From contig NZ_CP047602.1 in the NCBI RefSeq assembly GCF_009905255.1, positions 62,001-126,000 of the forward strand: a stretch of 64,000 bases of DNA, written 5' to 3'. The notes beneath the pieces are model-generated. The model searched no databases. It was not told the origin of the DNA and saw nothing but the letters and a program-made list of their open reading frames with translations. Positions 1 to 64,000 of this stretch are shown in pieces; position 1 is the stretch's first letter, and every line of letters begins with the position of its first letter. The DNA is from Thermoanaerobacterium aotearoense (GTDB taxonomy: Bacteria; Bacillota; Thermoanaerobacteria; Thermoanaerobacterales; Thermoanaerobacteraceae). The translations under genes and the position numbers were made by a program.

Positions 1-818
1 TCCACAAAAGCCTTGATTTTAGATAATATTAGATTAATCTTTTTATCAAATTCTTCTATGAAATAAATATACACTTTTAGTACGTCATAGACAGAAGGTA
101 AATTATACCTGAAATTCAAAGCATTTTTAGCAGCTTTAAACAACTTATCATACTTAGCTTTAGCATAATTCAAGCCTTTTCTGGATGACGTTGAAATAAG
201 CTTAACTATTTCATCAGTTTGAGCATTAATGACATCTTCTGGTGTTGGAAATCTTTTTAACAGAGAGATAGCTGCAATTCCAGTAACATCAGAGAAAACA
301 TTGCAAAAACCAGGGAAAACAATATGCAATTGAGCTTTAAGCTTATTCACATAAGAAGTATGATTATCGACAAGGCTATAGTACTCTCTGCATAAACATC
401 TAAGATTTAAAATTAACTCAGCGGGCATAACAGAAACCTTAGTATCAGGCGAATAACCAGTAACAGCAATACGTTTTGCATCAAGTCTATCATTTTTCAC
501 TTTTCTTATACCAATATTTTTGTTAGAATTAGTAATGAGAGGATTAATAACAAAAACCTCAAATCCTAATTCTTTTAGGTGGCAGAAGAGTGGGAAATGG
601 TAGATTCCCGTAGACTCCAGAAATATCTTAGATTTCATGGAGAATTGCTCTTCTGCCTTTTTAATTGACAGAGCAGCATTTTTAAGGGAATCAGCATTAT
701 CGTGATCAACCTTAAATGGCTTTTTAAACTCCCTTCCATCAGGTGTCAAGATGCAAAACCAGCTAAAATCAGCAGCGACATCAATACCGACACTAATATA
801 ATTAGGCAAAAAACTCAT
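1..818 (-). CDS. IS110-family transposase, copy A (3' end outside window)
   Basis: The N-terminal 272 residues of a DEDD-type IS110 transposase, read leftwards from the ATG at 816-818 and cut by the window edge. The sequence matches 29128-29945 of copy B with only about three substitutions, so it is very probably an intact recent copy. The N-terminus carries the RuvC-like IDVAADFSW motif and later LESTGIYH and KNDRLDAKR, which supply acidic residues of the family's catalytic domain. The C-terminal Tnp20 domain lies beyond the window. IS110 enzymes excise and insert their element as a circle, guided by a bridge RNA made from the noncoding end. Certain as IS110. Confidence 0.93.
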   Translation of the reverse strand, partial: MSFLPNYISVGIDVAADFSWFCILTPDGREFKKPFKVDHDNADSLKNAALSIKKAEEQFSMKSKIFLESTGIYHFPLFCHLKELGFEVFVINPLITNSNKNIGIRKVKNDRLDAKRIAVTGYSPDTKVSVMPAELILNLRCLCREYYSLVDNHTSYVNKLKAQLHIVFPGFCNVFSDVTGIAAISLLKRFPTPEDVINAQTDEIVKLISTSSRKGLNYAKAKYDKLFKAAKNALNFRYNLPSVYDVLKVYIYFIEEFDKKINLILSKIKAFV

Positions 819-1280
819 AAAATAACAACTCCTTTAAGTAAAAGTGAATAAGAATATCCATTCTATTTAGTGAGTAAACAACCTAGCATGTGACGCGGGT
901 ATCCCGAAAAGCCGGTCCCAACCAGCCAAAACATAAATCCTCACTAAATGGAATAATTAGCTATTTCACGGGTATAGACCGTAAGGATGATCTCCCAGGA
1001 GGTGATACATTTATCCTCTATTCAGAGAAGATTGTACACAAAGTTAAAGCTTAAGTCTATACCGGCTTAAAGGACATCCCAAATTATTTATTTAAAAGCG
1101 TCTTAAATGACTTTTAAGATGTGACATATAAAGTCATTTAAGACAAGATATGCATAATATGGGAGTTGGGCATTAGAATAAACCCGAACATAGAAAGGTC
1201 ATATTAAATTATTGTTCGGTGTATTAACTCCCGATTTGATATAAATCATGTAACTTTGTTACAAATATATTATACTAGGA
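819..1280 (-). ncRNA. IS110 long noncoding end, candidate bridge RNA region
   Basis: The 462 bp in front of the transposase start contain no ORF but are conserved between the two copies. They hold a perfect 15-bp inverted repeat (GTCTTAAATGACTTT at 1100-1114, complement at 1130-1144) and other short hairpins. In the IS110 group the noncoding end 5' of the transposase encodes the bridge RNA that pairs with donor and target DNA. The position and structure fit. The exact RNA ends and guide loops cannot be set by eye. Confidence 0.6.
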
Positions 1281-1289
1281 GGTAATCGA

Positions 1290-2462
1290 ATGAATTATTA
1301 TGAAGAAAGTTTAAGAATTCATGAGAGCAATGTAGGTAAATTAAATGTAATATCAAAAGTAAAGGTAGTGACAAGAGATGATTTAAGTCTTGTTTACACT
1401 CCTGGAGTTGCAGAGCCTTGCAAAAAAATTTATGAAAACGAAGAAAATGTATACAAATACACCTCGAAAGGACACATGGTAGCTGTAGTTACAGATGGTT
1501 CGGCTGTGTTAGGACTAGGGAATATAGGACCCAAAACTGCATTGCCTGTTATGGAAGGGAAATCTATTTTATTTAAAGAATTTGCAGGTATAGATGCATT
1601 TCCTATATGTTTAGATACTCAAAATGTTGATGAAATTGTTAAAGCTGTTAAACTTATAGCTCCAGGTTTTGGCGGGATTAATCTAGAAGATATTGGAGCT
1701 CCAAGGTGCTTTGAAATTGAAGAAAAACTAAAAAAGGAACTTGATATACCTGTATTTCATGACGATCAACATGGAACTGCAATAGTTGTTCTTGCAGGAA
1801 TTATAAATGCTTTAAAGGTTGTTAATAAAAAGATAGAAGATATAAAGGTTGTTGTAAATGGTGCAGGTGCTGCAGGAACTGCTATAGCTAAGTTATTGCT
1901 CACTTCAGGAGTAAAAAATTTAATTGTATGTGATAAATCTGGTATTCTTTATAGAGGAATTGAAAATGTAGATGATACAAAGAAAGAACTTGCGAAGATT
2001 ACCAATCCAGATAATATTAAGGGAACTTTGATAGATGCATTAGTAGGTGCTGATGTATTTATAGGAGTTTCGGCACCTGGGATTGTAACTCAAAGTATGG
2101 TAAAAACAATGAATAAAAATGCTATATTATTTGCCATGGCAAACCCCGTACCAGAAATTATGCCAGATGAGGCAAAAGCAGCTGGAGCGAAAATAATAGG
2201 TACAGGACGATCAGATTTTCCAAACCAAATTAATAATGTATTAGCATTTCCAGGAATATTTAGAGGTGCTTTGGATGTTAGGGCTAGAGAAATCAATGAA
2301 GAAATGAAAATAGCTGCAGCTTACGCTATAGCTTCAATGATAAAAGATAAAGACTTAAATGAAAATAATGTAATTCCAAATGCATTAGACAGAAATGTTG
2401 CTGTTAATGTTGCCGAAGCAGTAAAAAAAGCGGCAAGAGAAACCAAAGTATCAAGAATATAA
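1290..2462 (+). CDS. NAD(P)-dependent malic enzyme
   Basis: A cytoplasmic enzyme that oxidatively decarboxylates malate to pyruvate and CO2. The 390 residues match the short bacterial malic enzyme class. Seen in order: YTPGVAEPC near residue 36, GLGNIGPKTALPVMEGK near 75, FGGINLEDIGAPRCFEIE near 127 (metal and substrate site), FHDDQHGTAIV near 155, and the dinucleotide-binding loop NGAGAAGTA near 191. The start ATG has an AGGAGG ribosome site 7 nt upstream, part of which is IS110 sequence. It lies 66 bp before the interrupted permease gene and upstream of a CitA/CitB-like pair, suggesting a dicarboxylate or sugar-acid utilisation cluster. Coenzyme preference is not determined. Confidence 0.95.
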   Translation: MNYYEESLRIHESNVGKLNVISKVKVVTRDDLSLVYTPGVAEPCKKIYENEENVYKYTSKGHMVAVVTDGSAVLGLGNIGPKTALPVMEGKSILFKEFAGIDAFPICLDTQNVDEIVKAVKLIAPGFGGINLEDIGAPRCFEIEEKLKKELDIPVFHDDQHGTAIVVLAGIINALKVVNKKIEDIKVVVNGAGAAGTAIAKLLLTSGVKNLIVCDKSGILYRGIENVDDTKKELAKITNPDNIKGTLIDALVGADVFIGVSAPGIVTQSMVKTMNKNAILFAMANPVPEIMPDEAKAAGAKIIGTGRSDFPNQINNVLAFPGIFRGALDVRAREINEEMKIAAAYAIASMIKDKDLNENNVIPNALDRNVAVNVAEAVKKAARETKVSRI

Positions 2463-2717
2463 AGCTAAAATTATGCTACTTAATGATAACTTAATTAATA
2501 GTTTAATAAATTAAATGGAGGGGTAAAAATGCAGATCCCAATTAAGAAAGTGATTGATAAAATTCCAGGCGGCATGATGATTGTTCCACTTTTTTTGGGA
2601 GTGTTAGTTAATACATTTTTTCCACAATTCCTGAAAATTGGTGGTTTTACAACAGCATTATTCGGACCACAAGCAGCATCAACTATTTTGGCTTGTTTTA
2701 TGTTTTTAATGTCTGTA

Positions 2718-3304
2718 TAATGGGGTTAAATCCCTCAGCTTAAGCTGAAACCTTTAGGTCAATAAAATAAATAATCACTTCTAGTAAAAAATAAACTAGA
2801 GGTGATAAATATGCAAAATTATAGAAAGTCGTCACATGCAACGTATGATCTAAAATATCATATAGTATGGATAACAAAATACAGAAAACCGATATTAGTT
2901 GGGAAAATAGCAGAAAGAACAAGGGAACTAATAAGAATGGTATGCAAAAATAATGAAGTAGAAATATTATCAGGACATGTATCAAAAGATCATATACATA
3001 TACTAGTGTCGGCACCACCACATTTGTCAGTAAGTAAGCTGGTGCAATATATAAAGGGATATAGTTCGAGAAAGTTGCTAATGGAGAATAAGGAGCTTAA
3101 CAAACAATTTTGGGGACAACATTTATGGGCACGAGGATATTTTGCAGCAAGTAGTGGCAATGTAACAGATGAAGTGATTATTGAATATATACAAAATCAA
3201 GACATAGAAGAAAATCAAAAGAATGATAATTTTACTTTAGGCGAGTTTTAAGCTGCTTAAGCGGCATATCCAACCCACCTGCTAAAGCAGGTGGTGGTTG
3301 AGTT
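2718..3304 (+). mobile_element. IS200/IS605-type insertion sequence with only tnpA
   Basis: About 587 bp inserted in the kdgT-like frame between codons V63 and G64. No target duplication is seen, as expected for single-strand transposition. A left-end hairpin (CAGCTTAAGCTG near 2737) and a right-end hairpin (CCACCTGC, TAAA, GCAGGTGG near 3276-3295) fit the subterminal structures that IS200-type TnpA proteins bind. No tnpB is present. Exact ends are uncertain by a few bases. Confidence 0.88.
2811..3251 (+). CDS. tnpA: IS200-type Y1 transposase TnpA
   Basis: A 146-residue HUH single-strand transposase. The start is the ATG at 2811, set by the GAGGTGAT ribosome site at 2799-2806. Seen: KYHIVWITKYRKP near the N-terminus, the HUH pair in DHIHILVS, and the catalytic tyrosine in EYIQNQ near the C-terminus. 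Length is usual for IS200 TnpA. It makes a dimer that cleaves and rejoins hairpin-tipped single-stranded ends. The ORF is intact, so the element may still move. Confidence 0.95.
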   Translation: MQNYRKSSHATYDLKYHIVWITKYRKPILVGKIAERTRELIRMVCKNNEVEILSGHVSKDHIHILVSAPPHLSVSKLVQYIKGYSSRKLLMENKELNKQFWGQHLWARGYFAASSGNVTDEVIIEYIQNQDIEENQKNDNFTLGEF

Positions 3305-4167
3305 GGTTCACAAATTGATTTTAAATTAGCACCAAAAGCTCTGAAAAAAGGTGCAATATTAATAGCTGGAAAATTTATTTTAGGTGCTGGTATTGGTATA
3401 TTTGTTGGAAAAGTTTTTGGATCAGCTGGAATATTAGGTTTATCACCGTTAGCTGTTATTGCAGCATTAACAAATTCAAATGGCGGATTATATGCATCAC
3501 TTGCTTCAGAGTATGGAGATGAAACTGATGTAGGTGCTTATGCTTTATTCTCTTTAAAAGATGGCCCATTTTTCACATTAGTTGCACTAGGTGCATCGGG
3601 GCTTGCACAAATTCCTATTAAGTCACTTGCTGCAGTTATAATTCCAATATTGATAGGGATGATTTTAGGAAATATTGATCCAGATATGAAAGCTTTCCTT
3701 GGAAGCAGTAAATTACTATTAATTCCTTTTTTCTCATTCCCATTAGGAGCAGGAATGGATCTTAGGACTATTATAAAAGCTGGAGGACCTGGTATATTAT
3801 TGGGCGTAATAGCTGTATTTACAGGAATAGGCCCTTATGTTCTTCTTAAATTATTTAAAGAAGAACCATTGGTTGGTTTAGCAACAGGGTCAACTGCGGG
3901 AAATGCTGTGGCTACACCATCTGTTGTTGAATCATTAGATCCAACATTTGCCGCAGTAGCAGCAAGCGCTACTGCGCAAGTTGCAGCGGCGTGTGTAATA
4001 TCTGCTATGATTTGTCCATTTGTTGTTTCTTATGTTTTTAAGCTTAGAGATAATAAAATAAAAAAATTAAGCAGCAAAACTGTTACATAAAATTACAGAA
4101 CTTAAATATATTTAAATTAAAATTAATAAAACAAATAAAAGCTTAATTTTTATATGCTAAAAAATAT

Positions 4168-4209
4168 AATGCCTCATTTGTCTTGACAGATGGGGCATTG
4201 TGCTATAAT
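4168..4209 (+). promoter_or_regulatory. Promoter with overlapping palindrome before the sensor kinase
   Basis: Perfect hexamers TTGACA (4183-4188) and TATAAT (4204-4209) stand 15 bp apart, which is short. A 15-bp imperfect inverted repeat (AATGCCTCATTTGTC / GACAGATGGGGCATT, 4168-4199) covers the -35 box. This could be an operator for autoregulation by the response regulator, or a hairpin ending kdgT transcripts. No T-run follows on the plus strand, so I prefer the promoter/operator reading. Confidence 0.5.
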
Positions 4210-4362
4210 ATCAAAAAATAAGGAGAATTACATTAAAAGTACTTAAAAATATAAGACATTAATTCTTTTAAAATTTTAAAAGTATTTTAAATTGTAGCTT
4301 TTTGTTTTAATTACATGCAAATTTAAATTAGATTTGTATGTAATTAAATTGAGGGGATGCGC

Positions 4363-5967
4363 ATGAAAAAAACAATGAAACTACAAACAAAGATTATACT
4401 ATTGGTTGCCACAGTAGTATTTATTTCTATATCTATAATTATTTCATTTGTGGTCTCATGGGCTACTGAAAATATTGAAAATAAAGTTAAAACTAATATT
4501 ATGAATGTAGCTGAGATGATAGCACATTCTAAAGAAATAATAGCAGAGTTAAAAAATAAAGATCCGAATCGGGAAATTGAACTTTACGTTAATATGCAGC
4601 TTAAATATTTAAAGCAGGTTGATTATATAATTGTAGCAGATAGTAATGGCATTAGGTATTCTCATCCCAATCCTAAGATGTTAGGTAAAAAATTTGTTGG
4701 AGGCGATCAGTATGGAGTAGAAAAAGGTGAAACATATATTTCTGAGGCTACAGGAACACTTGGAAAGGCACTTAGAGCCTTCGTTCCAATATATGATGAT
4801 GAGAATAAAAAAGAAATAGGCTTTGTTGCTGTAGGTACACTTACCCGTAATATTGAGAAAGCAAAGCATACGGCTATCTTATACATAATTTTAATTGGTT
4901 TAGGTGGACTTGTGGCAGGTATAATAGGAGCGCTTTTATTGGCCAATAACATAAAGAATACTTTGATGGGACTTGAGCCTGATGAAATGACAAAGCTTTA
5001 TAACGAAAGGATGATAATTCTTAACACTATCCATGAAGGATTAATAGCAGTTGATTATATAGGTAAAATTACTCTTATAAATGATTCGGCATTGAAAATA
5101 TTACACTTTGAAGATAGAATTAATGAGAATGATATTATTGGGAAAAACATAAATGAGTTTATTCCTAATACGCGTTTTATAAATGTATTAGAAACAGGTA
5201 AACCTGTATTTGAAGAAGAACAGAGAATAAACAATATAATAATAATAACTAATATAGTTCCTTTAGTTAATAAAGGCAAGGTTATAGGAGCTATTGCTAG
5301 TTTTAGAGATAAAACAGAAGTAACTAAAATGGCAGAAGAGCTTACAGGTGCTAAAAATATGGCATGGTCTTTAAGAGCTCAAAATCATGAATTTATGAAT
5401 AAACTTCATACCATTTCAGGGCTTATACAGTTAGGAGAATATGATAAAGTACTTGAATTTATTTCAGATATATCTAAAAGTAGAAATAATGTAAGCAATA
5501 TTTTAACAGATAATATAAAAAATTCTTCTGTATCAGCCTTATTACTATCTAAATATATTAAAGCTGAAGAGTGTAGAGTTAAGCTAAAAATAGATGAAAA
5601 TTCAAAACTTGTAAAATTACCAGAATACATGACGTCTGAAGAAATTGTATCAGTTTTGGGCAACTTAATAGAAAATTCTTTAGATGAAGTTAAAAATGAT
5701 GGAACTGGGTTAATATATGTAAAAATAATTCAAAATGAAAAATTTTTAAATATAATAGTTAAGGATAATGGTGGCGGAATTCCGGTTGAATACAGAGAAA
5801 AAATATATGAACGAGGCTTTTCAACAAAGGATGGGCAGCGTGGTTATGGAATGTATATAGTAAAAAAAATAATTGATGATTTTAATGGAAAGATAAAACT
5901 TGATGTAGATAATGGAACTATTTGGAACATAACGATACCAATGACAAGGAGTGATAAATTTGATTGA
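4363..5967 (+). CDS. CitA/DcuS-family sensor histidine kinase
   Basis: A membrane sensor of about 534 residues. The start is the ATG at 4363, six bases after GAGGGG; the ATG at 4357 abuts the ribosome site. Order: a TM helix near residues 8-30, an extracytoplasmic Cache/PDC domain with a CitA-like ADSNGIRYSHPNP stretch, a second TM helix near 170-195, a PAS domain (about 215-320), the phosphoacceptor region LRAQNHEFMNKLHTI, then ATPase motifs ENSLDEV, DNGGGIP and GYGMYIVKKI. CitA/DcuS kinases sense citrate, malate or other C4 acids. The stop overlaps the regulator start, so the two are co-transcribed. The ligand is inferred from family and neighbours only. Confidence 0.93.
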   Translation: MKKTMKLQTKIILLVATVVFISISIIISFVVSWATENIENKVKTNIMNVAEMIAHSKEIIAELKNKDPNREIELYVNMQLKYLKQVDYIIVADSNGIRYSHPNPKMLGKKFVGGDQYGVEKGETYISEATGTLGKALRAFVPIYDDENKKEIGFVAVGTLTRNIEKAKHTAILYIILIGLGGLVAGIIGALLLANNIKNTLMGLEPDEMTKLYNERMIILNTIHEGLIAVDYIGKITLINDSALKILHFEDRINENDIIGKNINEFIPNTRFINVLETGKPVFEEEQRINNIIIITNIVPLVNKGKVIGAIASFRDKTEVTKMAEELTGAKNMAWSLRAQNHEFMNKLHTISGLIQLGEYDKVLEFISDISKSRNNVSNILTDNIKNSSVSALLLSKYIKAEECRVKLKIDENSKLVKLPEYMTSEEIVSVLGNLIENSLDEVKNDGTGLIYVKIIQNEKFLNIIVKDNGGGIPVEYREKIYERGFSTKDGQRGYGMYIVKKIIDDFNGKIKLDVDNGTIWNITIPMTRSDKFD

Positions 5968-6628
5968 AGTAATGATTGTTGAAGATGATCCTTTGGTTAT
6001 GGAGATAAATTCTAAATTCTTAAAAAGAATAGAAGGATTTATTTTGTATAAAGCAGTTTCTAATCTTAATGATGCAAAAAAGTTTATATTGATTAAAAAA
6101 CCAGACTTAATATTACTTGATGTATATCTTCCTAAAGAAAATGGGATTGATTTATTAAAATGGATAAGGAGACAAGAGTTAGATATAGATATTATTTTAA
6201 TTACAGCTGATAAAACAATTGAAAGAGTCCAAGAAGCTTTTAGGTACGGAGTAGTGGATTATCTTATAAAGCCTTTTAGTTTTGAAAGATTTAAAGAATC
6301 ACTCATTCAATTTAAAGATAGGTATAATCAATTTAATGAAAACAATATAATTGAGCAAGAGGAATTAGATAAATTTATATCTAGTTCTACTACTTATCAA
6401 AGTGATTTTCCTAAAGGGCTGAATAAATATACATATAGGGCTATATTAAATGAAATAGAAAAAAGTAATTACAGAGATTTTACAGTAGAGATTTTGGCAG
6501 AAAAATTAGGCATAGCAAAAACAACGATCAGGAGATATCTTGAATACATGCAAAAAGAAAATAAAGTAGAAAAGTTTATAGAATACGGTAAAGTTGGTAG
6601 ACCTCAATATAAATATTATAAACTATAA
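5960..6628 (+). CDS. CitB/DcuR-family response regulator
   Basis: Partner of the kinase just upstream, with which it overlaps by 8 bp. I place the start at TTG 5960, eight bases after AAGGAG (5946-5951). The receiver has VEDDPLV acidic residues, the phosphorylatable aspartate in LILLDVYLPKENG, a T in LITADK and K in LIKPFSF. The C-terminal domain (LGIAKTTIRRYLEYM) is the helix-turn-helix typical of CitB/DctR regulators. It probably activates the malic enzyme/permease operon. The gene is followed by a group II intron, not by a terminator. Confidence 0.93.
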   Translation: MIEVMIVEDDPLVMEINSKFLKRIEGFILYKAVSNLNDAKKFILIKKPDLILLDVYLPKENGIDLLKWIRRQELDIDIILITADKTIERVQEAFRYGVVDYLIKPFSFERFKESLIQFKDRYNQFNENNIIEQEELDKFISSSTTYQSDFPKGLNKYTYRAILNEIEKSNYRDFTVEILAEKLGIAKTTIRRYLEYMQKENKVEKFIEYGKVGRPQYKYYKL

Positions 6629-6661
6629 TGATACCAGGAAGATAGACAGATAAAAAAAGCA

Positions 6662-7546
6662 GTGCACTGCGTGATAAGGTAAGAAAAACGCCAACATGTC
6701 GAGAAAGACATGATAACTAGCTCATCGAATTCAGATGTGGAATTCCTGTGCCATACAGAGCTAACGCTGATGAGGTATATCAAAACCGGAGCATTGTGTG
6801 TTGAGACTCCTGCTGGCAATGGTGTGTCGCTACATGCTATTGTCAGAAGTCAGGTAAAGTCGTAACCTGAAAACCTAAACCTTGCACTACGCAAGACATG
6901 GATAATAATGGTGCAGACATCCGTGACCCATGGAGATGAGAGAAAGGTATACCTGAAGCTCCGTCATCTTACGCCGCAAAAATGTGGAAACAAGGGAAGC
7001 CTTGCAATATGCCGTCTATTCATATTGTAAGTACAAGTCTAAAATGACTTAAAATAGCCAATGTATAACTGTAGCTCAAACATTGGTGTGAACTTCCCGG
7101 AGTATAGTACCCTACTAAAGATCACGAATAAGGATAGATGAGCTGGAATGCAGGAGAGCCTACATGCGGAATGTGGCGACATGATGAAACATGTAGGAAG
7201 TCGGAGGTGTCATAGTAGTAATGATGTATCATAACAAAAATCATACTGAACGAAGGACGCCAGACGATTAGTTCTTGCAGATAATTCTCGTCGAAATCTT
7301 GAAAGTTCTCGGAATATAGGTTGCCTTATGTATATAAACAGCAAGCTTGCAAGTGAACGACAACTAGACAAAAAGCCAAAGTTAATGAATTTAGAGAATT
7401 ATTGCAAGCAAGCAATAGCAGTGGTGATAAAGTTTGACTCCGTAATGGTGACTAATTGTTAGAAAGCTGTATGAGGCGAAAGTCTCATGTACGGTTTGAA
7501 GTGGGGGAAAAAGGCAGAGATAGCATCAAAACCTTACCAAACATTA
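6662..7546 (+). ncRNA. Group II intron without an intact intron-encoded protein
   Basis: A structured, ORF-free stretch of about 880 nt. The diagnostic part is domain V at 7464-7497, containing AGC, GAGGCGAAAGTCTC and GTACGG as in bacterial introns. GAACGAAGGACGCC near 7250 resembles the domain IV entry just before an intron protein. The 5' end is probably GTGCA at 6662, like the GUGYG consensus, and the 3' end lies just before 7550. Only a degenerate 200-nt remnant stands where the maturase/reverse transcriptase should be, so mobility would need a protein in trans. Exact splice sites are uncertain. Confidence 0.85.
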
Positions 7547-7550
7547 CTAT

Positions 7551-7581
7551 GCATGATGGCGAAAGCTGTCATGCCTTTTTT
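7551..7581 (+). terminator. Rho-independent terminator
   Basis: Stem GCATGATGGC, loop GAAA, stem GCTGTCATGC, then a run of T. It follows the group II intron directly and presumably once ended the kinase/regulator transcript. Confidence 0.85.
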
Positions 7582-7704
7582 GTGCTTTATCTAAAAAAGG
7601 TAATTAACTTGCTATAATGTTAAAAAATTATAAAAAGGTGTTTATTATAACAGGAAAAAATGGTACTATATGAATATAAATCAAAGAGAGGAATGAGTTT
7701 ATAA

Positions 7705-7917
7705 ATGTTTTTAAAGTTGCAAATAAAAAAAGCTAAAAATAAAAAAATTGGATATCAATTAATTTCTGCTGGTTTTTTGTTGATGCTTGTTATAATGTTT
7801 TTAAACAGAAATATTATAATTGGAGATTCTGTAAGAGGATTTTTTGAAGGTGTCTCTACTGGTTTAGAAATTCTGGGGGTTTTAATTATAGTCAAATTTG
7901 CTAACCAACAAAACTAA
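7705..7917 (+). CDS. Small membrane protein, unknown
   Basis: A 70-residue protein with a basic N-terminus (LQIKKAKNKKIGYQ), one clear TM helix (LISAGFLLMLVIMFL) and a second hydrophobic stretch near the C-terminus (GLEILGVLIIVKF). A weak ribosome site (GAGAGGAATGAG) precedes the ATG, and the stop is closely followed by a terminator, which supports a real gene. I do not recognise the family. It is likely chromosomal DNA left between mobile elements. Confidence 0.55.
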   Translation: MFLKLQIKKAKNKKIGYQLISAGFLLMLVIMFLNRNIIIGDSVRGFFEGVSTGLEILGVLIIVKFANQQN

Positions 7918-7934
7918 CGTGAAAAGGCGTGTTA

Positions 7935-7971
7935 ACAGGCATGATGGCGAAAGCTGTCGTGCCTGTTTTAC
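7935..7971 (+). terminator. Rho-independent terminator
   Basis: Stem ACAGGCATGATGGC, loop GAAA, complementary stem, then TTTT. Its core is nearly identical to the hairpin at 7551. Confidence 0.85.
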
Positions 7972-8029
7972 TAGTATGTTGAATTTTTATAAATTTTTTT
8001 TATGAATAGTAGAAGGAATTTTCCGATTT

Positions 8030-8167
8030 ATGTCGAATAAGCTTTATAAGGTATTAATATCCAAAGATATTTATGCTGATGTTTCGGCACACGTAAATAT
8101 TTTTGGTGGTTACATAGGATTAAAAGCGGAGGTAGTAGTTTTAATATTATTTACGTCCGTAAAGTAG
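8030..8167 (+). CDS. Possible 45-residue ORF, unknown
   Basis: The ATG at 8030 opens a 45-codon frame (MSNKLYKVLISKDIYADVSA...) with protein-like composition and a weak AAGGAA upstream. It may be a fragment of a larger lost gene, because the surrounding 8-9.5 kb is decayed. No family is recognised. The rest of 7980-8235 shows nothing else. Confidence 0.3.
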   Translation: MSNKLYKVLISKDIYADVSAHVNIFGGYIGLKAEVVVLILFTSVK

Positions 8168-8235
8168 CTTTTTGCTTTTTTATAAGGAACTTAAGAAGTT
8201 AAAAAAACCGACATTATATTTTATTTTAAAGGGGG

Positions 8236-8529
8236 ATGAGTAATATTGCGGTAAATAATAAGAAGATTATATTGGAGTTAGATGATATATATTATAATAT
8301 TGATGATTTGCTTGAAGCATTAATTAAACATTATAAAAACAAAGGAGTAAAATGCGAAAAATTGTATAATGATAAAGTAGGCAATCCTGTGTTATTAGTG
8401 GACTCAAAAAAATATGTAGTCAGCGTGAAAAATGTAGGACCTAATTTAGTACAATATACGTTGCCTCCAGGAACGGTATGGCCGACGTTTATATCTGTAC
8501 AGCAAATAATATTAAAACACGACATTTGA
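8236..8529 (+). CDS. Hypothetical protein with IS-derived C-terminus
   Basis: A 97-residue soluble-looking protein (ILELDDIYYNIDDLLEALIKHY... VDSKKYVVSVKNVG...). An AAAGGGGG ribosome site lies immediately before the ATG, unusually close. The last few codons run into the relic of an IS1182-like element that begins near 8515, so the natural C-terminus has probably been replaced. The family is not recognised. Confidence 0.45.
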   Translation: MSNIAVNNKKIILELDDIYYNIDDLLEALIKHYKNKGVKCEKLYNDKVGNPVLLVDSKKYVVSVKNVGPNLVQYTLPPGTVWPTFISVQQIILKHDI

Positions 8530-8770
8530 AAATCAAGTTGCGACAAAACAATTTCAAGTTTTCTCTCTGCCTGAAATTTTATTAATTCATCGAAGGAAAA
8601 TAAACATTCTTGTCGAATATACATAAGTATTTTCACCTCTTTTGTTAGAATTGAGTTACTTATATATTTGACATTTGGGGTAAACCTCCTTTTTTGTATC
8701 TTAAAAAAGCCTGGAATATCAACCTATTTAATATATGAAATTTACTCGATATTAAATATTATAAAATTAA
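8515..8770 (-). pseudogene. Relic of IS1182-like transposase 5' end plus istB junction
   Basis: Aligns with 10625-10860. On the minus strand 8524-8636 gives MKILMYIRQECLFSFDELIKF, the start of the transposase at 10749. On the other side of the element end, AATATCAACCTATTTAATAT resembles the start of the istB-like gene. The copy is truncated and mutated. From 8771 to 9119 I see only AT-rich DNA with short ORF scraps such as FKDIAGKKLNEIADEY, and no confident gene. Confidence 0.7.
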
Positions 8771-9119
8771 AAATATAACTTATATGTATGAACAATTATA
8801 AGATTATAATTATACTAGAAAACAAACAAAAAGCGAAAATAGTCATTTAAAGATATTGCAGGAAAAAAACTTAATGAAATTGCTGATGAATATGTGTTTA
8901 GCTGATAGAAAACATAATTTGACGATTTACACAAAATTATCCAATTGAATTTTTAGAGAGTTGCCTTGATAAATTTTGATAAAATTATGAGGAGTATTAT
9001 TTATGGAAAATATTTTATTAGCAATAGTTTTAAAAAAATATAGTTAGAAATAAAACGTCTAAAATCATTGAATTTATTAAGCAAAAAACATAAATATTAC
9101 CGAACTGCAGTACAAAGAA

Positions 9120-9383
9120 TTGACAGAAATAATTAATAGTTATTTAAGATCAAAGAAAATAAACGCAGAAGAACTCGAAAAAGGATATGAAAAGACTATA
9201 CAATTTTTAAATATGTGTCTAAAATTAAATATGAGGGAATTGCGTAATTCAAAAATCAAAATTAAGTCATTAATATATAGTGATATAGACACAAACAATA
9301 ATATATTGACATCTTTTAATAATAAAGTCAATTGTACAATTTACTCAAATGAGGAAATTGCACAATTAAGCTTTAATTTTTGA
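9120..9383 (+). CDS. Hypothetical ORF, probably decayed
   Basis: An 87-codon frame with a TTG start and no convincing ribosome site. The reading frame extends upstream with protein-like sequence (NINITELQYKELTE) but reaches a stop, so this may be the rump of a longer gene. Composition is Lys/Asn-rich like real genes here. No family is recognised. Confidence 0.25.
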   Translation: MTEIINSYLRSKKINAEELEKGYEKTIQFLNMCLKLNMRELRNSKIKIKSLIYSDIDTNNNILTSFNNKVNCTIYSNEEIAQLSFNF

Positions 9384-9519
9384 AGCTAAAAAAGGCAATA
9401 GCAAAGCTAAGCATATCAAAGCCTGTGGATAACTTATGACCTTTGAAAATTTAATACAAAAATAGTTTATAAATAATTTTTGTCTGTTTCTATATGCTTG
9501 TTTAAGCATAGGCAGTTTA

Positions 9520-10749
9520 TTAAGCTACTTTTGGCAATGATTTATTAACATTAACAGCAATAGTACCTGCAACAAGTGTAATACAGTTTAATAAAGCAAA
9601 GGTTTTAGCTTTCTTAATACCTGCTGAGCGTATATTGTCAGTATTTAAATATTCTTTCAACCTGCTGTTACATCTCTCAATATAAGTTCTAAGGTTATAT
9701 ATTTCCTGCCACTCATCAGAACTTCTTATTGGAAAGCTAAAATACCTCTTGTTTTTCTTGTAATTGATTTTAAGGCAATACCCATAGTTTGAACTGCTGC
9801 ACCAAGAAGAACCATGAGGACAATCTACTTTTCCTAATACATGTGGGCATCTGAATTTTAGATAATCACCGTCTTTGCCCCAATACACAAGTTCATATCC
9901 CATAGAACAAATTGGATGAAGTCTTTCGTTTAATCCTTCTGGTGGAGCGAAACTTCCTCTTTTATTGTAGGCTATGATTGGTTGTGCATGAAACTCATTC
10001 ATAATATAATCGTAATTCTCTTTTATATCATAGCCCGAATCCATAATACAGTGTTTTACATTAAAGGTATTGCCGTAGAACTCTTTTAGCTTCTTTAATA
10101 AAGGTATTGCTAAAATACTATCATTTACACTTGCAGGAGTAATTTCTATGGCAAGTGGAAGTTCACTTTTACAGTCAGCTAATATATGTAGCTTCCATCC
10201 AAACCATTTTATATCATTGCCATCAGTATCTTTTTTCTTTCCCCAGTTAGGAGATTTACCATCATCTTTTAGCTTAGATTTAGGTTTTGGCTTTTCAAAA
10301 GAGTTCAATTTAGTTGAATCAATAGCTATATTAGTACCATCAATTATGTTGAGGCTTTTAGCCTAAAGTATTAATTGCTTAAAGTCTTCCTCCAGTGCCT
10401 CTGATTTTGATATCAGGTTTAAAAACCTGCTAAAGGTTGATGTAGATGGTACAGGACCCAATACATTGAAACCACAGTTATATCTAAATATAGGATCTGA
10501 TTTTAGTCTATCTACAAGTTTTGCTATAGTAGGAATTTTCTCAAGTTGCATAGCAATCAAGGCATAAAGTAAAGGCAGTGGATCATATCCTTTAGGGCCT
10601 CTTTTATATTCGGGCCTTGATAGTGAAAGCACGACATTTGAGAAATCAAGCTGCGACAAAACCATTTCAAGTTTTGTCTCTGGTTGAAATATTATTAATT
10701 CGTCGAAGGAAAATAAACATTCTTGTCGAATATACATAAGTAGGTTCAC
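9520..10749 (-). pseudogene. IS1182/IS4-superfamily DDE transposase, interrupted by one stop codon
   Basis: The frame opens at 10749 (MNLLMYIRQECLFSFDELI), gives a DUF772-type N-terminal domain (YKRGPKGYDPLPLLYALI), stops at a TAG (10363-10365) after FKQLIL, and continues in the same frame with AKSLNIIDGTNIAIDSTKLN to 9520. The DDE part is seen in KWFGWKLHILAD, IMDSGYD and YIERCNSRLKEYL. Joined length is about 409 residues, normal for the family. A single nonsense change is the only visible lesion. Family placement rests on motifs; IS5-like is the alternative. Confidence 0.85.
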
Positions 10750-10797
10750 CTCTTTTGTTAGAATTTTGTTGCTACTTATATATGTGAACTTCCTTTT

Positions 10798-11517
10798 TTG
10801 TCTCTCACAAAGTTAGGAATATCAAGCTATTTAAAATATGAAATTTGCTCAAGTATCATTAGACGTATGGATAGCAATATGGGATATGAAGAATTTCTCA
10901 TAGAATTAATGAAAAAAGAAGTAGCTTCCAGGCAAGAAAATCAGCAAAAGCGCCGCATACACAAAGCGGGATTTCCCTACCTGAAAACCCTTGACGAATT
11001 TGATTATACCAGACTCAAATACGTTGAACAAGCCTTTATATGGGAACTTGCCACATGTGAATTTATATCCAAACGGCAGAATGTCATCATGATAGGAAAC
11101 ACTGGTACAGGCAAAACTCATATTTCAATAGGCTTAGGGTTAAAGGCCTGTAAAGAGGGATATAACGTAAAGTTCTATACTGTTGCCAATCTTGTCACAG
11201 AACTTACAGAAGCGCAAGAGTACAAAAAGCTTTTGAAACTTGAAAAACAGTTAGAAAAAGTGGACCTATTGATTCTAGATGAACTATCATATCTATGCTT
11301 TAATAGGAACCAAGCTGATTTATTATTTAGGATAATTTCGGACCGTAGTGAAAAAGGAAGTGTAATAGTATCTACGAACCTTGAATTTTCGAGATGGACA
11401 GAAATGTTTGATAATACTACTATGGTAGCAGCATTAGTAGATCGTCTAACTTTCCGTTCACATGTATTAAATATGAATGGAGAATCTTTCAGGCGTGATA
11501 ATTCGCAAATAGAATAG
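10798..11517 (+). CDS. istB: IstB-like ATPase of an IS21-family element, 5' end altered
   Basis: An AAA+ transposition helper. Walker A is GNTGTGKTH, Walker B is LLILDELSY, and STNLEFSRW fits the sensor-1 region. The 239 codons are near the usual 250, but the frame opens with a TTG inside the end of the neighbouring IS, so the native start is uncertain; the ATG at 10867 (MDSNMGYEEFL) is an alternative. No istA lies upstream, so this is an orphan left after the neighbouring insertion. Confidence 0.8.
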   Translation: MSLTKLGISSYLKYEICSSIIRRMDSNMGYEEFLIELMKKEVASRQENQQKRRIHKAGFPYLKTLDEFDYTRLKYVEQAFIWELATCEFISKRQNVIMIGNTGTGKTHISIGLGLKACKEGYNVKFYTVANLVTELTEAQEYKKLLKLEKQLEKVDLLILDELSYLCFNRNQADLLFRIISDRSEKGSVIVSTNLEFSRWTEMFDNTTMVAALVDRLTFRSHVLNMNGESFRRDNSQIE

Positions 11518-11629
11518 ATTATTATCCGCGTAGATGGTCACTTTGCAAATGGTTTTATTAACTATATGTAAATAAGAGCAAATATTTTTAAAAATCAACA
11601 TATCAACCATAGGAAAAGCATTTATATTA

Positions 11630-11724
11630 TGGCTCAAAAATTCATTAGCACATGGATCACTTTTTCAATAGCAGAAGTGGTTCAAAATTTCATTAGCATG
11701 TGGCTCAAATTTCTATTGACATTC
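11630..11724 (+). repeat. Three tandem end-like repeats downstream of istB
   Basis: Related units TGGCTCAAAAATTCATTAGC (11630), TGGTTCAAAATTTCATTAGC (11678) and TGGCTCAAATTTCTATTGAC (11701). IS21-type elements carry such multiple subterminal transposase sites. An exact 18-bp copy of AAATTTCTATTGACATTC (11707-11724) recurs at 13731-13748. Confidence 0.65.
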
Positions 11725-12714
11725 ACAGCCAAGGTGTTTGGAATATAGAGTATGCATGGAGAGCTATAAGGCGAGAGGTTATCCGCATTATGTTTGAATT
11801 ATCCCAAACTAGCAAAAAACCAATATCTGTGATTTTTGATGATACTATTGCTGAGAAAACAAAGCCTTCGTTACAGGCTAAACATTCTATTTAGGCAACA
11901 GGATTCCATCAATCGCATTTAAAAGGGAAACAAGTTTGGGGACATCAGCTTCTTACCATGATGCTATCCTGCGGCAAAGTAGTATTGCCTTACTGTATTG
12001 AACGCTACGAAAAAGGTGGCAAAAGCAAAATCGAAAGAATATGTGAAATGGTATCCATGCTTCCAGTATCTAAAGGAGCAGTATATGGTTTATCTGATTC
12101 ATGGTACATAAACAAAAAAGTAATAGAAGCACATTTTGAAAGGGGATACCATCTCATAGGAGCACTAAAGACTAACAGAATTATCTATCCACAAGGCATC
12201 AGGATACAGATAAAAGACTTTGCCCAATATATTGAAAAGAACGAAGTTTGCCTCGTTACAGTAAACGGTTCTATATACTGGGTATATCGTTATGAAGGAG
12301 CCTTAAATGACATAGATAATGCTATAGTAGTATTGTGCTGGTCTGAAGAAAGCTTTTAAAAATGAAAATGCTCTACATGCATTTATCTGTACTGATACTG
12401 AATTAGATACCAAGACAATTCTAAATTATTACAGTCAGAGATGGCCTATAGAAATATTCTTTAGGCAGACAAAGAATAATCTTGGACTAAATACGTATCA
12501 AGTACGCTCAACAAAATCAATAGACAGATTATTATGGCTTATATCATTAACATACCTGTATTGTACGACTTCAGGCGATGAATATTGCAAATTTGGGCAA
12601 GGAATAAAAATGGTTCGAAAAGAGGTACAAAGACAGCGTATTAAATGGATATATGAACGAGCTAATAGCAATGTGTCTATCGATGAAATTTTAGAGCAAC
12701 TACGGTTAACATAG
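11725..12714 (+). pseudogene. IS4/IS701-type DDE transposase, dead
   Basis: Reads GVWNIEYAWRAIRREVIRIM, then a TAG at 11892-11894, then ATGFHQSHLKGKQVWGHQLL in the same frame to SEESF. A one-base frameshift near 12355 leads to AFKNENALHAFICTDTELDT and YYSQRWPIEIFFRQTKNNLG, and the frame ends at 12714. The YSQRW.IE.FF motif holds the third catalytic acid of DDE transposases. The N-terminus is missing. It has at least three lesions and is not functional. Confidence 0.75.
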
Positions 12715-12766
12715 GTGTAGTGTATCTACTCTATGGTAATATTTGTTATCAATTTTTCTCATCTAT

Positions 12767-13716
12767 AGATTAAAAGAGAAATATGAGCGGATAGAACAAC
12801 TTCTAGCAGCAGGAAAGTGCAAAACAGCAATCTGTCAAAGCATAAATATGGATATGCGAGCTTAAGATAGGCTGATATCAATGACGCCTGAAGAAAGAGA
12901 ATCTTCATTTCAAACAAAGATGATGACCGTGTACGAAGAGAAAGTGAAACAAAAAATGGAACGTGTGAATGAAGTGCGCGAGTTAAAGAAAATAGGTTGC
13001 AGCAATGATGAGATATCCAGACGTACTGGACTTAACAGATCAACAATTAGGAGATATCTTGATGAAAACTTTAATCCAGTCCATGCTTCCTATGGCAAAA
13101 AGAAAAACGGGAAACTAACACCATACATAAAAGAGATTGATGAATGTCTTGAGAAAGGGGTTATGGGTTCTGATATTGAAAAAAAGATACGTGGGATGGG
13201 ATATGATGGTTCATCATCAACTATGCGGCAGTACATAACAGATTGGAAAAGGGGTAGAAAATTATATTACGATAGAAGTAGAGAAGATGGAAGAAAAACG
13301 GAAACAATTGAAAGAAAAAATATTTTTAAGCTATTATAACATTCAATAGAAAATGTGAGTTCAATCAGCGGGAACAATTTGAAAGGATATGCAATGAATA
13401 TCCTTGTTTTGGAAAGATACATAACATAATATGGGAATTTAAAGGGATTCTAACTGGTAAAAATGTTGACGCACTGGATAAATGGATGGAGAAAGCAAAA
13501 AAGCTAGGTATACCGGAAATAGACAGTTTTATATGTGGACTTGAACGGGATTTGGATGCCGTGAGGAATGCGATAAAATATGAATATAGCAATGGGCTTG
13601 CAGAAGGGAGTATTAATAAACTGAAGGTAATAAAACGAGTTATGTATGGGCGAAGCAGTTTTGAAACATTAAGAATCAAAACTCTCCGGCTTGAAAAAAT
13701 GCGATTGCTCAACTAA
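12767..13716 (+). pseudogene. ISL3-family transposase, fragmented
   Basis: Pieces in order: KEYERIEQLLAAGK-like sequence near 12775, a frame from 12881 with a helix-turn-helix (LKKIGCSNDEISRRTGLNRS), a frameshift near 13330, then KCEFNQREQFERICNEYPCF and the ISL3 signature GLAEGSINKLKVIKRVMYGR to 13716. The DDE core between the HTH and the C-terminus is deleted. A clear relic, with no function expected. Confidence 0.75.
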
Positions 13717-13730
13717 CTCTGGAAAGAACC

Positions 13731-13748
13731 AAATTTCTATTGACATTC
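13731..13748 (+). repeat. 18-bp direct repeat partner of 11707-11724
   Basis: AAATTTCTATTGACATTC is identical to 11707-11724. The pair brackets about 2 kb holding the two dead transposases above. Confidence 0.8.
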
Positions 13749-13846
13749 GCAATTTTAAATGTCATGATGTTCATTATTGAATTATACTCAAGGCTTAAGA
13801 AGCGATTTAAATCCATATGATACATTAAGTAATGGAGGAAGAGTTT

Positions 13847-14641
13847 ATGCTTTTATATCTCATCAAAGAATATTTAAAAGATAAATTATTTTTTGCAATA
13901 TTACTAATAAATATTATATACATTTTTATTAACCTGCTTAACTATATATGGGCTTTAATTAAATATCAGATGTTAGAAATTGAGTTAAAAAAAATTAGAG
14001 AAAAAAATATTACAAATAATATATATATTGATTTTATTGCGTTGGTATACAAGTTTTTTAATTTTATTTATATCTTTTTGTCGAGACTAATAAAAAAAAG
14101 TAAAATTAGATTTAATATAGACTTAATATATTCTATTATATCTACAATAATAATTTTTTTAATGTCAATAAAGGTATTATATGGATTTGTATATCTATTT
14201 ATAAGAATTATTCTTATTAAAATCACTTTAGTTAAAGATGCCTATGCTTATTTTACTTTAACTATAGTTTTAACTATCGTAGCATATTTCCCTGATAAAG
14301 TTGGTTTGTGGCTACAAGATAGTTTGTATAAATTTGTTATAAAATTTTTTAAGAAAAAAACACATGTATTAGAAGAAAGTTTATACACTTCAAAAAGTAT
14401 TATTCTGTTTTTAAGACCAAAATTGTGGGTATATCTTATTTCTATTTTTATTACTGTAATAAATTCATTCGAGCTAATATCTAATACAACAATCTTTATA
14501 AATAATTTATGGATACAAATAAAACCAATTATTTCTGAATCAGTAATTTCATTTATAGTCATTGATAGATTTATAAATTTATTTAAGAATGAATATAAAA
14601 AAATAAAAGAAGAAGCCCCAAAATTAACAAATCATCAATAG
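13847..14641 (+). CDS. Multi-pass membrane protein, unknown
   Basis: Start ATG at 13847 follows GGAGGAAG; an ATG at 13832 overlaps that site. About 264 residues, very rich in Ile, Leu, Phe and Lys, with about six hydrophobic segments: near the N-terminus (FFAILLINIIYIFINLL), mid-protein (STIIIFLMSIKVLYGFVYLF and YFTLTIVLTIVAYF), and near the C-terminus (WVYLISIFITVIN). The tail is charged (NEYKKIKEEAPK). No family is recognised. It sits intact among broken mobile genes, upstream of a protease pseudogene. Both could be cargo of a lost defence or mobile island; that is inference. Confidence 0.65.
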   Translation: MLLYLIKEYLKDKLFFAILLINIIYIFINLLNYIWALIKYQMLEIELKKIREKNITNNIYIDFIALVYKFFNFIYIFLSRLIKKSKIRFNIDLIYSIISTIIIFLMSIKVLYGFVYLFIRIILIKITLVKDAYAYFTLTIVLTIVAYFPDKVGLWLQDSLYKFVIKFFKKKTHVLEESLYTSKSIILFLRPKLWVYLISIFITVINSFELISNTTIFINNLWIQIKPIISESVISFIVIDRFINLFKNEYKKIKEEAPKLTNHQ

Positions 14642-14642
14642 A

Positions 14643-14842
14643 AAAACGTAATTGATACTTTCAGGACAACCCAACATAAGGAACAAACTAGTCTTGAATG
14701 TAAATAGTGCATTAAGGCAAAGAATTGCAATAAAGTATGTGATGCAAGGACTAAAAAAAGAAGAAATTCAAGGCGACATAAAAACAAGAATGAAAATAGC
14801 CGGTGTGGTGGATGATCTATTACACCATCGGCATATGTATAA
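14643..14842 (+). pseudogene. Fragment of an ExeA/TniB-like AAA+ ATPase
   Basis: Frame reads ILSGQPNIRNKLVLNVNSAL, then QRIAIKYVMQGLKKEEIQ and MKIAGVVDD. This matches the sensor-1 and following region of the ExeA/MuB-type ATPases that accompany some transposases (GQP.LR..L). The 5' part is absent and the 3' part is cut by the IS3 end at 14843. No Walker motifs remain. Confidence 0.6.
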
Positions 14843-15231
14843 TGATACCAGAAAACTAGACAGACAAAAAGTCAAAAATAAGTTAGAATATAGTTATGAA
14901 TAAGAGAAGAAATTTTACACCAGAACAAAAAGCAAAAATTGTATTAGAGGCATTACGAGAAGAAAAAACGCTTAATGAAATCGCCGCTGAATATGAAATA
15001 CATCCGAATATGATTAGCCGCTGGAAAGCAGAATTTATCAATAATGCAGCAAAGGTGTTTAGCAAAGAAACCGACGAGTTAGAAAAGGTCAAAAAATCAT
15101 ATGGAAAGGAGAAGGAGGAATTATTGAAACAAATAGGGCAGCTCTCTTATGAGAATGCCTGGCTTAAAAAAAACTTACCAATTCTAAATCTCGTGAGGAA
15201 CGCATGAAAATGATTGATAGGGAGAATATTT
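14843..15231 (+). mobile_element. IS3-family remnant, copy 1
   Basis: Begins with the end-like sequence TGATACCAGAAAACTAGACA at 14843, contains orfA, and breaks off about 30 codons into orfB (LTNSKSREERMKMIDRE in the +1 frame) at about 15230, where another gene begins. A related remnant lies on the opposite strand at 27846-28426. Confidence 0.8.
14896..15207 (+). CDS. IS3-family orfA (HTH_Tnp_1)
   Basis: Encodes a 103-residue transposase DNA-binding subunit: RNFTPEQKAKIVLEALREEK, IAAEYEIHPNMISRWKAEF (helix-turn-helix), then a leucine-zipper-like ELEKVKKSYGKEKEELLKQI. It would be fused to orfB by -1 frameshifting near AAAAAAC at about 15167, but orfB is truncated. Inactive as a transposase. 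Confidence 0.85.
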   Translation: MNKRRNFTPEQKAKIVLEALREEKTLNEIAAEYEIHPNMISRWKAEFINNAAKVFSKETDELEKVKKSYGKEKEELLKQIGQLSYENAWLKKNLPILNLVRNA

Positions 15232-16073
15232 GTGGATCTTTCGATATCTGAACAATTAATGCATAATACTGTTAGGATAGAAATACTCGATCAAAGTGGT
15301 ACATTACAAAGTACAGGTACAGGGTTCTTTTTTCTATTTAATATAAAGAAAATAATGTTCCCGTTTTAGTAACAAATAAGCATGTTATTAAAGATGCTAA
15401 AAAAGGAAGACTTGTATTTACAACATCAAGCAATGAAAATAAACCTAAATATGGGGAAAAATTTAATTATATTATAGATGAATTTGAGAAGTCATTTATT
15501 TTACATCCGGATAGTAATGTTGATCTTTGTATTATGCCTATGCTACCAATTTTGGAGGATGCACGAATAAGATATAATAAAAGATTATTTACTATTTCAA
15601 TGAACGAATCAAATATACCTTCATTAGAGCAAGTTAATAGTCTTTCTACATTAGAAGATATTATTATGATTGGTTATCCAAATGGATTATGGGATGAAAC
15701 AAATAATCTACCAATAATTAGAAGAGGAGTAACAGCTATTCATCCTAAATTTGATTACAATAATAGAACTGATATAGTTGTAGATATTGCTTGTTTTCCA
15801 GGTTCAAGCGGTTCTCCAGTATGTATATTTAATCAAGGTGCATATGCTAATGGTGATGGAATTACTATAGGAAATAGACTTTTATTATTAGGAATTCTTT
15901 ATGCTGGACCGCGACAATCTATAACAGGTGAAATACAAACAATTTCTATTCCAACATCAGTAGTTCCTATAGCACGGATGAATGTCATGATAAATATTGG
16001 ATACGCAATTAAAAGCAGAAGGTTGTTAGATTTTAAACCTATTTTAGAAGCTATAATAGATAAGAAAATATAA
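15232..16073 (+). pseudogene. Trypsin-like serine protease, one frameshift
   Basis: A start GTG at 15232 follows GGGAG. The frame gives DLSISEQLMHNTVRIEILD and STGTGFFFLFN, then shifts by one base near 15340 into KENNVPVLVTNKHVIKDAKK and runs to 16073. The triad is visible: His in VTNKHV, Asp in NVDLCIMP, Ser in CFPGSSGSPV. Corrected length is about 280 residues. It has no signal peptide, so it would act in the cytosol. Such stand-alone trypsin-like proteins often occur in defence-type islands. The lesion could be a sequencing error. It starts exactly where IS3 copy 1 breaks off. Confidence 0.8.
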
Positions 16074-16133
16074 TAATACCATAAAACTATACAGACAGCA
16101 AAAATAAGGAAAATACATTATAACATTAAACAC

Positions 16134-16158
16134 CGCCTGCAAGACGCAGGTATTTTTT
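16134..16158 (+). terminator. Rho-independent terminator
   Basis: CCTGC, AAGAC, GCAGG stem-loop followed by TATTTTTT, 63 bp after the protease stop. Confidence 0.75.
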
Positions 16159-16270
16159 ATATCCAAACAAAAAATTCTAAAAATTTCATCCAAACAAGAA
16201 GGATTTTAAGGCAATATGGCGAATTAAGTATTTAATATTAACAATTCAGTAAAAGAAAGGATTTGATATT

Positions 16271-16450
16271 GTGACATATGCCATTGCTATATTGCTCGTT
16301 TTAAATATATTTCTTACAATAATTTTGCTTATAGAATCTAAAAAAGACAATTTCAGTACAACACTAAAAACCGAAATGGCGCAAAACAGAAAAGAACTTA
16401 TGGATAATTTAAGTCAAAGCAGAAAAGAAATGATGGTAGAATATAAATAG
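16271..16450 (+). pseudogene. rmuC: RmuC-like 5' fragment
   Basis: The GTG at 16271 follows GAAAGGA and encodes one N-terminal TM helix (AIAILLVLNIFLTIILL) followed by a charged coiled-coil start with NRKELMDNLSQSRKEMM, as in RmuC DNA-recombination proteins (full length about 400). The frame ends at a TAG where the IS3 element begins. The rest of the gene is not found on the far side of the insertion. Identification rests on 59 residues. Confidence 0.55.
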
Positions 16451-16518
16451 TACAAGTTGAATTGAGAAAGTTCCGCATAAATATTACAATAAATATAGAA
16501 AGAATGGGGGAACTTCTC

Positions 16519-16806
16519 ATGGCAAAACAACATGATCAACAATTTAAGGAGGAAGCTGTCAAGTATTACCTTGACCATAAGGATCTAGGGCTTCGAGGGT
16601 GTGCAGAAAACCTTGGTATAGGGTATAGCACTCTTAGCAAGTGGGTTAGGGATTATAGCACCAATAACGGAACGATCCCAACTCGTGGTTCTGGCAACTA
16701 CGCTTCTGACGTAGAAAAAGAAAATGCTAGACTACGGAGAGAATTACGCGATGCAAAGGATGCACTTGATGTACTAAAAAAAGCCATCAGCATTCTGGGA
16801 AAATGA
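16519..16806 (+). CDS. IS3-family orfA
   Basis: 95 residues. The start ATG at 16519 lies 9 bases after GGGGGA; an upstream in-frame start at 16462 lacks a ribosome site. It has HDQQFKEEAVKYYLDHKDLG, a helix-turn-helix (CAENLGIGYSTLSKWVRDY) and a C-terminal zipper (EKENARLRRELRDAKDALDV). It overlaps orfB by 4 bp (ATGA), allowing translational coupling. It supplies end recognition for the transposase. Confidence 0.9.
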   Translation: MAKQHDQQFKEEAVKYYLDHKDLGLRGCAENLGIGYSTLSKWVRDYSTNNGTIPTRGSGNYASDVEKENARLRRELRDAKDALDVLKKAISILGK

Positions 16807-17675
16807 CAGAGGCGATTTATCTTGAAGTCTATCGCAAGTGTGAAGCTTCCAAATGGAAACGCCGCGTTTCTGTCAGCGGAATGCTGCGTCATTTAGGCGT
16901 TTCCAGATCCGGTTATAACTCTTGGTTAAAGCGCAAACCATCAAAACAGCAGTTAAGGAAAGAGTCTGTCCAGGACAAAATTCGTGAAATCCATGCAAAG
17001 TCTCATGATATTTACGGAGCTCCTAAAATTACAAAGGAACTACATAAAGCTGGAGAGGTCATCTCAGAAAGAACTGTAGGCAAATATATGAAAGAAATAG
17101 GCTTAAAAGCAAGGTATATCAAGCCTTATACAGTTACAACACGTAACTCAGACTTAAGTAGTTCTCTTGAGAACATCTTACAGCAACAGTTCAATCCGGA
17201 CTCTCCTAATGCAGTTTGGTGTACTGCTATAACATATATCTGGACTGTAGATGGATTTGTATACCTGACCAGTATCATGGATTTGTATTCACGGAAAATT
17301 ATAGCGTGGACACTTTCCAAAACACTAGATGTATCATGTGTTTTAGATATCATAAATAAAGCAAAGGCAACTAGAAGGTTAACTAACCCACTAGTTATCC
17401 ACAGTAATCGTGGAAGTCAGTATGTATCGAAGGAATACCGGAAAGCTGCATCAAAAATGACACTCAGTTACTCAAAAAAAGGGTGTCCTTGGGATAACGC
17501 CTGCATAGAGTCCTTTCATTCACTAATTAAACGTGAATGGCTAAATCAATATAAAATCAGAGATTATGATCATGCTAGAAAGCTAGTGTTTGAATATATT
17601 GAGACCTTTTATAACACTGTACGAACTCATAGCCATTGCGACTATAAATCGCCAGATCAGTATGAATGTCAATAG
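16803..17675 (+). pseudogene. IS3-family orfB integrase, catalytic residues lost and 3' end displaced
   Basis: An rve-type integrase with an HTH_21 domain (HAKSHDIYGAPKITKEL). Two of three catalytic acids are replaced: the usual WxTDITY reads WCTAITYIW (Ala at residue 142) and the usual HSDRGSQY reads HSNRGSQY (Asn at 202). Glu 236 (WDNACIESFHS) remains. An IS21 element is inserted after SPDQYE. The lost tail AQYLKKATKLIG lies beyond it at 23310-23348. The present stop belongs to IS21. Very probably inactive. Confidence 0.9.
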
Positions 17676-17735
17676 CGGATTAAAATTGACCCATTTTCAA
17701 CGGTTTTAAATTGACCCACCATACGTTTTTTTAAT

Positions 17736-18509
17736 TTAAGCCTTCCCGTTTGGACTACCGTAATAAAGACCAGTCTTTAGCCTATCCTTTAAACGATAGC
17801 TGTTACCTCTTATGTTGATTATATGAGCATGGTGCAGCAATCTGTCCAAAACCGCAGTTGCAAGAACTGGATGCCCCATTAGTTCACCCCATTCCCCAAA
17901 TCCTTTGTTGCTTGTAAGTATTATGCTTCCTCTCTCATACCGTGTACTTACTAGCTGAAAAAAGAGATTTGCTCCAAGGTTGTCTAAAGGTAAATACCCT
18001 ACTTCATCTACAACAAGAAGCCTTGGCCTTATGTAGTTCCTCATCCTCCTTTCTAATCTGCTCTCTTCATAACCTTTTTTAAGGTCTTCAATTAGTTTTG
18101 ATAGGGTGATAAAGTAAATTGGTATCCCCTGCGATAGTGCTTCTACAGAAAGTGCTACAGCTAGATGTGTCTTACCCACTCCAGGAGGTCCAAGAAATAT
18201 CACATTTTCCGCACGGTGTACGAAGGCCATTGTAGCAAGTTCTTTTATCAGCTTCTCATCTACACTTGGCTGAAATGTAAAGTCAAATTCTGATAGTGTT
18301 TTTCTGTATGGGAGTCGGGCTAGTTTGAATCTTACCTCAATATTTCTCTTCTGCCTTTCTGAAAGCTCTGTTTCAAGAAGCTCATTTAAGAAGTCAAGAT
18401 ATGTGCTGTTTTTGTGCTGCGCTCTTTCAAGGAGTGAATCAAGTAAAGAAGCTGCATTCAGAAGTCCCAGTTCTTCAAGATGTAGTCTGGCTTTCTCTAG
18501 ATCTATCAT
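17736..18509 (-). CDS. istB: IstB ATPase of the IS21 element
   Basis: A 257-residue AAA+ helper. Walker A is GPPGVGKTHLA, Walker B is RLLVVDEVGYLP, sensor 1 is ILTSNKGFGEW and the arginine-finger region is LDRLLHHAHIINI. Full length for the family. Its start overlaps the istA end by 35 bp, as usual in istAB operons. It would direct IstA to target DNA. The ORF is intact, but istA is destroyed. Confidence 0.93.
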   Translation of the reverse strand: MIDLEKARLHLEELGLLNAASLLDSLLERAQHKNSTYLDFLNELLETELSERQKRNIEVRFKLARLPYRKTLSEFDFTFQPSVDEKLIKELATMAFVHRAENVIFLGPPGVGKTHLAVALSVEALSQGIPIYFITLSKLIEDLKKGYEESRLERRMRNYIRPRLLVVDEVGYLPLDNLGANLFFQLVSTRYERGSIILTSNKGFGEWGELMGHPVLATAVLDRLLHHAHIINIRGNSYRLKDRLKTGLYYGSPNGKA

Positions 18510-19048
18510 ATCCTGTCACTTCCGATAGACTTTCATAAAGACTAAGTGAGCGCTTTTCAACTTCTAATGAAAATAACTTGATTGCTTTTGGCCTAGGATA
18601 AAGCATCCCTTCTGCTGCTTTTAAGCCTTTGTACTGGTCTTTGAGAAAAACTGTACTTCTTGAACGATAATGTTTGTCATGTACTGCTATTACCTTGTTG
18701 TTATAGAGAATTTCAATTTTGTCATTTTTCTCTCTTACAACTACCTCTTTCCCGCTGTACTGCCATGGTACTCCATATCTTACACCATCATAACTCAAAA
18801 GTCCATCTTTATGTACCTTCCTCGGTTCTTCCAAAAACTTTTGATATTTATCCAATGAAGGCAAGGGCTTTAAGTTTTCTTTCGTTAGTCTATCAATTGG
18901 TCTTTCTCCTGTAGTACCATGGACTCTTCTGTTCTTCTTATCACACCACTCTACTGCTTGACGATTTAAGTCACCATAATCTAAAAATCTTCTCCCGGGC
19001 AGAAAATTGTCCTTGACAAAGTTTATTCCGCTTTCTACTTTGCCTTTT
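18475..19048 (-). pseudogene. istA: istA transposase, C-terminal part
   Basis: Reads KGKVESGINFVKDNFLPGRR and continues through DYGDLNRQAVEWCDKKNRRV to the Mu-type C-terminal barrel (LSYDGVRYGVPWQYSGKEVV). The frame connects with the piece at 22503 if the RIT element and one CCTTTT are removed (RPTDKGKVES). IstA is the DDE transposase of IS21. Confidence 0.88.
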
Positions 19049-19160
19049 TTATGTTAATCTTAACATAAAAAAGGTTATGTTAAGACTTTCATTATGTAAA
19101 GAAAATTTAGCAAATCTATATATTACTTGATGTTTGCTTTTTATTTCTTTACATAATGTG
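19043..19160. repeat. Left end of the RIT element with recombinase half-sites
   Basis: In order: target CCTTTT (19043-19048), TTATGTTAA (19049), TC, TTAACATAA (19060), AAAAGG (19069-19074), TTATGTTAAGA (19075), TTATGTAAAGAA (19092) and inverted TTCTTTACATAA (19145-19156). 19043-19057 and 19060-19074 form a perfect 15-bp palindrome. The outer and inner sites recur at the right end. Confidence 0.85.
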
Positions 19161-19208
19161 CTTTTTATGGTATTCATAAATCAATATATTTTTAAGGAGG
19201 ATTGATTT

Positions 19209-20441
19209 ATGGTAACGAATATTAAAGATCTTGTTACACTATGTGAACAAGAAATCTGTGACCGCGAGTATACTTTTAATCGCCATAGGATAATAAGCCT
19301 AACGTGGAAGGATTTGATACAATGGATGACGGAAAGAGAATACAAAAACTTTAATGAAGACATCGGCTACCAATATTGTGACGATACTTTCGGCTCACAT
19401 GATTTGTCCGGTATAAAAAAGAATGATCGGATAAGATTACGAGCAATACGAATGCTTATCTCATATCAGAAAGAAGGTGATTTTGAATTTAGAGTATCTT
19501 CTGTTATGAATTCGTTTATAGGGCAGTCTGGCAAACACATGGAATCGTATCTTGAGTATCTTCAGGAAAAAGTTAGACTAACAGAGAACACAATATCAAA
19601 CAAACGACATTATCTTTATTCATTTAATAACTTCATTGAAGAACATAAAATGACTCTAAATGATTTAAGTGTGGAAAGTATAGCTGCTTTTTATTCTTGT
19701 CAAAACTATTCGATTGCATCAAAACACAACTGTAATTCTGCTATTAGGTTATTTCTATGCTACGCTTATGATATCGGCATTACAGACAAAGACTGCTCTA
19801 TTTTCATATTACCGGATAATTATAAAAAGCACAGCAAGATTCCAACTACCTATGAGGAAGAGGAAATCAGAAACATGATTAATGCCGTTGAAAGAACATC
19901 CGCAACAGGAAAAAGAGATTATCTAATCTTGCTGCTGGCATCCGAATACGGTTGGAGAAGCTCCGATATTGTGAATTTCAGGTTTGAACAGATTGACTGG
20001 GATAAGAACACTATTATTTTCAACCAGCATAAAACTGGCATTCCAGTTGTGTATCCGCTTTTATCCTCCATTGGAAATGCTATTATTGATTATCTTAAAA
20101 ATGGCAGACCGGATACAGATACTCCGGAGATCATAGTTTCATGCGAGTCAGCAAAGCGAGGAAAAAAACTGAACAAAACGACCATTCATTCCATAGTCTC
20201 TAAATACATGCGAATAGCAAATATCAGTCATTGGCAACAAAAAAAACATGGCGCACATTCTTTAAGGCACAGTTTGGCTACAAATCTACTGAAAAAGAAT
20301 GTATCCATGCCGATCATAAGCACAGTTCTAGGACACCAGAGCACAGAATCAACGAAGGTGTATCTTACGGTGGACATAAGTCGTTTAAAACAATGTGTTC
20401 TTCCTGTTCCAGAGCTAAAAACTGACTTTTATGAGGTATAA
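19209..20441 (+). CDS. Tyrosine recombinase, first of the RIT trio
   Basis: 410 residues, apparently intact. ATG at 19209 follows AAGGAGG. The long N-terminus of about 110 residues precedes a SAM-like core-binding domain (SYLEYLQEKVRLTENTISNK). The catalytic domain shows Arg in EYGWRSSDIVNF, His-x-x-Arg in HSLRHSLATNL, His in VLGHQST and the tyrosine nucleophile in TKVYLTVD. Three bases separate it from the second gene. It acts with its partners on the 9-12 bp sites at the element ends. Confidence 0.93.
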   Translation: MVTNIKDLVTLCEQEICDREYTFNRHRIISLTWKDLIQWMTEREYKNFNEDIGYQYCDDTFGSHDLSGIKKNDRIRLRAIRMLISYQKEGDFEFRVSSVMNSFIGQSGKHMESYLEYLQEKVRLTENTISNKRHYLYSFNNFIEEHKMTLNDLSVESIAAFYSCQNYSIASKHNCNSAIRLFLCYAYDIGITDKDCSIFILPDNYKKHSKIPTTYEEEEIRNMINAVERTSATGKRDYLILLLASEYGWRSSDIVNFRFEQIDWDKNTIIFNQHKTGIPVVYPLLSSIGNAIIDYLKNGRPDTDTPEIIVSCESAKRGKKLNKTTIHSIVSKYMRIANISHWQQKKHGAHSLRHSLATNLLKKNVSMPIISTVLGHQSTESTKVYLTVDISRLKQCVLPVPELKTDFYEV

Positions 20442-20444
20442 ATT

Positions 20445-21416
20445 ATGAATAGACCGAAGTTTACATGCATTTTTGCTAATGAAATGAACATATATCTGGA
20501 TTATAAAGTTTCCTCTGGATATCAAGAAAAAAGTTTTTACACTCATCTAAGGTGCTTTGACCGGTTTTGTATAGAACATGCTTTATCAACTCCAGCTTTT
20601 ACAAGAGAACTTGCAGATGAATGGACAAAAAAACGCGAAAATGAATCTAATACAACCCACTACTCACGAATTAATGGAATAAAACAATTTCTTATCTATC
20701 TTAGCAAAAAGGGATACAATGTTTTTGTCACCAGGGACATCTCTTTTAGATAGACACAATTTCAGCCACACATTTATACAGATGATGAAATCCAAAAATA
20801 TTTTTCAGCAGTTGATACATTTGATTCTTCAAAGAATAAGAAGGATAAGATTCAATATCCTGTATTATTCCGCATTTTGTATTGTTGTGGTACTCGAATC
20901 AATGAAACCCTGGGTATTCGCAAACAAGATGTTGATTTAGATGCTGGAATCATAAAGTTATCTGAAACTAAGAATGACTGTGATAGATATATTGTTCTCA
21001 GTGATGAACTTAGATCATTGATAAAACAGTATGCATCAAAATGTTTCTATCTACTAAATGAAGAAGACTATATTTTTACATTAGCAAACGGAAGGCGTTG
21101 CAGTGGTGATATCATTTATGAGCATCATCGTATGTTTCTTAAAAAAGCCGGTATTCCGTATATAGGGAATGGTGAAGGCCCAAGGATACATGACTTTCGA
21201 CATACATTTGCTGTAAATTCTTTTAAACAGATGCTTGATACAGGAATAGATATATATGTTGCTCTTCCGATACTTTCTACATATCTTGGTCATAAAACCA
21301 TTTATGCGACAGAACGGTATGTACGCTTGACGATGAGTATGTTTCCTTATATTGAAAAACAGTTCAAAGATAAGATGGATGCAGTATTTGGGGAGGCGAA
21401 TCATGAAAACAACTAA
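20445..21416 (+). pseudogene. Tyrosine recombinase, second of the RIT trio, one nonsense codon
   Basis: The frame starts at 20445 and reads to DISFR, meets TAG at 20751-20753, then continues in the same frame TQFQPHIYTDDEIQKYF to 21416. Arg is in YCCGTRINETLG, HxxR in HDFRHTFAVN, His in YLGHKT and Tyr in TERYVRLT. Total about 323 codons. AAG to TAG is the simplest explanation. An internal ATG at 20877 would lack the DNA-binding domain. It overlaps the third gene by 14 bp. Confidence 0.9.
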
Positions 21417-22421
21417 ATTTGCCTATTATCTTAATAAGTTTTTTACCGTATATCTTCCTAATACCAACGGTAGTACACCAATGACAATTGATTCATATCG
21501 ATATGCTTTTATACTATTTCTTACTTTCATGGAGGAGAAAGGTACTCCGGCCGATTCGATAGAAATATCTGACTTGACTTACCATACAATACTGGAATTC
21601 CTTGAATGGTTACAGGCAAAACGAAAAAACTCAGTCGCAACACGAAATCAACGACAGGCCGCATTGAACAGTTTTATCAGTTATTTGATGTATGAGTTTC
21701 CGGATTATTTATTTGAGTTTCAATTTATTTTAGGCATACCGATAAAAAAAGCCCCACAGAAAGAGATTTCATATCTTAAAACGGAAGGTGTTAAACTACT
21801 GTTTGAACAAATAAATATCAATACAAAAAGTGGTTTTCGTAATTATACAATGCTGACATTGTTATATACGACAGGTATCCGGGTAAGTGAATTGATCAAT
21901 ATCAAAGTTAAAGATATATCACTACATTACCCAGCAACGCTTTTAGTTCATGGAAAAGGCCAAAAAAGTAGATATGTACCACTGGTAAGCAATACAGTAA
22001 AGATACTTGAAGATTATATTGTAAGATATGGTCTTGATAAAGAATATCGTCTAAATGACTGGCTTTTTAAAAACCACATGAAAGAACAATTTAAACGTCA
22101 AGGTATAAATTATATTATCAAAAAATATGCTGATTTGGCCAGAATTAAAAAACCAGATTTGATTCCTGAAGATTTCAGTCCACATAAAATGAGGCACACA
22201 ACAGCAATGGATCTTGTAGATTCCTGAGTTGATTTGATATATATCAGGGATCTTCTCGGGCATGTAAGTGTCAAGACCACTGAAGTATATGCCAGAGCCG
22301 ACGCAACAAAAAAAAAGAAGCTATCGAAGCAGCAAGCAAGGAAATAGTTCCAAAGGAAAACGCAGAATGGGATAACAATACAAGATTGAAAGATTGGCTT
22401 AAAAATTTTAATTGCAGATGA
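21403..22421 (+). pseudogene. Tyrosine recombinase, third of the RIT trio, nonsense and frameshift
   Basis: ATG at 21403 after GGGAGG. Reads to MDLVDS, then TGA (22225-22227) where a glycine codon is expected, then VDLIYIRDLLGHVSVKTTEV with the catalytic His and Tyr. A one-base shift in an A-run near 22310 precedes the proper end (KEAIEAASKEIVPKENAEW) at 22421. Arg is in TTGIRVSELIN and HxxR in HKMRHTTA. Not functional without readthrough plus frameshift. Confidence 0.9.
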
Positions 22422-22508
22422 TTATGTAAAGAAATAAAATCTAAAATTCCGTTATGTATTGAATGTTACAAACTTCTTTACATAACGGAATTCTTAACAT
22501 AACCTTTT
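22422..22508. repeat. Right end of the RIT element
   Basis: TTATGTAAAGAA (22422-22433), an inverted pair AATTCCGTTATGTA / TACATAACGGAATT, TTCTTTACATAA (22474-22485), terminal TTAACATAA (22494-22502), then target CCTTTT (22503-22508). Mirrors the left end. Confidence 0.85.
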
Positions 22509-23190
22509 GTCTGTGGGCGTCTGACTTTGCACACTTTTGGTACAAACCCCAAAGTTGCTGCTAGATCCTCAAATACTGTATTCCATATAGGCTTCTTGTT
22601 TGCATCTGTACCTATGATTACTGTTTTCATTCTATCAGTAAGTACAACGTCAGTTACTCCATCAAAATATTCAAAACCATGTATAAGGCAGCGATTGAAT
22701 GTGTGAACATCACAGCGATTTGTGAATTACACATACATTGCTCTTGAATAACCAAGTACCATAACAAAGAGGTAGAGTTTTTTACTTCTCCTGTTTCCTG
22801 ATCAATGTAATTGTATTCACCCCAGTCAACCTGAGCTTGTTCTCCAGGCTTTGTTTCATAGCGGCATACAGCCTGAATGTGTTTTGAAGGTCTAAACTGC
22901 CTCACGTAGTCTCTTAAAATAGTTTTTCCTCCTGTGTAACCTTCTTCTTTCATTCTTTCGTAAATAACTTCACAGTTAAATATTCCCATGTTAATATACT
23001 CATGAATAATATTTTTATAAGGGTCAAGTTTTGAACCTCTCTTAGGACGAGGTTTTCTTTCGGGAATTTCCTCTGTTTTAAGATACTTTCTTATTGTATT
23101 TCGAGAATGCCCTGTTTCTCGTGAAATTGCACGAATACTCTTGCCTTCTGCCTTGATTTATGTATCATGATAATAGATCCACTCCCTAGC
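22503..23190 (-). pseudogene. istA: istA transposase, N-terminal and catalytic part, frameshifted
   Basis: Reading leftwards: IKAEGKSIRAISRETGHSRN (HTH), KPGEQAQVDWGEYNYID (first catalytic Asp), a frameshift near 22710 (normal frame gives CDVHTFNRCLIHGFEYFDGV), then VLTDRMKTVIIGTDANKKPI and KVRRPTDK where the RIT element enters. An upstream TAA near 23158 interrupts the N-terminus. Confidence 0.85.
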
Positions 23191-23454
23191 ATTTTTTATC
23201 TCCCTCCGATTCTTTTGATTTGATTTAGATCAGAGGGATATTTCGACAGGGGGTGGGTCAATTCCTTCTCGTTACTCCTGGGTTAATTATACACCGTTAG
23301 TGACATGAAGCACAATACTTGAAGAAGGCAACAAAACTTATTGGGTAATCAATAAATATGCATAAAGACATTCTCTGCTTGAAATTCATAATTTAATACG
23401 TACGGAAATACTAGGAAATAACTTGCTCATTTTAATTTGTACTTTTTCTTGACA

Positions 23455-23518
23455 TAGTACCACTGTAATTGGTGCTGGGGTTGGAGGGTTAATTGATACA
23501 TGGACAAAAATTTCGTAA
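23455..23518 (+). pseudogene. azlC: azlC 3' fragment
   Basis: The last residues TVIGAGVGGLIDTWTKIS of an AzlC-type branched-chain amino acid exporter subunit, ending at TAA 23516-23518 and overlapping azlD by 19 bp as usual for azlCD. The rest of azlC is missing; IS3 DNA begins just upstream. Confidence 0.6.
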
Positions 23519-23823
23519 TTTCTGTTTTAGGCATGTTTTTAGTAACATATGTTCCGCGCTTTCTTCCAGTGTTTGGGCTATCAAGAGTTGAAATGCCTAG
23601 CTTTATTAAATCCTTTTTAGAATATATACCTGTATCTGTTTTGTCTGCATTGCTCTTTCCGACAATTTTTTTGAAAGGCAATCATCTATTTATAAGTTAT
23701 AAAAATATATTTCTAATAGCCTCAATACCAACTCTACTGGTAGCTTATAAATCGAGAAAGCTTTTTTCTCCTGTAATAGTCGGGATTATAAGTTATATAT
23801 TGATTTCACTTGTAATAAATTAA
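23500..23823 (+). CDS. azlD: AzlD-family branched-chain amino acid transport subunit
   Basis: 107 residues with about four TM helices and the family motif TYVPRFLPVFGLSR near the N-terminus. AzlD pairs with AzlC to export branched-chain amino acids or analogues such as azaleucine. AzlC is destroyed here, so the subunit is probably without function. Ribosome site GGAGGG lies 10 bases upstream inside azlC. Confidence 0.85.
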   Translation: MDKNFVISVLGMFLVTYVPRFLPVFGLSRVEMPSFIKSFLEYIPVSVLSALLFPTIFLKGNHLFISYKNIFLIASIPTLLVAYKSRKLFSPVIVGIISYILISLVIN

Positions 23824-23904
23824 TTGTAATAAAAATAATTCCTGTTTAAAAGAGATATAAGGTGTTATTTGGAAAATGATTTTTAAAGTTTATAGGGGGA
23901 TTAA

Positions 23905-24588
23905 ATGAAAGACTTAACTTATAATCTAATAAAAGGTATTGTAAAGTTCTTTATAAAAAAGCCAGAAATATATTGCTATGAAGATATAAATAATATTCAC
24001 TCTTCGATATTTGTATCTAATCACATTGGATTTTTTGCACCACTTATAATTAATCTTTATATTGATATGAAATTTATTCCATGGGTTATTCATGACATAA
24101 CTGACGAAAAACTCTGTAGAAATTACATAAACTCTGATTTTACTGAACCTCAATTAAAATTAAAGCCTCCATTAAGTTACATTGTATCTTCAGTTATAAG
24201 TCCTGTTTGTGTTTCTATTATGAAGTATTTAAATGCAATACCTGTTTATAAAGGGAGCCAAAAAATATCTGAAACAATCCTATTGACTTTAGATAGATTA
24301 AAAGAAGGGCATAACATACTTATTTTCCCTGAAGATAGGAATAAAAAGTATAATGATGTTTTAGATAAATTTAATACAGGTTTTATAAATGTTGCAAAAA
24401 TGTATTATAAAGAATACGGTGGATTTATAAGTTTTTATCCGGTTTGCGTAAACAAAAGTCAGGATAGAATATTAATAGGCAAAAAGATAGTATATGATCC
24501 TAACACATTATATAAAAATGAGAAGGAAAGAATTGCAAATTATCTTATGGAGAGCATTTCTAAAATGTATTACTGCTCTGGATTTTAG
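23905..24588 (+). CDS. PlsC-like acyltransferase with degenerate motif
   Basis: 227 residues. GGGGG precedes the ATG. The region SNHIGFFAPLIINLYIDMKF lines up with the HX4D box of 1-acylglycerol-3-phosphate acyltransferases, but Pro stands where the Asp should be. A later IFPEDRNKKYN matches the FPEG box with Asp for Gly. The NH..F pattern and length support the family. It may use another acceptor or be inactive. No lipid genes are adjacent. Confidence 0.65.
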   Translation: MKDLTYNLIKGIVKFFIKKPEIYCYEDINNIHSSIFVSNHIGFFAPLIINLYIDMKFIPWVIHDITDEKLCRNYINSDFTEPQLKLKPPLSYIVSSVISPVCVSIMKYLNAIPVYKGSQKISETILLTLDRLKEGHNILIFPEDRNKKYNDVLDKFNTGFINVAKMYYKEYGGFISFYPVCVNKSQDRILIGKKIVYDPNTLYKNEKERIANYLMESISKMYYCSGF

Positions 24589-24694
24589 AGAACGTAAAGT
24601 TTATACTGAATGGATTACAGTTGGACTTTATATAGCGCAAGTACAGCAAGGAAGCGGTGCTGATGTTAAGGAACTTTTTTATTGGAGGAGATGA
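24589..24694 (+). pseudogene. Possible 3' gene fragment
   Basis: After the acyltransferase stop, another frame reads RERKVYTEWITVGLYIAQVQ and ends at 24694. It looks like a natural, conserved protein C-terminus without a body, so a gene may have been truncated here by the acyltransferase gene. Weak evidence. Confidence 0.3.
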
Positions 24695-24831
24695 TTATAT
24701 TTCAAGCGAATCAAAATAAAATGAATCTGTTTTTTGTGCCTAAATTTTAATTATAAAAGCACAATAATTTGTTTGTTTTTTCTAATATTTGGATTATAAT
24801 TATAGTAGAAAAAGCGAAAGGGGGTGTTGGT

Positions 24832-25047
24832 ATGAAAACTAATGTAGGCAATGTGGACAAAATAGTCAGATATGTAATCGGAATAATTCTTTTACTCTTA
24901 ATATTTATCTTAAAAGGCAATGCCAGATACTGGGGGCTCCTTGGATTAATACCTATACTTACGGCTGCGTTTGGCTTTTGCCCGTTGTACAGAATTTTTG
25001 GCATAAGCACAGCAAAGAAGGAAGACAAGTCAGAGAAAAAGAGTTAA
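24832..25047 (+). CDS. DUF2892 (YgaP-like) small membrane protein
   Basis: 71 residues. Starts MKTNVGNVDKIVRYVIGIIL, the DUF2892 signature, followed by two TM helices and a conserved CPLYRIFGI loop, with a charged tail. GGGGGTG lies 5 bases before the ATG. Role in the family is unknown beyond membrane location. It is followed by a terminator. Confidence 0.88.
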   Translation: MKTNVGNVDKIVRYVIGIILLLLIFILKGNARYWGLLGLIPILTAAFGFCPLYRIFGISTAKKEDKSEKKS

Positions 25048-25060
25048 TGGCAGAACAAAA

Positions 25061-25095
25061 TTGAGAGTGAGCGTAATACTCACCCTCAATTTTTT
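25061..25095 (+). terminator. Rho-independent terminator
   Basis: TTGAGAGTGAG and CTCACCCTCAA arms with one mismatch, followed by TTTTTT. Confidence 0.8.
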
Positions 25096-25120
25096 ATAAA
25101 TTTCCCAAAAAGGTGATGCT

Positions 25121-25792
25121 ATGGATAAAATCTGTTTAGAACGATTTGATTCTTATGGATATGCCCGCTATGTATGTACATCATGCTATCACTGTGAAAG
25201 CAAAATGGGTATAAGCTATTGCAGCATCAAGATGAGAGGATGCTGTTCGTATTTTCCAAAGTTTGAACTTGTTGATATTCATAGGATGGTTAAATCAGCC
25301 GAAGGCCTCAATGTGCTAAAAAAGATAATTGATAATCCAGGAACAGTAGTATACAATTATTACATTCATGCGAAAGGGTATTTTGATAAAGAGGGCTACG
25401 AAAAGTATATAAGGACAAATGATGATGACAATGGAATAAGAGATAAAACGATATTTTTTAGGGCTTGTCCATTTGTTAAAAGCGGTTTTGGCTGTACAAT
25501 TCCTCCCGTCTATCGCAATTACGTATGCAATTTCTTCATCTGCGACGAGGTTATGAACAAGGTAGCTGATGATGAAATTAAAGAGCAATATGTAAGAGAG
25601 AGGGAAAGATTTGTAAAATGGGCTGAATGGGAGAATAGATCGCTGGAGGCGATTTTATCTGAGCAACATTTAAATTTGAGAAACAACTTGGAGGAATGCA
25701 TAAAAGTTTTGCAAGATATACCACTGACGATTTTTGAATTTCCACAGTTAAAAGAAATAAGCGTATTTGATACAGATGAAAAAGAAGCATGA
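25121..25792 (+). CDS. Cysteine-rich (YkgJ/CxxCxxCC-like) protein
   Basis: 223 residues, soluble. The N-terminal half has CTSCYHCES, YCSIKMRGCCSYFP, and later FRACPFVKSGFGCTIPPVYR and CNFFICDE, a cysteine pattern like that of YkgJ-type putative Zn- or Fe-binding proteins. No catalytic role is known to me. Ribosome site AAGGTGAT precedes the ATG. It stands alone between terminators. Confidence 0.65.
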   Translation: MDKICLERFDSYGYARYVCTSCYHCESKMGISYCSIKMRGCCSYFPKFELVDIHRMVKSAEGLNVLKKIIDNPGTVVYNYYIHAKGYFDKEGYEKYIRTNDDDNGIRDKTIFFRACPFVKSGFGCTIPPVYRNYVCNFFICDEVMNKVADDEIKEQYVRERERFVKWAEWENRSLEAILSEQHLNLRNNLEECIKVLQDIPLTIFEFPQLKEISVFDTDEKEA

Positions 25793-25801
25793 TGAACTAA
25801 G

Positions 25802-25834
25802 AAAAAGGTATGCAAAACTACAACATACCTTTTT
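25802..25834. terminator. Bidirectional terminator
   Basis: AAAAAGGTATG and CATACCTTTTT arms around an 11-base loop, between convergent genes. Confidence 0.85.
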
Positions 25835-25853
25835 ATATGAGACTTAATCACTT

Positions 25854-26906
25854 CTATATAAATACAAATATATAACAGACAATTAAAACAGCCATAGATA
25901 TTGGAATACCTATTTTGGCCCATTCTTTGCTCTTTATCTCCAGCTTTCCTGCAGATATGATATTTGGTATATTTCCTGGTATTAACATACCACCGCTTAT
26001 CAAAAGCCCCATTAAAATAGCGCGGATGTGTTCAGGATCCATTGCAGGGCTTATTTCTGCTGCTGCTAACGTGGCATTGTCTAATACCGCTGAAATCATA
26101 TTTACCCAGTATAAAAGTCGAACATTCATGTGTATCACATAATTGTCAACCAATGGTTTGAATCCAGCACTTAAAAGCTCCAAAGCCAGCAAGAATATGA
26201 AGATTTTTATTGAGCGGATGACGATAAACTTAATATTTTCTATTTTTCTGATCTCCATTTCTTCCTCTTTAAAATATTCTTCCTCTTGCTTTGGTTTCGC
26301 ATTTTCTGCAAATCTATTCACATAAAAAGCACCTAAAATGCCCAGCACAAAGATTGTAGGCACGATGTAAATGCCAATCGTTCTTAGAAGATAGAAGAAG
26401 TCTTTTTTTAAAGCAGAGATTACCAATGTTGATAAAGGCTCTCCTACAGGTGTCAGGGCTGCTCCTAGGCCAATCGAAAGACATGCGATTACAGTTATGA
26501 CGACTTTGTCTTTGTGATGTATTGGCAAAATGTGGACTATTTCAACTAAAACTAATGAAGCGACAATGGCGGTTATAATGCTGGACGTAAGTCCTAATAC
26601 GACTATTAACATAAAGACAAAAATTTTAAGCGATATGTGATTTAAAATTGTTTTTATTAATTCTTTGATTTTATTTTTAAAAGTTTCAAATAATAAACCA
26701 CTTATGAAGACGGCAGCCGTTATAATGTACAAAAGATGGTTTTTTAATATATGTGACAAAAGATCAAGTGACATTGCACCTGTTACAGTCACTGCGATGA
26801 TGCCCATGATAAACAGAAAATACTCAATATTATCTTCTATTGCCTTTATAAAAAATGGTACCGTCAGTATTACTAATAGTATTGCAAACAAAATAACATT
26901 AATCAT
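25854..26906 (-). CDS. DUF1646 membrane transporter
   Basis: 350 residues with about ten TM helices. The start is the ATG at 26906, six bases after AAAGGTGA; a GTG at 26915 falls in that site. Seen: GAALTPVGEPLSTL and MLIPGNIPNIISAGKL, paired helix-break motifs like those of ion transporters. DUF1646 proteins are putative cation (Na+) transporters and are often controlled by the Na+-I riboswitch, for which a candidate lies just upstream. The terminator is shared with the convergent gene. Confidence 0.85.
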   Translation of the reverse strand: MINVILFAILLVILTVPFFIKAIEDNIEYFLFIMGIIAVTVTGAMSLDLLSHILKNHLLYIITAAVFISGLLFETFKNKIKELIKTILNHISLKIFVFMLIVVLGLTSSIITAIVASLVLVEIVHILPIHHKDKVVITVIACLSIGLGAALTPVGEPLSTLVISALKKDFFYLLRTIGIYIVPTIFVLGILGAFYVNRFAENAKPKQEEEYFKEEEMEIRKIENIKFIVIRSIKIFIFLLALELLSAGFKPLVDNYVIHMNVRLLYWVNMISAVLDNATLAAAEISPAMDPEHIRAILMGLLISGGMLIPGNIPNIISAGKLEIKSKEWAKIGIPISMAVLIVCYIFVFI

Positions 26907-26944
26907 GCAAATCACCTTTCTTTATTTTGCCCTATGTAATAAAA

Positions 26945-27045
26945 AAATAAAAAGGCAGAAAACTCATCATGACGATGAGCTTCCCACCCTGGAAGCCGAA
27001 GATCTTGAAGCAAGAAAACTTGCTCAACCGAAAAAAAGCAATTAT
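26945..27045 (-). promoter_or_regulatory. Candidate Na+-I (DUF1646) riboswitch with terminator
   Basis: On the minus strand, just before the DUF1646 gene: AGCAAG-TTTT-CTTGCT hairpin, then AGATCTTCGGCTTCCAGGGT, a stem GCTTCC/GGGAAGC, then CTCATC-GTCA-TGATGAG and TTTTTATTTTTT. This block is GC-richer than its surroundings, structured and ends like a terminator. A DUF1646 RNA motif that senses Na+ is known in front of this gene family. I match by position and look, not by a covariance search. Confidence 0.65.
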
Positions 27046-27236
27046 TCAACTAAATTGAATTGTATCATAAAAATTTTTTCAAATCAATACTAAGCAATGG
27101 TTTTCTTTTGGTTTTATACTTTCGACGTTTTATATCAAAATTATAAATTTACTTGGAAATTTTGGAGGATTTTTGATAGTTTTGTAGAATATATTAGGTA
27201 AAAGTGTAAAAGTATGTATTAGAAGGGGGTGGATTG

Positions 27237-27850
27237 ATGAACAATATATTTACATATACGGGGAATCCTTTTGTAGATGCCGGTATAACTGCTATGCTGG
27301 TTTGGCTTGATAAGGGAAAACCGGAAGAAATAGAAGATTATGAAGTAAAGAGTTTATTTAGTGAATTAACAGATTTATATGTTCAAAAAAGTTGGAACAA
27401 GATGATGTATTCTGTTTTTCCAAATAGCAAATTGACAAATCCAAGTGTAAAAGACAAGAAAGGTGAGTATGACAAACTTCTCAATGAATTATTATCTGAG
27501 GTTGTTACTTTAGATAGTCATGGTAATTGTATTGCTTGCGGGAAGAGAGATTCAAAGAGATATTTTACAAAAACTCAAGTGCCTTTAACGGGAACCAGTG
27601 ATTTTATAAATTTTTTCTCTTATGGCAATGGAGGCGCTGATTATTGTTCTGCTTGTGCTTTAGCTATTCAATTTTCTCCGCTTGTCTTTTACAAATGTGG
27701 CAATTTAGTGTGTCTTCAATCAAATAATAAAGAAGTAGAGAAAATTTATGCTAAAAAATGCAAATCATTTATAGATGTTCAGAAAGCTACTAAAGAATAT
27801 ACAGGCTGTAATGATGAAGGATACACTAATCCTGTGTCTCTTACTAAGAT
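27237..27850 (+). pseudogene. cas8b: cas8 (Cst1-type, subtype I-B) 5' fragment
   Basis: The ATG at 27237 follows AAGGGGGT. The N-terminus YTGNPFVDAGITAML and the zinc-finger pairs CIACGKRD and YCSACALAIQFSPL fit the Cas8a1/Cst1 large subunit of type I-B Cascade, normally about 450-600 residues. Only about 200 remain, and from about 27850 the frame reads IS3 DNA (TKIWSRAKSVYAHLP...). No cas6, cas7, cas5, cas3 or array is nearby, so it is an orphan relic. Confidence 0.7.
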
Positions 27851-28426
27851 TTGGTCCAGGGCAAAATCCGTGTATGCCCATCTCCCGCATGTAACGGCGA
27901 GTCTTTTTACGGTTTAATGATTCCATAATCCCTCATTAGTATAGTTGTCATTCTGCGATATCCATATTCGGGATGGGCTGTATAGACCTCATCAATGATA
28001 CGTTTAATCATGTATTCTTCATCGCTTGTTGGCACAGGCTTGTAATAAAGACTTGTGCGATTAATGCTTAAGAGCTCAGCCTGTCTGCTAATACTAAGCT
28101 TTTTATCACCTCTATCAATCATTTTCATGCGTTCCTCACTAGATTTAGAATTGGTAAGTTTTTTTAAGCCAGGCATTATCATAAGAGAGCTGCCCTATTT
28201 GTTTCAATAATTCCTCCTTCTTCTTTTCATATGATTTTTTGGCTTTTTCTAAATCGTCGGTTTCTTTGCTAAACACCTTTGCTGCATTATTGATAAATTC
28301 TGCTTTCCAGCGGCTAATCATATTCGGATGTATTTCGTATTCAGCAGCGATTTCATAAAGCGTTTTTCTTCTTGCAATACCTCTAACTTATTTTTGACTT
28401 TTTGTTTGTCTAGTTTTCTGGTATCA
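27846..28426 (-). pseudogene. IS3-family remnant, copy 2
   Basis: Starts at 28426 with TGATACCAGAAAACTAGACA. About 65 bp covering the orfA start is deleted relative to copy 1, and orfA continues IAAEYEIHPNMISRWKAEF. orfB runs from 28182 (KKLTNSKSSEERMKMIDRG) through RTSLYYKPVPTSDEEYMIKR. One extra A near 27920 shifts the frame before RKKTRRYMREMGIHGFCPGP. The rve catalytic domain is missing. Dead. Confidence 0.85.
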
Positions 28427-28652
28427 TTATAGAGTAAAAGGTATAAAGATTAGAAAAATGTCATAAGTTGAATGAGCATGAAAAAGAAATGATTAAAAAT
28501 GTCTAGACCAGCTAGTAAAAGTCAATAGGTTTTAGAAAGAAATTTAAAATTTTTTATGTTGTAAAAAAGGGTATAGCAAACAAACCCAATTAAGAGCCGA
28601 ACTTTGAAAACTTAATATGGTTAATAGCTATTTCCAAGTATAGTGCAAGACT
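28427..28652. other. Intergenic stretch with the transposase-distal end of IS110 copy B
   Basis: No ORF. GTTAATAGCTATTTCCAAG near 28620 resembles the AATTAGCTATTTCACGGG near 30080 in the same element's other noncoding end, so the element edge probably lies between 28560 and 28620. Confidence 0.4.
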
Positions 28653-29945
28653 TTAAGCAGCTTTATGAATGTTTTGATATTGTAGTTGGTGTTCATCAGG
28701 TGTCTTTAATACAAAAGGCTTATTATCTCTTAGAACAGCAAATACAATATCTGAAATCTTGTGCATAATTGCTCCAAGAGCTACTTTTTTAGGTTTCGAT
28801 TCCTTCTTTTTCTGGTAATAATCATAAAGTACAGGATTTATTGCTATGCCATTTCTTTTAACCCTTACAGAAGCTAAAGCAATGGCATAGAGAACACGCC
28901 TGGCAATTTTAGAACCTCTTTTGGACATTTTATTGTCAGTACCTTTAAAATGACCAGATTCATTAACAGAAGGATCTACACCAAAATATGCAAAAAGCTG
29001 CTTAGGCTTTCTAAATGCTGAAAAATCGCCTATTTCACACATAAGAGTAACCGCTGATAGAAAACCAACACCAGGTATAGAATCGAGGTAATAAATTTGC
29101 TGTACAAATTTCTCAGACTTATTTTCATCCACAAAAGCCTTGATTTTAGATAATATCAGATTAATCTTTTTATCAAATTCTTCTATGAAATAAATATACA
29201 CTTTTAGTACGTCATAGACAGAAGGTAAATTATACCTGAAATTCAAAGCATTTTTGGCAGCTTTAAATAACTTATCATACTTAGCTTTAGCATAATTCAA
29301 GCCTTTTCTGGATGACGTTGAAATAAGCTTAACTATTTCATCAGTTTGAGCATTAATGACATCTTCTGGTGTTGGAAATCTTTTTAACAGAGAGATAGCT
29401 GCAATTCCAGTAACATCAGAGAAAACATTGCAAAAACCAGGGAAAACAATATGCAATTGAGCTTTAAGCTTATTCACATAAGAAGTATGATTATCGACAA
29501 GGCTATAGTACTCTCTGCATAAACATCTAAGATTTAAAATTAACTCAGCGGGCATAACAGAAACCTTAGTATCAGGCGAATAACCAGTAACAGCAATACG
29601 TTTTGCATCAAGTCTATCATTTTTCACTTTTCTTATACCAATATTTTTGTTAGAATTAGTAATGAGAGGATTAATAACAAAAACCTCAAATCCTAATTCT
29701 TTTAGGTGGCAGAAGAGTGGGAAATGGTAGATTCCCGTAGACTCCAGAAATATCTTAGATTTCATGGAGAATTGCTCTTCTGCCTTTTTAATTGACAGAG
29801 CAGCATTTTTAAGGGAATCAGCATTATCGTGATCAACCTTAAATGGCTTTTTAAACTCCCTTCCATCAGGTGTCAAGATGCAAAACCAGCTAAAATCAGC
29901 AGCGACATCAATACCGACACTAATATAATTAGGCAAAAAACTCAT
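28653..29945 (-). CDS. IS110-family transposase, copy B
   Basis: 430 residues, intact. The N-terminal DEDD RuvC-like domain has SVGIDVAADFSWF, IFLESTGIYHFP and VKNDRLDAKRIA. A coiled middle follows, then the C-terminal Tnp20 domain with SIPGVGFLSAVTLM, FAYFGVDPSVNESG and NKMSKRGSKIARRVLY, where the serine-containing active site of IS110 lies. The ribosome site AAAGGAG stands about 9 bases before the ATG. Nearly identical to copy A, hence recently active. Confidence 0.95.
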   Translation of the reverse strand: MSFLPNYISVGIDVAADFSWFCILTPDGREFKKPFKVDHDNADSLKNAALSIKKAEEQFSMKSKIFLESTGIYHFPLFCHLKELGFEVFVINPLITNSNKNIGIRKVKNDRLDAKRIAVTGYSPDTKVSVMPAELILNLRCLCREYYSLVDNHTSYVNKLKAQLHIVFPGFCNVFSDVTGIAAISLLKRFPTPEDVINAQTDEIVKLISTSSRKGLNYAKAKYDKLFKAAKNALNFRYNLPSVYDVLKVYIYFIEEFDKKINLILSKIKAFVDENKSEKFVQQIYYLDSIPGVGFLSAVTLMCEIGDFSAFRKPKQLFAYFGVDPSVNESGHFKGTDNKMSKRGSKIARRVLYAIALASVRVKRNGIAINPVLYDYYQKKKESKPKKVALGAIMHKISDIVFAVLRDNKPFVLKTPDEHQLQYQNIHKAA

Positions 29946-30407
29946 AAAATAACAACTCCTTTAAGTAAAAGTGAATAAGAATATCCATTCTATTTAGTGA
30001 GTAAACAACCTAGCATGTGACGCGGGTATCCCGAAAAGCCGGTCCCAACCAGCCAAAACATAAATCTTCACTAAATGGAATAATTAGCTATTTCACGGGT
30101 ATAGACCGTAAGGACGATCTCCCAGGAGGTGATACATTTATCCTCTATTCAGAGAAGATTGTACACAAAGTTAAAGCTTAAGTCTATACCGGCTTAAAGG
30201 ATATCCCAAATTATTTATTTAAAAGCGTCTTAAATGACTTTTAAGATGTGACATATAAAGTCATTTAAGACAAGATATGCATAATATAGGAGTTGAGCAT
30301 TAGGATAAATCCGAACATAGAAAGGTCATGTTAAATTATTGTTCGGTGTATTAACTCCCGATTTGATATAAATTATGTAACTTTGTTACAAATATATTAT
30401 ACTAGGA
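29946..30407 (-). ncRNA. IS110 long noncoding end, copy B, candidate bridge RNA region
   Basis: Collinear with 819-1280 but with about ten substitutions, most of them near the outer edge (30288-30374). It has the same 15-bp inverted repeat (30227-30241, 30257-30271). Confidence 0.6.
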
Positions 30408-30419
30408 TGGTGATAAAAA

Positions 30420-30674
30420 ATGATACCTTATGATAAGTATAAAAACCTTGACGAATTTATAATCGATATAGATGATATTGGAGAGATAATATTCAAACAT
30501 CTGGGGAAGGAATATTCTTTATATTTTGATGGCGAAAAAGTGTTTATTTCAGAAAGTTGCAAACAAGAGACAGAACAGGTATTTAACGGTATTGATGATT
30601 TTATTAATAATTTTATCTTGGATGGAGAGCCGATTAAAGATATTGTAACAGAGCTTGATGTAGTATCTCATTAA
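30420..30674 (+). CDS. Small acidic protein, unknown
   Basis: 84 residues, acidic (DEFIIDIDDIGEIIF, FNGIDDFINNFILDGEPIKD). The ribosome site AGGATGGTGAT spans the IS110 junction. It ends at a terminator. No family is recognised. Its promoter has been displaced by the insertion. Confidence 0.6.
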   Translation: MIPYDKYKNLDEFIIDIDDIGEIIFKHLGKEYSLYFDGEKVFISESCKQETEQVFNGIDDFINNFILDGEPIKDIVTELDVVSH

Positions 30675-30675
30675 T

Positions 30676-30712
30676 AAAGCCGCTAAGGCGGGATAGGCCA
30701 ACGCGGCTTTTT
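30676..30712 (+). terminator. Rho-independent terminator
   Basis: AAAGCCGC and GCGGCTTT arms with a 19-base loop, then TT, directly after the stop at 30674. Confidence 0.75.
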
Positions 30713-30815
30713 CATGCTAAAAATAATGATATGGTAATGTGGTTGTTTTTTACATTGTACATTAAATTATAGATGAATGTCATCTGATTGATAGAACAAC
30801 AGGACTTGCCAAAAT

Positions 30816-32486
30816 TCATTTGACAAACATCAACATGTTTGTATTTGAATCGTATTTGTAGCTGAAGCCAAAGAGTGCTTTTAAGTCGTCTGCCGATATC
30901 CACGTTAATCCATTGTTTAATACTATTGCGTCTGGAATTGCTAATGTTTTGCTGTTTAATTGTGCTTTAGTGCTACTTATGTTCAAGTTTGCTTGTGTTT
31001 TTCCATATGTTATACTTATTGTACCGTTTGCGTTCCAGTCTACGTTGCTGCCTAAGTATTGCATAAATGCTCTTGCAGGTACATACCATTTGCCATTTAT
31101 TTGTTTGGGATTTGATGGCATAAAAGGCTGCTGAAGCATGTTGCCGTATATAGTCACCATAGTTGCATTGTATTTTGTTGGTATCACAGTCTGTGGAGAA
31201 TCTGTTTCTGTTCCATCAGGATTTTTTGTTATTGAATACGTATCGATAGGCGTTCCGTCCTGTTTTACTGCTTTTATCGTAAGCGTATTGCCGTTAATGG
31301 TAGCCACAATGTAATTTGGCTGGTCTTGTGGGTCGTAGAAAAAGGCATCCCATACTTTCTGTGAAAGATCTGGATAATACTTATTTCCACTTCTTCCTGT
31401 TACAACATATACGGTTCCATCTGCAGGGTTTTTTACATATTGATCGTTTTTGATTGGATATGTCCGTGAATAACCGTGATCGTGACCGTTAAAGACTACA
31501 TCTATATGGTATTTATCAAATATAGGCTGAAATGCTGCTTTTATCTGTTCGTTTGAACGAGTAGCTTTATTGTAATACGGTGTCTTATGGAAGAAGACTA
31601 TTTTCCATGTTTTGTTGGTACTCTTTAAGTCTTTATCAAGCCATGCTTTTTGTGCTTCTAATATGTCGCCTGAAACAGTTTCTTCTTCGTCTTCTTGGCT
31701 ATCAAGCATCACTATATGTGCATTACCGTAATCAAAAGAATAGACTTGTCCTTTTAAGCTGTCAGGACCATTTTGCGGGACTGGAAACTGACTTACAAAA
31801 TCTTTTGGCTTGCCTGAATCGTAGTTTGATGATTGGTATGTCTCGTGATTGCCTTCAACAGGCATTTCCGGTATTGCATCTATTACACCTTTTGCTGCAT
31901 CAAACCAGTTGTTCCAGTGTGTATACAATTGCCCAATCTCAACAAGGTCTCCTACATTTACGAAGAACTTTGAATCCTTATTTGTGCTATACGCATTATG
32001 TATCGTAGCCTTCCATGGACCGTATTGTGGATCTGTTGCTATTCCACTTTGACTGTCGCCAAATATCAAAAACTTAAATGAATTTGTATCTTTTGCTTCT
32101 GTTGTAAAACTGTATATGCTGTTTAAGTTGTTGCCGTATCCTACTCTGTAGTAATATGTTGTTCCGGGATCTAAATTTGTCATGGTAGCTGAGTGAATGT
32201 TCATGTCTCCTAAATCTGATGAGAATTTTTGTACGGTAGCATCAACTATCTTGGCATCTTTAAGCGATGGGTCTTTTCCGTACTGGACTTGTCCTAAATT
32301 TACTGTCGTGTCTGTCCTCCATGTTATCGTCTGTGTTGTAGTGGGATCTTGAGTCCAAGTAAGCGTAATGTGATCTGGTAAACTTGTGGCACCTGTGGAA
32401 TTTGAGTCGGCGAAAATTGGACTTTGTACTGTAAAGATGAAAAGCACCATTGCTAATGCCGTGATAAAAGATAAAAACCTCTTCAT
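30816..32486 (-). CDS. Secreted purple acid phosphatase-like phosphoesterase with copper-amine-oxidase-type domain
   Basis: 556 residues. Signal peptide MKRFLSFITALAMVLFIFTV with an SPIFADS cleavage site. A fibronectin-type phosphatase N-domain (about 35-130, HITLTWTQDPTTTQTITWRT) is followed by the metallophosphoesterase domain with GDSQSG, VGDLVEIG, EGNHETY, FFHKTPYYN and NGHDHGYSRTYP, all metal ligands present. The C-terminal 100 residues (WYVPARAFMQYLGSNVDWNA) are a copper amine oxidase N-domain, a surface module frequent in clostridia. It likely releases phosphate outside the cell. Transcribed alone. Confidence 0.92.
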   Translation of the reverse strand: MKRFLSFITALAMVLFIFTVQSPIFADSNSTGATSLPDHITLTWTQDPTTTQTITWRTDTTVNLGQVQYGKDPSLKDAKIVDATVQKFSSDLGDMNIHSATMTNLDPGTTYYYRVGYGNNLNSIYSFTTEAKDTNSFKFLIFGDSQSGIATDPQYGPWKATIHNAYSTNKDSKFFVNVGDLVEIGQLYTHWNNWFDAAKGVIDAIPEMPVEGNHETYQSSNYDSGKPKDFVSQFPVPQNGPDSLKGQVYSFDYGNAHIVMLDSQEDEEETVSGDILEAQKAWLDKDLKSTNKTWKIVFFHKTPYYNKATRSNEQIKAAFQPIFDKYHIDVVFNGHDHGYSRTYPIKNDQYVKNPADGTVYVVTGRSGNKYYPDLSQKVWDAFFYDPQDQPNYIVATINGNTLTIKAVKQDGTPIDTYSITKNPDGTETDSPQTVIPTKYNATMVTIYGNMLQQPFMPSNPKQINGKWYVPARAFMQYLGSNVDWNANGTISITYGKTQANLNISSTKAQLNSKTLAIPDAIVLNNGLTWISADDLKALFGFSYKYDSNTNMLMFVK

Positions 32487-32608
32487 GACTAAACCCCTTT
32501 CTTTATTTTATTCCAAATAAATGATAATACTTTTGTGTTAAGTGGATATTATATCTATGTAAAATATGTTAAAAGTTTATTATGCAATTGTTAATCATGG
32601 CAAAATTT

Positions 32609-32637
32609 AAAAGGCATCGTTGTTGATGCCTTTTATA
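32609..32637. terminator. Bidirectional terminator
   Basis: AAAAGGCATC, loop GTTGTT, GATGCCTTTT, just after the ytaF stop. Confidence 0.85.
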
Positions 32638-32641
32638 AGGA

Positions 32642-33253
32642 TTATATTATCTGTTTTATGCCTATTAGTATCAATATAAGGCCGGCAATCACTGTCGCTT
32701 TTTTTCTAAAGTTCCATCTATTCAAAAAGTCTGTCACATAATTTCCAATCCACAAGGCGATAAAACTTATAAGAGCAGACAGAAAGCCTATAAAAAAAGA
32801 GTTAAGGCCTATCATGCCAGCGCTTAATCCGCCTCCAATATTGTTTATAGATAGAGCAATGCCGAGAAGTGTAGCTTCTTTGAAGTCTATATCTTTAGAA
32901 TCGTCCACATCGGCTTTTTCAGGCTTTTTCAATATGTCGTATATGTTTTTTGCTTTATCGTCTATATCATAATGGCTATCGCTATTTTTTTTGAAATACG
33001 GCTCAATTGCTATCCAAAGTCCTATAGAGATAAAGAGTATCATGCTTAATATGGAACTTATGTGCTTACTAAACAGCCCAGATATTATGCTGCCGGATAT
33101 GGCCGCTATGGATGATATTATAAATGTTATCAGGGATATCCACAAATTTTTTACTGCGGTGATTTTTATTCCTCTTACGCTGTAAGCTATTCTAACGCTT
33201 ATATTGTCTACATTGTTGGCTAAAGCGATGAACAGTGAATAAATGAAGTGCAT
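32642..33253 (-). CDS. ytaF: Sporulation membrane protein YtaF
   Basis: 203 residues, six TM helices, MntP-like fold: ALANNVDNISVRIAYSVRGI near the N-terminus and LLGIALSINNIGGGLSAGMI in the second half, two related repeats with the DN/NN polar pairs typical of YtaF. A charged loop (YDIDDKAKNIYDILKKPEKAD) separates the halves. It localises to the membrane in sporulating Bacillus. The ion or role is not established. Confidence 0.9.
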   Translation of the reverse strand: MHFIYSLFIALANNVDNISVRIAYSVRGIKITAVKNLWISLITFIISSIAAISGSIISGLFSKHISSILSMILFISIGLWIAIEPYFKKNSDSHYDIDDKAKNIYDILKKPEKADVDDSKDIDFKEATLLGIALSINNIGGGLSAGMIGLNSFFIGFLSALISFIALWIGNYVTDFLNRWNFRKKATVIAGLILILIGIKQII

Positions 33254-33392
33254 TCTTTGTCCCCCCTATTTTAGATTCATAATCAATATATGTTGAGAAA
33301 GTAAATATGTGTTTTGCTTAAGCAAATTATGTTCTAATATTTGTGGTTTCGTATTAATATATAGTGAACAATAATATGGGGGAGCTGATTTA

Positions 33393-34835
33393 ATGAAAAG
33401 CAAAAAATATATATGGCTGGTAATCCTTGTTGCTGCCATTGGGCTTCTCATCTATTTTGCGCCTATAAAAAACAGCAACAGGACGGTGTACAATATGGAT
33501 CTTAAGTACAATGATAAAGATAAGACTATAATAGGAACAGAAGCAGTAGACTTTATAAACACAGATGATGTGAATTTAAGCGAGGTTTACATGCATTTGT
33601 ATCCTAACGCATTTAAAGATAAAAGTAAGGTTCCATTTACAAAAGAAGAGATGGGATTAGCATATCCAAATGGATTTAAGCCAGGGTATATAGAGATAAA
33701 CGACGTGACTTTTGGCAAAAATGAAAAAGCTACATATAGCATCGATCAAAAAACAGGTGAGATTTTAAAAATACTTCTTCCTAAAAAACTGGGAAAAGGC
33801 GATAGGATAAGCTTCACTATAGACTTTAAAGTTCAGATTCCTCCATCTTGCGGTAGATTTGGCTATGGCAACAATACCATTCAGGTGACAAATTTTTACC
33901 CGATTTTGTCAGTATACGACCAAAACGGTTGGAACAATGACCCCTATTACGCCTTAGGTGATCCATTTTACAGCGATGTGTCAAATTATAGAGTAAAGCT
34001 TGCTGTGCCGAAAGGAATGGAAGTGGCAACAACAGGTGTCGTCACGTCTAAGATAAGACAGGGAGATATGAATGTATTAACTATAGATGCTCCAAATGTG
34101 AGAGATTTTGCTGTCGTCATGAGTTCTAAATTTAAAGTGGCGGAAGGAGATGTTGATGGCATAAGAGTTAAGTCATATTATTTTGATGAAGATTCAGGGT
34201 TAAAAGCCTTGAAGTACGCACAGGATGCCATAAGATTTTACAATAGTTACATAGGCAAGTATCCGTACAAAGAGTACAGCGTAGTAGAATCGGATTTTTA
34301 CATGGGTGGAATGGAATATCCAAATTTAGTGTTTATATCAAAAGATCTCTATTCAAAAGACAATTTGTTTAATTTGGAATACGTTATAGCACATGAGACA
34401 GCTCACCAGTGGTGGTATGGCGTCGTTGGGAATAATGAGGTAAGGGAAGCGTGGCTTGACGAAGGGCTTACAGAGTATACGACGATAATGTACATTGAGC
34501 GGTATTACGGAAAGGCCACTGCAGATGCAGTATTTAAGTCTATAATCTCAGGAGAGTTTTATAAGTTTTCCAAAACCAATAAAGATGATGCAATGGTGAA
34601 GACATTAGGGCAGTTTAAAGATTGGAATGATTACACTAATATCGTGTACAACAAAGGCGCCATGGTATTTAATGAGCTTAGAAGCCTTATAGGGGATGAA
34701 AAGTTTAAAGAAGTCTTGGATAAGTACTATTCAGAGTACAAATATAAAAATGCCACTACGCAGAACCTTATAGACGTAGTGGACAGTGTGACTGGAAAGG
34801 ATACAGGAGGATTTTTTGAAGAGTGGCTTGACTAA
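33393..34835 (+). CDS. M1-family (gluzincin) metallopeptidase, membrane anchored
   Basis: 480 residues. An N-terminal TM helix (YIWLVILVAAIGLLIYFA) anchors an extracytoplasmic enzyme. Beta-domain, then MGGMEYPNLVFIS (GAMEN-like substrate loop), zinc motif HETAHQWW with the third ligand Glu in EAWLDEGLTEYTT, and a tyrosine region following. Length is short for M1: the C-terminal helical domain is absent. ATG follows GGGGGAGC. Its stop overlaps the convergent helicase-loader gene by 4 bp. Confidence 0.92.
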   Translation: MKSKKYIWLVILVAAIGLLIYFAPIKNSNRTVYNMDLKYNDKDKTIIGTEAVDFINTDDVNLSEVYMHLYPNAFKDKSKVPFTKEEMGLAYPNGFKPGYIEINDVTFGKNEKATYSIDQKTGEILKILLPKKLGKGDRISFTIDFKVQIPPSCGRFGYGNNTIQVTNFYPILSVYDQNGWNNDPYYALGDPFYSDVSNYRVKLAVPKGMEVATTGVVTSKIRQGDMNVLTIDAPNVRDFAVVMSSKFKVAEGDVDGIRVKSYYFDEDSGLKALKYAQDAIRFYNSYIGKYPYKEYSVVESDFYMGGMEYPNLVFISKDLYSKDNLFNLEYVIAHETAHQWWYGVVGNNEVREAWLDEGLTEYTTIMYIERYYGKATADAVFKSIISGEFYKFSKTNKDDAMVKTLGQFKDWNDYTNIVYNKGAMVFNELRSLIGDEKFKEVLDKYYSEYKYKNATTQNLIDVVDSVTGKDTGGFFEEWLD

Positions 34836-35812
34836 TTTATAGTTTTTCTTTTAATCCTTATGTCTTCTCCGTAGAAGTTTAGAAGTTTAAAATTCCCAAG
34901 TATTCTCGAGCACAGTCTTTCTGGGTATATATTCATTACTTCGGATAATGGCAAGTTTGTGGATATTATGAATTTCTTATTGGCCAAAAGCCTTGCATTG
35001 ACGATGCTGAAGATTTCCTGGAGGCTGAATGGTGTGATAGGTTCAGTCCCCAGGTCATCTATTATGAGCAAGTCGCATTCTCTAAGCAAATCTGTATATT
35101 CGTAGTACGAATCATTGTCTGAATTCAGCTTATTAAGCCTTAATCCCTCCACAAGGTCTGGAGCTGTTCTGTATAGGACTACTTTGCCTTTATCTAAAAG
35201 CTCCTTTGCCACGCAGTGAGAAAGAAAAGTCTTGCCAAGTCCAGAGTCCCCGTAAAAAAACAGGCTTTCCTTCTCCTCATCAAAGTAGTTGATAAAATCC
35301 TTTGCCACTTCTACTATGCTTCTGATATTTTCCCTTGGAGACATTTTTCCTTTGTATGGTTTGTCTGAGTATAAATGATAGTCGAAGTTGTCAAAGTTTT
35401 CTGTCTTAGTGATTTCTTCTATGCTGGATTGCTTGTAGTACAAATTGATAAGTTTTTGCTCGAAGCACCGGCACCTTTTGTTGTTTACAAAACCTGTGTC
35501 TTTGCAGGTATTGCATTCATATTCTTGCTCCATGTACGTCTCAGGGTAACCATTAAGCTTAAGAAGCTCAGATTTTTCTCTCTTTAAGTGCATAAGCTTA
35601 TGCCGGAGACTTTCTAAAAATTCTTTTTGATTTTGAGGGTTTAGAAAAATGGCTTTTGATATTTCGATGCCGATTTCTTTTATTTTATCGTCTATTTGAG
35701 ATATCTGCGGTATTTTTCTGTACACTTCTTGGCGCCTACTGAGGGCTTCCTTTAAAGACTTGTCCCTTAACATGTCGTATTCTCTTAAAACCTCTTGAAC
35801 CAAATTATTCAC
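34832..35812 (-). CDS. DnaC/DnaI-type replicative helicase loader
   Basis: About 326 residues. Start GTG at 35812 after GAGGTG; an in-frame GTG at 35821 lies inside that site. A helical N-terminus, a zinc-finger CNTCKDTGFVNNKRCRCFEQ, then an AAA+ domain with Walker A GDSGLGKTFL, Walker B LLIIDDLGTE and sensor ISTNLPLSE. It loads DnaB/DnaC helicase on DNA. It overlaps the end of the dnaD-like gene, so the two form an operon for replication initiation or restart. Confidence 0.92.
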   Translation of the reverse strand: MNNLVQEVLREYDMLRDKSLKEALSRRQEVYRKIPQISQIDDKIKEIGIEISKAIFLNPQNQKEFLESLRHKLMHLKREKSELLKLNGYPETYMEQEYECNTCKDTGFVNNKRCRCFEQKLINLYYKQSSIEEITKTENFDNFDYHLYSDKPYKGKMSPRENIRSIVEVAKDFINYFDEEKESLFFYGDSGLGKTFLSHCVAKELLDKGKVVLYRTAPDLVEGLRLNKLNSDNDSYYEYTDLLRECDLLIIDDLGTEPITPFSLQEIFSIVNARLLANKKFIISTNLPLSEVMNIYPERLCSRILGNFKLLNFYGEDIRIKRKTIN

Positions 35813-36776
35813 CAAATTCACCTCTTGAATGGGCTAAAAGCTTCTTTTCCAGTTCGTCTACATCGTATGTCCTTTGAGAGTATCCGTTGAAGTAATTTTT
35901 AGGGACTTTGTAGTTAGGAGCAGTCTTTTTGGTGTAGGGCTTTCTCTTTGTTTTGTCTAAGTCATTTACGGTTCTTATGCCATCATTGTACCAATTGATG
36001 AGTATTTGATTGATGTACGGAAAACTGGGTTCATTTATCTTCAAGACGCATTCGTCGCACGCTTTTATAATGACATCCACATCAAAGCCGAGATCGTCCA
36101 TCCATCTGTCCATCATGGCTTTGTGGGCTTCCATCACATCATCATCTTTTAGTCCCAGTGCTCTTAAGATTTTTTTGTACCGCAGCCATTTTTCGCTTTC
36201 TGATTTTAAGTATGCTTCTACGTCAAGCGCTGTCTTAAGTCCTGCGTCGTGCCATGCAATTGCTACTTTTTCCATGTACTTAAGAGACGTCTTGTTTTTC
36301 GAAACGCAATAACTTATAAGCATCGTCAAAATCTCCAGAGAAAATCCATATTCATCTACCCAGCTTAAGTAGGTGTTCATCTCAGTTGGCGAAAGAGGCC
36401 TGCCTATCATCTTTTCTACTGTCTCGAACATCTGCTTGACTTCAGTGTCGTCAATCGACAATGTGTGTACATCATCAGATTTTTTGACAAGTGGAAGATA
36501 TTCTATGTAATATTCGTTGTCAGAATACCTAAGCTTGATTACGCCAGATCTTTCCCAGAATTTCAAAGCTTTTTCTATGTCATCTTCTGACATAAAAAGT
36601 TTATCCGCCATTTCTTCCATTGAGAAGCTTTGGTTGTAATATGAATATTTAAGTCCTAAAAGGTATACTTTTACGTATTCCCCTGGTGCTTCCAACATAT
36701 AATGATTTATAAAAAAATTGCTAACGGGGGTGCTTCCCATATCATCAAAATCATTAGAAAAGTTACATCTGCTCAT
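35805..36776 (-). CDS. DnaD-family replication protein
   Basis: About 323 residues from ATG 36776, preceded by GAGGTGGT. The DDBH1 winged-helix N-domain (residues 15-110) is followed by two DnaD/DDBH2 domains: IGRPLSPTEMNTYLSWVDEY near 125-200 and DDVMEAHKAMMDRWMDDLG near 210-285 with INQILINWYNDGIRTV. Initiates helicase loading together with DnaB/DnaI-type partners. First gene of the operon. Confidence 0.92.
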   Translation of the reverse strand: MSRCNFSNDFDDMGSTPVSNFFINHYMLEAPGEYVKVYLLGLKYSYYNQSFSMEEMADKLFMSEDDIEKALKFWERSGVIKLRYSDNEYYIEYLPLVKKSDDVHTLSIDDTEVKQMFETVEKMIGRPLSPTEMNTYLSWVDEYGFSLEILTMLISYCVSKNKTSLKYMEKVAIAWHDAGLKTALDVEAYLKSESEKWLRYKKILRALGLKDDDVMEAHKAMMDRWMDDLGFDVDVIIKACDECVLKINEPSFPYINQILINWYNDGIRTVNDLDKTKRKPYTKKTAPNYKVPKNYFNGYSQRTYDVDELEKKLLAHSRGEFGE

Positions 36777-36957
36777 GTACACCACCTCAAGTTTAATTAT
36801 AACACGATGTGTCATAACCATCAATTTAAAAGAATATAATATATATTACGACAAATTTGTCTATTTTTTAAGTTTTACATGCATAAAATTTGCAAAAAAA
36901 CAAAAAATAATAACGCATTTTTGTATGCGATCTATGCGCAAATGAAAGGAGAAGACG

Positions 36958-38196
36958 ATGGATAACGAAGATAAGTCAAACCCTTTTAGTTGCAACTTAA
37001 TCAAAAAGGTTTCAATTAAAAGGCGATTTATATTAACTGTCATTTTGACGATTTTGTTTGCCGTAGTTTCCTACATTGGCATCGACAAAAGTGCATTTTC
37101 TAATATGGAAGGTTATAGTTTAAATCACTTTGCATATGGCGTAGAACAAGGAAGATTTGATGGATACTTAAAAAATTTAAGTGATAAAAACTTGCGCATC
37201 GATAGACCTACAGCGATTGTGATTGACGGTTTAAATGCAGTGACGCTAAAGAATAGAGAAGACGCATCATTGGTACTTAATGATATCCTTGACAAGTACA
37301 AAAACGGGTTTATGAAAGTTTATTTCAAAAATGATGTGAAGCTGGTGGGGGTAGATAGCCCTGCAGTTAAAATTGAGACAGTTGAAGAAGCTTTAAAAAA
37401 TCTGGAGGGTGATGATGCCGAGACTTATACGGTAAAAGATCATGATACTCTTTGGTCAATCTCGAGAAAATTTGGCATAACATTAGACGACATATACAAA
37501 TTAAATCCGACAGTTACTGCTACAATCTTTAAAGGACAGATCTTAAAAGTTAAAGAGCCTAAACCTGTTTTGACGGTAGTATCAGAGAAAAAAGTCGTGT
37601 ATATGGATGATATTCCGCATGAAACCGTTTATCAAAAAGATGGCGATATGCTTATCAACACTTCGAAAGTCGTGGCAGATGGAGAAGACGGTGTAAAAAT
37701 AGTTACTGCAGTTCTGAAATATTGTAATGGGCAAATATCAGAAGAAGATGTGATAAACGAAGATGTGCTAAAAGAACCAGTAAGCGAAATTGTATCTGTA
37801 GGGACTAAGCCCATTTCAGCCACAGTCGCCCTTGATTATCCGATACGAGGACATATAGTGATAACGTCCAGGTACGGGCAAAGATGGGGAAGACTTCACG
37901 CAGGAATAGATATAGCTGCGTCTATAAATGATCCTATATATGCGGCAGACGGAGGCACAGTCGTATTTGCAGGATGGGAAAATGGCTATGGAAACCTTGT
38001 TGAGATCGATCATGGAAACGGATATGTGACGTATTATGGGCATGCCAATAAACTTTTGGTGAAAAAGGGCGATAAGGTTTATAAAGGAGAGAAAATCGCC
38101 TTAGTAGGCATGACAGGAAATACTACAGGGCCACATGTCCACTTTGAGGTCAGAAAAAATGGTGTACCAGTAAATCCTATGACGTACTTGAAATGA
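36958..38196 (+). CDS. M23 peptidoglycan endopeptidase with LysM and G5 domains
   Basis: 412 residues. A cytoplasmic N-terminus, one TM helix (FILTVILTILFAVVSYIG), a LysM (YTVKDHDTLWSISRKFGITL), a G5 domain (EKKVVYMDDIPHETVYQKDG) and a C-terminal M23 domain with RLHAGIDIA, GYVTYYGH and GPHVHFEV, which hold the zinc ligands. It cuts peptide cross-links in cell wall and may act in division or sporulation. GAAAGGAG precedes the ATG, and a terminator follows. Confidence 0.95.
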   Translation: MDNEDKSNPFSCNLIKKVSIKRRFILTVILTILFAVVSYIGIDKSAFSNMEGYSLNHFAYGVEQGRFDGYLKNLSDKNLRIDRPTAIVIDGLNAVTLKNREDASLVLNDILDKYKNGFMKVYFKNDVKLVGVDSPAVKIETVEEALKNLEGDDAETYTVKDHDTLWSISRKFGITLDDIYKLNPTVTATIFKGQILKVKEPKPVLTVVSEKKVVYMDDIPHETVYQKDGDMLINTSKVVADGEDGVKIVTAVLKYCNGQISEEDVINEDVLKEPVSEIVSVGTKPISATVALDYPIRGHIVITSRYGQRWGRLHAGIDIAASINDPIYAADGGTVVFAGWENGYGNLVEIDHGNGYVTYYGHANKLLVKKGDKVYKGEKIALVGMTGNTTGPHVHFEVRKNGVPVNPMTYLK

Positions 38197-38219
38197 GAGC
38201 CGAAATACGGCTCTTTTTT
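38196..38219 (+). terminator. Rho-independent terminator
   Basis: AGAGCCG, AAATA, CGGCTCT, then TTTTT, overlapping the M23 stop region. Confidence 0.9.
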
Positions 38220-38235
38220 GTTCCTTAAATTTACT

Positions 38236-38264
38236 TTGCATTGTGCCTGACATTGGGTTATAAT
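38236..38264 (+). promoter_or_regulatory. Promoter of the wal operon
   Basis: TTGCAT (38236-38241), 17-bp spacer, TATAAT (38259-38264), about 65 bp before the first gene of the operon. Confidence 0.65.
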
Positions 38265-38329
38265 GTAATTGTATTACCTCATATATTTAAGTATATACAT
38301 ATTTTTAGTATTTTGTGAGGTGATACACT

Positions 38330-39145
38330 GTGAAGAAAAATAAAATCATTGTGGCAATTGTTTTTATTGCTTTTGTATTGGCTTTATTGTTTAATGAAAG
38401 TATATTGACAAAGGCATATCCAGTTTATAAGGTGATTGGCAAAGATAAGATTGAAGAAAGTGTAAAAAATTTTAAGACTAAGGAAAGCAAACACTTTATA
38501 GTCAGATATCAAGATTCGGATACTAAATACGTTTCGCTTATCATAGATACGGCTGAAAAGCATTATTATGGTGTTACAAAAGATTTAGGATATGCTCCTA
38601 AAGATAAATCGATTATTATAGTTTATAGCAATCCTGATGAGATGAATAAGGATTTTTCCCTTGCAAAAGGGGAAAATGCTATGGGAATATATTTAAACGG
38701 CGTAATAAGCATAGAATCCCCAGCCCTTTGGATACCTTCAGGGCAGGATGTGACGAAAGTTTTTCAATACGAAGGTCCTGTTGTGCATGAGTTTACGCAT
38801 CTTGTTGTAGACGATATTGCCAAAGGCAATTATCCCACGTGGTTTACAGAAGGAATAGCTCTTTTAGAGGAGTACAGGCAAGATGGATACGAATGGGGAA
38901 AAGATTTAAGTTACAACGGAGAACCATATACTTTTGACCAATTAGAAAATAATTTTGACTCTCTTGATGAGATGTTGGCGTATAAAAGAGCTTTTCAGGT
39001 GACAAAGGCCATAAGCGATAAATTTGGCATGGAGACTATAAGAGAGATGCTTAGAGATCTGGGAAGTGGTATGAGCATAGAATCAAGCTTTTACAAAGAG
39101 ACTGGCTTGAAGCTTGATACATTTGTCAACAATGTTAAGGGGTGA
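38330..39145 (+). CDS. Gluzincin peptidase (MA-like), secreted or anchored
   Basis: 271 residues. An N-terminal TM helix (IIVAIVFIAFVLALLF), then VYSNPDEMNKDF and a thermolysin-like zinc motif VVHEFTHLVVDD with WFTEGIALLEEY downstream (third ligand). A Peptidase_MA-like family. It lies 6 bp upstream of walR and is thus transcribed with the envelope-stress regulators. A role at the wall is inferred. GTG at 38330 follows GAGGTGA. Confidence 0.88.
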   Translation: MKKNKIIVAIVFIAFVLALLFNESILTKAYPVYKVIGKDKIEESVKNFKTKESKHFIVRYQDSDTKYVSLIIDTAEKHYYGVTKDLGYAPKDKSIIIVYSNPDEMNKDFSLAKGENAMGIYLNGVISIESPALWIPSGQDVTKVFQYEGPVVHEFTHLVVDDIAKGNYPTWFTEGIALLEEYRQDGYEWGKDLSYNGEPYTFDQLENNFDSLDEMLAYKRAFQVTKAISDKFGMETIREMLRDLGSGMSIESSFYKETGLKLDTFVNNVKG

Positions 39146-39151
39146 TGGCAT

Positions 39152-39847
39152 TTGAGCAGAATCCTGATAGTAGACGACGAAAAGCCAATTGTGGAGATTT
39201 TGAAGTACAATTTAGAAAAAAACGGGTACAGCACGATAGAGGCATACGATGGGGAGGAAGGTCTTAAGATGGCGCAAGAAAAGAATCCTGACCTTATCCT
39301 CCTTGACGTCATGCTTCCAAAAATGGACGGTTTTACAGTTTTAAGGATATTGAGGCAGACTATGACTACACCCATATTGATGCTTACGGCAAAGGAAGAG
39401 GAAGTAGACAAAGTGTTAGGATTGGAACTGGGTGCTGACGACTATGTGACGAAACCTTTTTCTATGAGGGAGCTTATTGCCAGGGTGAAAGCCAACTTAA
39501 GAAGGAGCGGCATAAGCAATGGTGAAACCATGTCAAATGTTTTAAGCGTAAACAATTTGAATATCGATTTGTCAAAGTACAGAGTAGAAAAAAACGGAAA
39601 ACCTATCGAGCTTACATCGAGAGAATTTGACCTGTTAAAGTTTTTGGTGGCCAACCGAGGGCTTATATTTTCACGGGAGATGCTTTTAGAAAAAGTTTGG
39701 GGCTATGAATACTTTGGCGATGTAAGGACGGTGGATGTGACAATAAGGCGACTTAGGGAAAAAATTGAGGACGATCCGGCAAACCCAAGGTATATACATA
39801 CCAAAAGAGGGGTTGGTTATTATTTTAGCGAAGAAAGTGAACTATAA
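39152..39847 (+). CDS. walR: Response regulator WalR (YycF)
   Basis: 231 residues. The TTG start follows GGGGTGATGG. The OmpR-type receiver has VDDEKP, phosphoacceptor Asp52 in LILLDVMLPKMDG, Thr and Lys in LTAKEEE and YVTKPF. The C-terminal winged helix (ELTSREFDLLKFL, RTVDVTIRRLREKI, KRGVGYYF) follows. The YycH/YycI pair downstream identifies it as WalR, which controls cell-wall hydrolases. It overlaps walK. Confidence 0.93.
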   Translation: MSRILIVDDEKPIVEILKYNLEKNGYSTIEAYDGEEGLKMAQEKNPDLILLDVMLPKMDGFTVLRILRQTMTTPILMLTAKEEEVDKVLGLELGADDYVTKPFSMRELIARVKANLRRSGISNGETMSNVLSVNNLNIDLSKYRVEKNGKPIELTSREFDLLKFLVANRGLIFSREMLLEKVWGYEYFGDVRTVDVTIRRLREKIEDDPANPRYIHTKRGVGYYFSEESEL

Positions 39848-41534
39848 AAGCATACAGTGGAAAATAATACTCATATATGGGCTTTTGATACTTGTGGCGA
39901 TGGAGATAATATGGGTATACCTTTTCAAGTCATTAGAAAATTATCACATGACGAATTTCGAAAACTACATTGAAGCACAAGCTACAGGCATAGCCTTCAC
40001 ATTGAAAGACAACATGAATTCCAAAGCAAGTTTAGACAACATAATAAACATGTATTTAGGTCCTAATGCGTACATAAAATACTTGTACATACTTGATAAA
40101 GACGGCAACATATTAGCCAGTTCTACTGGTGAAAAAGGCAAGATGCTGACACCTGCAGTCATAAAAGCATTGTCTGGAAAACAAGGAATGGAGACCACAA
40201 ATGACAACAATTCAAACGGCAAATTGAGAAGTATCGCCATGCCTGTAGTAGACAGCGATGGAAAGATATCAGGCGTCGTATATGTAAGCGGTTCTTTAAA
40301 AAACGTATACGATACACTGTCTGATGTGAATTTCATCTTATTAAGCGCAACATTTATAGCGGTGATAATAACCGTAATCTTAGGATATATATTGGCAAAG
40401 ACCATCACAGATCCCATAAAAGAAGTGACTAAGTACGCAAAAGAGATGGCAGAAGGGAATTTTGACGTACACATAAATATAAGATCTGATGATGAGATAG
40501 GCAAACTTGGCAGCATGTTTAACTTCATGTCAAAAAGGCTTAAGACTACTTTGAAAGAGATGGAAAATGAAAAAAGCAAAGTGGAAGCCATAATAAGCTA
40601 CATGTCAGACGGAGTAATTGCTACAAATGACTTAAATCGCGTCATACTTTTCAATGATGCTGCAGAAAAAATGATAGGAGAGAAGCTGACCATGGATGAG
40701 CCTTTAGAGAAGATAGCCCAGGGTCAGCTAAAGAATACTGAAAGCCTTATATACTGCAATGGCAAGATTTTAAAGTCGTTTGTAAGTCCTATAAAAGTAG
40801 ACAAAAACGTAGATGGCAATGTCTTTGTGCTGCATGACATAACAGAGCAGCAAAACCTTGACAATATGAGAAAAGAGTTTGTGGCAAATGTCTCCCACGA
40901 ATTGAGGACTCCCCTTACAACAATAAAAAGCTACACAGAAACTCTTCTAAATGACGGCGTTGACGATGAAATGAGAAATAGATTTTTGTACATAATAGAT
41001 AAAGAAGTTGACAGAATGACGAGGCTTGTGAAAGATCTCCTCCTCTTATCAAGGATGGATTCAAATGGAAAGTTAAATTTAACTGAGACGAATCTCAATG
41101 AATTTGTGGAGGAAGTTCTGTACAAAATAAAGATAGAGGCCCAGAAGAAGAACCAGAAGCTATTATTCTGCGCAGGTGAAGAAGTAAGAAGCGTAAACAT
41201 AGATAAAGACAAGATGGAACAAGTGATTTTAAACATAGTGTCGAATTCCATAAAATATACGAATCCTGGTGGATATGTGAGAGTTTTTACAAAGTACCTT
41301 GACGATTGTGCGTATATAGTTGTGACAGACAATGGAATCGGAATACCCAAAAAGGATCTTCCAAGGATATTTGAGAGATTTTACAGAGTTGACAAGGGAA
41401 GATCAAGAGAGCTTGGAGGTACTGGGCTTGGCCTTGCCATTGCAAAGGAGATCGTCACTGCTCATGGAGGCGAGATAAACATAGAAAGCGAACTTGGAGT
41501 AGGCACTACTGTAACCGTAAAGCTTAAGTATTAG
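39837..41534 (+). CDS. walK: Sensor histidine kinase WalK (YycG)
   Basis: About 565 residues. I choose GTG 39837 (NYKSIQWKIILIYGLLIL) by homology; TTG 39813 is an alternative with a better but too close ribosome site. A TM helix near 10-30, an extracytoplasmic loop, a second TM, HAMP (TKYAKEMAEGNFDVHIN), PAS (VEAIISYMSDGVIATNDLNR), the H-box FVANVSHELRTPLTTIKSY, and ATPase boxes NIVSNSIKYT, DNGIGIP and GTGLGLAIAKEI. Phosphorylates WalR. Confidence 0.95.
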   Translation: MNYKSIQWKIILIYGLLILVAMEIIWVYLFKSLENYHMTNFENYIEAQATGIAFTLKDNMNSKASLDNIINMYLGPNAYIKYLYILDKDGNILASSTGEKGKMLTPAVIKALSGKQGMETTNDNNSNGKLRSIAMPVVDSDGKISGVVYVSGSLKNVYDTLSDVNFILLSATFIAVIITVILGYILAKTITDPIKEVTKYAKEMAEGNFDVHINIRSDDEIGKLGSMFNFMSKRLKTTLKEMENEKSKVEAIISYMSDGVIATNDLNRVILFNDAAEKMIGEKLTMDEPLEKIAQGQLKNTESLIYCNGKILKSFVSPIKVDKNVDGNVFVLHDITEQQNLDNMRKEFVANVSHELRTPLTTIKSYTETLLNDGVDDEMRNRFLYIIDKEVDRMTRLVKDLLLLSRMDSNGKLNLTETNLNEFVEEVLYKIKIEAQKKNQKLLFCAGEEVRSVNIDKDKMEQVILNIVSNSIKYTNPGGYVRVFTKYLDDCAYIVVTDNGIGIPKKDLPRIFERFYRVDKGRSRELGGTGLGLAIAKEIVTAHGGEINIESELGVGTTVTVKLKY

Positions 41535-41678
41535 TCAAACCGTAACTATATTTTAATATTTGTGTAACATTGTTGTAATAATGATGCTCTATAATCAAAG
41601 TATAAAATAATGGTTATATTAGGTATCATGTGTAAAATTTTATATATTCATGTCATTTCATGATGAGGAGTGGTACTT

Positions 41679-42074
41679 TTGAAAAAGGTTTTAGCCCTTG
41701 TTATTGCCACGATGATGTTTATGACATTTTTTATGACTTACGGGTTTGCTGATGATTTGATCACTGTCAAATCAGATATAAGCGATGTCACTACAAACAA
41801 CAAATACTTTGTCATATCAGGCAATGGGCAGCCAGATACTTACGTGGAGCTTATACTAAACGATGATTTGAATGACAAATGGGTTATAGGTGATACTGGC
41901 CTTTTTGCTAAACTTATAACGTTGGCTTTAGGGGACAATTATGTCACTTTAAAGGCTGTTAAAGATGGACAGGTGCAGGTGATAAAAGGTCATATAGTAT
42001 TGCAAAGCAACAATGGCATTATCCAGATTACGGTTGATACGCTGGAAGGCTTGTGGAATAAGCTTTTTAAATAA
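41679..42074 (+). CDS. Small secreted protein in the wal operon
   Basis: About 131 residues. TTG 41679 lies 10 bases after GAGGAG. The signal peptide KKVLALVIATMMFMTFFM ends near YGFADD. The remainder (YFVISGNGQPDTYVELILND, GDNYVTLKAVKDGQVQVIKG) looks like a bacterial Ig-like fold. It is not found in the standard Bacillus wal operon. It may be an extracellular partner of YycH/YycI or WalK; that is inference. Confidence 0.7.
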   Translation: MKKVLALVIATMMFMTFFMTYGFADDLITVKSDISDVTTNNKYFVISGNGQPDTYVELILNDDLNDKWVIGDTGLFAKLITLALGDNYVTLKAVKDGQVQVIKGHIVLQSNNGIIQITVDTLEGLWNKLFK

Positions 42075-42086
42075 AGCGGTGTGATT

Positions 42087-43331
42087 ATGAAAGAGCATGT
42101 TAAGACTGCTGTACTCATATTGCTTGTTTCTACAAGCCTTTATTTTAGTTATACCCTTTGGACATCTTTTCCTCAGAAAAGCTTTTTTATGACGAAGTCT
42201 ACACCTGTAAGTGTGGATATTTCTGATATATTGAGGCCTTCTTCCGTGATTGTAGAGTCAAACGGCACATTTGTGGATATAACGTCGTCAAACGATATAA
42301 ATTCAGTTTGGATGAATACGACAAAACTATTAAAAGAGATTAAGGATACAGCACTTTCACAACTTTCAAAGAATGACTTAAATCGCAAAGGCGACTTTGT
42401 ACATATTTATTTTGGAAAAGGCATAACAGATGACTTGCTTAAAAATGCTTTAAAATTAAGTGATTCACCTATCTTGAAAATAGGGCAAGACAGTTTGATA
42501 AAAGAGATGATCATAAAATTAGGTGCAAAACCTCAAATTATTTTCACAGATTACAGCAGCTACTATGCCATAGATCTTAAAGATTCCAGCTATTTTTTAA
42601 GCCTTATAAATAAGCAATTTCAAAGTTCTATGAATTATTCCATCACTACAACAGGCGATGTATATGGTGAAAACACATTTACGGTGAAAAGTTTTCCGTT
42701 AAAAAGATATGTAAATAGAGGCTTTGAAAATGACACAGTATATAGGACCATTACCAAAAATGTGTTTGTCAATATATCTGTAGTGCGAGAGATAAAAGAA
42801 AACAGTGGTTCGTACATATACACTGATGGTGTAAGAGGATTGAGGCTTTACAAAAATGGTTTGATAGAGTATTTTGACACAACTACCACATCGTCGAAAC
42901 TCACTTTTGGCAGAGTAGAGTCTTTAGATAAAGCAGTGGAATTCATAAAAGCCTTAGGCATAGATGAAAAAAATGTTTACTTGACAGGCGTCAACGGCAG
43001 TAGCGGAGATTACAGCTTTGCCTTCAATTACGATTATGATTACCCTGTGTATGCACTAAGAAACGGTGATATCAAAGAGCCAATATATGTGTCTGTATCA
43101 AATGGGACAATCAAATCTGCTATTGTAAACTATATGGATATTTACTACGCAGGTGAATACAATGGCGGATTTTATGATATAGGAAAACTTTTAAAGGACC
43201 ACAAAGTAGATGGCGTACAGTTTGTAAGTATGGTATATGTTTTTGACGGCAATGAGCTTATACCTGCGTGGCATGTAAAAACACAGACAAATGAATATTT
43301 TTTCAGCGCTTTGGATGGGAAAATAATGTGA
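42087..43331 (+). CDS. yycH: WalK regulator YycH
   Basis: About 414 residues. ATG at 42087 (KEHVKTAVLILLVSTSLYFS) gives one N-terminal TM helix and a large extracytoplasmic part, as in YycH. Sequence conservation is low in this family, so identification relies on topology, length, the FVDITSSNDINSVW and AWHVKTQTNEYFF segments, and its place between walK and yycI. It forms a complex with YycI and WalK to tune kinase activity. Confidence 0.85.
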   Translation: MKEHVKTAVLILLVSTSLYFSYTLWTSFPQKSFFMTKSTPVSVDISDILRPSSVIVESNGTFVDITSSNDINSVWMNTTKLLKEIKDTALSQLSKNDLNRKGDFVHIYFGKGITDDLLKNALKLSDSPILKIGQDSLIKEMIIKLGAKPQIIFTDYSSYYAIDLKDSSYFLSLINKQFQSSMNYSITTTGDVYGENTFTVKSFPLKRYVNRGFENDTVYRTITKNVFVNISVVREIKENSGSYIYTDGVRGLRLYKNGLIEYFDTTTTSSKLTFGRVESLDKAVEFIKALGIDEKNVYLTGVNGSSGDYSFAFNYDYDYPVYALRNGDIKEPIYVSVSNGTIKSAIVNYMDIYYAGEYNGGFYDIGKLLKDHKVDGVQFVSMVYVFDGNELIPAWHVKTQTNEYFFSALDGKIM

Positions 43332-43346
43332 TGATGGTGTTTTAAT

Positions 43347-44165
43347 ATGGACTGGTCAAAGGCAAAAACGATCTTGATTATTATATTTGCTGTACTAAAT
43401 TTAATACTTTACATGGGAAACTTAAGCATAGCAGAAACTAACAATTCTGTTCCATCTTTTGCTGATATGAGTAAAATGAGGGAGATTTTGAAAGAAAACA
43501 ACATTGTGGTGAATGCTAAAATACCTGATGATTACAAGCCTATGCCTATGCTTTTGGTAAAGCTTAAAAACTACAGCAAAGGGTACATAGATGAAAATTT
43601 TTTAAAAGGTTTAAAGTACGTGTCAAATGGCGATGGTTCACTTTACAGCTTTGGCAATGGCTCATTAGAAGTTAAAAACGGCTTTTTATATTTTCAGGTC
43701 AAAGACGAAAAGTTTGCCAAAATGAACAGCGATGAAGCTTTCAACTACATAATATCCTTTGTAAATGACAAAAAACTTAAAGAGGAGTACTCTGCTTTAA
43801 TGAAGTACACGGATGGGGATAAATACACTGTTGAGTATACGGAAAAATACAATGGCATTAACGTCGATGTAAGCTACATGAAAGGTGTCATATCAGGAGA
43901 TGTATTTTCTTTTGAATCAACATGGCTTATACCTTTGAGAGAGGAGAAGGATAAAAAAGAGATCATACCTCCAATAAGTGCACTTTTAAAGCTTTTAGAT
44001 GTAAATGAAGGCAGCAAAAGCATCGTAGTAAAAGACATAAGGCCGGTATACTTTTTTAGCTGGAGAAATGCCGATACCGGCGAAGCAATACCTACATGGA
44101 GGATAACGACGGAAAATACGGTGTACTACATAAATGCGTATACGGGAAACTTTGAGGAGAGGTAA
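43347..44165 (+). CDS. yycI: WalK regulator YycI
   Basis: 272 residues. MDWSKAKTILIIIFAVLNLI is the characteristic start, with one TM helix. The C-terminus has PTWRITTENTVYYINAYTGN, a YcdB/YcdC-like fold as in YycI. Starts 15 bp after yycH. The metallo-beta-lactamase gene yycJ that often follows is absent here. A strong hairpin overlaps the stop. Confidence 0.9.
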   Translation: MDWSKAKTILIIIFAVLNLILYMGNLSIAETNNSVPSFADMSKMREILKENNIVVNAKIPDDYKPMPMLLVKLKNYSKGYIDENFLKGLKYVSNGDGSLYSFGNGSLEVKNGFLYFQVKDEKFAKMNSDEAFNYIISFVNDKKLKEEYSALMKYTDGDKYTVEYTEKYNGINVDVSYMKGVISGDVFSFESTWLIPLREEKDKKEIIPPISALLKLLDVNEGSKSIVVKDIRPVYFFSWRNADTGEAIPTWRITTENTVYYINAYTGNFEER

Positions 44166-44183
44166 AAATTACCTCTCCTTTTG
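44155..44183 (+). terminator. Rho-independent terminator
   Basis: Perfect 11-bp stem AGGAGAGGTAA / TTACCTCTCCT with an AAA loop, then TTTG; the stem includes the yycI stop. Confidence 0.75.
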
Positions 44184-44288
44184 TGCAAGATGTTTTTGCA
44201 AAAACGCTTGTAAAATTGTTGAAATTGTATTAAAGTATATATGTATGATTGTGAAGTTTTTTAGATTCGTTGAAGGGAAGATTAAACA

Positions 44289-45539
44289 GTGGATAAGTTT
44301 GTTATAAATGGAGGAATACCTCTTAAAGGAACAGTTGAGATTAGTGGGGCGAAAAATTCTGCTGTTGCCATACTTCCTGCTGCTCTTTTAGCAGATACTC
44401 CCAGTAGTATTGACAATTTGCCGGAGATAAACGACATAGAATTGCTTAGTAAAATGATTCAGTATCTTGGTGGGAAAACCATCAAGAAAGAACACGAGAT
44501 GACGATAGACCCGGCAGGCATCAACTCATTTTGCCCTCCTCATGAATTGGCAAGTCAGATGAGGGCTTCGTACTACCTTATAGGTGCACTTTTAAGCAAG
44601 TTTAAAGAGGCTGCTATAGCCATGCCTGGCGGATGTAATATAGGCGTGAGGCCAATTGATCAGCACATAAAGGGATTTGAAGCATTGGGCGCAAAAACGA
44701 CTATAGAACACGGAATAATAAGGGTAAAAGCAGATAAGTTAGTGGGGAATCATATATATTTTGATGTTGTAAGCGTAGGTGCTACTATAAATTTGATGTT
44801 AGCTGCCTGTAAAGCTGAAGGCACTACAATACTTGAAAATTGTGCGAAAGAACCTCATGTGGTTGATGTGGCAAATTTCCTAAATGCAATGGGTGCCAAC
44901 ATAAAAGGTGCTGGTACAGATACCATAAAAATCGTCGGAGTAGACAAGCTTCATGGCTGTAAACATACAGTCATACCTGATCAGATAGAAGCTGGTACGT
45001 ATATGGTAGCTGCAGCAGCAACACATGGGGATGTCATCGTGAAAGGCATAATACCGAAGCACTTAGAGTCAATAATCGCTAAGATGTCTGAGATGGGCGT
45101 GAAAATCGAGGAGTATGACGAAGAACTGAGAGTCACGACAGATGGAAGGTTGAAAAGAGTAGACATTAAGACGCAGCCGTATCCAGGATTTCCTACAGAT
45201 ATGCAACAACTGATAGCAGTATTATTGGCTCTTGCAGATGGCGTCAGCGTTATCACCGAAAATGTGTATGAAGGCAGGTTTAAATACTTAGATGAGCTTA
45301 AGAAAATGGGCGTCAATGCAAAGGTAGAAGGCCGCATAGCTGTCATAGAAGGAACTCAAAAGCTTACTGGTGCGCCGCTTACAGCTACTGATTTAAGGGC
45401 TGGTGCTGCTATGGTTATAGCTGGACTTGCAGCCAGTGGCACTACAGAGGTTAAGAATATATACCATATCGACAGAGGATATGAGTCGATTGAGAAAAAA
45501 CTGCAAAAATTAGGCGCAAACATAAAGAGAGTAGAATAA
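44289..45539 (+). CDS. murA: UDP-N-acetylglucosamine 1-carboxyvinyltransferase
   Basis: 416 residues, GTG start after GAAGGGAAG. Transfers enolpyruvate to UDP-GlcNAc, the first committed step of peptidoglycan synthesis. Seen: [20 protein letters not shown] (substrate Lys), [11 protein letters not shown], the catalytic Cys116 in [25 protein letters not shown], and [15 protein letters not shown]. Low-GC Firmicutes usually carry two MurA paralogues; which one this is cannot be told. Follows the wal operon after its own terminator. Confidence 0.96.
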
Positions 45540-45563
45540 GTCCTCATTAGGACTTATTTTTGT
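45535..45563 (+). terminator. Rho-independent terminator
   Basis: AATAAGTCCT, CATT, AGGACTTATT, then TTT, at the murA stop. Confidence 0.85.
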
Positions 45564-45616
45564 ACATAAATATAGAATAAATCACCTCATAATACACATG
45601 ATAATTGTGAGGTGAT

Positions 45617-46741
45617 ATGATGCAAAACGGCGACAATAGAAACGTAAAAAGGCCGTCGTATCTTACGACTGTCATAGTAATAGCTGTAATTACTTCACTT
45701 ATTTTTACATACATTGCACCGAAATTTCTTTGGGGGAAGGTGATACCTTTACCATACACAAACACTGCTCCGCTTAAAAAAGAAGTTATAATACCTAAAG
45801 CAGAGCCTTCTACAATTGCAGAAGCTGTGGCGAAAAAAGACACGCAAGCTGTTGTGGGGATATCGTCTATCGAGTATGAAAGGCAGTATTACATATTGGA
45901 AAAACAGGTAGAAGGCGTAGGATCCGGATTTATTGTGGACAAAAACGGGTACATTATTACAAATAACCATGTGGCAAGTCCTGAGTCAAAGAAACTTACC
46001 ATCTATTTAAGCGATGGAAGTACGCTGCCTGGTAAAGTTTTGTGGTCTGACTCTACATTGGATCTTTCGGTTGTCAAGATAAACGCTAAAAATCTTCCAA
46101 CTATACCTTTGGGAGACTCAGACAAAGTACAAGTTGGCCAGACAGTGATAGCTATAGGCAATCCTTTGGGACTTCGCTTTGAAAGGATAGTGACATCTGG
46201 CATAATAAGCGCTTTAAACAGAAGCCTGCCATTAGAAGAAAATAACAAACAAAAAATCATGGAAGATTTGATACAGACAGATGCGTCGATAAATCCTGGC
46301 AATAGCGGCGGCCCTTTAGTAGATGCTCAAGGAAACGCAATAGGCATCAATACGGCGAAAGTCACGACAGCAGAAGGATTGGGCTTCGCTATACCAATCA
46401 ATATTGTAAAGCCTATAATAAAAAAAGTGATTGCAACAGGTACATTTAAAGCGCCTTATTTGGGAATAGTGGGATATGACAGAGAGATAGCCAGCTATAT
46501 AAATGCCGATGTGGTTATAGCTGAGGGAATATACGTTGCTGACATAGATCCTGCAGGGCCGGCAAAAAAGGCTGGTATCAAAAAAGGATATATACTTTTA
46601 GAGGTCGATGGAAAACCTGTTGATACAATGGTGCAGCTTAAAACTGTAATATATTCGAGAAATATAGGTGACAAAGTAAGTGTGAAATACAGAACATTGA
46701 CGGGGAATATCGGGATGACTACAATAACGTTAGGAAAATGA
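45617..46741 (+). CDS. htrA: HtrA/DegP-type serine protease
   Basis: 374 residues. A TM helix at about 16-34 anchors an extracytoplasmic trypsin-like domain with His118 (TNNHVAS), Asp149 (STLDLSVVKI) and Ser230 (NPGNSGGPL). One PDZ domain follows (YVADIDPAGPAKKAGIKKG, VDTMVQLKTVIYSR). A quality-control protease for misfolded envelope proteins. GAGGTGAT precedes two adjacent ATG codons. Its place after the wal operon is conserved in Firmicutes. Confidence 0.96.
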   Translation: MMQNGDNRNVKRPSYLTTVIVIAVITSLIFTYIAPKFLWGKVIPLPYTNTAPLKKEVIIPKAEPSTIAEAVAKKDTQAVVGISSIEYERQYYILEKQVEGVGSGFIVDKNGYIITNNHVASPESKKLTIYLSDGSTLPGKVLWSDSTLDLSVVKINAKNLPTIPLGDSDKVQVGQTVIAIGNPLGLRFERIVTSGIISALNRSLPLEENNKQKIMEDLIQTDASINPGNSGGPLVDAQGNAIGINTAKVTTAEGLGFAIPINIVKPIIKKVIATGTFKAPYLGIVGYDREIASYINADVVIAEGIYVADIDPAGPAKKAGIKKGYILLEVDGKPVDTMVQLKTVIYSRNIGDKVSVKYRTLTGNIGMTTITLGK

Positions 46742-46753
46742 GGAGAAATTACT

Positions 46754-46921
46754 ATGTACGTTGTTTGTGAAAAACATTTGGAGGATGCCATTGAAGAGTT
46801 TGTAGATGTATATGAGCAACCGCCAGATATATACATGCTTGACGATGTATCATTTACTGACTGGTTGGCACCTCATAAGTGCGATTTTTGCGATGACATT
46901 CCTAAGTACCTTGTCGTATAG
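46754..46921 (+). CDS. CxxH/CxxC small protein
   Basis: 55 residues: MYVVCEKHLEDAIEEFVDVY then a C-terminal HKCDFCDDIPKYLVV. The CxxH and CxxC pairs likely bind a metal. This short family typically sits between htrA and rlmH, as here. AGGAG lies 9 bases before the ATG. Function unknown. Confidence 0.85.
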   Translation: MYVVCEKHLEDAIEEFVDVYEQPPDIYMLDDVSFTDWLAPHKCDFCDDIPKYLVV

Positions 46922-46934
46922 TGGAGGGAGAATT

Positions 46935-47414
46935 TTGAATATAGACGTAATTGCAGTTGGAAAGATAAAAGAAAAATTTATATTAGATGGCATACGAGAA
47001 TACGTCAAAAGATTGAAGCCATACTGCAATATAAACATAATTGAAGTAAACGATGAAAAAGCTCCTGAAGGTTTAAGCGAAAAAGAGAAAGAAGCCATTA
47101 TATTGAAAGAAGGCTCTAAGATCATCGATAAGATTAGAAAAGGAAGCTTTATAATTTCCCTTTGCATAGAGGGTAGACAAATGGATTCGGTGGAATTTGC
47201 CCGCTATATAGAAGATGTCATGACAGCGGGCAATTCTAATATTACATTTGTAATAGGAGGATCCTTAGGTTTACACGACGATATAAAATCCATGTCGGAC
47301 TTGAAGCTGTCATTTTCAAAGATGACATTTCCACATATGCTTATGCGGCTTATATTAGTAGAGCAAATCTACAGGGCATTTAAGATAATGAAGGGTGAAG
47401 CATATCACAAGTGA
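46935..47414 (+). CDS. rlmH: 23S rRNA pseudouridine-1915 N3-methyltransferase
   Basis: 159 residues from TTG 46935 (NIDVIAVGKIKEKF), with GGAGGGAG before it; full family length. A SPOUT fold with the knot motif FVIGGSLGLHDDIKS and the C-terminal FSKMTFPHMLMRLILVEQIY plus the terminal AYHK. Methylates pseudouridine 1915 in helix 69 of 23S rRNA using SAM. Confidence 0.96.
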   Translation: MNIDVIAVGKIKEKFILDGIREYVKRLKPYCNINIIEVNDEKAPEGLSEKEKEAIILKEGSKIIDKIRKGSFIISLCIEGRQMDSVEFARYIEDVMTAGNSNITFVIGGSLGLHDDIKSMSDLKLSFSKMTFPHMLMRLILVEQIYRAFKIMKGEAYHK

Positions 47415-47420
47415 TGTTTT

Positions 47421-48035
47421 TTACATTTCTAAACATACAACAATGTTTTTTTGCTTTTTGGCTATGTACAGTGCCTTATCAGCTATTATAATAATGTCTA
47501 TAGCACTTACTCTATAATGTGTGACTGCCACACCTACAGAAACTGTAACAGTAACATTTGTTTTAAAATAATGTTTTTCTACTGCGTTTTTAATTCTCAT
47601 TGCTGCAACTTTTGCTTCATTGAAATTTGTATTAGGCATAATTATAGCAAACTCTTCTCCTCCATAACGATAAGCAGTATCACTTCTTCTTATATTTACT
47701 TTTAGAATATCTGCTAATTCTGCAAGTACAGTGTCACCCGTTACATGTCCATATGTATCATTAATTAATTTAAAATTATCGACATCACAAATCAAAAGAG
47801 CCAAATTAGTCCCGCCTTTTAAGCGTTTTAATTCATCCGATAAAGTATAGTCGAAATATTTTCTGTTGTATAAGCTGGTTAACTTGTCTATTCTTGCATT
47901 GCTTTTAAGTACATATGTATAAATACATATTATGATACAGATAAAGAATTGTATTAGTATAAAAACAATACTATAGTAGGTAATCAGAGTAATTAAAAAT
48001 AATAAAAGAATGATACAAAAATCTATAATTTTCAA
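47421..48035 (-). CDS. Membrane diguanylate cyclase (GGDEF)
   Basis: 204 residues. Two N-terminal TM helices (FCIILLLFLITLITYY and FILIQFFICIIICIYTY), then a GGDEF domain from DKLTSLYNRKYF, with ICDVDNFKLINDTYGH, and active-site YRYGGEEFAII. No inhibitory I-site RxxD is obvious four residues before GGEEF. Predicted to make cyclic-di-GMP. No sensor domain beyond the helices. Convergent with rlmH. Confidence 0.92.
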   Translation of the reverse strand: MKIIDFCIILLLFLITLITYYSIVFILIQFFICIIICIYTYVLKSNARIDKLTSLYNRKYFDYTLSDELKRLKGGTNLALLICDVDNFKLINDTYGHVTGDTVLAELADILKVNIRRSDTAYRYGGEEFAIIMPNTNFNEAKVAAMRIKNAVEKHYFKTNVTVTVSVGVAVTHYRVSAIDIIIIADKALYIAKKQKNIVVCLEM

Positions 48036-48195
48036 TTATATCACCTTTCCCTTACACACTTTTATACAAAATTATAAGGCAATTCTAGAAAAAAGTAAAC
48101 TATTAAGCAATAAAAATATGTGCGTTTTAGTTTATTTATAAAACCAGTAATACAGAATAATATATATATATGTATTAAATTTTTGTGGAAGTTGA

Positions 48196-48552
48196 GTGAA
48201 TGAAAAGGTGAATGGTGATTTTGATTTAAAAGAATTAGGAATGCGTATAAGAGCGGAAAGAGAAAGGATGGGCTTGACAAGGGAGCAGTTTGCAGAAGCA
48301 GTAGGTGTTTCTGCTATGTATATTGGGCATATAGAGCGTGCTCAAAGAGTAATGAGTTTAAAGACATTTGTGCGTATTGCAAAAAGCCTCCATGTAAGTA
48401 CAGATTATCTCTTATTTGGGATAAGAGAAGTAGAAAATAAAAATGATGGAGAAAAAGAGGATGCACTAATAGAATTGCTTAATAAATGCACAGATAGGGA
48501 ACGTAAAATTGCAGAAGAAATATTAAAACTTTTGGTTACATATATAAAATAG
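48196..48552 (+). CDS. XRE-family transcriptional regulator
   Basis: 118 residues. GTG at 48196, weak GGAAG upstream. The HTH_3 domain (LGMRIRAERERMGLTREQFA, VSAMYIGHIERAQRVMSLKT) is followed by an acidic linker and a C-terminal helix (CTDRERKIAEEILKLLVTYI). Resembles SinR/SlrR-like or phage-type repressors. It may control its own gene or the neighbouring GGDEF gene. Target unknown. Confidence 0.9.
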   Translation: MNEKVNGDFDLKELGMRIRAERERMGLTREQFAEAVGVSAMYIGHIERAQRVMSLKTFVRIAKSLHVSTDYLLFGIREVENKNDGEKEDALIELLNKCTDRERKIAEEILKLLVTYIK

Positions 48553-48554
48553 TT

Positions 48555-48589
48555 AAGATGCAGTTACTACATTGGCATCTTATTTTTTG
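48555..48589 (+). terminator. Rho-independent terminator
   Basis: AAGATGC and GCATCTT arms, 13-base loop, then TATTTTTT. Confidence 0.8.
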
Positions 48590-48721
48590 CTATCTTTTAA
48601 AGGATTTGAACATATAATAATGTTATAAAACCCTCAAATATAAATGATTTTATAAATATTTTTGTGCAATTAACATAATAGCATAATGTGTATTACAATA
48701 CACATATGGAGGTGTATCATT

Positions 48722-48850
48722 ATGCGGACAAATATCGTCATAGATGATGAACTTATTAAAGAGGCCTTAAAGATAACAGGGATAAAGACAAAGAAAGAAA
48801 TTGTTAATATTGTACTTTTGTCCAAATGCTGCCTTTACCTCTGCCATGAC
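48722..48850 (+). pseudogene. VapB-type antitoxin 5' fragment
   Basis: ATG at 48722 follows GGAGGTG. MRTNIVIDDELIKEALKITG and IKTKKEIVN is the start of the DUF2191/VapB antitoxin family (normally about 65 residues). After 27-30 codons the frame runs into the 3' end of the convergent nuclease gene (LLSKCCLYLCHD). The usual C-terminus and the vapC toxin are absent. Confidence 0.7.
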
Positions 48851-49874
48851 TAATTATCAAACTTTCTTTTTTAAGGTCATTTAGCACCTTTCTGATTGTA
48901 GAGTCTGGGGTATTAGCAAATCTATTTCTTAAATCGCTTATTGTAAAATCTCCGTTGATATTTTCAAGAATTTCTTTTCTAATCTCAAAGTAAATTCCTC
49001 CTGTAAAATCATTCTTCGTTTGATAATCTGATATTCCTTCTGCGACTCTATCAGGTATATATTCGCTTTCGTGCGATATAATGGCTTGAAAAAACCTTAA
49101 TGTCCATTCATTAGCCAATTTTCTATTGCCGGCGAATATGATTTGAAATTTTGGATGAAATGCAAAAATCTCAGCTATCACCTTTGCCATATACGATGGC
49201 GTATAAATGCTTAATTTGTCAGGGTTTAAGTAATCTGAATAGTTGGCTTCAATGACAAGTGCCGAATGCTTATATTTTTCCAATTCACCCAGCTTCTGAT
49301 GTAAAATTGGCAAATTGGCGATGTCGGCTCTAAAGTTTTCAAAACTTTTTCTTTCTACGACAGCCGCTATTTCATTATTGTAAAACAATGCGTAATCACC
49401 TGCTGGCAACTGTACTTTTTCAACAATGCAATTGGTAAATTTCCAGGGGTATTTTTCGTTTGCATCAATCAATATGTGAAGGTTGTTGTTTCCTTTTGCA
49501 GTCAATTTAACACGAGGCTTGTGCTCCTTCAAGCCCTGCTGTGTCCTCCAAAATATCTGTTCGTATTCTCCTTCCTTATTTTTGTATTTCTTTTTAAGAA
49601 AGAGAAATTCACACCTTTTATTTACACCGCGGTCTAAGACCACAGATAACCGCTTGCCATATCGATCAATTGATATAATTGGTACTTTCTCAATGACTTC
49701 ATAATCATTGGATTGTTCATTGGTATCTTTAAGGCAAAATATCTGACTTCCTGCACCAGGCCATTTATTCTGCACAAACAATGATAAAATCACTGTATCG
49801 CCTTTTTTGATGCTAAGCCTGTATGGAAATTTATCATTTTTTGTTGATTCAAGTACCCATAAAAGATCGCTCAT
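48804..49874 (-). CDS. ERCC4-type nuclease with N-terminal domain and C-terminal winged helix
   Basis: 356 residues. The N-terminal 120 residues form a predicted beta-rich domain of unknown family. An ERCC4 nuclease core lies at about 132-270 with ILIDANEKYPW, GDY at 159-161 and ERK at 174-176 (GDY..VERKSFENF, the metal-dependent XPF motif). A C-terminal wHTH follows (FTISDLRNRFANTPDSTIRK). No helix-hairpin-helix domain, unlike XPF/Mus81. Likely cuts branched DNA; repair or defence cannot be decided. GAAAGGGTCATT precedes the ATG. Confidence 0.85.
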   Translation of the reverse strand: MSDLLWVLESTKNDKFPYRLSIKKGDTVILSLFVQNKWPGAGSQIFCLKDTNEQSNDYEVIEKVPIISIDRYGKRLSVVLDRGVNKRCEFLFLKKKYKNKEGEYEQIFWRTQQGLKEHKPRVKLTAKGNNNLHILIDANEKYPWKFTNCIVEKVQLPAGDYALFYNNEIAAVVERKSFENFRADIANLPILHQKLGELEKYKHSALVIEANYSDYLNPDKLSIYTPSYMAKVIAEIFAFHPKFQIIFAGNRKLANEWTLRFFQAIISHESEYIPDRVAEGISDYQTKNDFTGGIYFEIRKEILENINGDFTISDLRNRFANTPDSTIRKVLNDLKKESLIISHGRGKGSIWTKVQY

Positions 49875-49964
49875 AATGACCCTTTCCTAAATATGATTTT
49901 ATTACACATTTATTTTATTATAATGAGAAGGTTATTGCAATTTTTTTCATACAATAAATACCGT

Positions 49965-50034
49965 TTTAGTACTTTCGTACTAAAAAAATTAGTACTTTTG
50001 GTCAGTTGACATATTTGTGAATTGAATATATTAT
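49965..50034 (+). promoter_or_regulatory. 47-bp palindromic box plus promoter, copy 1
   Basis: 49965-50011 is identical to 51728-51774. It contains TTAGTAC-TTTC-GTACTAA, a third TTAGTAC, and ends with the -35 TTGACA (50006-50011). After 17 bp comes TATTAT (50029-50034). Drives the VanZ-like gene. Confidence 0.75.
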
Positions 50035-50143
50035 GAGGTCAAGAGAATTACCGGTAAGTTCTCAGAGGAAAAATATGATTAATGAGCTTTAAGATACATA
50101 GAAATACTAAATTATTCAAGTTGTATTCGGGAGATGAATTATT

Positions 50144-50710
50144 TTGGGAATGAATTTTCCGATAGGATTAAAAGCTATTTTGTTTATTTTCTTCATTCCT
50201 CTAATTATAAAACAATTTAAGTCGACAAAGAACATTGTTATAGCCATATTTATTGCAGGGGTTATTATATATGCAATTGAACTAATAAGTATAGTGTTTT
50301 TTCCGATCACATTTTATCCACCTATGCCTAATTATACTCCAGATGTAAATATTGTTCCTATGAAAGATATAATAATTCTTATGAGATCACAACCAATTAG
50401 TATAGCTATAAAAAATGTGGTTGGGAATATTATACTTTTCATACCGCTTGGCTTTTTTGTACCGATAATATATAGAAATATGAACAAATTTAATTATACG
50501 TTATTGTTGGGTTCGTGTGTTTCAGTATTTATAGAAATTGCTCAATTTACTATTGATTATTTGACAAAGTATCCCAATCATACATCTGATGTCAATGATG
50601 TCATATTGAATATTATTGGATTAATATTGGGGTTTATGATTCAAAGAGGAATTAGAAAAGTATCTTTTATGGCGGACTATATAAATAATGGGGCAAATAA
50701 AATTGAATAA
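50144..50710 (+). CDS. VanZ-like membrane protein
   Basis: 188 residues, TTG start ten bases after CGGGAG (ATG 50150 is possible). Four or five TM helices, with the VanZ-type VNIVPMKDI, NVVGNIILFIPLGFFVPI, EIAQFTIDYL and TSDVNDVILNIIGLILGF. VanZ of Enterococcus gives teicoplanin resistance by an unknown mechanism; most homologues have unknown roles. Here it has its own promoter with the shared 47-bp box, so it is probably co-regulated with the secreted proteins downstream. Confidence 0.9.
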   Translation: MGMNFPIGLKAILFIFFIPLIIKQFKSTKNIVIAIFIAGVIIYAIELISIVFFPITFYPPMPNYTPDVNIVPMKDIIILMRSQPISIAIKNVVGNIILFIPLGFFVPIIYRNMNKFNYTLLLGSCVSVFIEIAQFTIDYLTKYPNHTSDVNDVILNIIGLILGFMIQRGIRKVSFMADYINNGANKIE

Positions 50711-50742
50711 TCAGATATGGTTTGCAATTAATGATCATTTCC

Positions 50743-50775
50743 AAAGGGCAGATATTAATCTGTCCCTTGTTTATT
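50743..50775 (+). terminator. Rho-independent terminator
   Basis: AAAGGGCAGA and TCTGTCCCTT arms with one bulge, then GTTTATTATT. The following 180 bp to the next gene are AT-rich with no other feature. Confidence 0.65.
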
Positions 50776-50960
50776 ATTGATAAAAATTAAAAAATTTATT
50801 AAAAACATTAAGAATTTATTAAGAAATGTTAAGTTTTGGTTACATTAAAAGGAATTTAAAAATTTTTATAGAAATATGATTATAGAAAAATACAAAAATA
50901 AATTTGCCACATTTTAGAAGTCGTTAATATTTTAACTTTATTGTAATAAGGGAGATCGAG

Positions 50961-51722
50961 ATGAAATATGAAGTCATAAAATATGATACTCATAAACATT
51001 TGTTTGATGAAGCATGGAGAAGGTGTATTAAAAGAGGACTTAATCAAGATGCAGAGCCATTTATGCTTGTATCAGATCTTTACGTTTCCGATGAGAGGAA
51101 GTTGCTAATTAAAGCCTTTAGAAAAAGCGTTTATGAAATATCTAAGATTGATGGACAATTTAAAAGTCATATATGTCTATTGACAGATGAAAATGGCATC
51201 ATAATAGATTTGATTATGAATAACAAAAGTAGTCTTCCTCGTTTAAATATAGGTGTTCAGTTGAAAGAAGAATTTGCAGGAATAAATGCAGTATCGATCG
51301 CTTTAAATGAAAGAGAAGCTGCATTTGTCAAAAAGAATGAACATTATCTTAAGTGCCTCAGGAAGATAGACTGCATAGCTGTACCTGTCTTTGACAATAA
51401 AGGGCAATTGACAGGTGCAATTGATATTTCATGTATGAATGGACTTACTGATGAATGTGCGATTACGGCGTTTTTGATGGCAAAATATACAGAATACAAT
51501 TTTATATTGCTTAAAAGAGAAATGATAAAAGAAAAATTGGAAGAAGTAGAGCTAAAGATTTTGAAACTGACAGCGGAAGGAAAGACGGACGAAGAGATTG
51601 CAAAAATGATTAATAGATCAATAAGCAATGTAAAATACCATAAAAACAAGATTTTTGAAATATTAAACGTGAAAAATGTAAAGGACTGTATATATAAAGC
51701 GGCAAAGATGGATCTGATATAA
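50961..51722 (+). CDS. GAF-like sensor with LuxR-type DNA-binding domain
   Basis: 253 residues, ATG after GGGAGATCGAG. The N-terminus (DEAWRRCIKRGLNQDAEPFM) resembles the start of AcoR-type activators, followed by a GAF-like domain (EFAGINAVSIALNEREAAFV, CIAVPVFDNKGQLTGAIDIS). A LuxR/GerE helix-turn-helix ends the protein (LKLTAEGKTDEEIAKMINRS, SNVKYHKNKIFEILNV). No phosphoacceptor domain. It lies between the two 47-bp boxes and is the obvious candidate to bind them, sensing a small molecule through GAF. That link is inference. Confidence 0.88.
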   Translation: MKYEVIKYDTHKHLFDEAWRRCIKRGLNQDAEPFMLVSDLYVSDERKLLIKAFRKSVYEISKIDGQFKSHICLLTDENGIIIDLIMNNKSSLPRLNIGVQLKEEFAGINAVSIALNEREAAFVKKNEHYLKCLRKIDCIAVPVFDNKGQLTGAIDISCMNGLTDECAITAFLMAKYTEYNFILLKREMIKEKLEEVELKILKLTAEGKTDEEIAKMINRSISNVKYHKNKIFEILNVKNVKDCIYKAAKMDLI

Positions 51723-51727
51723 TATAC

Positions 51728-51797
51728 TTTAGTACTTTCGTACTAAAAAAATTAGTACTTTTGGTCAGTTGACACAATTTTGGAAGAAACATATAAT
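51728..51797 (+). promoter_or_regulatory. 47-bp palindromic box plus promoter, copy 2
   Basis: 51728-51774 repeats 49965-50011 exactly, again ending in TTGACA (51769-51774). After 17 bp comes a perfect TATAAT (51792-51797). Begins 5 bp after the LuxR gene stop and drives the secreted-protein genes. Confidence 0.8.
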
Positions 51798-51930
51798 GAA
51801 ATCAACCATCGACTGGCAATTTTTTCAGAATAACTTAAAGCAGCAAAGTGTCAGAACGAATAAAAAATGGAGGTGATATTTAAAACTTGAATTGTTACTT
51901 TAAATTAAAAATGATGAGAGGATGGTTTAA

Positions 51931-52753
51931 ATGAAAAAATTGGCAGTGTTATTATTAACTCTATGTTTATTTATAACAGCTAGTATTACATCTTTTGCTG
52001 CTATCCAATCTTCTTACAAAAATCCATCAAAAGTAAAACTACAAAACGAATGTATCAGTTGAAGATAACCAAACACAAATTGTTGAAGAATTATCGAAAT
52101 ATGTTTTGCAAGAAAAGGATGGTACACTAATTTTGAATATACCGGATGATTTTGAAAAAAAGATAGATAAAGATATAGAGAAGCAAATAAAATTGAGTAT
52201 GAATAGAGTAAATAATATAATAGAAAAACAAAAAATAAAAATAGATGTTCTTAAATTTAATTTTATTGATGAAAATAATTTATTGATTATTGGCTATTAT
52301 AATGACAAGAATATACTAGCTATGAATTGCGTGAAAGTATGCCTATTGCCTGAACCTACCAGCAACGTTAAAGACGATGATATCAAATTGGATTCACTTA
52401 ATAATAGTGAAATTGTTCCGAGTGATATTACTCCGGTTGTAGCGTATGTAGACGCTTATGTCACTTTAACAAGTTCTGGTATTTTATATTATAATGGTGA
52501 TGTTACAGCAGATTACCCCATTAATGCTCAATTAACTATGAGTCTGTTATGGGCGCTTGGTAGTAGTTGGCAACAAGTAGCCACTCAAAAACCGTATTAT
52601 GGAACGGGAACTGCGATATATACACCTCTATATTTATATTTAGATAAAACAATAGGCTCGTATATGAGTAGAAATTATTATGTTCTTTCAGCACCAGGAC
52701 ATGCTGAAGTTATAGGAACTATGTACTCAAGCCAAATACATATTTGGCCATGA
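51931..52753 (+). pseudogene. Secreted protein with one frameshift
   Basis: ATG at 51931 follows GAGAGGATGG. The signal peptide MKKLAVLLLTLCLFITASIT ends near SFAAIQ. The frame stops at 52062; a one-base shift near 52040 joins NVSVEDNQTQIVEELSKYVL and a 215-codon frame to 52753. The C-terminal half (AYVDAYVTLTSSGILYYNGD, APGHAEVIGTMYSSQIHIWP) looks like an extracellular beta domain. Corrected length is about 273. No family recognised. Phase variation, decay or sequencing error are all possible. Confidence 0.7.
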
Positions 52754-52805
52754 AAAATGTAGGCGGTGTGTAGTTGTGATTAAGGGTTGTGGAAGGAAAA
52801 AAGTA

Positions 52806-53108
52806 ATGCTTCAAAAAATAGAAAATGGTATTGAAGCAGAAAATATAGTTATAACTGAAGATGAGCAGCTAATAGAACCATATGAAAAGGATAGATTTGA
52901 AAACTTGTTGAAATTTATCAAAGAAAATTTTGTTGATATAACAAAAGAGTTTACTGAGGAAGAAAAAGAATTATTAAAAATGCATTGGGGTATAGATATG
53001 TCTTTAATGACATTTAGCGAGATTGCTGAGATAAAACATATGGATGAAAGCATTTTAAGGTCTAAATTAAAAGATTTGGAAAAACGCTTTTTCCATAGTA
53101 CAAGATGA
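52806..53108 (+). CDS. Small sigma-region-4-like protein
   Basis: 100 residues from ATG 52806, eight bases after GGAAGGA. The N-terminal part is acidic. The C-terminal part (FTEEEKELLKMHWGIDMSLM, TFSEIAEIKHMDESILRSKL) resembles sigma-70 region 4, the -35-binding helix-turn-helix, without region 2. It might be a regulatory accessory to a sigma factor or to the box-linked promoters. Lies directly after the secreted protein gene, so is probably co-transcribed. Confidence 0.6.
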   Translation: MLQKIENGIEAENIVITEDEQLIEPYEKDRFENLLKFIKENFVDITKEFTEEEKELLKMHWGIDMSLMTFSEIAEIKHMDESILRSKLKDLEKRFFHSTR

Positions 53109-53168
53109 GTATGTTGATCTAAGAGTAAGCGTTGCTCGAAACGGCGATATTGGGAAGAACTGAGGTGA

Positions 53169-53368
53169 ATGGGTTTAGATAAATTCTTTAAATAGTTGTT
53201 ATCTATCATTTTGGTTGTACTGGTTTTAAATCTTTTGTTTTTGTCGTTTGTTTTTATCATCAATTGGAAATCTCCTTAACAAGGCAATTTAGTGGACATA
53301 CAAATGATAGGAATCAGGTAAATTACTCAAATGTATCAGGCTATGAATATTATGTTCTGTGGAATTAG
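53169..53368 (+). pseudogene. Decayed small membrane or secreted ORF
   Basis: GAGGTG precedes ATG 53169: MGLDKFFK, TAG (53193-53195), then a hydrophobic LLSIILVVLVLNLLFLSFVF in the same frame. After a frameshift, ISLTRQFSGHTNDRNQVNYS runs to 53368. Looks like an anchored or exported protein that lost its frame. A free 27-residue hydrophobic peptide from TTG 53196 is an alternative. Confidence 0.4.
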
Positions 53369-53383
53369 GATTAATGAGTGTTT

Positions 53384-53433
53384 AATTCATATAAAGAAGA
53401 AGCTTATTTTGCTTCTTCTTTATATGAATTTTT
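53384..53433 (+). terminator. Long-stem Rho-independent terminator
   Basis: A perfect 20-bp stem: AATTCATATAAAGAAGAAGC (53384-53403) and its complement (53411-53430), 7-base loop TTATTTT, then TTT. It closes the preceding operon just before the lipoprotein gene. Confidence 0.85.
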
Positions 53434-53455
53434 AAGGAAGGAGTTTTTGTTCTTT

Positions 53456-54598
53456 ATGAAAAAATTTTTTTTGATGGTCTTTACACTTATATTTATTGCT
53501 ACAGGTTGTTATACTGTAGACAATACTAAAGTCACAGAAAAAGAAAGCCCTAAAAGCGACATTGGAGAGATAAAAATACCTTTTTTGGTATATACAAATG
53601 AACCAGGTAATAAACATTCGGCGATGTTAGCTTATTGGGATTTGAATAATTCTAAAGTAAATTTAACTGAAAAGATGGTCTATGTCTCAGAAGATCCCAA
53701 TTTTGTCACACCTTTATTTTGGGATGGAGATGGCAGGATAGTATTGAGGAAGACGTATTATCCAACAGATGAATATAAAGACAAAGTAGATTTTGTCAAA
53801 GGCAATGATGTGGGTATGGTATACGGCAAGGACATTGAAGCTAAAGGGAATTTGGATGACAATCCTGAACCAATTAAAAAAGTAAAAAACTATACATTGT
53901 ACTTGCACAATGGCAGCGATGTAATGGAAAAGAATGTACCATTTCTGTATAAAACGAAGGATGACAAAGGCAATGATATTACAGTAGGTGAATATAATCA
54001 ACCATGCTTTATAGATTATGACAGCAAAACAGGTGATATAACATTTATCTTTGATTATCAATTTGAGACACATTCCAATATATACGTTGCTAAGTGCAAT
54101 GTAGGCAACATTGACAAGATAAGCTGGGATGAAATAAGGCTTCCCGGTGGTGGCGTTGTTTATACACCTTGTCCCAATAATACAATGCTTGTAGGTTCTA
54201 AATACTACATCCAATGTTTCAAAACTTTAGGTGAAGTCGATCTTAAGACAAGAAAAGCAACTTTGCTTGATGATGTTGCGAAAGAATGCAGAAGCATCGT
54301 GAAAGAGGGAAGTTTTAAGCCAGACTATTCTAAGGATATAACGCCTGTTGGAAAGTATAAAGATGTGTTGATTTTAAACCTTCCTATAAGTACAGATACA
54401 AATGTAGAGCCTTTAATATGCGCCTTTAAAGATAATAAGCTATTAGGTGCAATACATCTAAAAAGCGATGATAGATGGGATGTAATTGGCCCTGATAAAA
54501 AAGTTGCATCTTCAATGGATGTGAAAGGTAAAAATCTGTACAAAGAATTTGGTGCAGATTTGATGTACTTCCCAGGCCGGGAAGACATAAGTTATTAG
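53456..54598 (+). CDS. Lipoprotein, unknown
   Basis: 380 residues from ATG 53456, with AAGGAAGGAG upstream. MKKFFLMVFTLIFIATGCYT is a type II signal with lipobox cysteine at 18. The mature part (SAMLAYWDLNNSKVNLTEKM, GKDIEAKGNLDDNPEPIKKV, FIDYDSKTGDITFIFDYQFE) alternates strands and acidic turns and could be a beta-propeller. No family recognised. Extracytoplasmic, membrane-tethered. Only 23 bases separate the terminator hairpin from it, so its transcription start is unclear. Confidence 0.75.
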   Translation: MKKFFLMVFTLIFIATGCYTVDNTKVTEKESPKSDIGEIKIPFLVYTNEPGNKHSAMLAYWDLNNSKVNLTEKMVYVSEDPNFVTPLFWDGDGRIVLRKTYYPTDEYKDKVDFVKGNDVGMVYGKDIEAKGNLDDNPEPIKKVKNYTLYLHNGSDVMEKNVPFLYKTKDDKGNDITVGEYNQPCFIDYDSKTGDITFIFDYQFETHSNIYVAKCNVGNIDKISWDEIRLPGGGVVYTPCPNNTMLVGSKYYIQCFKTLGEVDLKTRKATLLDDVAKECRSIVKEGSFKPDYSKDITPVGKYKDVLILNLPISTDTNVEPLICAFKDNKLLGAIHLKSDDRWDVIGPDKKVASSMDVKGKNLYKEFGADLMYFPGREDISY

Positions 54599-54669
54599 CA
54601 TATAATAAAACAAAAATTGACTGATGATGTTTGCGAAATATTTTAATACCGAAAAGGGGTGAAATTAAA

Positions 54670-55347
54670 GTGAACAGAAAGTCAATACGAATATCAATAT
54701 GTTTAATCTTGATACTAATCTTAAGTTTAAGCCTAAGTGGAACTTCATTTGCTTTACGAGGAGGAAGTGTTTATACAGGTAGTAAACAAATTGCCGCTCC
54801 AAATGTAGAAAATCTTGAGCCATCGTCTGAGACTACAAAAATGACATCTCCAAGGCAAGTCCCTTCAAATGTAGATATAATCAGTAATCAAATAACTGTT
54901 TCAAATGAAGAAATTTCTAAACCGGCTTCTGAAACCACCAAGATGACATCACAAAAGGTAACTTCTTTAAATGCAGCTAATCTTATGTCCCTTAGTCGGC
55001 CGACTAAAGGAACAAATCTTCCTTATGATGGTGCTTTTAGTGGAGTCAACACGGAGATTTTTTCAAACTACTATTTTTTCACAAATGGTTCCACACAGCT
55101 ATATGTAGACTGGAATGTAAGAGCTGATTATCCTGCTAATGTTTTATGGCACATTAATGTTTATCAAGCCGGTACAAATAAATTTGTAATGAGCTCGGAT
55201 CAATTTTCAACAAATTCTAATACTGGCTGGTGGACAACAAGATTTTACAATTTGGACCCCGCATACAATTACTACATATCTTTTGTAAATGATGGACCAC
55301 AGATTAGCTTTCCCATATCAGGCGATTTTACTGTAAGACTAAAATAA
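54670..55347 (+). CDS. Secreted protein with internal SETTKMTS repeats
   Basis: About 225 residues. GTG at 54670 follows AAAGGGGTG. Signal peptide NRKSIRISICLILILILSLS ends near GTSFALRG. A low-complexity linker has two copies of SSETTKMTS/ASETTKMTS about 40 residues apart. The C-terminal domain (about 130-225) is aromatic-rich (YFFTNGSTQLYVDWNVRADY, NTGWWTTRFYNLDPAYNYYI) like a carbohydrate-binding or jelly-roll fold. Family not recognised. Preceded by a 70-bp gap without a clear promoter. Confidence 0.7.
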   Translation: MNRKSIRISICLILILILSLSLSGTSFALRGGSVYTGSKQIAAPNVENLEPSSETTKMTSPRQVPSNVDIISNQITVSNEEISKPASETTKMTSQKVTSLNAANLMSLSRPTKGTNLPYDGAFSGVNTEIFSNYYFFTNGSTQLYVDWNVRADYPANVLWHINVYQAGTNKFVMSSDQFSTNSNTGWWTTRFYNLDPAYNYYISFVNDGPQISFPISGDFTVRLK

Positions 55348-55433
55348 AAACAATTCGAAGATAAACATATAAAGGCCTTTCACTTTATGCAGAGGGTCTT
55401 TATATTGGCAATATATATTTGGTGGTGGTATGA

Positions 55434-56105
55434 TTGAGAAAAATGATATACGTTTTGGTATTTATTGCTGTGGCTTTGTTTATCATCATAGCCTTTGATT
55501 TATCGAAAGTCAACACACAGAAAGATATCGAAAATACAAACGTTGATAATATATCATCGAAGACAATCAAATTGAAATATGGACATATAGATTTGTCACG
55601 AGATAATGTCAATATATCTGAGTCAAAGTTGGATTCCGATGGATTTTCAAGGATTGAAGTTTATGACAAAGATAGCGGAAAATTCATTGAAGCTTATGGC
55701 GTAAAAGAAGAGCCTTTAAATGTATCTGGTTTTGCCAATAAAGCATCAAAAGTTACAATTTACAAAGAACGAAAAGATTATCCCGCCGTAGTGAGGCTTT
55801 ACGCGGTTTTGACGGTTTATTCTGACAGCTTAAGACAGATAAAAAGCATTGATAAGACGTACTGGGAGAAAGCCGATGATGGCGATTGGCAGTTGAAAAA
55901 TCCACATGCGGCTGCGATTTCTACAACAGGCCTCTTTCCTTCGAAGGAAATTGAGGCAAGCGGTACTGCAACGATAGAAATGAAAGCTAATATATTTACG
56001 GTAGGTATCTTAAATAAGTCTGGGTTTAATGTTTTTCAATCAGATGAAAATGGATATTATTTAAGAAAGACAGTAGAATTAGGCTTTAGATACACCTTGG
56101 ATTAG
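55434..56105 (+). CDS. Membrane-anchored protein, unknown
   Basis: 223 residues. TTG start after GGTGGTGG. An N-terminal TM helix (MIYVLVFIAVALFIIIAF), then an extracytoplasmic domain with DSDGFSRIEVYDKDSGKFIE, VVRLYAVLTVYSDSLRQIKS and GTATIEMKANIFTVGILNKS. Last of the run of exported proteins. No family recognised. Confidence 0.7.
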   Translation: MRKMIYVLVFIAVALFIIIAFDLSKVNTQKDIENTNVDNISSKTIKLKYGHIDLSRDNVNISESKLDSDGFSRIEVYDKDSGKFIEAYGVKEEPLNVSGFANKASKVTIYKERKDYPAVVRLYAVLTVYSDSLRQIKSIDKTYWEKADDGDWQLKNPHAAAISTTGLFPSKEIEASGTATIEMKANIFTVGILNKSGFNVFQSDENGYYLRKTVELGFRYTLD

Positions 56106-56223
56106 TATATAAGAATTTTGTTTTTAAACTAAATAGTGCTAACATAATTTTTAGGAAGTATTCAAAAGTAAATCTATCTATTATATAATAATTACAATAC
56201 ATATATTTGAAGGAGAAATTGAA

Positions 56224-59200
56224 GTGAATAGAAATTTGCACTATTTAGGGGTAGACGTAGGCTCTACTACGGCCAAAATAGTCATCTTAAATGAGAATGA
56301 TGAGATAATCTATAGTAGATATGAGCGGCACTTATCTAACATAAAAGATACTATTGTAAACCTCATAGATGATGCGTATTCTAAAATTGGCAATCTCAGT
56401 GTATCTGTTGCGGTTACCGGTTCTGGCGGTATGGCGGTAGCTGAGTGGCTTAATATGCCGTTTGTTCAGGAAGTGATCGCAGGCACCAAGACGGTGGAAA
56501 GGTTTTTTCCTGAGGCAGATGTGGTCATAGAGTTAGGCGGAGAAGATGCCAAGATTACATACTTTGACGGCACTATTGAGCAGAGGATGAATAGCAGTTG
56601 TGCAGGCGGCACAGGTGCATTTATAGATCAGATGGCATCACTTTTAAAGACAGATGCTTTAGGTCTTAATGAGCTTTCCAAAAACCATAAAGTCATATAT
56701 CCAATAGCGGCAAGATGTGGCGTTTTTGCAAAAACAGACATTCAGCCTCTTTTAAATGAAGGCACTGCGAAGGAAGACATAGCGGCTTCCATATTTCAAG
56801 CAGTTGTAAATCAGACTATAAGTGGTCTGGCATGTGGACGGCCTATAAAAGGGAATGTGGCATTTTTAGGTGGGCCTTTATATTTTCTTCCGGAATTAAG
56901 AAAGAGATTTATTGAAACATTGAACTTGAAAGATGAAGAAGTCATCGTTCCTGAAAATTCCCAGTTAGCTGTTGCCATAGGTGCGGCACTTTCCGCAAAA
57001 AATGATGAAATAACTACATTAAAAGACCTAAGAGATAAAGTACATACGCTTCCGTACAAAGTGAAAAATGATGTGGAGAGATTGAGGCCGCTTTTTGCAG
57101 ACGAAGATGAGTACAAGGAGTTTAAGGAAAGGCACAAAGGCATTGATGTCTTGAAGAAAGATATAAAAGATGCCAGAGGCGGTCTTTTCTTAGGAATAGA
57201 TGCAGGTTCTACTACAACAAAGCTTGTACTTATAGATGAAGGCGGTGCGATAGTCCATTCTTATTACGGCAGTAACGAAGGAAATCCGCTAAACTCTGTC
57301 ATAAGGGTCCTTTTGGATATATACGAGAAGATGCCGGATGGTGCATATATAGCCAATTCTACTGTAACAGGATATGGCGAAAGCCTCATTAAAGCAGCTT
57401 TGATGGTGGATATAGGCGAGATCGAAACGATTGCTCATTACAAGGCATCGGAGCACTTCTTGCCTGGTGTTGACTTCATACTTGATATAGGCGGACAGGA
57501 CATGAAGTGCATAAGGATAAGGGATGGCGTAATCGACAGCATAATGTTAAATGAAGCATGTTCTTCAGGGTGCGGTTCGTTTTTGGAGACATTCGCGTCT
57601 TCTCTCAACATGTCAATTGATGAGTTTACTGAAGCTGCATTAAAAGCTCAAAACCCAGTCGATTTAGGTTCTCGCTGCACTGTTTTCATGAATTCAAGGG
57701 TGAAGCAGGCGCAAAAAGAAGGGGCATCGTTAGGAGATATATCTGCAGGTCTTTCATACTCTGTCATAAAAAATGCTTTGTACAAAGTCATAAAGATAAG
57801 AGATCCAAAAGAGTTAGGAGAAAAGATAATCGTTCAAGGCGGTACATTCCTCAATGATGCTATACTAAGAAGCTTCGAACTTATTACAGGCAGAAATGCC
57901 GTAAGGCCTCAGATAGCGGGGCTAATGGGCGCATACGGTGCAGCTCTTATCGCAAAGGAAAGGTACAGTGGAGGAGTCAGCACAATATTTACGAAAGACA
58001 AGCTTGAAAGCTTTAGCGTGGAAGTGTCAAACGGCAGGTGCAATAAATGCACAAATAGATGCCTTCTTACCATAAATAAATTCAATGACGGAAGGGAGTT
58101 TATCTCAGGAAACCGGTGCGAAAGAGGTGCCGGAAAAGAGATTGCAAAAAACGATATACCAAACCTTTACGACTACAAGTACAAAAAGATATTTGGCTAC
58201 AAGCCATTAAGCGAAGGTGAGGCGTATAGAGGTACCATTGGCATTCCGAGAGTTTTAAACATGTACGAAAACTATCCGCTGTGGTTTACATTTTTTACAA
58301 AGCTTGGCTTTAGGGTCATATTGTCTGACAGGTCATCAAAGAAGCTTTATGAGTCTGGCATGGACACAATACCGTCGGATTCTGCATGTTATCCGGCAAA
58401 AATCGTCCATGGGCACATAGTGAACTTGATAAATAAGGGCATCAAGACGATATTTTATCCATGCATACCTGTCGAGCAAAACATCTATGAAGATGCGGAC
58501 AATCATTACAATTGCCCCATTGTGTCGTCTTATGCAGAAGTCATCAGAAACAACATGGACGTGCTGAAAGAAAAAGACATTCTGTTGTTAAGTCCTTTTT
58601 TGGCGCTGGATGACAAAGAGAAGCTTGCCAAAAGGCTTTATGAAGAATTGAAAGCTTTTGGCGTATCAAAAGGTGAAGTGGAAAATGCATTAAAAGAAGC
58701 TTTTGATGAAGATAAAAGGATAAAAGACGACATCGCAAGAAAAGGAGAAGAAGTCTTAAAATATCTGCGCGATACAGGAAAAAGAGGAATAGTCCTTGCA
58801 GGCAGGCCCTATCATTTAGATCCAGAAATAAACCATGGCATACCGGAGATAATAACATCACTGGGCGTGGCAGTATTGACAGAGGACTCTGTAGCGCATT
58901 TAGGCAAACTTGATAGAAAGCTTAGAGTTGTTGACCAGTGGATGTACCATACAAGGCTTTATGCGGCGGCAAGCTTTGTGGCTGACAGCGAAAACTTAGA
59001 GCTTGTGCAGCTTACTTCATTTGGCTGCGGCATTGACGCTGTCACATCCGATCAAGTGCAGGAGATCTTAAGCTCCCATGAAAAAATATTTACGCTTATA
59101 AAGATAGATGAAGGTACCAATGTAGGTTCTATAAGAATACGCATAAGGTCATTGATAGCCGCTATCAATGAAAGAAAAGATGAGAAAAGAGTCAAAACAT

Positions 59201-60486
59201 CATATACCATGAATAGAATACTGTTTACGGACGAAATGAGGAAAAGGCATACGATATTGGCACCGCAGATGTCGCCAATACATTTCCAGTTTTTGCAGGA
59301 AGCTTTCAATGTTTCAGGGTATAATTTAGAAGTCCTTCCGTCTGTAGATAAACCGGCTGTTGAAGAAGGACTTAAATATGTAAACAATGATGCATGTTTT
59401 CCTTCTATAATAGTTGTTGGGCAGCTTATTGAAGCATTAAAATCTGGTAAGTATGATTTAAACAATACATCTGTCATAATCACGCAGACAGGCGGCGGCT
59501 GCAGAGCTACGAACTACATAGGGTTTTTAAGAAAGGCTTTGAAAGATGCAGGATTTGAAAATATACCCGTCATATCATTGAATTTTGTCGGAATGGAGAA
59601 GAATCCTGGATTTAAGATAACGCCGGGGCTTCTGAATAAAGCTTTTATTGGCCTTGTGTACGGCGATCTTCTGCAAAATGTGCTGCTTAGGGTGAGGCCT
59701 TATGAGAAGATACCCGGTTCAGCCAATAAGCTTTATGAAAAATGGGTGACAAAGTGCATAGAGTCTGTAAAAAGTGGAGATCTGAAGTTGTTTAAGAAAA
59801 ATGTCCATCAGATTGTCCATGACTTTGAGAATCTTGAGATCAATAATGTGGTTAAGCCTAAAGTTGGCATTGTTGGGGAGATTCTCGTTAAGTATCATCC
59901 TACTGCAAACAACAGCATCGTTGATGTGCTTGAAAAAGAAGGAGCAGAAGTGATACTGCCTAATCTCATTGATTTTTTGCTGTTTATACTGGATCATGCA
60001 AATGAAAAGTATAAGTATTTATCAGGCAGCAAGATAAGGCAGATTTTGCAAAATATCGGCATAGCAGGACTTGAATTTTATCGAAAAGAGATGAGAAAGG
60101 CTTTAGAGAAAAGCAAAAGATTTATCTCTCCAAAGACTCTCAATGAGCTAAAGGAGTTGGCGTCACCTATAGTATCCCTTGGAAACATAACAGGTGAAGG
60201 ATGGTACCTTACTGCAGAAATGGTGGAATTATTAAAAGAAGGCATATCAAATATAGTTTGCATACAGCCTTTTGCATGTCTTCCAAATCACATAACGGGG
60301 AAAGGCGTCATTAAAGCATTAAGAGAGCTTTACAAAGAAGCAAATATTGTGGCAGTTGATTATGACCCAGGTGCCAGTGAAGTAAACCAGCTAAATAGAA
60401 TCAAGCTTATGCTGTCTGTGGCTTTCAAGAAATTGGAGAAAAACAGTGAGGCATTTGAGCAGATTGCTGCCACTGAAAAAATATAG
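56224..60486 (+). CDS. Fused 2-hydroxyacyl-CoA dehydratase activase and dehydratase-like protein
   Basis: 1420 residues, GTG after GAAGGAG. Two BcrAD/BadFG ATPase modules: [16 protein letters not shown] (residue 6) with [10 protein letters not shown] near 128, and [18 protein letters not shown] (near 323) with [10 protein letters not shown] near 446, each cysteine set suited to the bridging [4Fe-4S] of the HgdC dimer. Then DUF2229 (CNKCTNRC near 604, [20 protein letters not shown] near 670) and a dehydratase-like region ([35 protein letters not shown]). Family members couple ATP hydrolysis to low-potential electron transfer. Substrate of this large fused version is unknown. Confidence 0.93.
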
Positions 60487-60531
60487 TTTTTTAAAATGTG
60501 GGCATCATAAGTAGTACGGGAGGGTTTTACG

Positions 60532-60738
60532 ATGGATAAGATTTCTTATGCAGTCAAGCTTATTGAAGATGGATATAAACCGTACTATTTTAAGCCCAGC
60601 AAAAATATACCGGCAACGTTTGATTCAAAATTGACATTAATATCTGAAGATGGGGATAAAAAGACAATTGTGTTTAACGGAATGGAAGTAAGTGCTGCTG
60701 ACAAAGCATTTATGGACTATTTTACCAGTGAGGAATAA
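60532..60738 (+). CDS. Small protein following the activase
   Basis: 68 residues: MDKISYAVKLIEDGYKPYYF, then an acidic beta-like part and SAADKAFMDYFTSEE. GGAGGG precedes the ATG. It lies 46 bp after the activase gene and is probably co-transcribed. No family recognised, no cysteines. Confidence 0.65.
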   Translation: MDKISYAVKLIEDGYKPYYFKPSKNIPATFDSKLTLISEDGDKKTIVFNGMEVSAADKAFMDYFTSEE

Positions 60739-60767
60739 GAAAAATTTGGTTTTCATAAATAAAAGTG

Positions 60768-60796
60768 TTGCATATTGTGATGAAACGTGGTATACT
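60768..60796 (+). promoter_or_regulatory. Promoter of the zinc-ribbon gene
   Basis: TTGCAT (60768-60773), 17-bp spacer, TATACT (60791-60796). A leader of about 95 nt follows with partial complementarity (TTTAAACAAGAGATTTAAC against TTTGTTTAAATCTTG), possibly a folded 5' UTR. Confidence 0.6.
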
Positions 60797-60896
60797 TAAT
60801 TCGTAGTTTAAACAAGAGATTTAACAACATTTCCCCTTTTTAGGATGGAATTTGGTTTGTTTAAATCTTGTAAATCTTAAAAAGGAGGAAAGTGTT

Positions 60897-61067
60897 GTGG
60901 CTGATAAAACATTAGTATGCAAAGACTGCGGCAAGGAATTCCTCTTTACAGAAGGCGAGCAAGCTTTCTATAAAGAAAAAGGCTTTGAAAATGAGCCTCA
61001 GAGATGCCCTGAATGCAGAAAAGCAAGAAAGCAGCAGTACAATAACAACAGAGGCTATAGAAGATAA
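60897..61067 (+). CDS. Zinc-ribbon domain protein
   Basis: 56 residues from GTG 60897 after AAAGGAGG. Two cysteine pairs: VCKDCGKEF and RCPECRKARKQQ, with FTEGEQAFYKEKGFENEP between, the signature of a short conserved zinc-ribbon family. The basic Arg/Asn/Tyr-rich tail (NNNRGYRR) suggests nucleic-acid binding. Strong ribosome site and own promoter suggest high expression. Confidence 0.88.
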   Translation: MADKTLVCKDCGKEFLFTEGEQAFYKEKGFENEPQRCPECRKARKQQYNNNRGYRR

Positions 61068-61073
61068 CCTGAG

Positions 61074-61108
61074 AAAAAACCTTATAGAGAAAGTCTATAA
61101 GGTTTTTT
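61074..61108. terminator. Bidirectional terminator
   Basis: AAAAAACCTTATAGA and TCTATAAGGTTTTTTT arms between convergent genes. Confidence 0.9.
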
Positions 61109-61545
61109 TATGCTTTTATCAGCCTTACGCCTATTATGAGAAGTACAACACCTATTGTTTTGAACCAATTGACAGGAGTTTTTTCAACCCCAAAGAGTCC
61201 AAAATTGTCGATAAGTAGTGTGGCGATCATCTGTGCTGATACGATTATAGATGCAAAAGTAGCTGCGCCAAGCTTTGGAATCAGTATGATTGACCCTAAA
61301 ACGATGATAGATCCTAATACGCCACCAAATAAAAGGTATGTCGGTGCTTTAAATAAACTTGCAAATTGTTTTATGCTGCCATCTGCGAAGCTTATTGCAA
61401 ATAAAATAATGAGTCCAACTAAATTATTAAGGACCGCAGAGTTTTTTGGTAAAGCTATCTTGCCAAGAGCCGAGTTCATCGGCGATTGCAGTCCTAAAGC
61501 AAGTCCAACAATAATTGTTCCTATATAAAGCATTATAGAGTTCAT
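61108..61545 (-). CDS. YdcZ/DUF606-type DMT transporter
   Basis: About 145 residues from ATG 61545, preceded by AAGGGGGAAC. Five TM helices with GLALGLQSPMNSALGKIA, LVGLIILFAISF, GGVLGSIIVLGSIILIPKLG and ASIIVSAQMIATLLIDNFGL. These small drug/metabolite-superfamily members act as dimers of five-helix units. Substrate unknown. The start at 61563 would lie inside the ribosome site. Confidence 0.88.
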   Translation of the reverse strand: MNSIMLYIGTIIVGLALGLQSPMNSALGKIALPKNSAVLNNLVGLIILFAISFADGSIKQFASLFKAPTYLLFGGVLGSIIVLGSIILIPKLGAATFASIIVSAQMIATLLIDNFGLFGVEKTPVNWFKTIGVVLLIIGVRLIKA

Positions 61546-61687
61546 TTGATGTTCCCCCTTCAAATAGCTTACCTATTTAATATACCACATTTTTAAATTG
61601 ACAAAAATTAAATTAACTTTTTAATATTTTGTTTTTAATAATAATTATTATATAATTAAGATAGAAACCGATTTAGGAGGGAGAAAA

Positions 61688-62671
61688 ATGAGCTACATAC
61701 CAAACGAAAACAGATATGAAAAGATGATATACAGAAGATGCGGAAGAAGTGGCATAATGCTTCCTGCAATTTCACTTGGACTATGGCACAATTTTGGCGG
61801 TTACGATGTATTTGAAAACATGAGAGAGATGGTCAAGAAGGCGTTTGACCTTGGCATAACCCATTTTGATTTGGCAAACAATTACGGGCCACCACCAGGA
61901 TCTGCTGAGGAAAACTTCGGCAAGATTTTAAGGACAGACTTAAGAGGCTATAGAGATGAATTATTGATTTCTACGAAAGCTGGTTATACCATGTGGCCTG
62001 GCCCTTATGGTGACTGGGGCTCAAGGAAATACTTGCTTTCCAGCTTAGATCAAAGCTTAAAAAGGATGGGCATAGATTATGTTGACATATTTTACTCCCA
62101 CAGGAGAGATCCAAATACGCCATTAGAAGAAACTATGTCAGCGCTGGCACAAGCCGTAAGACAAGGAAAGGCTTTGTACGTGGGCATTTCAAACTACAAT
62201 GCTGAAGATACCAAGAAAGCCGCTGAGATCTTAAGACAGCTTGGGACACCGCTTTTAATAAACCAGCCAAGCTATTCCATGTTCAACAGATGGATAGAAG
62301 ATGGACTTACAGATGTCCTTGAGGAAGAAGGCGTTGGCAGCATAGCATTTAGTCCTTTGGCACAGGGGCTACTTACTGATAAATACTTAAATGGAGTGCC
62401 GGATGATTCAAGAGCCGTAAGGAAGAATACTTCATTGAGAGGCAATCTTACAGAGGAGAATATAAATAAGGTAAGAGAATTGAAAAAAATCGCAGATAAA
62501 AGAGGACAAAGCATTGCACAGATGGCTTTGGCATGGGACTTGAGAAAAGTCACATCTGTAATAATTGGCGCAAGTCGTGTAAGCCAGATAGAAGAAAATG
62601 TAAAGGCGCTTGACAATCTGGAATTCAGCCATGAAGAATTGAAACAAATAGATGAAATATTGTCCAAATAA
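61688..62671 (+). CDS. Aldo/keto reductase (YghZ-like)
   Basis: 327 residues, GGAGGGAG before the ATG. A TIM-barrel NADPH-dependent reductase with Asp-Tyr-Lys-His residues in THFDLANNYGPP, LISTKAGY and DIFYSHRRDP. GALYVGISNYNAE-type strand (KALYVGISNYNAEDTKKAAE) and the C-terminal cofactor site SVIIGASRVSQIEENVKAL. Closest to YghZ, which reduces L-glyceraldehyde 3-phosphate and methylglyoxal. Stand-alone with its own terminator. Confidence 0.93.
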   Translation: MSYIPNENRYEKMIYRRCGRSGIMLPAISLGLWHNFGGYDVFENMREMVKKAFDLGITHFDLANNYGPPPGSAEENFGKILRTDLRGYRDELLISTKAGYTMWPGPYGDWGSRKYLLSSLDQSLKRMGIDYVDIFYSHRRDPNTPLEETMSALAQAVRQGKALYVGISNYNAEDTKKAAEILRQLGTPLLINQPSYSMFNRWIEDGLTDVLEEEGVGSIAFSPLAQGLLTDKYLNGVPDDSRAVRKNTSLRGNLTEENINKVRELKKIADKRGQSIAQMALAWDLRKVTSVIIGASRVSQIEENVKALDNLEFSHEELKQIDEILSK

Positions 62672-62702
62672 AATATGAGGGTGTTTTCCCTCATATTTTT
62701 TT
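62671..62702 (+). terminator. Rho-independent terminator
   Basis: AAATATGAGGG, TGTTTT, CCCTCATATTT, then TTTTT. Confidence 0.9.
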
Positions 62703-62706
62703 TCTA

Positions 62707-62724
62707 TTGTGATATTTATCACAG
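62707..62724. promoter_or_regulatory. Rex-like operator upstream of hcp
   Basis: TTGTGATATTTATCACAG is an almost perfect palindrome matching the Rex redox-repressor consensus TTGTGA-n6-TCACAA; a CRP/FNR-type factor is an alternative. It lies about 20 bp upstream of a TATAAT box at 62745-62750. Confidence 0.6.
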
Positions 62725-62731
62725 AAAAAAT

Positions 62732-62796
62732 CAATTGGCGATTGTATAATAATAAACGTACGAAATACTGTATACAATTCGCACATTGGCGAATTG
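62732..62796. repeat. Repeated ATTGGCGA motifs before hcp
   Basis: ATTGGCGA at 62734-62741 and 62785-62792. The second lies in an inverted repeat CAATTCGC-ACATTG-GCGAATTG (62775-62796). Bracketing the -10 box and start region, they could be a second operator. Confidence 0.5.
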
Positions 62797-62820
62797 AAAT
62801 AAATGAAGGAGGAAAATGAT

Positions 62821-64000
62821 ATGGGAATGTTTTGTTACCAGTGTCAAGAAGCTTCGAAAGGCATTGGCTGTACATTAAGAGGCGTGTGCGGCAAGACTGA
62901 CGACACAGCAAGGCTGCAAGATTTGCTAATATACACGCTAAAGGGCATCGCGATTGTTAACAAAGAAGCCAGAAAACATGGTTTAAACAGTGAAAGCACG
63001 GATTCATTCATCATCGACGGATTGTTTTCAACAATAACGAATGTCAATTTTGACAAGAATTACTTTGTAGGAAAGATCAAAGAAGGCTTGAATTTAAGAG
63101 AGTCCATAAAGAACCAATTAAGCGCAAATGGAGTACAGTTAAGCGGATTGCATGATGCGGCTACATGGACAAAAGATGAAAGCGAATTTGATGATAAGGC
63201 TTTATCAGTAGGCGTTCTTGCTACTGAAAATGAAGACATAAGATCATTAAGAGAGCTTATAACTTATGGCATCAAGGGTATGGCTGCTTATGCATTCCAT
63301 GCTGCAAACCTCGGCTTTAAAGATCCTAATATATCGGAGTTTATTGAAAAAGCATTAATCGCTACATTGGATGACAGCTTGAGCGCAAATGATTATGTGT
63401 CACTTGCATTAGAAGCTGGTAAATACGGCGTCGATGTTATGGCGCTTTTAGACAAGGCAAATACGTCCACATACGGAAATCCTGAGATTACAAAGGTAAA
63501 TATCGGCGTCAGAAATAATCCTGGCATCTTAATAAGCGGACACGACTTAAAAGACTTGGAAGAGCTGTTGGAGCAGACAGAAGGAACGGGTGTTGACGTA
63601 TATACACACGGTGAAATGCTTCCAGCCCACTACTATCCAGCATTTAAGAAGTATTCACACTTTGCAGGAAACTACGGCAATGCATGGTGGCAGCAGGATA
63701 AAGAATTTGAAAGCTTTAACGGCCCAATACTCATGACAACTAACTGCTTGACGCCTCCAAAGGATTCATACAAAGACAGACTTTACACGACTGGTGTCGT
63801 TGGATTTGAAGGTGTAAAGCATATTGATGCTGGCCCAGATGGGAAAAAAGACTTTACAGAAATAATAGAGCACGCAAAGAGATGCAAACCGCCAGTAGAG
63901 ATTGAGAGCGGAGAAATAGTAGGAGGATTTGCCCACAACCAAGTATTGGCTTTGGCTAATCAAGTAGTTGATGCAGTAAAGACTGGCGCTATAAAGAGGT
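62821..64000 (+). CDS. hcp: Hybrid cluster protein (hydroxylamine reductase), 3' end outside window
   Basis: The first 393 residues of about 550. ATG after AAGGAGG. The N-terminal cysteines C5, C8, C17 and C23 bind the cubane cluster. Hybrid-cluster ligands begin in [33 protein letters not shown] and [12 protein letters not shown]. Hcp reduces hydroxylamine or nitric oxide and protects anaerobes from nitrosative stress. The Rex-like site upstream suggests redox control. Confidence 0.95.

Follow-up and report, generated by a model that had tools for sequence, protein, structure and literature searches.

Most known nucleases of the XPF type come from archaea and eukaryotes, and not every protein with an ERCC4 domain cuts its substrate, as is illustrated by the DNA-binding relative FAAP24, which does not cut. 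The motif of these nucleases is given as GDXnERKX3D in PMC7048804, which also names ERCC1 as a non-cutting relative. The manganese ligands of LigD, which contains a 3'-phosphoesterase (PE), are His42, His48 and Asp50 according to PMC8656161. Type II toxin-antitoxin systems of the VapBC type combine a ribbon-helix-helix antitoxin, VapB, with a PIN-domain toxin, VapC.

Here, we describe a locus in a stretch of 64,000 nucleotides, referred to as the window, which comprises positions 62001-126000 of the single 2.67-Mb contig of the genome denoted G000. The locus consists of a short vapB stub and a convergent gene for an ERCC4-domain nuclease. Compared to VapBC systems, the stub corresponds to the first half of VapB, while the 3' half of vapB and vapC are missing. 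The nuclease has the ERCC4 fold and the GD...ERK core in common with archaeal XPF/Hef, eukaryotic XPF and MUS81. However, it differs from these proteins in that it has no helicase part and no (HhH)2, in that the last Asp of the motif is an Asn, and in that it carries a winged helix as a tail and a PE-like barrel in front. This predicted beta-barrel is common to residues 3-116 of the nuclease and the LigD PE domains of P. aeruginosa and archaea, but the barrel in the window contains no histidine (residues 1-109), gives no match to LigD_N, and is joined to a nuclease, whereas LigD PE is joined to a ligase and polymerase. Also comparable are plasmid-encoded proteins of Mycobacterium, Rhodococcus, Streptomyces and Pseudonocardia annotated as 'ERCC4 domain-containing protein' or 'Lsr2'. 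These show the same succession of N-terminal domain and ERCC4 domain, and the five that were scanned differ from the nuclease in the window by having an Lsr2 DNA-binding domain instead of a winged helix. The account that we consider probable as a whole is that vapBC suffered a deletion beside a resident nuclease gene, and that this gene encodes a stand-alone XPF-type endonuclease.

The vapB stub and its junction with the nuclease gene

The stub (48722-48853, + strand) matches positions 1-29 of the 47 positions of the VapB_antitoxin profile PF09957 with an E-value of 1.3e-13 and 51 bits, the cut-off being 23.4 bits. This match runs out at about 48808, and the open reading frame of the convergent nuclease gene ends at 48804. 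An earlier reading of this DNA that was made from the sequence alone (the sequence-only reading) had placed the end of the VapB match at the 3' end of the nuclease gene and had called the two genes head-on. The first statement is accurate, and so is the second in the sense that the genes are convergent, tail to tail. Based on PF09957 and alignment with vapB of five congeners, the vapB 5' remnant, which covers about codons 1-29 and the start of the ribbon-helix-helix, extends over 48722-48810 (+ strand). Within the 43 codons of the stub frame, 29 codons for VapB residues are followed by 14 codons that run antisense through the 3' end of the nuclease gene to a stop (48811-48853, + strand). The deletion junction itself maps to 48808-48810 in the alignment with congeners, where the bases TAT can be assigned to either side. 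The nuclease gene (48804-49874, - strand) encodes 356 amino acids and has its last codon, for Tyr, and its stop codon from vapB DNA. This stop codon reads TTA on the + strand (48804-48806). Since the nuclease stop lies inside vapB-derived DNA and the stub stop lies inside nuclease DNA, the frames of the stub and the nuclease share 50 bp. No full-length ribbon-helix-helix antitoxin was found in the window, the match being confined to the above-mentioned 29 profile positions, and no frame for a PIN-domain toxin separates the stub from the nuclease gene.

The vapB promoter contains an inverted repeat, TGTGTATT-AC-AATACACA (48687-48704, + strand), the arms of which are perfect in the window genome and decayed in the congeners G003 and G006. 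This repeat is likely to be the operator for VapB or VapBC. Further to the left of the stub lies a gene for an XRE-type HTH regulator (48196-48552, + strand), which is also present at full length in G001 and G006, as fragments in G003, G005, G007 and G008, and absent from the stretches that were read of G002 and G004.

Deletion of vapC beside a resident nuclease gene

The VapB profile was searched in 21 relatives, among them the congeners G001-G008 and other genomes of the family. A complete VapB (PF09957 positions 1-47) adjoins the nuclease gene in G001, G004, G005, G007 and G008, and a truncated VapB stands beside it in G000, G003 and G006. In each of the five intact congeners, vapB is followed by a vapC frame of 132 amino acids, which was scanned by Pfam in G001 and there encodes a PIN protein (PF01850). 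The order in G001 is vapB, vapC and then the nuclease gene on the opposite strand, with 7 bp separating the stops of vapC and the nuclease gene. When measured from the start of vapB to a point that these genomes share within the nuclease 3' end, the interval spans 92 bp in G000 and 95 bp in G003 and G006, as compared to 609 bp in G001, 632 bp in G004, G005 and G007, and 1198 bp in G008, which has an extra gene at this place. G002 has neither anchor and was left out of this comparison. It follows that about 514-540 bp are missing from G000, G003 and G006. For G000, the loss amounts to about 517-540 bp compared to G001 and G004/G005/G007, and comprises the whole of vapC together with the 3' half of vapB. 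The DNA of the window aligns with that of G001, G004, G005 and G007 up to query base 251, and the alignment resumes at 249-253 about 0.5 kb further on. As a consequence of the deletion, the C-termini of the nucleases differ (...WTKVQ in G001, ...WTKVQY in G000 and ...WTKVKLY in G003).

In five congeners, vapB and vapC are thus retained next to this nuclease gene in the same orientation, and the deletion therefore took place beside a resident nuclease gene. What this event did was to delete vapC; it did not bring in the nuclease. The sequence-only reading had proposed the opposite, namely that the nuclease block came in by an event that removed the rest of vapBC. The comparison that it had suggested, with relatives in which vapBC is intact, speaks against this proposal. 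An insertion of a nuclease-bearing block into vapBC with removal of its 3' part would fit with the vapB similarity that stops at the nuclease end, with the absence of the nuclease from G009-G019, the 11 other genomes of the family that were searched, and with the occurrence in G010 and G012 of vapB and a vapC-like frame without a nuclease gene. However, vapB, vapC and the nuclease gene are found side by side and in the same order in the five intact congeners, and no part of vapBC had to go for the nuclease gene to be present. We regard such an insertion as highly improbable, and note that a different and older insertion event is possible.

Under the preferred account of a deletion beside a resident gene, the ancestral block of the genus would have consisted of vapB, vapC and the convergent nuclease gene, to the right of murA-htrA-rlmH. 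A short deletion ending at the nuclease stop codon would then have removed vapC completely and vapB over its 3' half, thereby leaving the 43-codon stub and supplying the nuclease gene with a new stop codon. We see in this deletion the ordinary decay of a common toxin-antitoxin pair.

The number of such deletions is at least one and most likely two, one in G000 and one in G003/G006. The junctions of G000 and G003/G006 are three bases different in length, their sequences differ, and the promoter repeat is in a different state in the two, as described above. Furthermore, the DNA around the stub of G000 is nearest to that of the intact G007 (95% identity, versus 82% with G003). A single deletion in the common ancestor of G000, G003 and G006, followed by a 3-bp loss and an exchange of upstream DNA, is favoured by the near-coincidence of the junctions, which are a few bases apart and keep the same stub reading frame, and by the similarity of G000 and G003 over the first 6 kb of the contig as well as in murA and htrA. 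In view of the afore-mentioned differences, we consider this course of events conceivable, but less likely than two deletions. G002 represents a separate, larger loss at the same boundary. Its nuclease match (L072; G002:C14:58565-59554) stops at residue 329 of 356, which means that the end of the winged helix was lost, and neither vapB nor the XRE gene is left between rlmH and the nuclease gene.

Two congeners show additional genes or gene copies. The extra gene of G008, located between vapC and the nuclease gene (L077:4182-4547), encodes 121 amino acids and looks lipoprotein-like by eye. It has no Pfam match at an E-value of 0.01, and no such gene was seen at this place in the other congeners read. 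In G004, a second and decayed copy of the block is located about 13 kb away (L067; G004:C1:1327200-1327664 and 1328427-1328567). In this copy, a complete VapB match is followed by a PemK/MazF-type toxin gene where vapC would be, and the nuclease has lost approximately residues 58-253, including most of the ERCC4 domain, with the frame still open. A further short fragment is located at G004:C1:1106018-1106146.

Distribution of the nuclease gene and exchange between species

The nuclease was detected in all nine genomes of the genus and in none of the 52 others among the 61 genomes searched, including 11 other genomes of the family. In each of the nine, the gene is found 0.2-10 kb to the right of rlmH. 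Vertical conservation at this locus in relatives, which the sequence-only reading had named as evidence against its own proposal, is therefore seen for the position of the gene but not for its descent, because the flanks, the contig start and the nuclease gene are discordant.

Indeed, the tree of the nuclease gene disagrees with the flanking genes. Between G000 and G005, the identity at 4-fold sites is 47.6% for murA and 43.3% for htrA, versus 87.3% for the nuclease gene, 88.5% for a vanZ-like gene and 90.5% for the gene at 53378. Between G000 and G003, the order is reversed, with 91.1% for murA and 87.2% for htrA versus 74.2% for the nuclease gene. The values for rlmH are intermediate in both comparisons (63.2% with G005 and 78.3% with G003). 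The first 6 kb of the G000 contig are 98% identical with G003, 82-84% with G005 and 78% with G004, and the nuclease DNA of G000 is 94% identical to that of G005 and 90% to that of G003. A strictly vertical inheritance of the nuclease gene is ruled out by the discordance between murA/htrA and the nuclease gene at 4-fold sites, and a lower substitution rate of the nuclease gene cannot account for the comparison of G000 with G003. The discordant identities indicate that a stretch was exchanged between species, and the block was most simply swapped by homologous exchange.

The gene content of the stretch 47415-56105 of the window, from rlmH to the large gene at 56224, varies from congener to congener, and several of its genes are, at synonymous sites, far closer to the distant clade than murA and htrA are. 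This stretch is an exchange-prone island. Three relatives of genus g3 have, in addition to the normal rlmH, a diverged rlmH-like stretch that lies a few bases away from it on the opposite strand (G010:C17:16660-17507, G011:C54:23299-23990 and G012:C1:290310-291157).

Domain architecture and predicted folds of the nuclease

Three domains can be distinguished in the nuclease. The ERCC4/XPF nuclease domain comprises residues 132-262 (49089-49481, - strand) as judged by Pfam, model and alignment. PF02732 (ERCC4) matches residues 147-260 with an E-value of 4.4e-9 and 36.8 bits, which is above the curated cut-off of 24 bits. It is preceded by an N-terminal domain of residues 1-117 (49524-49874, - strand), modelled as a LigD-phosphoesterase-like beta-barrel, and followed by a predicted C-terminal winged helix of residues 292-355 (48810-49001, - strand). 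The model of the full protein has a modest quality (pLDDT 65.9, pTM 0.39), and that of the N-terminal domain alone reached a pLDDT of 69.6 and a pTM of 0.66. Comparison with solved structures using VIA-align assigned residues 130-251 of the full model to XPF/Hef/MUS81 (best 2bgw_B, Z 10.9, rmsd 2.4, 108 aligned; 1j24, Z 10.3). Residues 288-356 resembled winged helices of the Z-alpha type (1sfu, Z 9.1, rmsd 3.2, 66 aligned; 3f21, Z 9.0, rmsd 1.9). No HhH was detected in the nuclease by profile search at E-values up to 1, and residues 292-356 are modelled as a winged helix. Pfam and the predicted model thus bear out what had been read from the sequence, namely three domains in an unusual combination, with HhH replaced by a winged helix. 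In searches by sequence, solved structures returned only the tail of a Fic protein (E 0.12), NCBIfam returned Hef matches far below the cut-off, and PHROGs matched a family of ERCC4-type nucleases weakly.

It had also been noted previously that the N-terminal domain cannot be assigned, and this was confirmed, as the N-terminal 130 residues match no Pfam family at E-values up to 10. The same domain is without a Pfam assignment in seven of seven family members. Its predicted fold points to LigD PE. Residues 3-114 of the full model matched the LigD phosphoesterase 3p43 (Z 9.4, rmsd 3.1, 104 aligned). With the model of the domain alone, Foldseek placed four LigD PE chains first (probability 1.00, E-values of only 0.004-0.013; the next hit had a probability of 0.14), and VIA-align placed six PE entries first (Z 10.3, 9.1, 8.5, 8.5, 8.4 and 6.4; the next had 4.3). 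LigD_N (PF13298) gave no match at E-values up to 10 in the N-terminal domains of seven family members, nor in G000, and an hhalign comparison of the N-terminal domain profile with six real PE domains was not significant (probability 0.1-0.3%). The window protein has no histidines in residues 1-109 and the other 14 rows of the alignment have 0-3 in this stretch, and only one alignment column of the domain contains His in at least 3 of the 15 rows. Counterparts of the manganese ligands of LigD are not visible in the aligned N-terminal domain of the window protein. Because there is no histidine in residues 1-109 and no match to a PE profile, the N-terminal domain looks non-catalytic. The simplest reading of the models is that it represents a PE-like fold that may have lost catalysis; alternatively, the likeness could be due to convergence towards a common barrel.

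Catalytic core, selection and proposed activity

Residues D137, E140, G159-D160 and E174-R175-K176 of the ERCC4 domain are identical in all 14 aligned rows. The last Asp of the motif is replaced by Asn180 in four of these rows (the window protein, L017, L018 and L022), and the remaining ten have Asp in nine cases and Gly in one. Due to this replacement the activity could be altered. In the N-terminal domain, W38-P39, R82, R87 and F108-W109 are invariant across 15 rows. The dN/dS values for 36 pairs within the genus, calculated as ratios of means, were 0.07 for the ERCC4 domain and 0.08 for the N-terminal domain, as compared to 0.23 for the winged helix and 0.35 for the linker; the gene as a whole had 0.11. 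Strong purifying selection acts on both the barrel and the nuclease domain.

The Asn at the last position of the motif could be taken to mean that the protein is a non-cutting DNA-binding relative, like FAAP24 and ERCC1, the more so as N180 is present in all ten rows of an alignment of Thermoanaerobacterium, Tepidanaerobacter-type and Leptospiraceae sequences. However, the remaining core residues are identical in all 14 rows aligned, and purifying selection on the ERCC4 domain is strong. We therefore consider this reading quite unlikely.

Instead, we infer that the protein is a metal-dependent, structure-specific XPF-type DNA endonuclease that would most likely act alone, as a homodimer. Its ERCC4 domain would cut, the N-terminal barrel without metal ligands would read a DNA end or a junction of single- and double-stranded DNA without cleaving it, and the C-terminal winged helix in place of (HhH)2 would hold duplex DNA. 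As the biological role, repair or recombination would be our first choice, and action on foreign DNA our second. A literature search combining ERCC4 with bacteria, Lsr2, defence and LigD, which was thin on subscription titles, showed nothing on this nuclease family among the titles listed. Less ordinary than the deletion is this bacterial branch of XPF-type nucleases, with an extra domain that resembles an end-processing enzyme of bacterial NHEJ minus the catalytic residues. If the proposal is true, this branch would offer a small single-chain system for junction finding by an XPF nuclease that has neither a helicase nor a partner subunit nor (HhH)2.

Homologues outside the genus and their neighbourhoods

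A profile of the family matched 39 of 398 genomes of the phylum. Judged by the range matched, in 18 of these the N-terminal domain and/or the ERCC4 domain is present (partially in G305 and in pieces in G358), and in 21 only the winged-helix part. Among 149 genomes of the phylum to which the Leptospiraceae record belongs, five matched, two of them over nearly the full length. The ERCC4 family itself matched 4 of 14 control genomes, all four being archaeal. On plasmids, 23 records matched, all of which are actinobacterial by genus name, and the 20 homologues listed from these 23 records are 26-33% identical to the nuclease. All five actinobacterial plasmid homologues that were scanned combine ERCC4 with the Lsr2 DNA-binding domain PF23359. 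The N-terminal domain and the ERCC4 domain are thus constant and the tail is either a winged helix or Lsr2, which suggests that the two front domains are kept as a unit and that the DNA-binding tail is exchanged.

No match was found in 50,697 phage records. A scan of IMG/VR matched at least four distant loci, mainly over the nuclease domain, and a scan with the actinobacterial alignment yielded no loci. A phage origin was rejected on the basis of these searches.

Gene neighbours were read at 18 loci outside the genus, including L017-L022 and plasmid loci. Genes of the toxin-antitoxin type are present within about two genes of the nuclease at 5 of the 18 loci and none were seen, by eye or in an incomplete gene table, at the other 13, this being a raw count without a control for the background frequency of such genes beside any gene. 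The positive loci are those of G156, with a MazE-like antitoxin gene and a PIN gene according to Pfam, near-identical frames of which were seen by eye in G407; G305, with a MazE-like gene; G245, with genes for HEPN and a nucleotidyltransferase; and a locus of Rhodococcus pyridinivorans with an annotated HipA-type pair. The neighbours of the Tepidanaerobacter-type nuclease resemble housekeeping genes by eye. PADLOC gave only weak matches (E-values of 0.005-0.02), mostly to the winged-helix parts, and no defence assignment.

The sequence-only reading had suggested a mobile or defence context for the architecture. The search for homologues and neighbours supports the mobile part to some extent, through the actinobacterial plasmid homologues and the discordant histories described above, and gave no assignment for the defence part, where PADLOC returned the above weak matches. 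In a more explicit form, the nuclease could be an enzyme for defence or competition between plasmids, in which the tail would direct the XPF-type cutting domain towards DNA that is foreign or rich in AT. The gene would move between replicons, often near toxin-antitoxin genes. The plasmid records, the Lsr2 domain, the exchange between species and the toxin-antitoxin type genes beside the nuclease, in the genus and at the five other loci, are in keeping with this idea. Nevertheless, we consider it doubtful, since PADLOC made no assignment, no phage record matched, the majority of the other loci showed no toxin-antitoxin type gene, the Tepidanaerobacter-type neighbours look like housekeeping genes, and the adjacency was counted without a control. 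To a similarly small extent we entertain a broader view, in which the protein would belong to a widespread family of stand-alone bacterial nucleases. In such a family, a dead LigD-PE barrel might sense 3' ends or junctions, the XPF domain might cut, and exchangeable tails might choose the DNA. These enzymes could then be directed against foreign DNA or competing replicons, and could have spread between species and plasmids.

On a plasmid of Rhodococcus sp. DK176 (L113:1-4611), the gene for an ERCC4-Lsr2 homologue is located by genes that are annotated as encoding a TnsA-like protein, a Mu-transposase-type protein, an ATP-binding protein and TniQ, a set that looks like that of a Tn7-like transposon.
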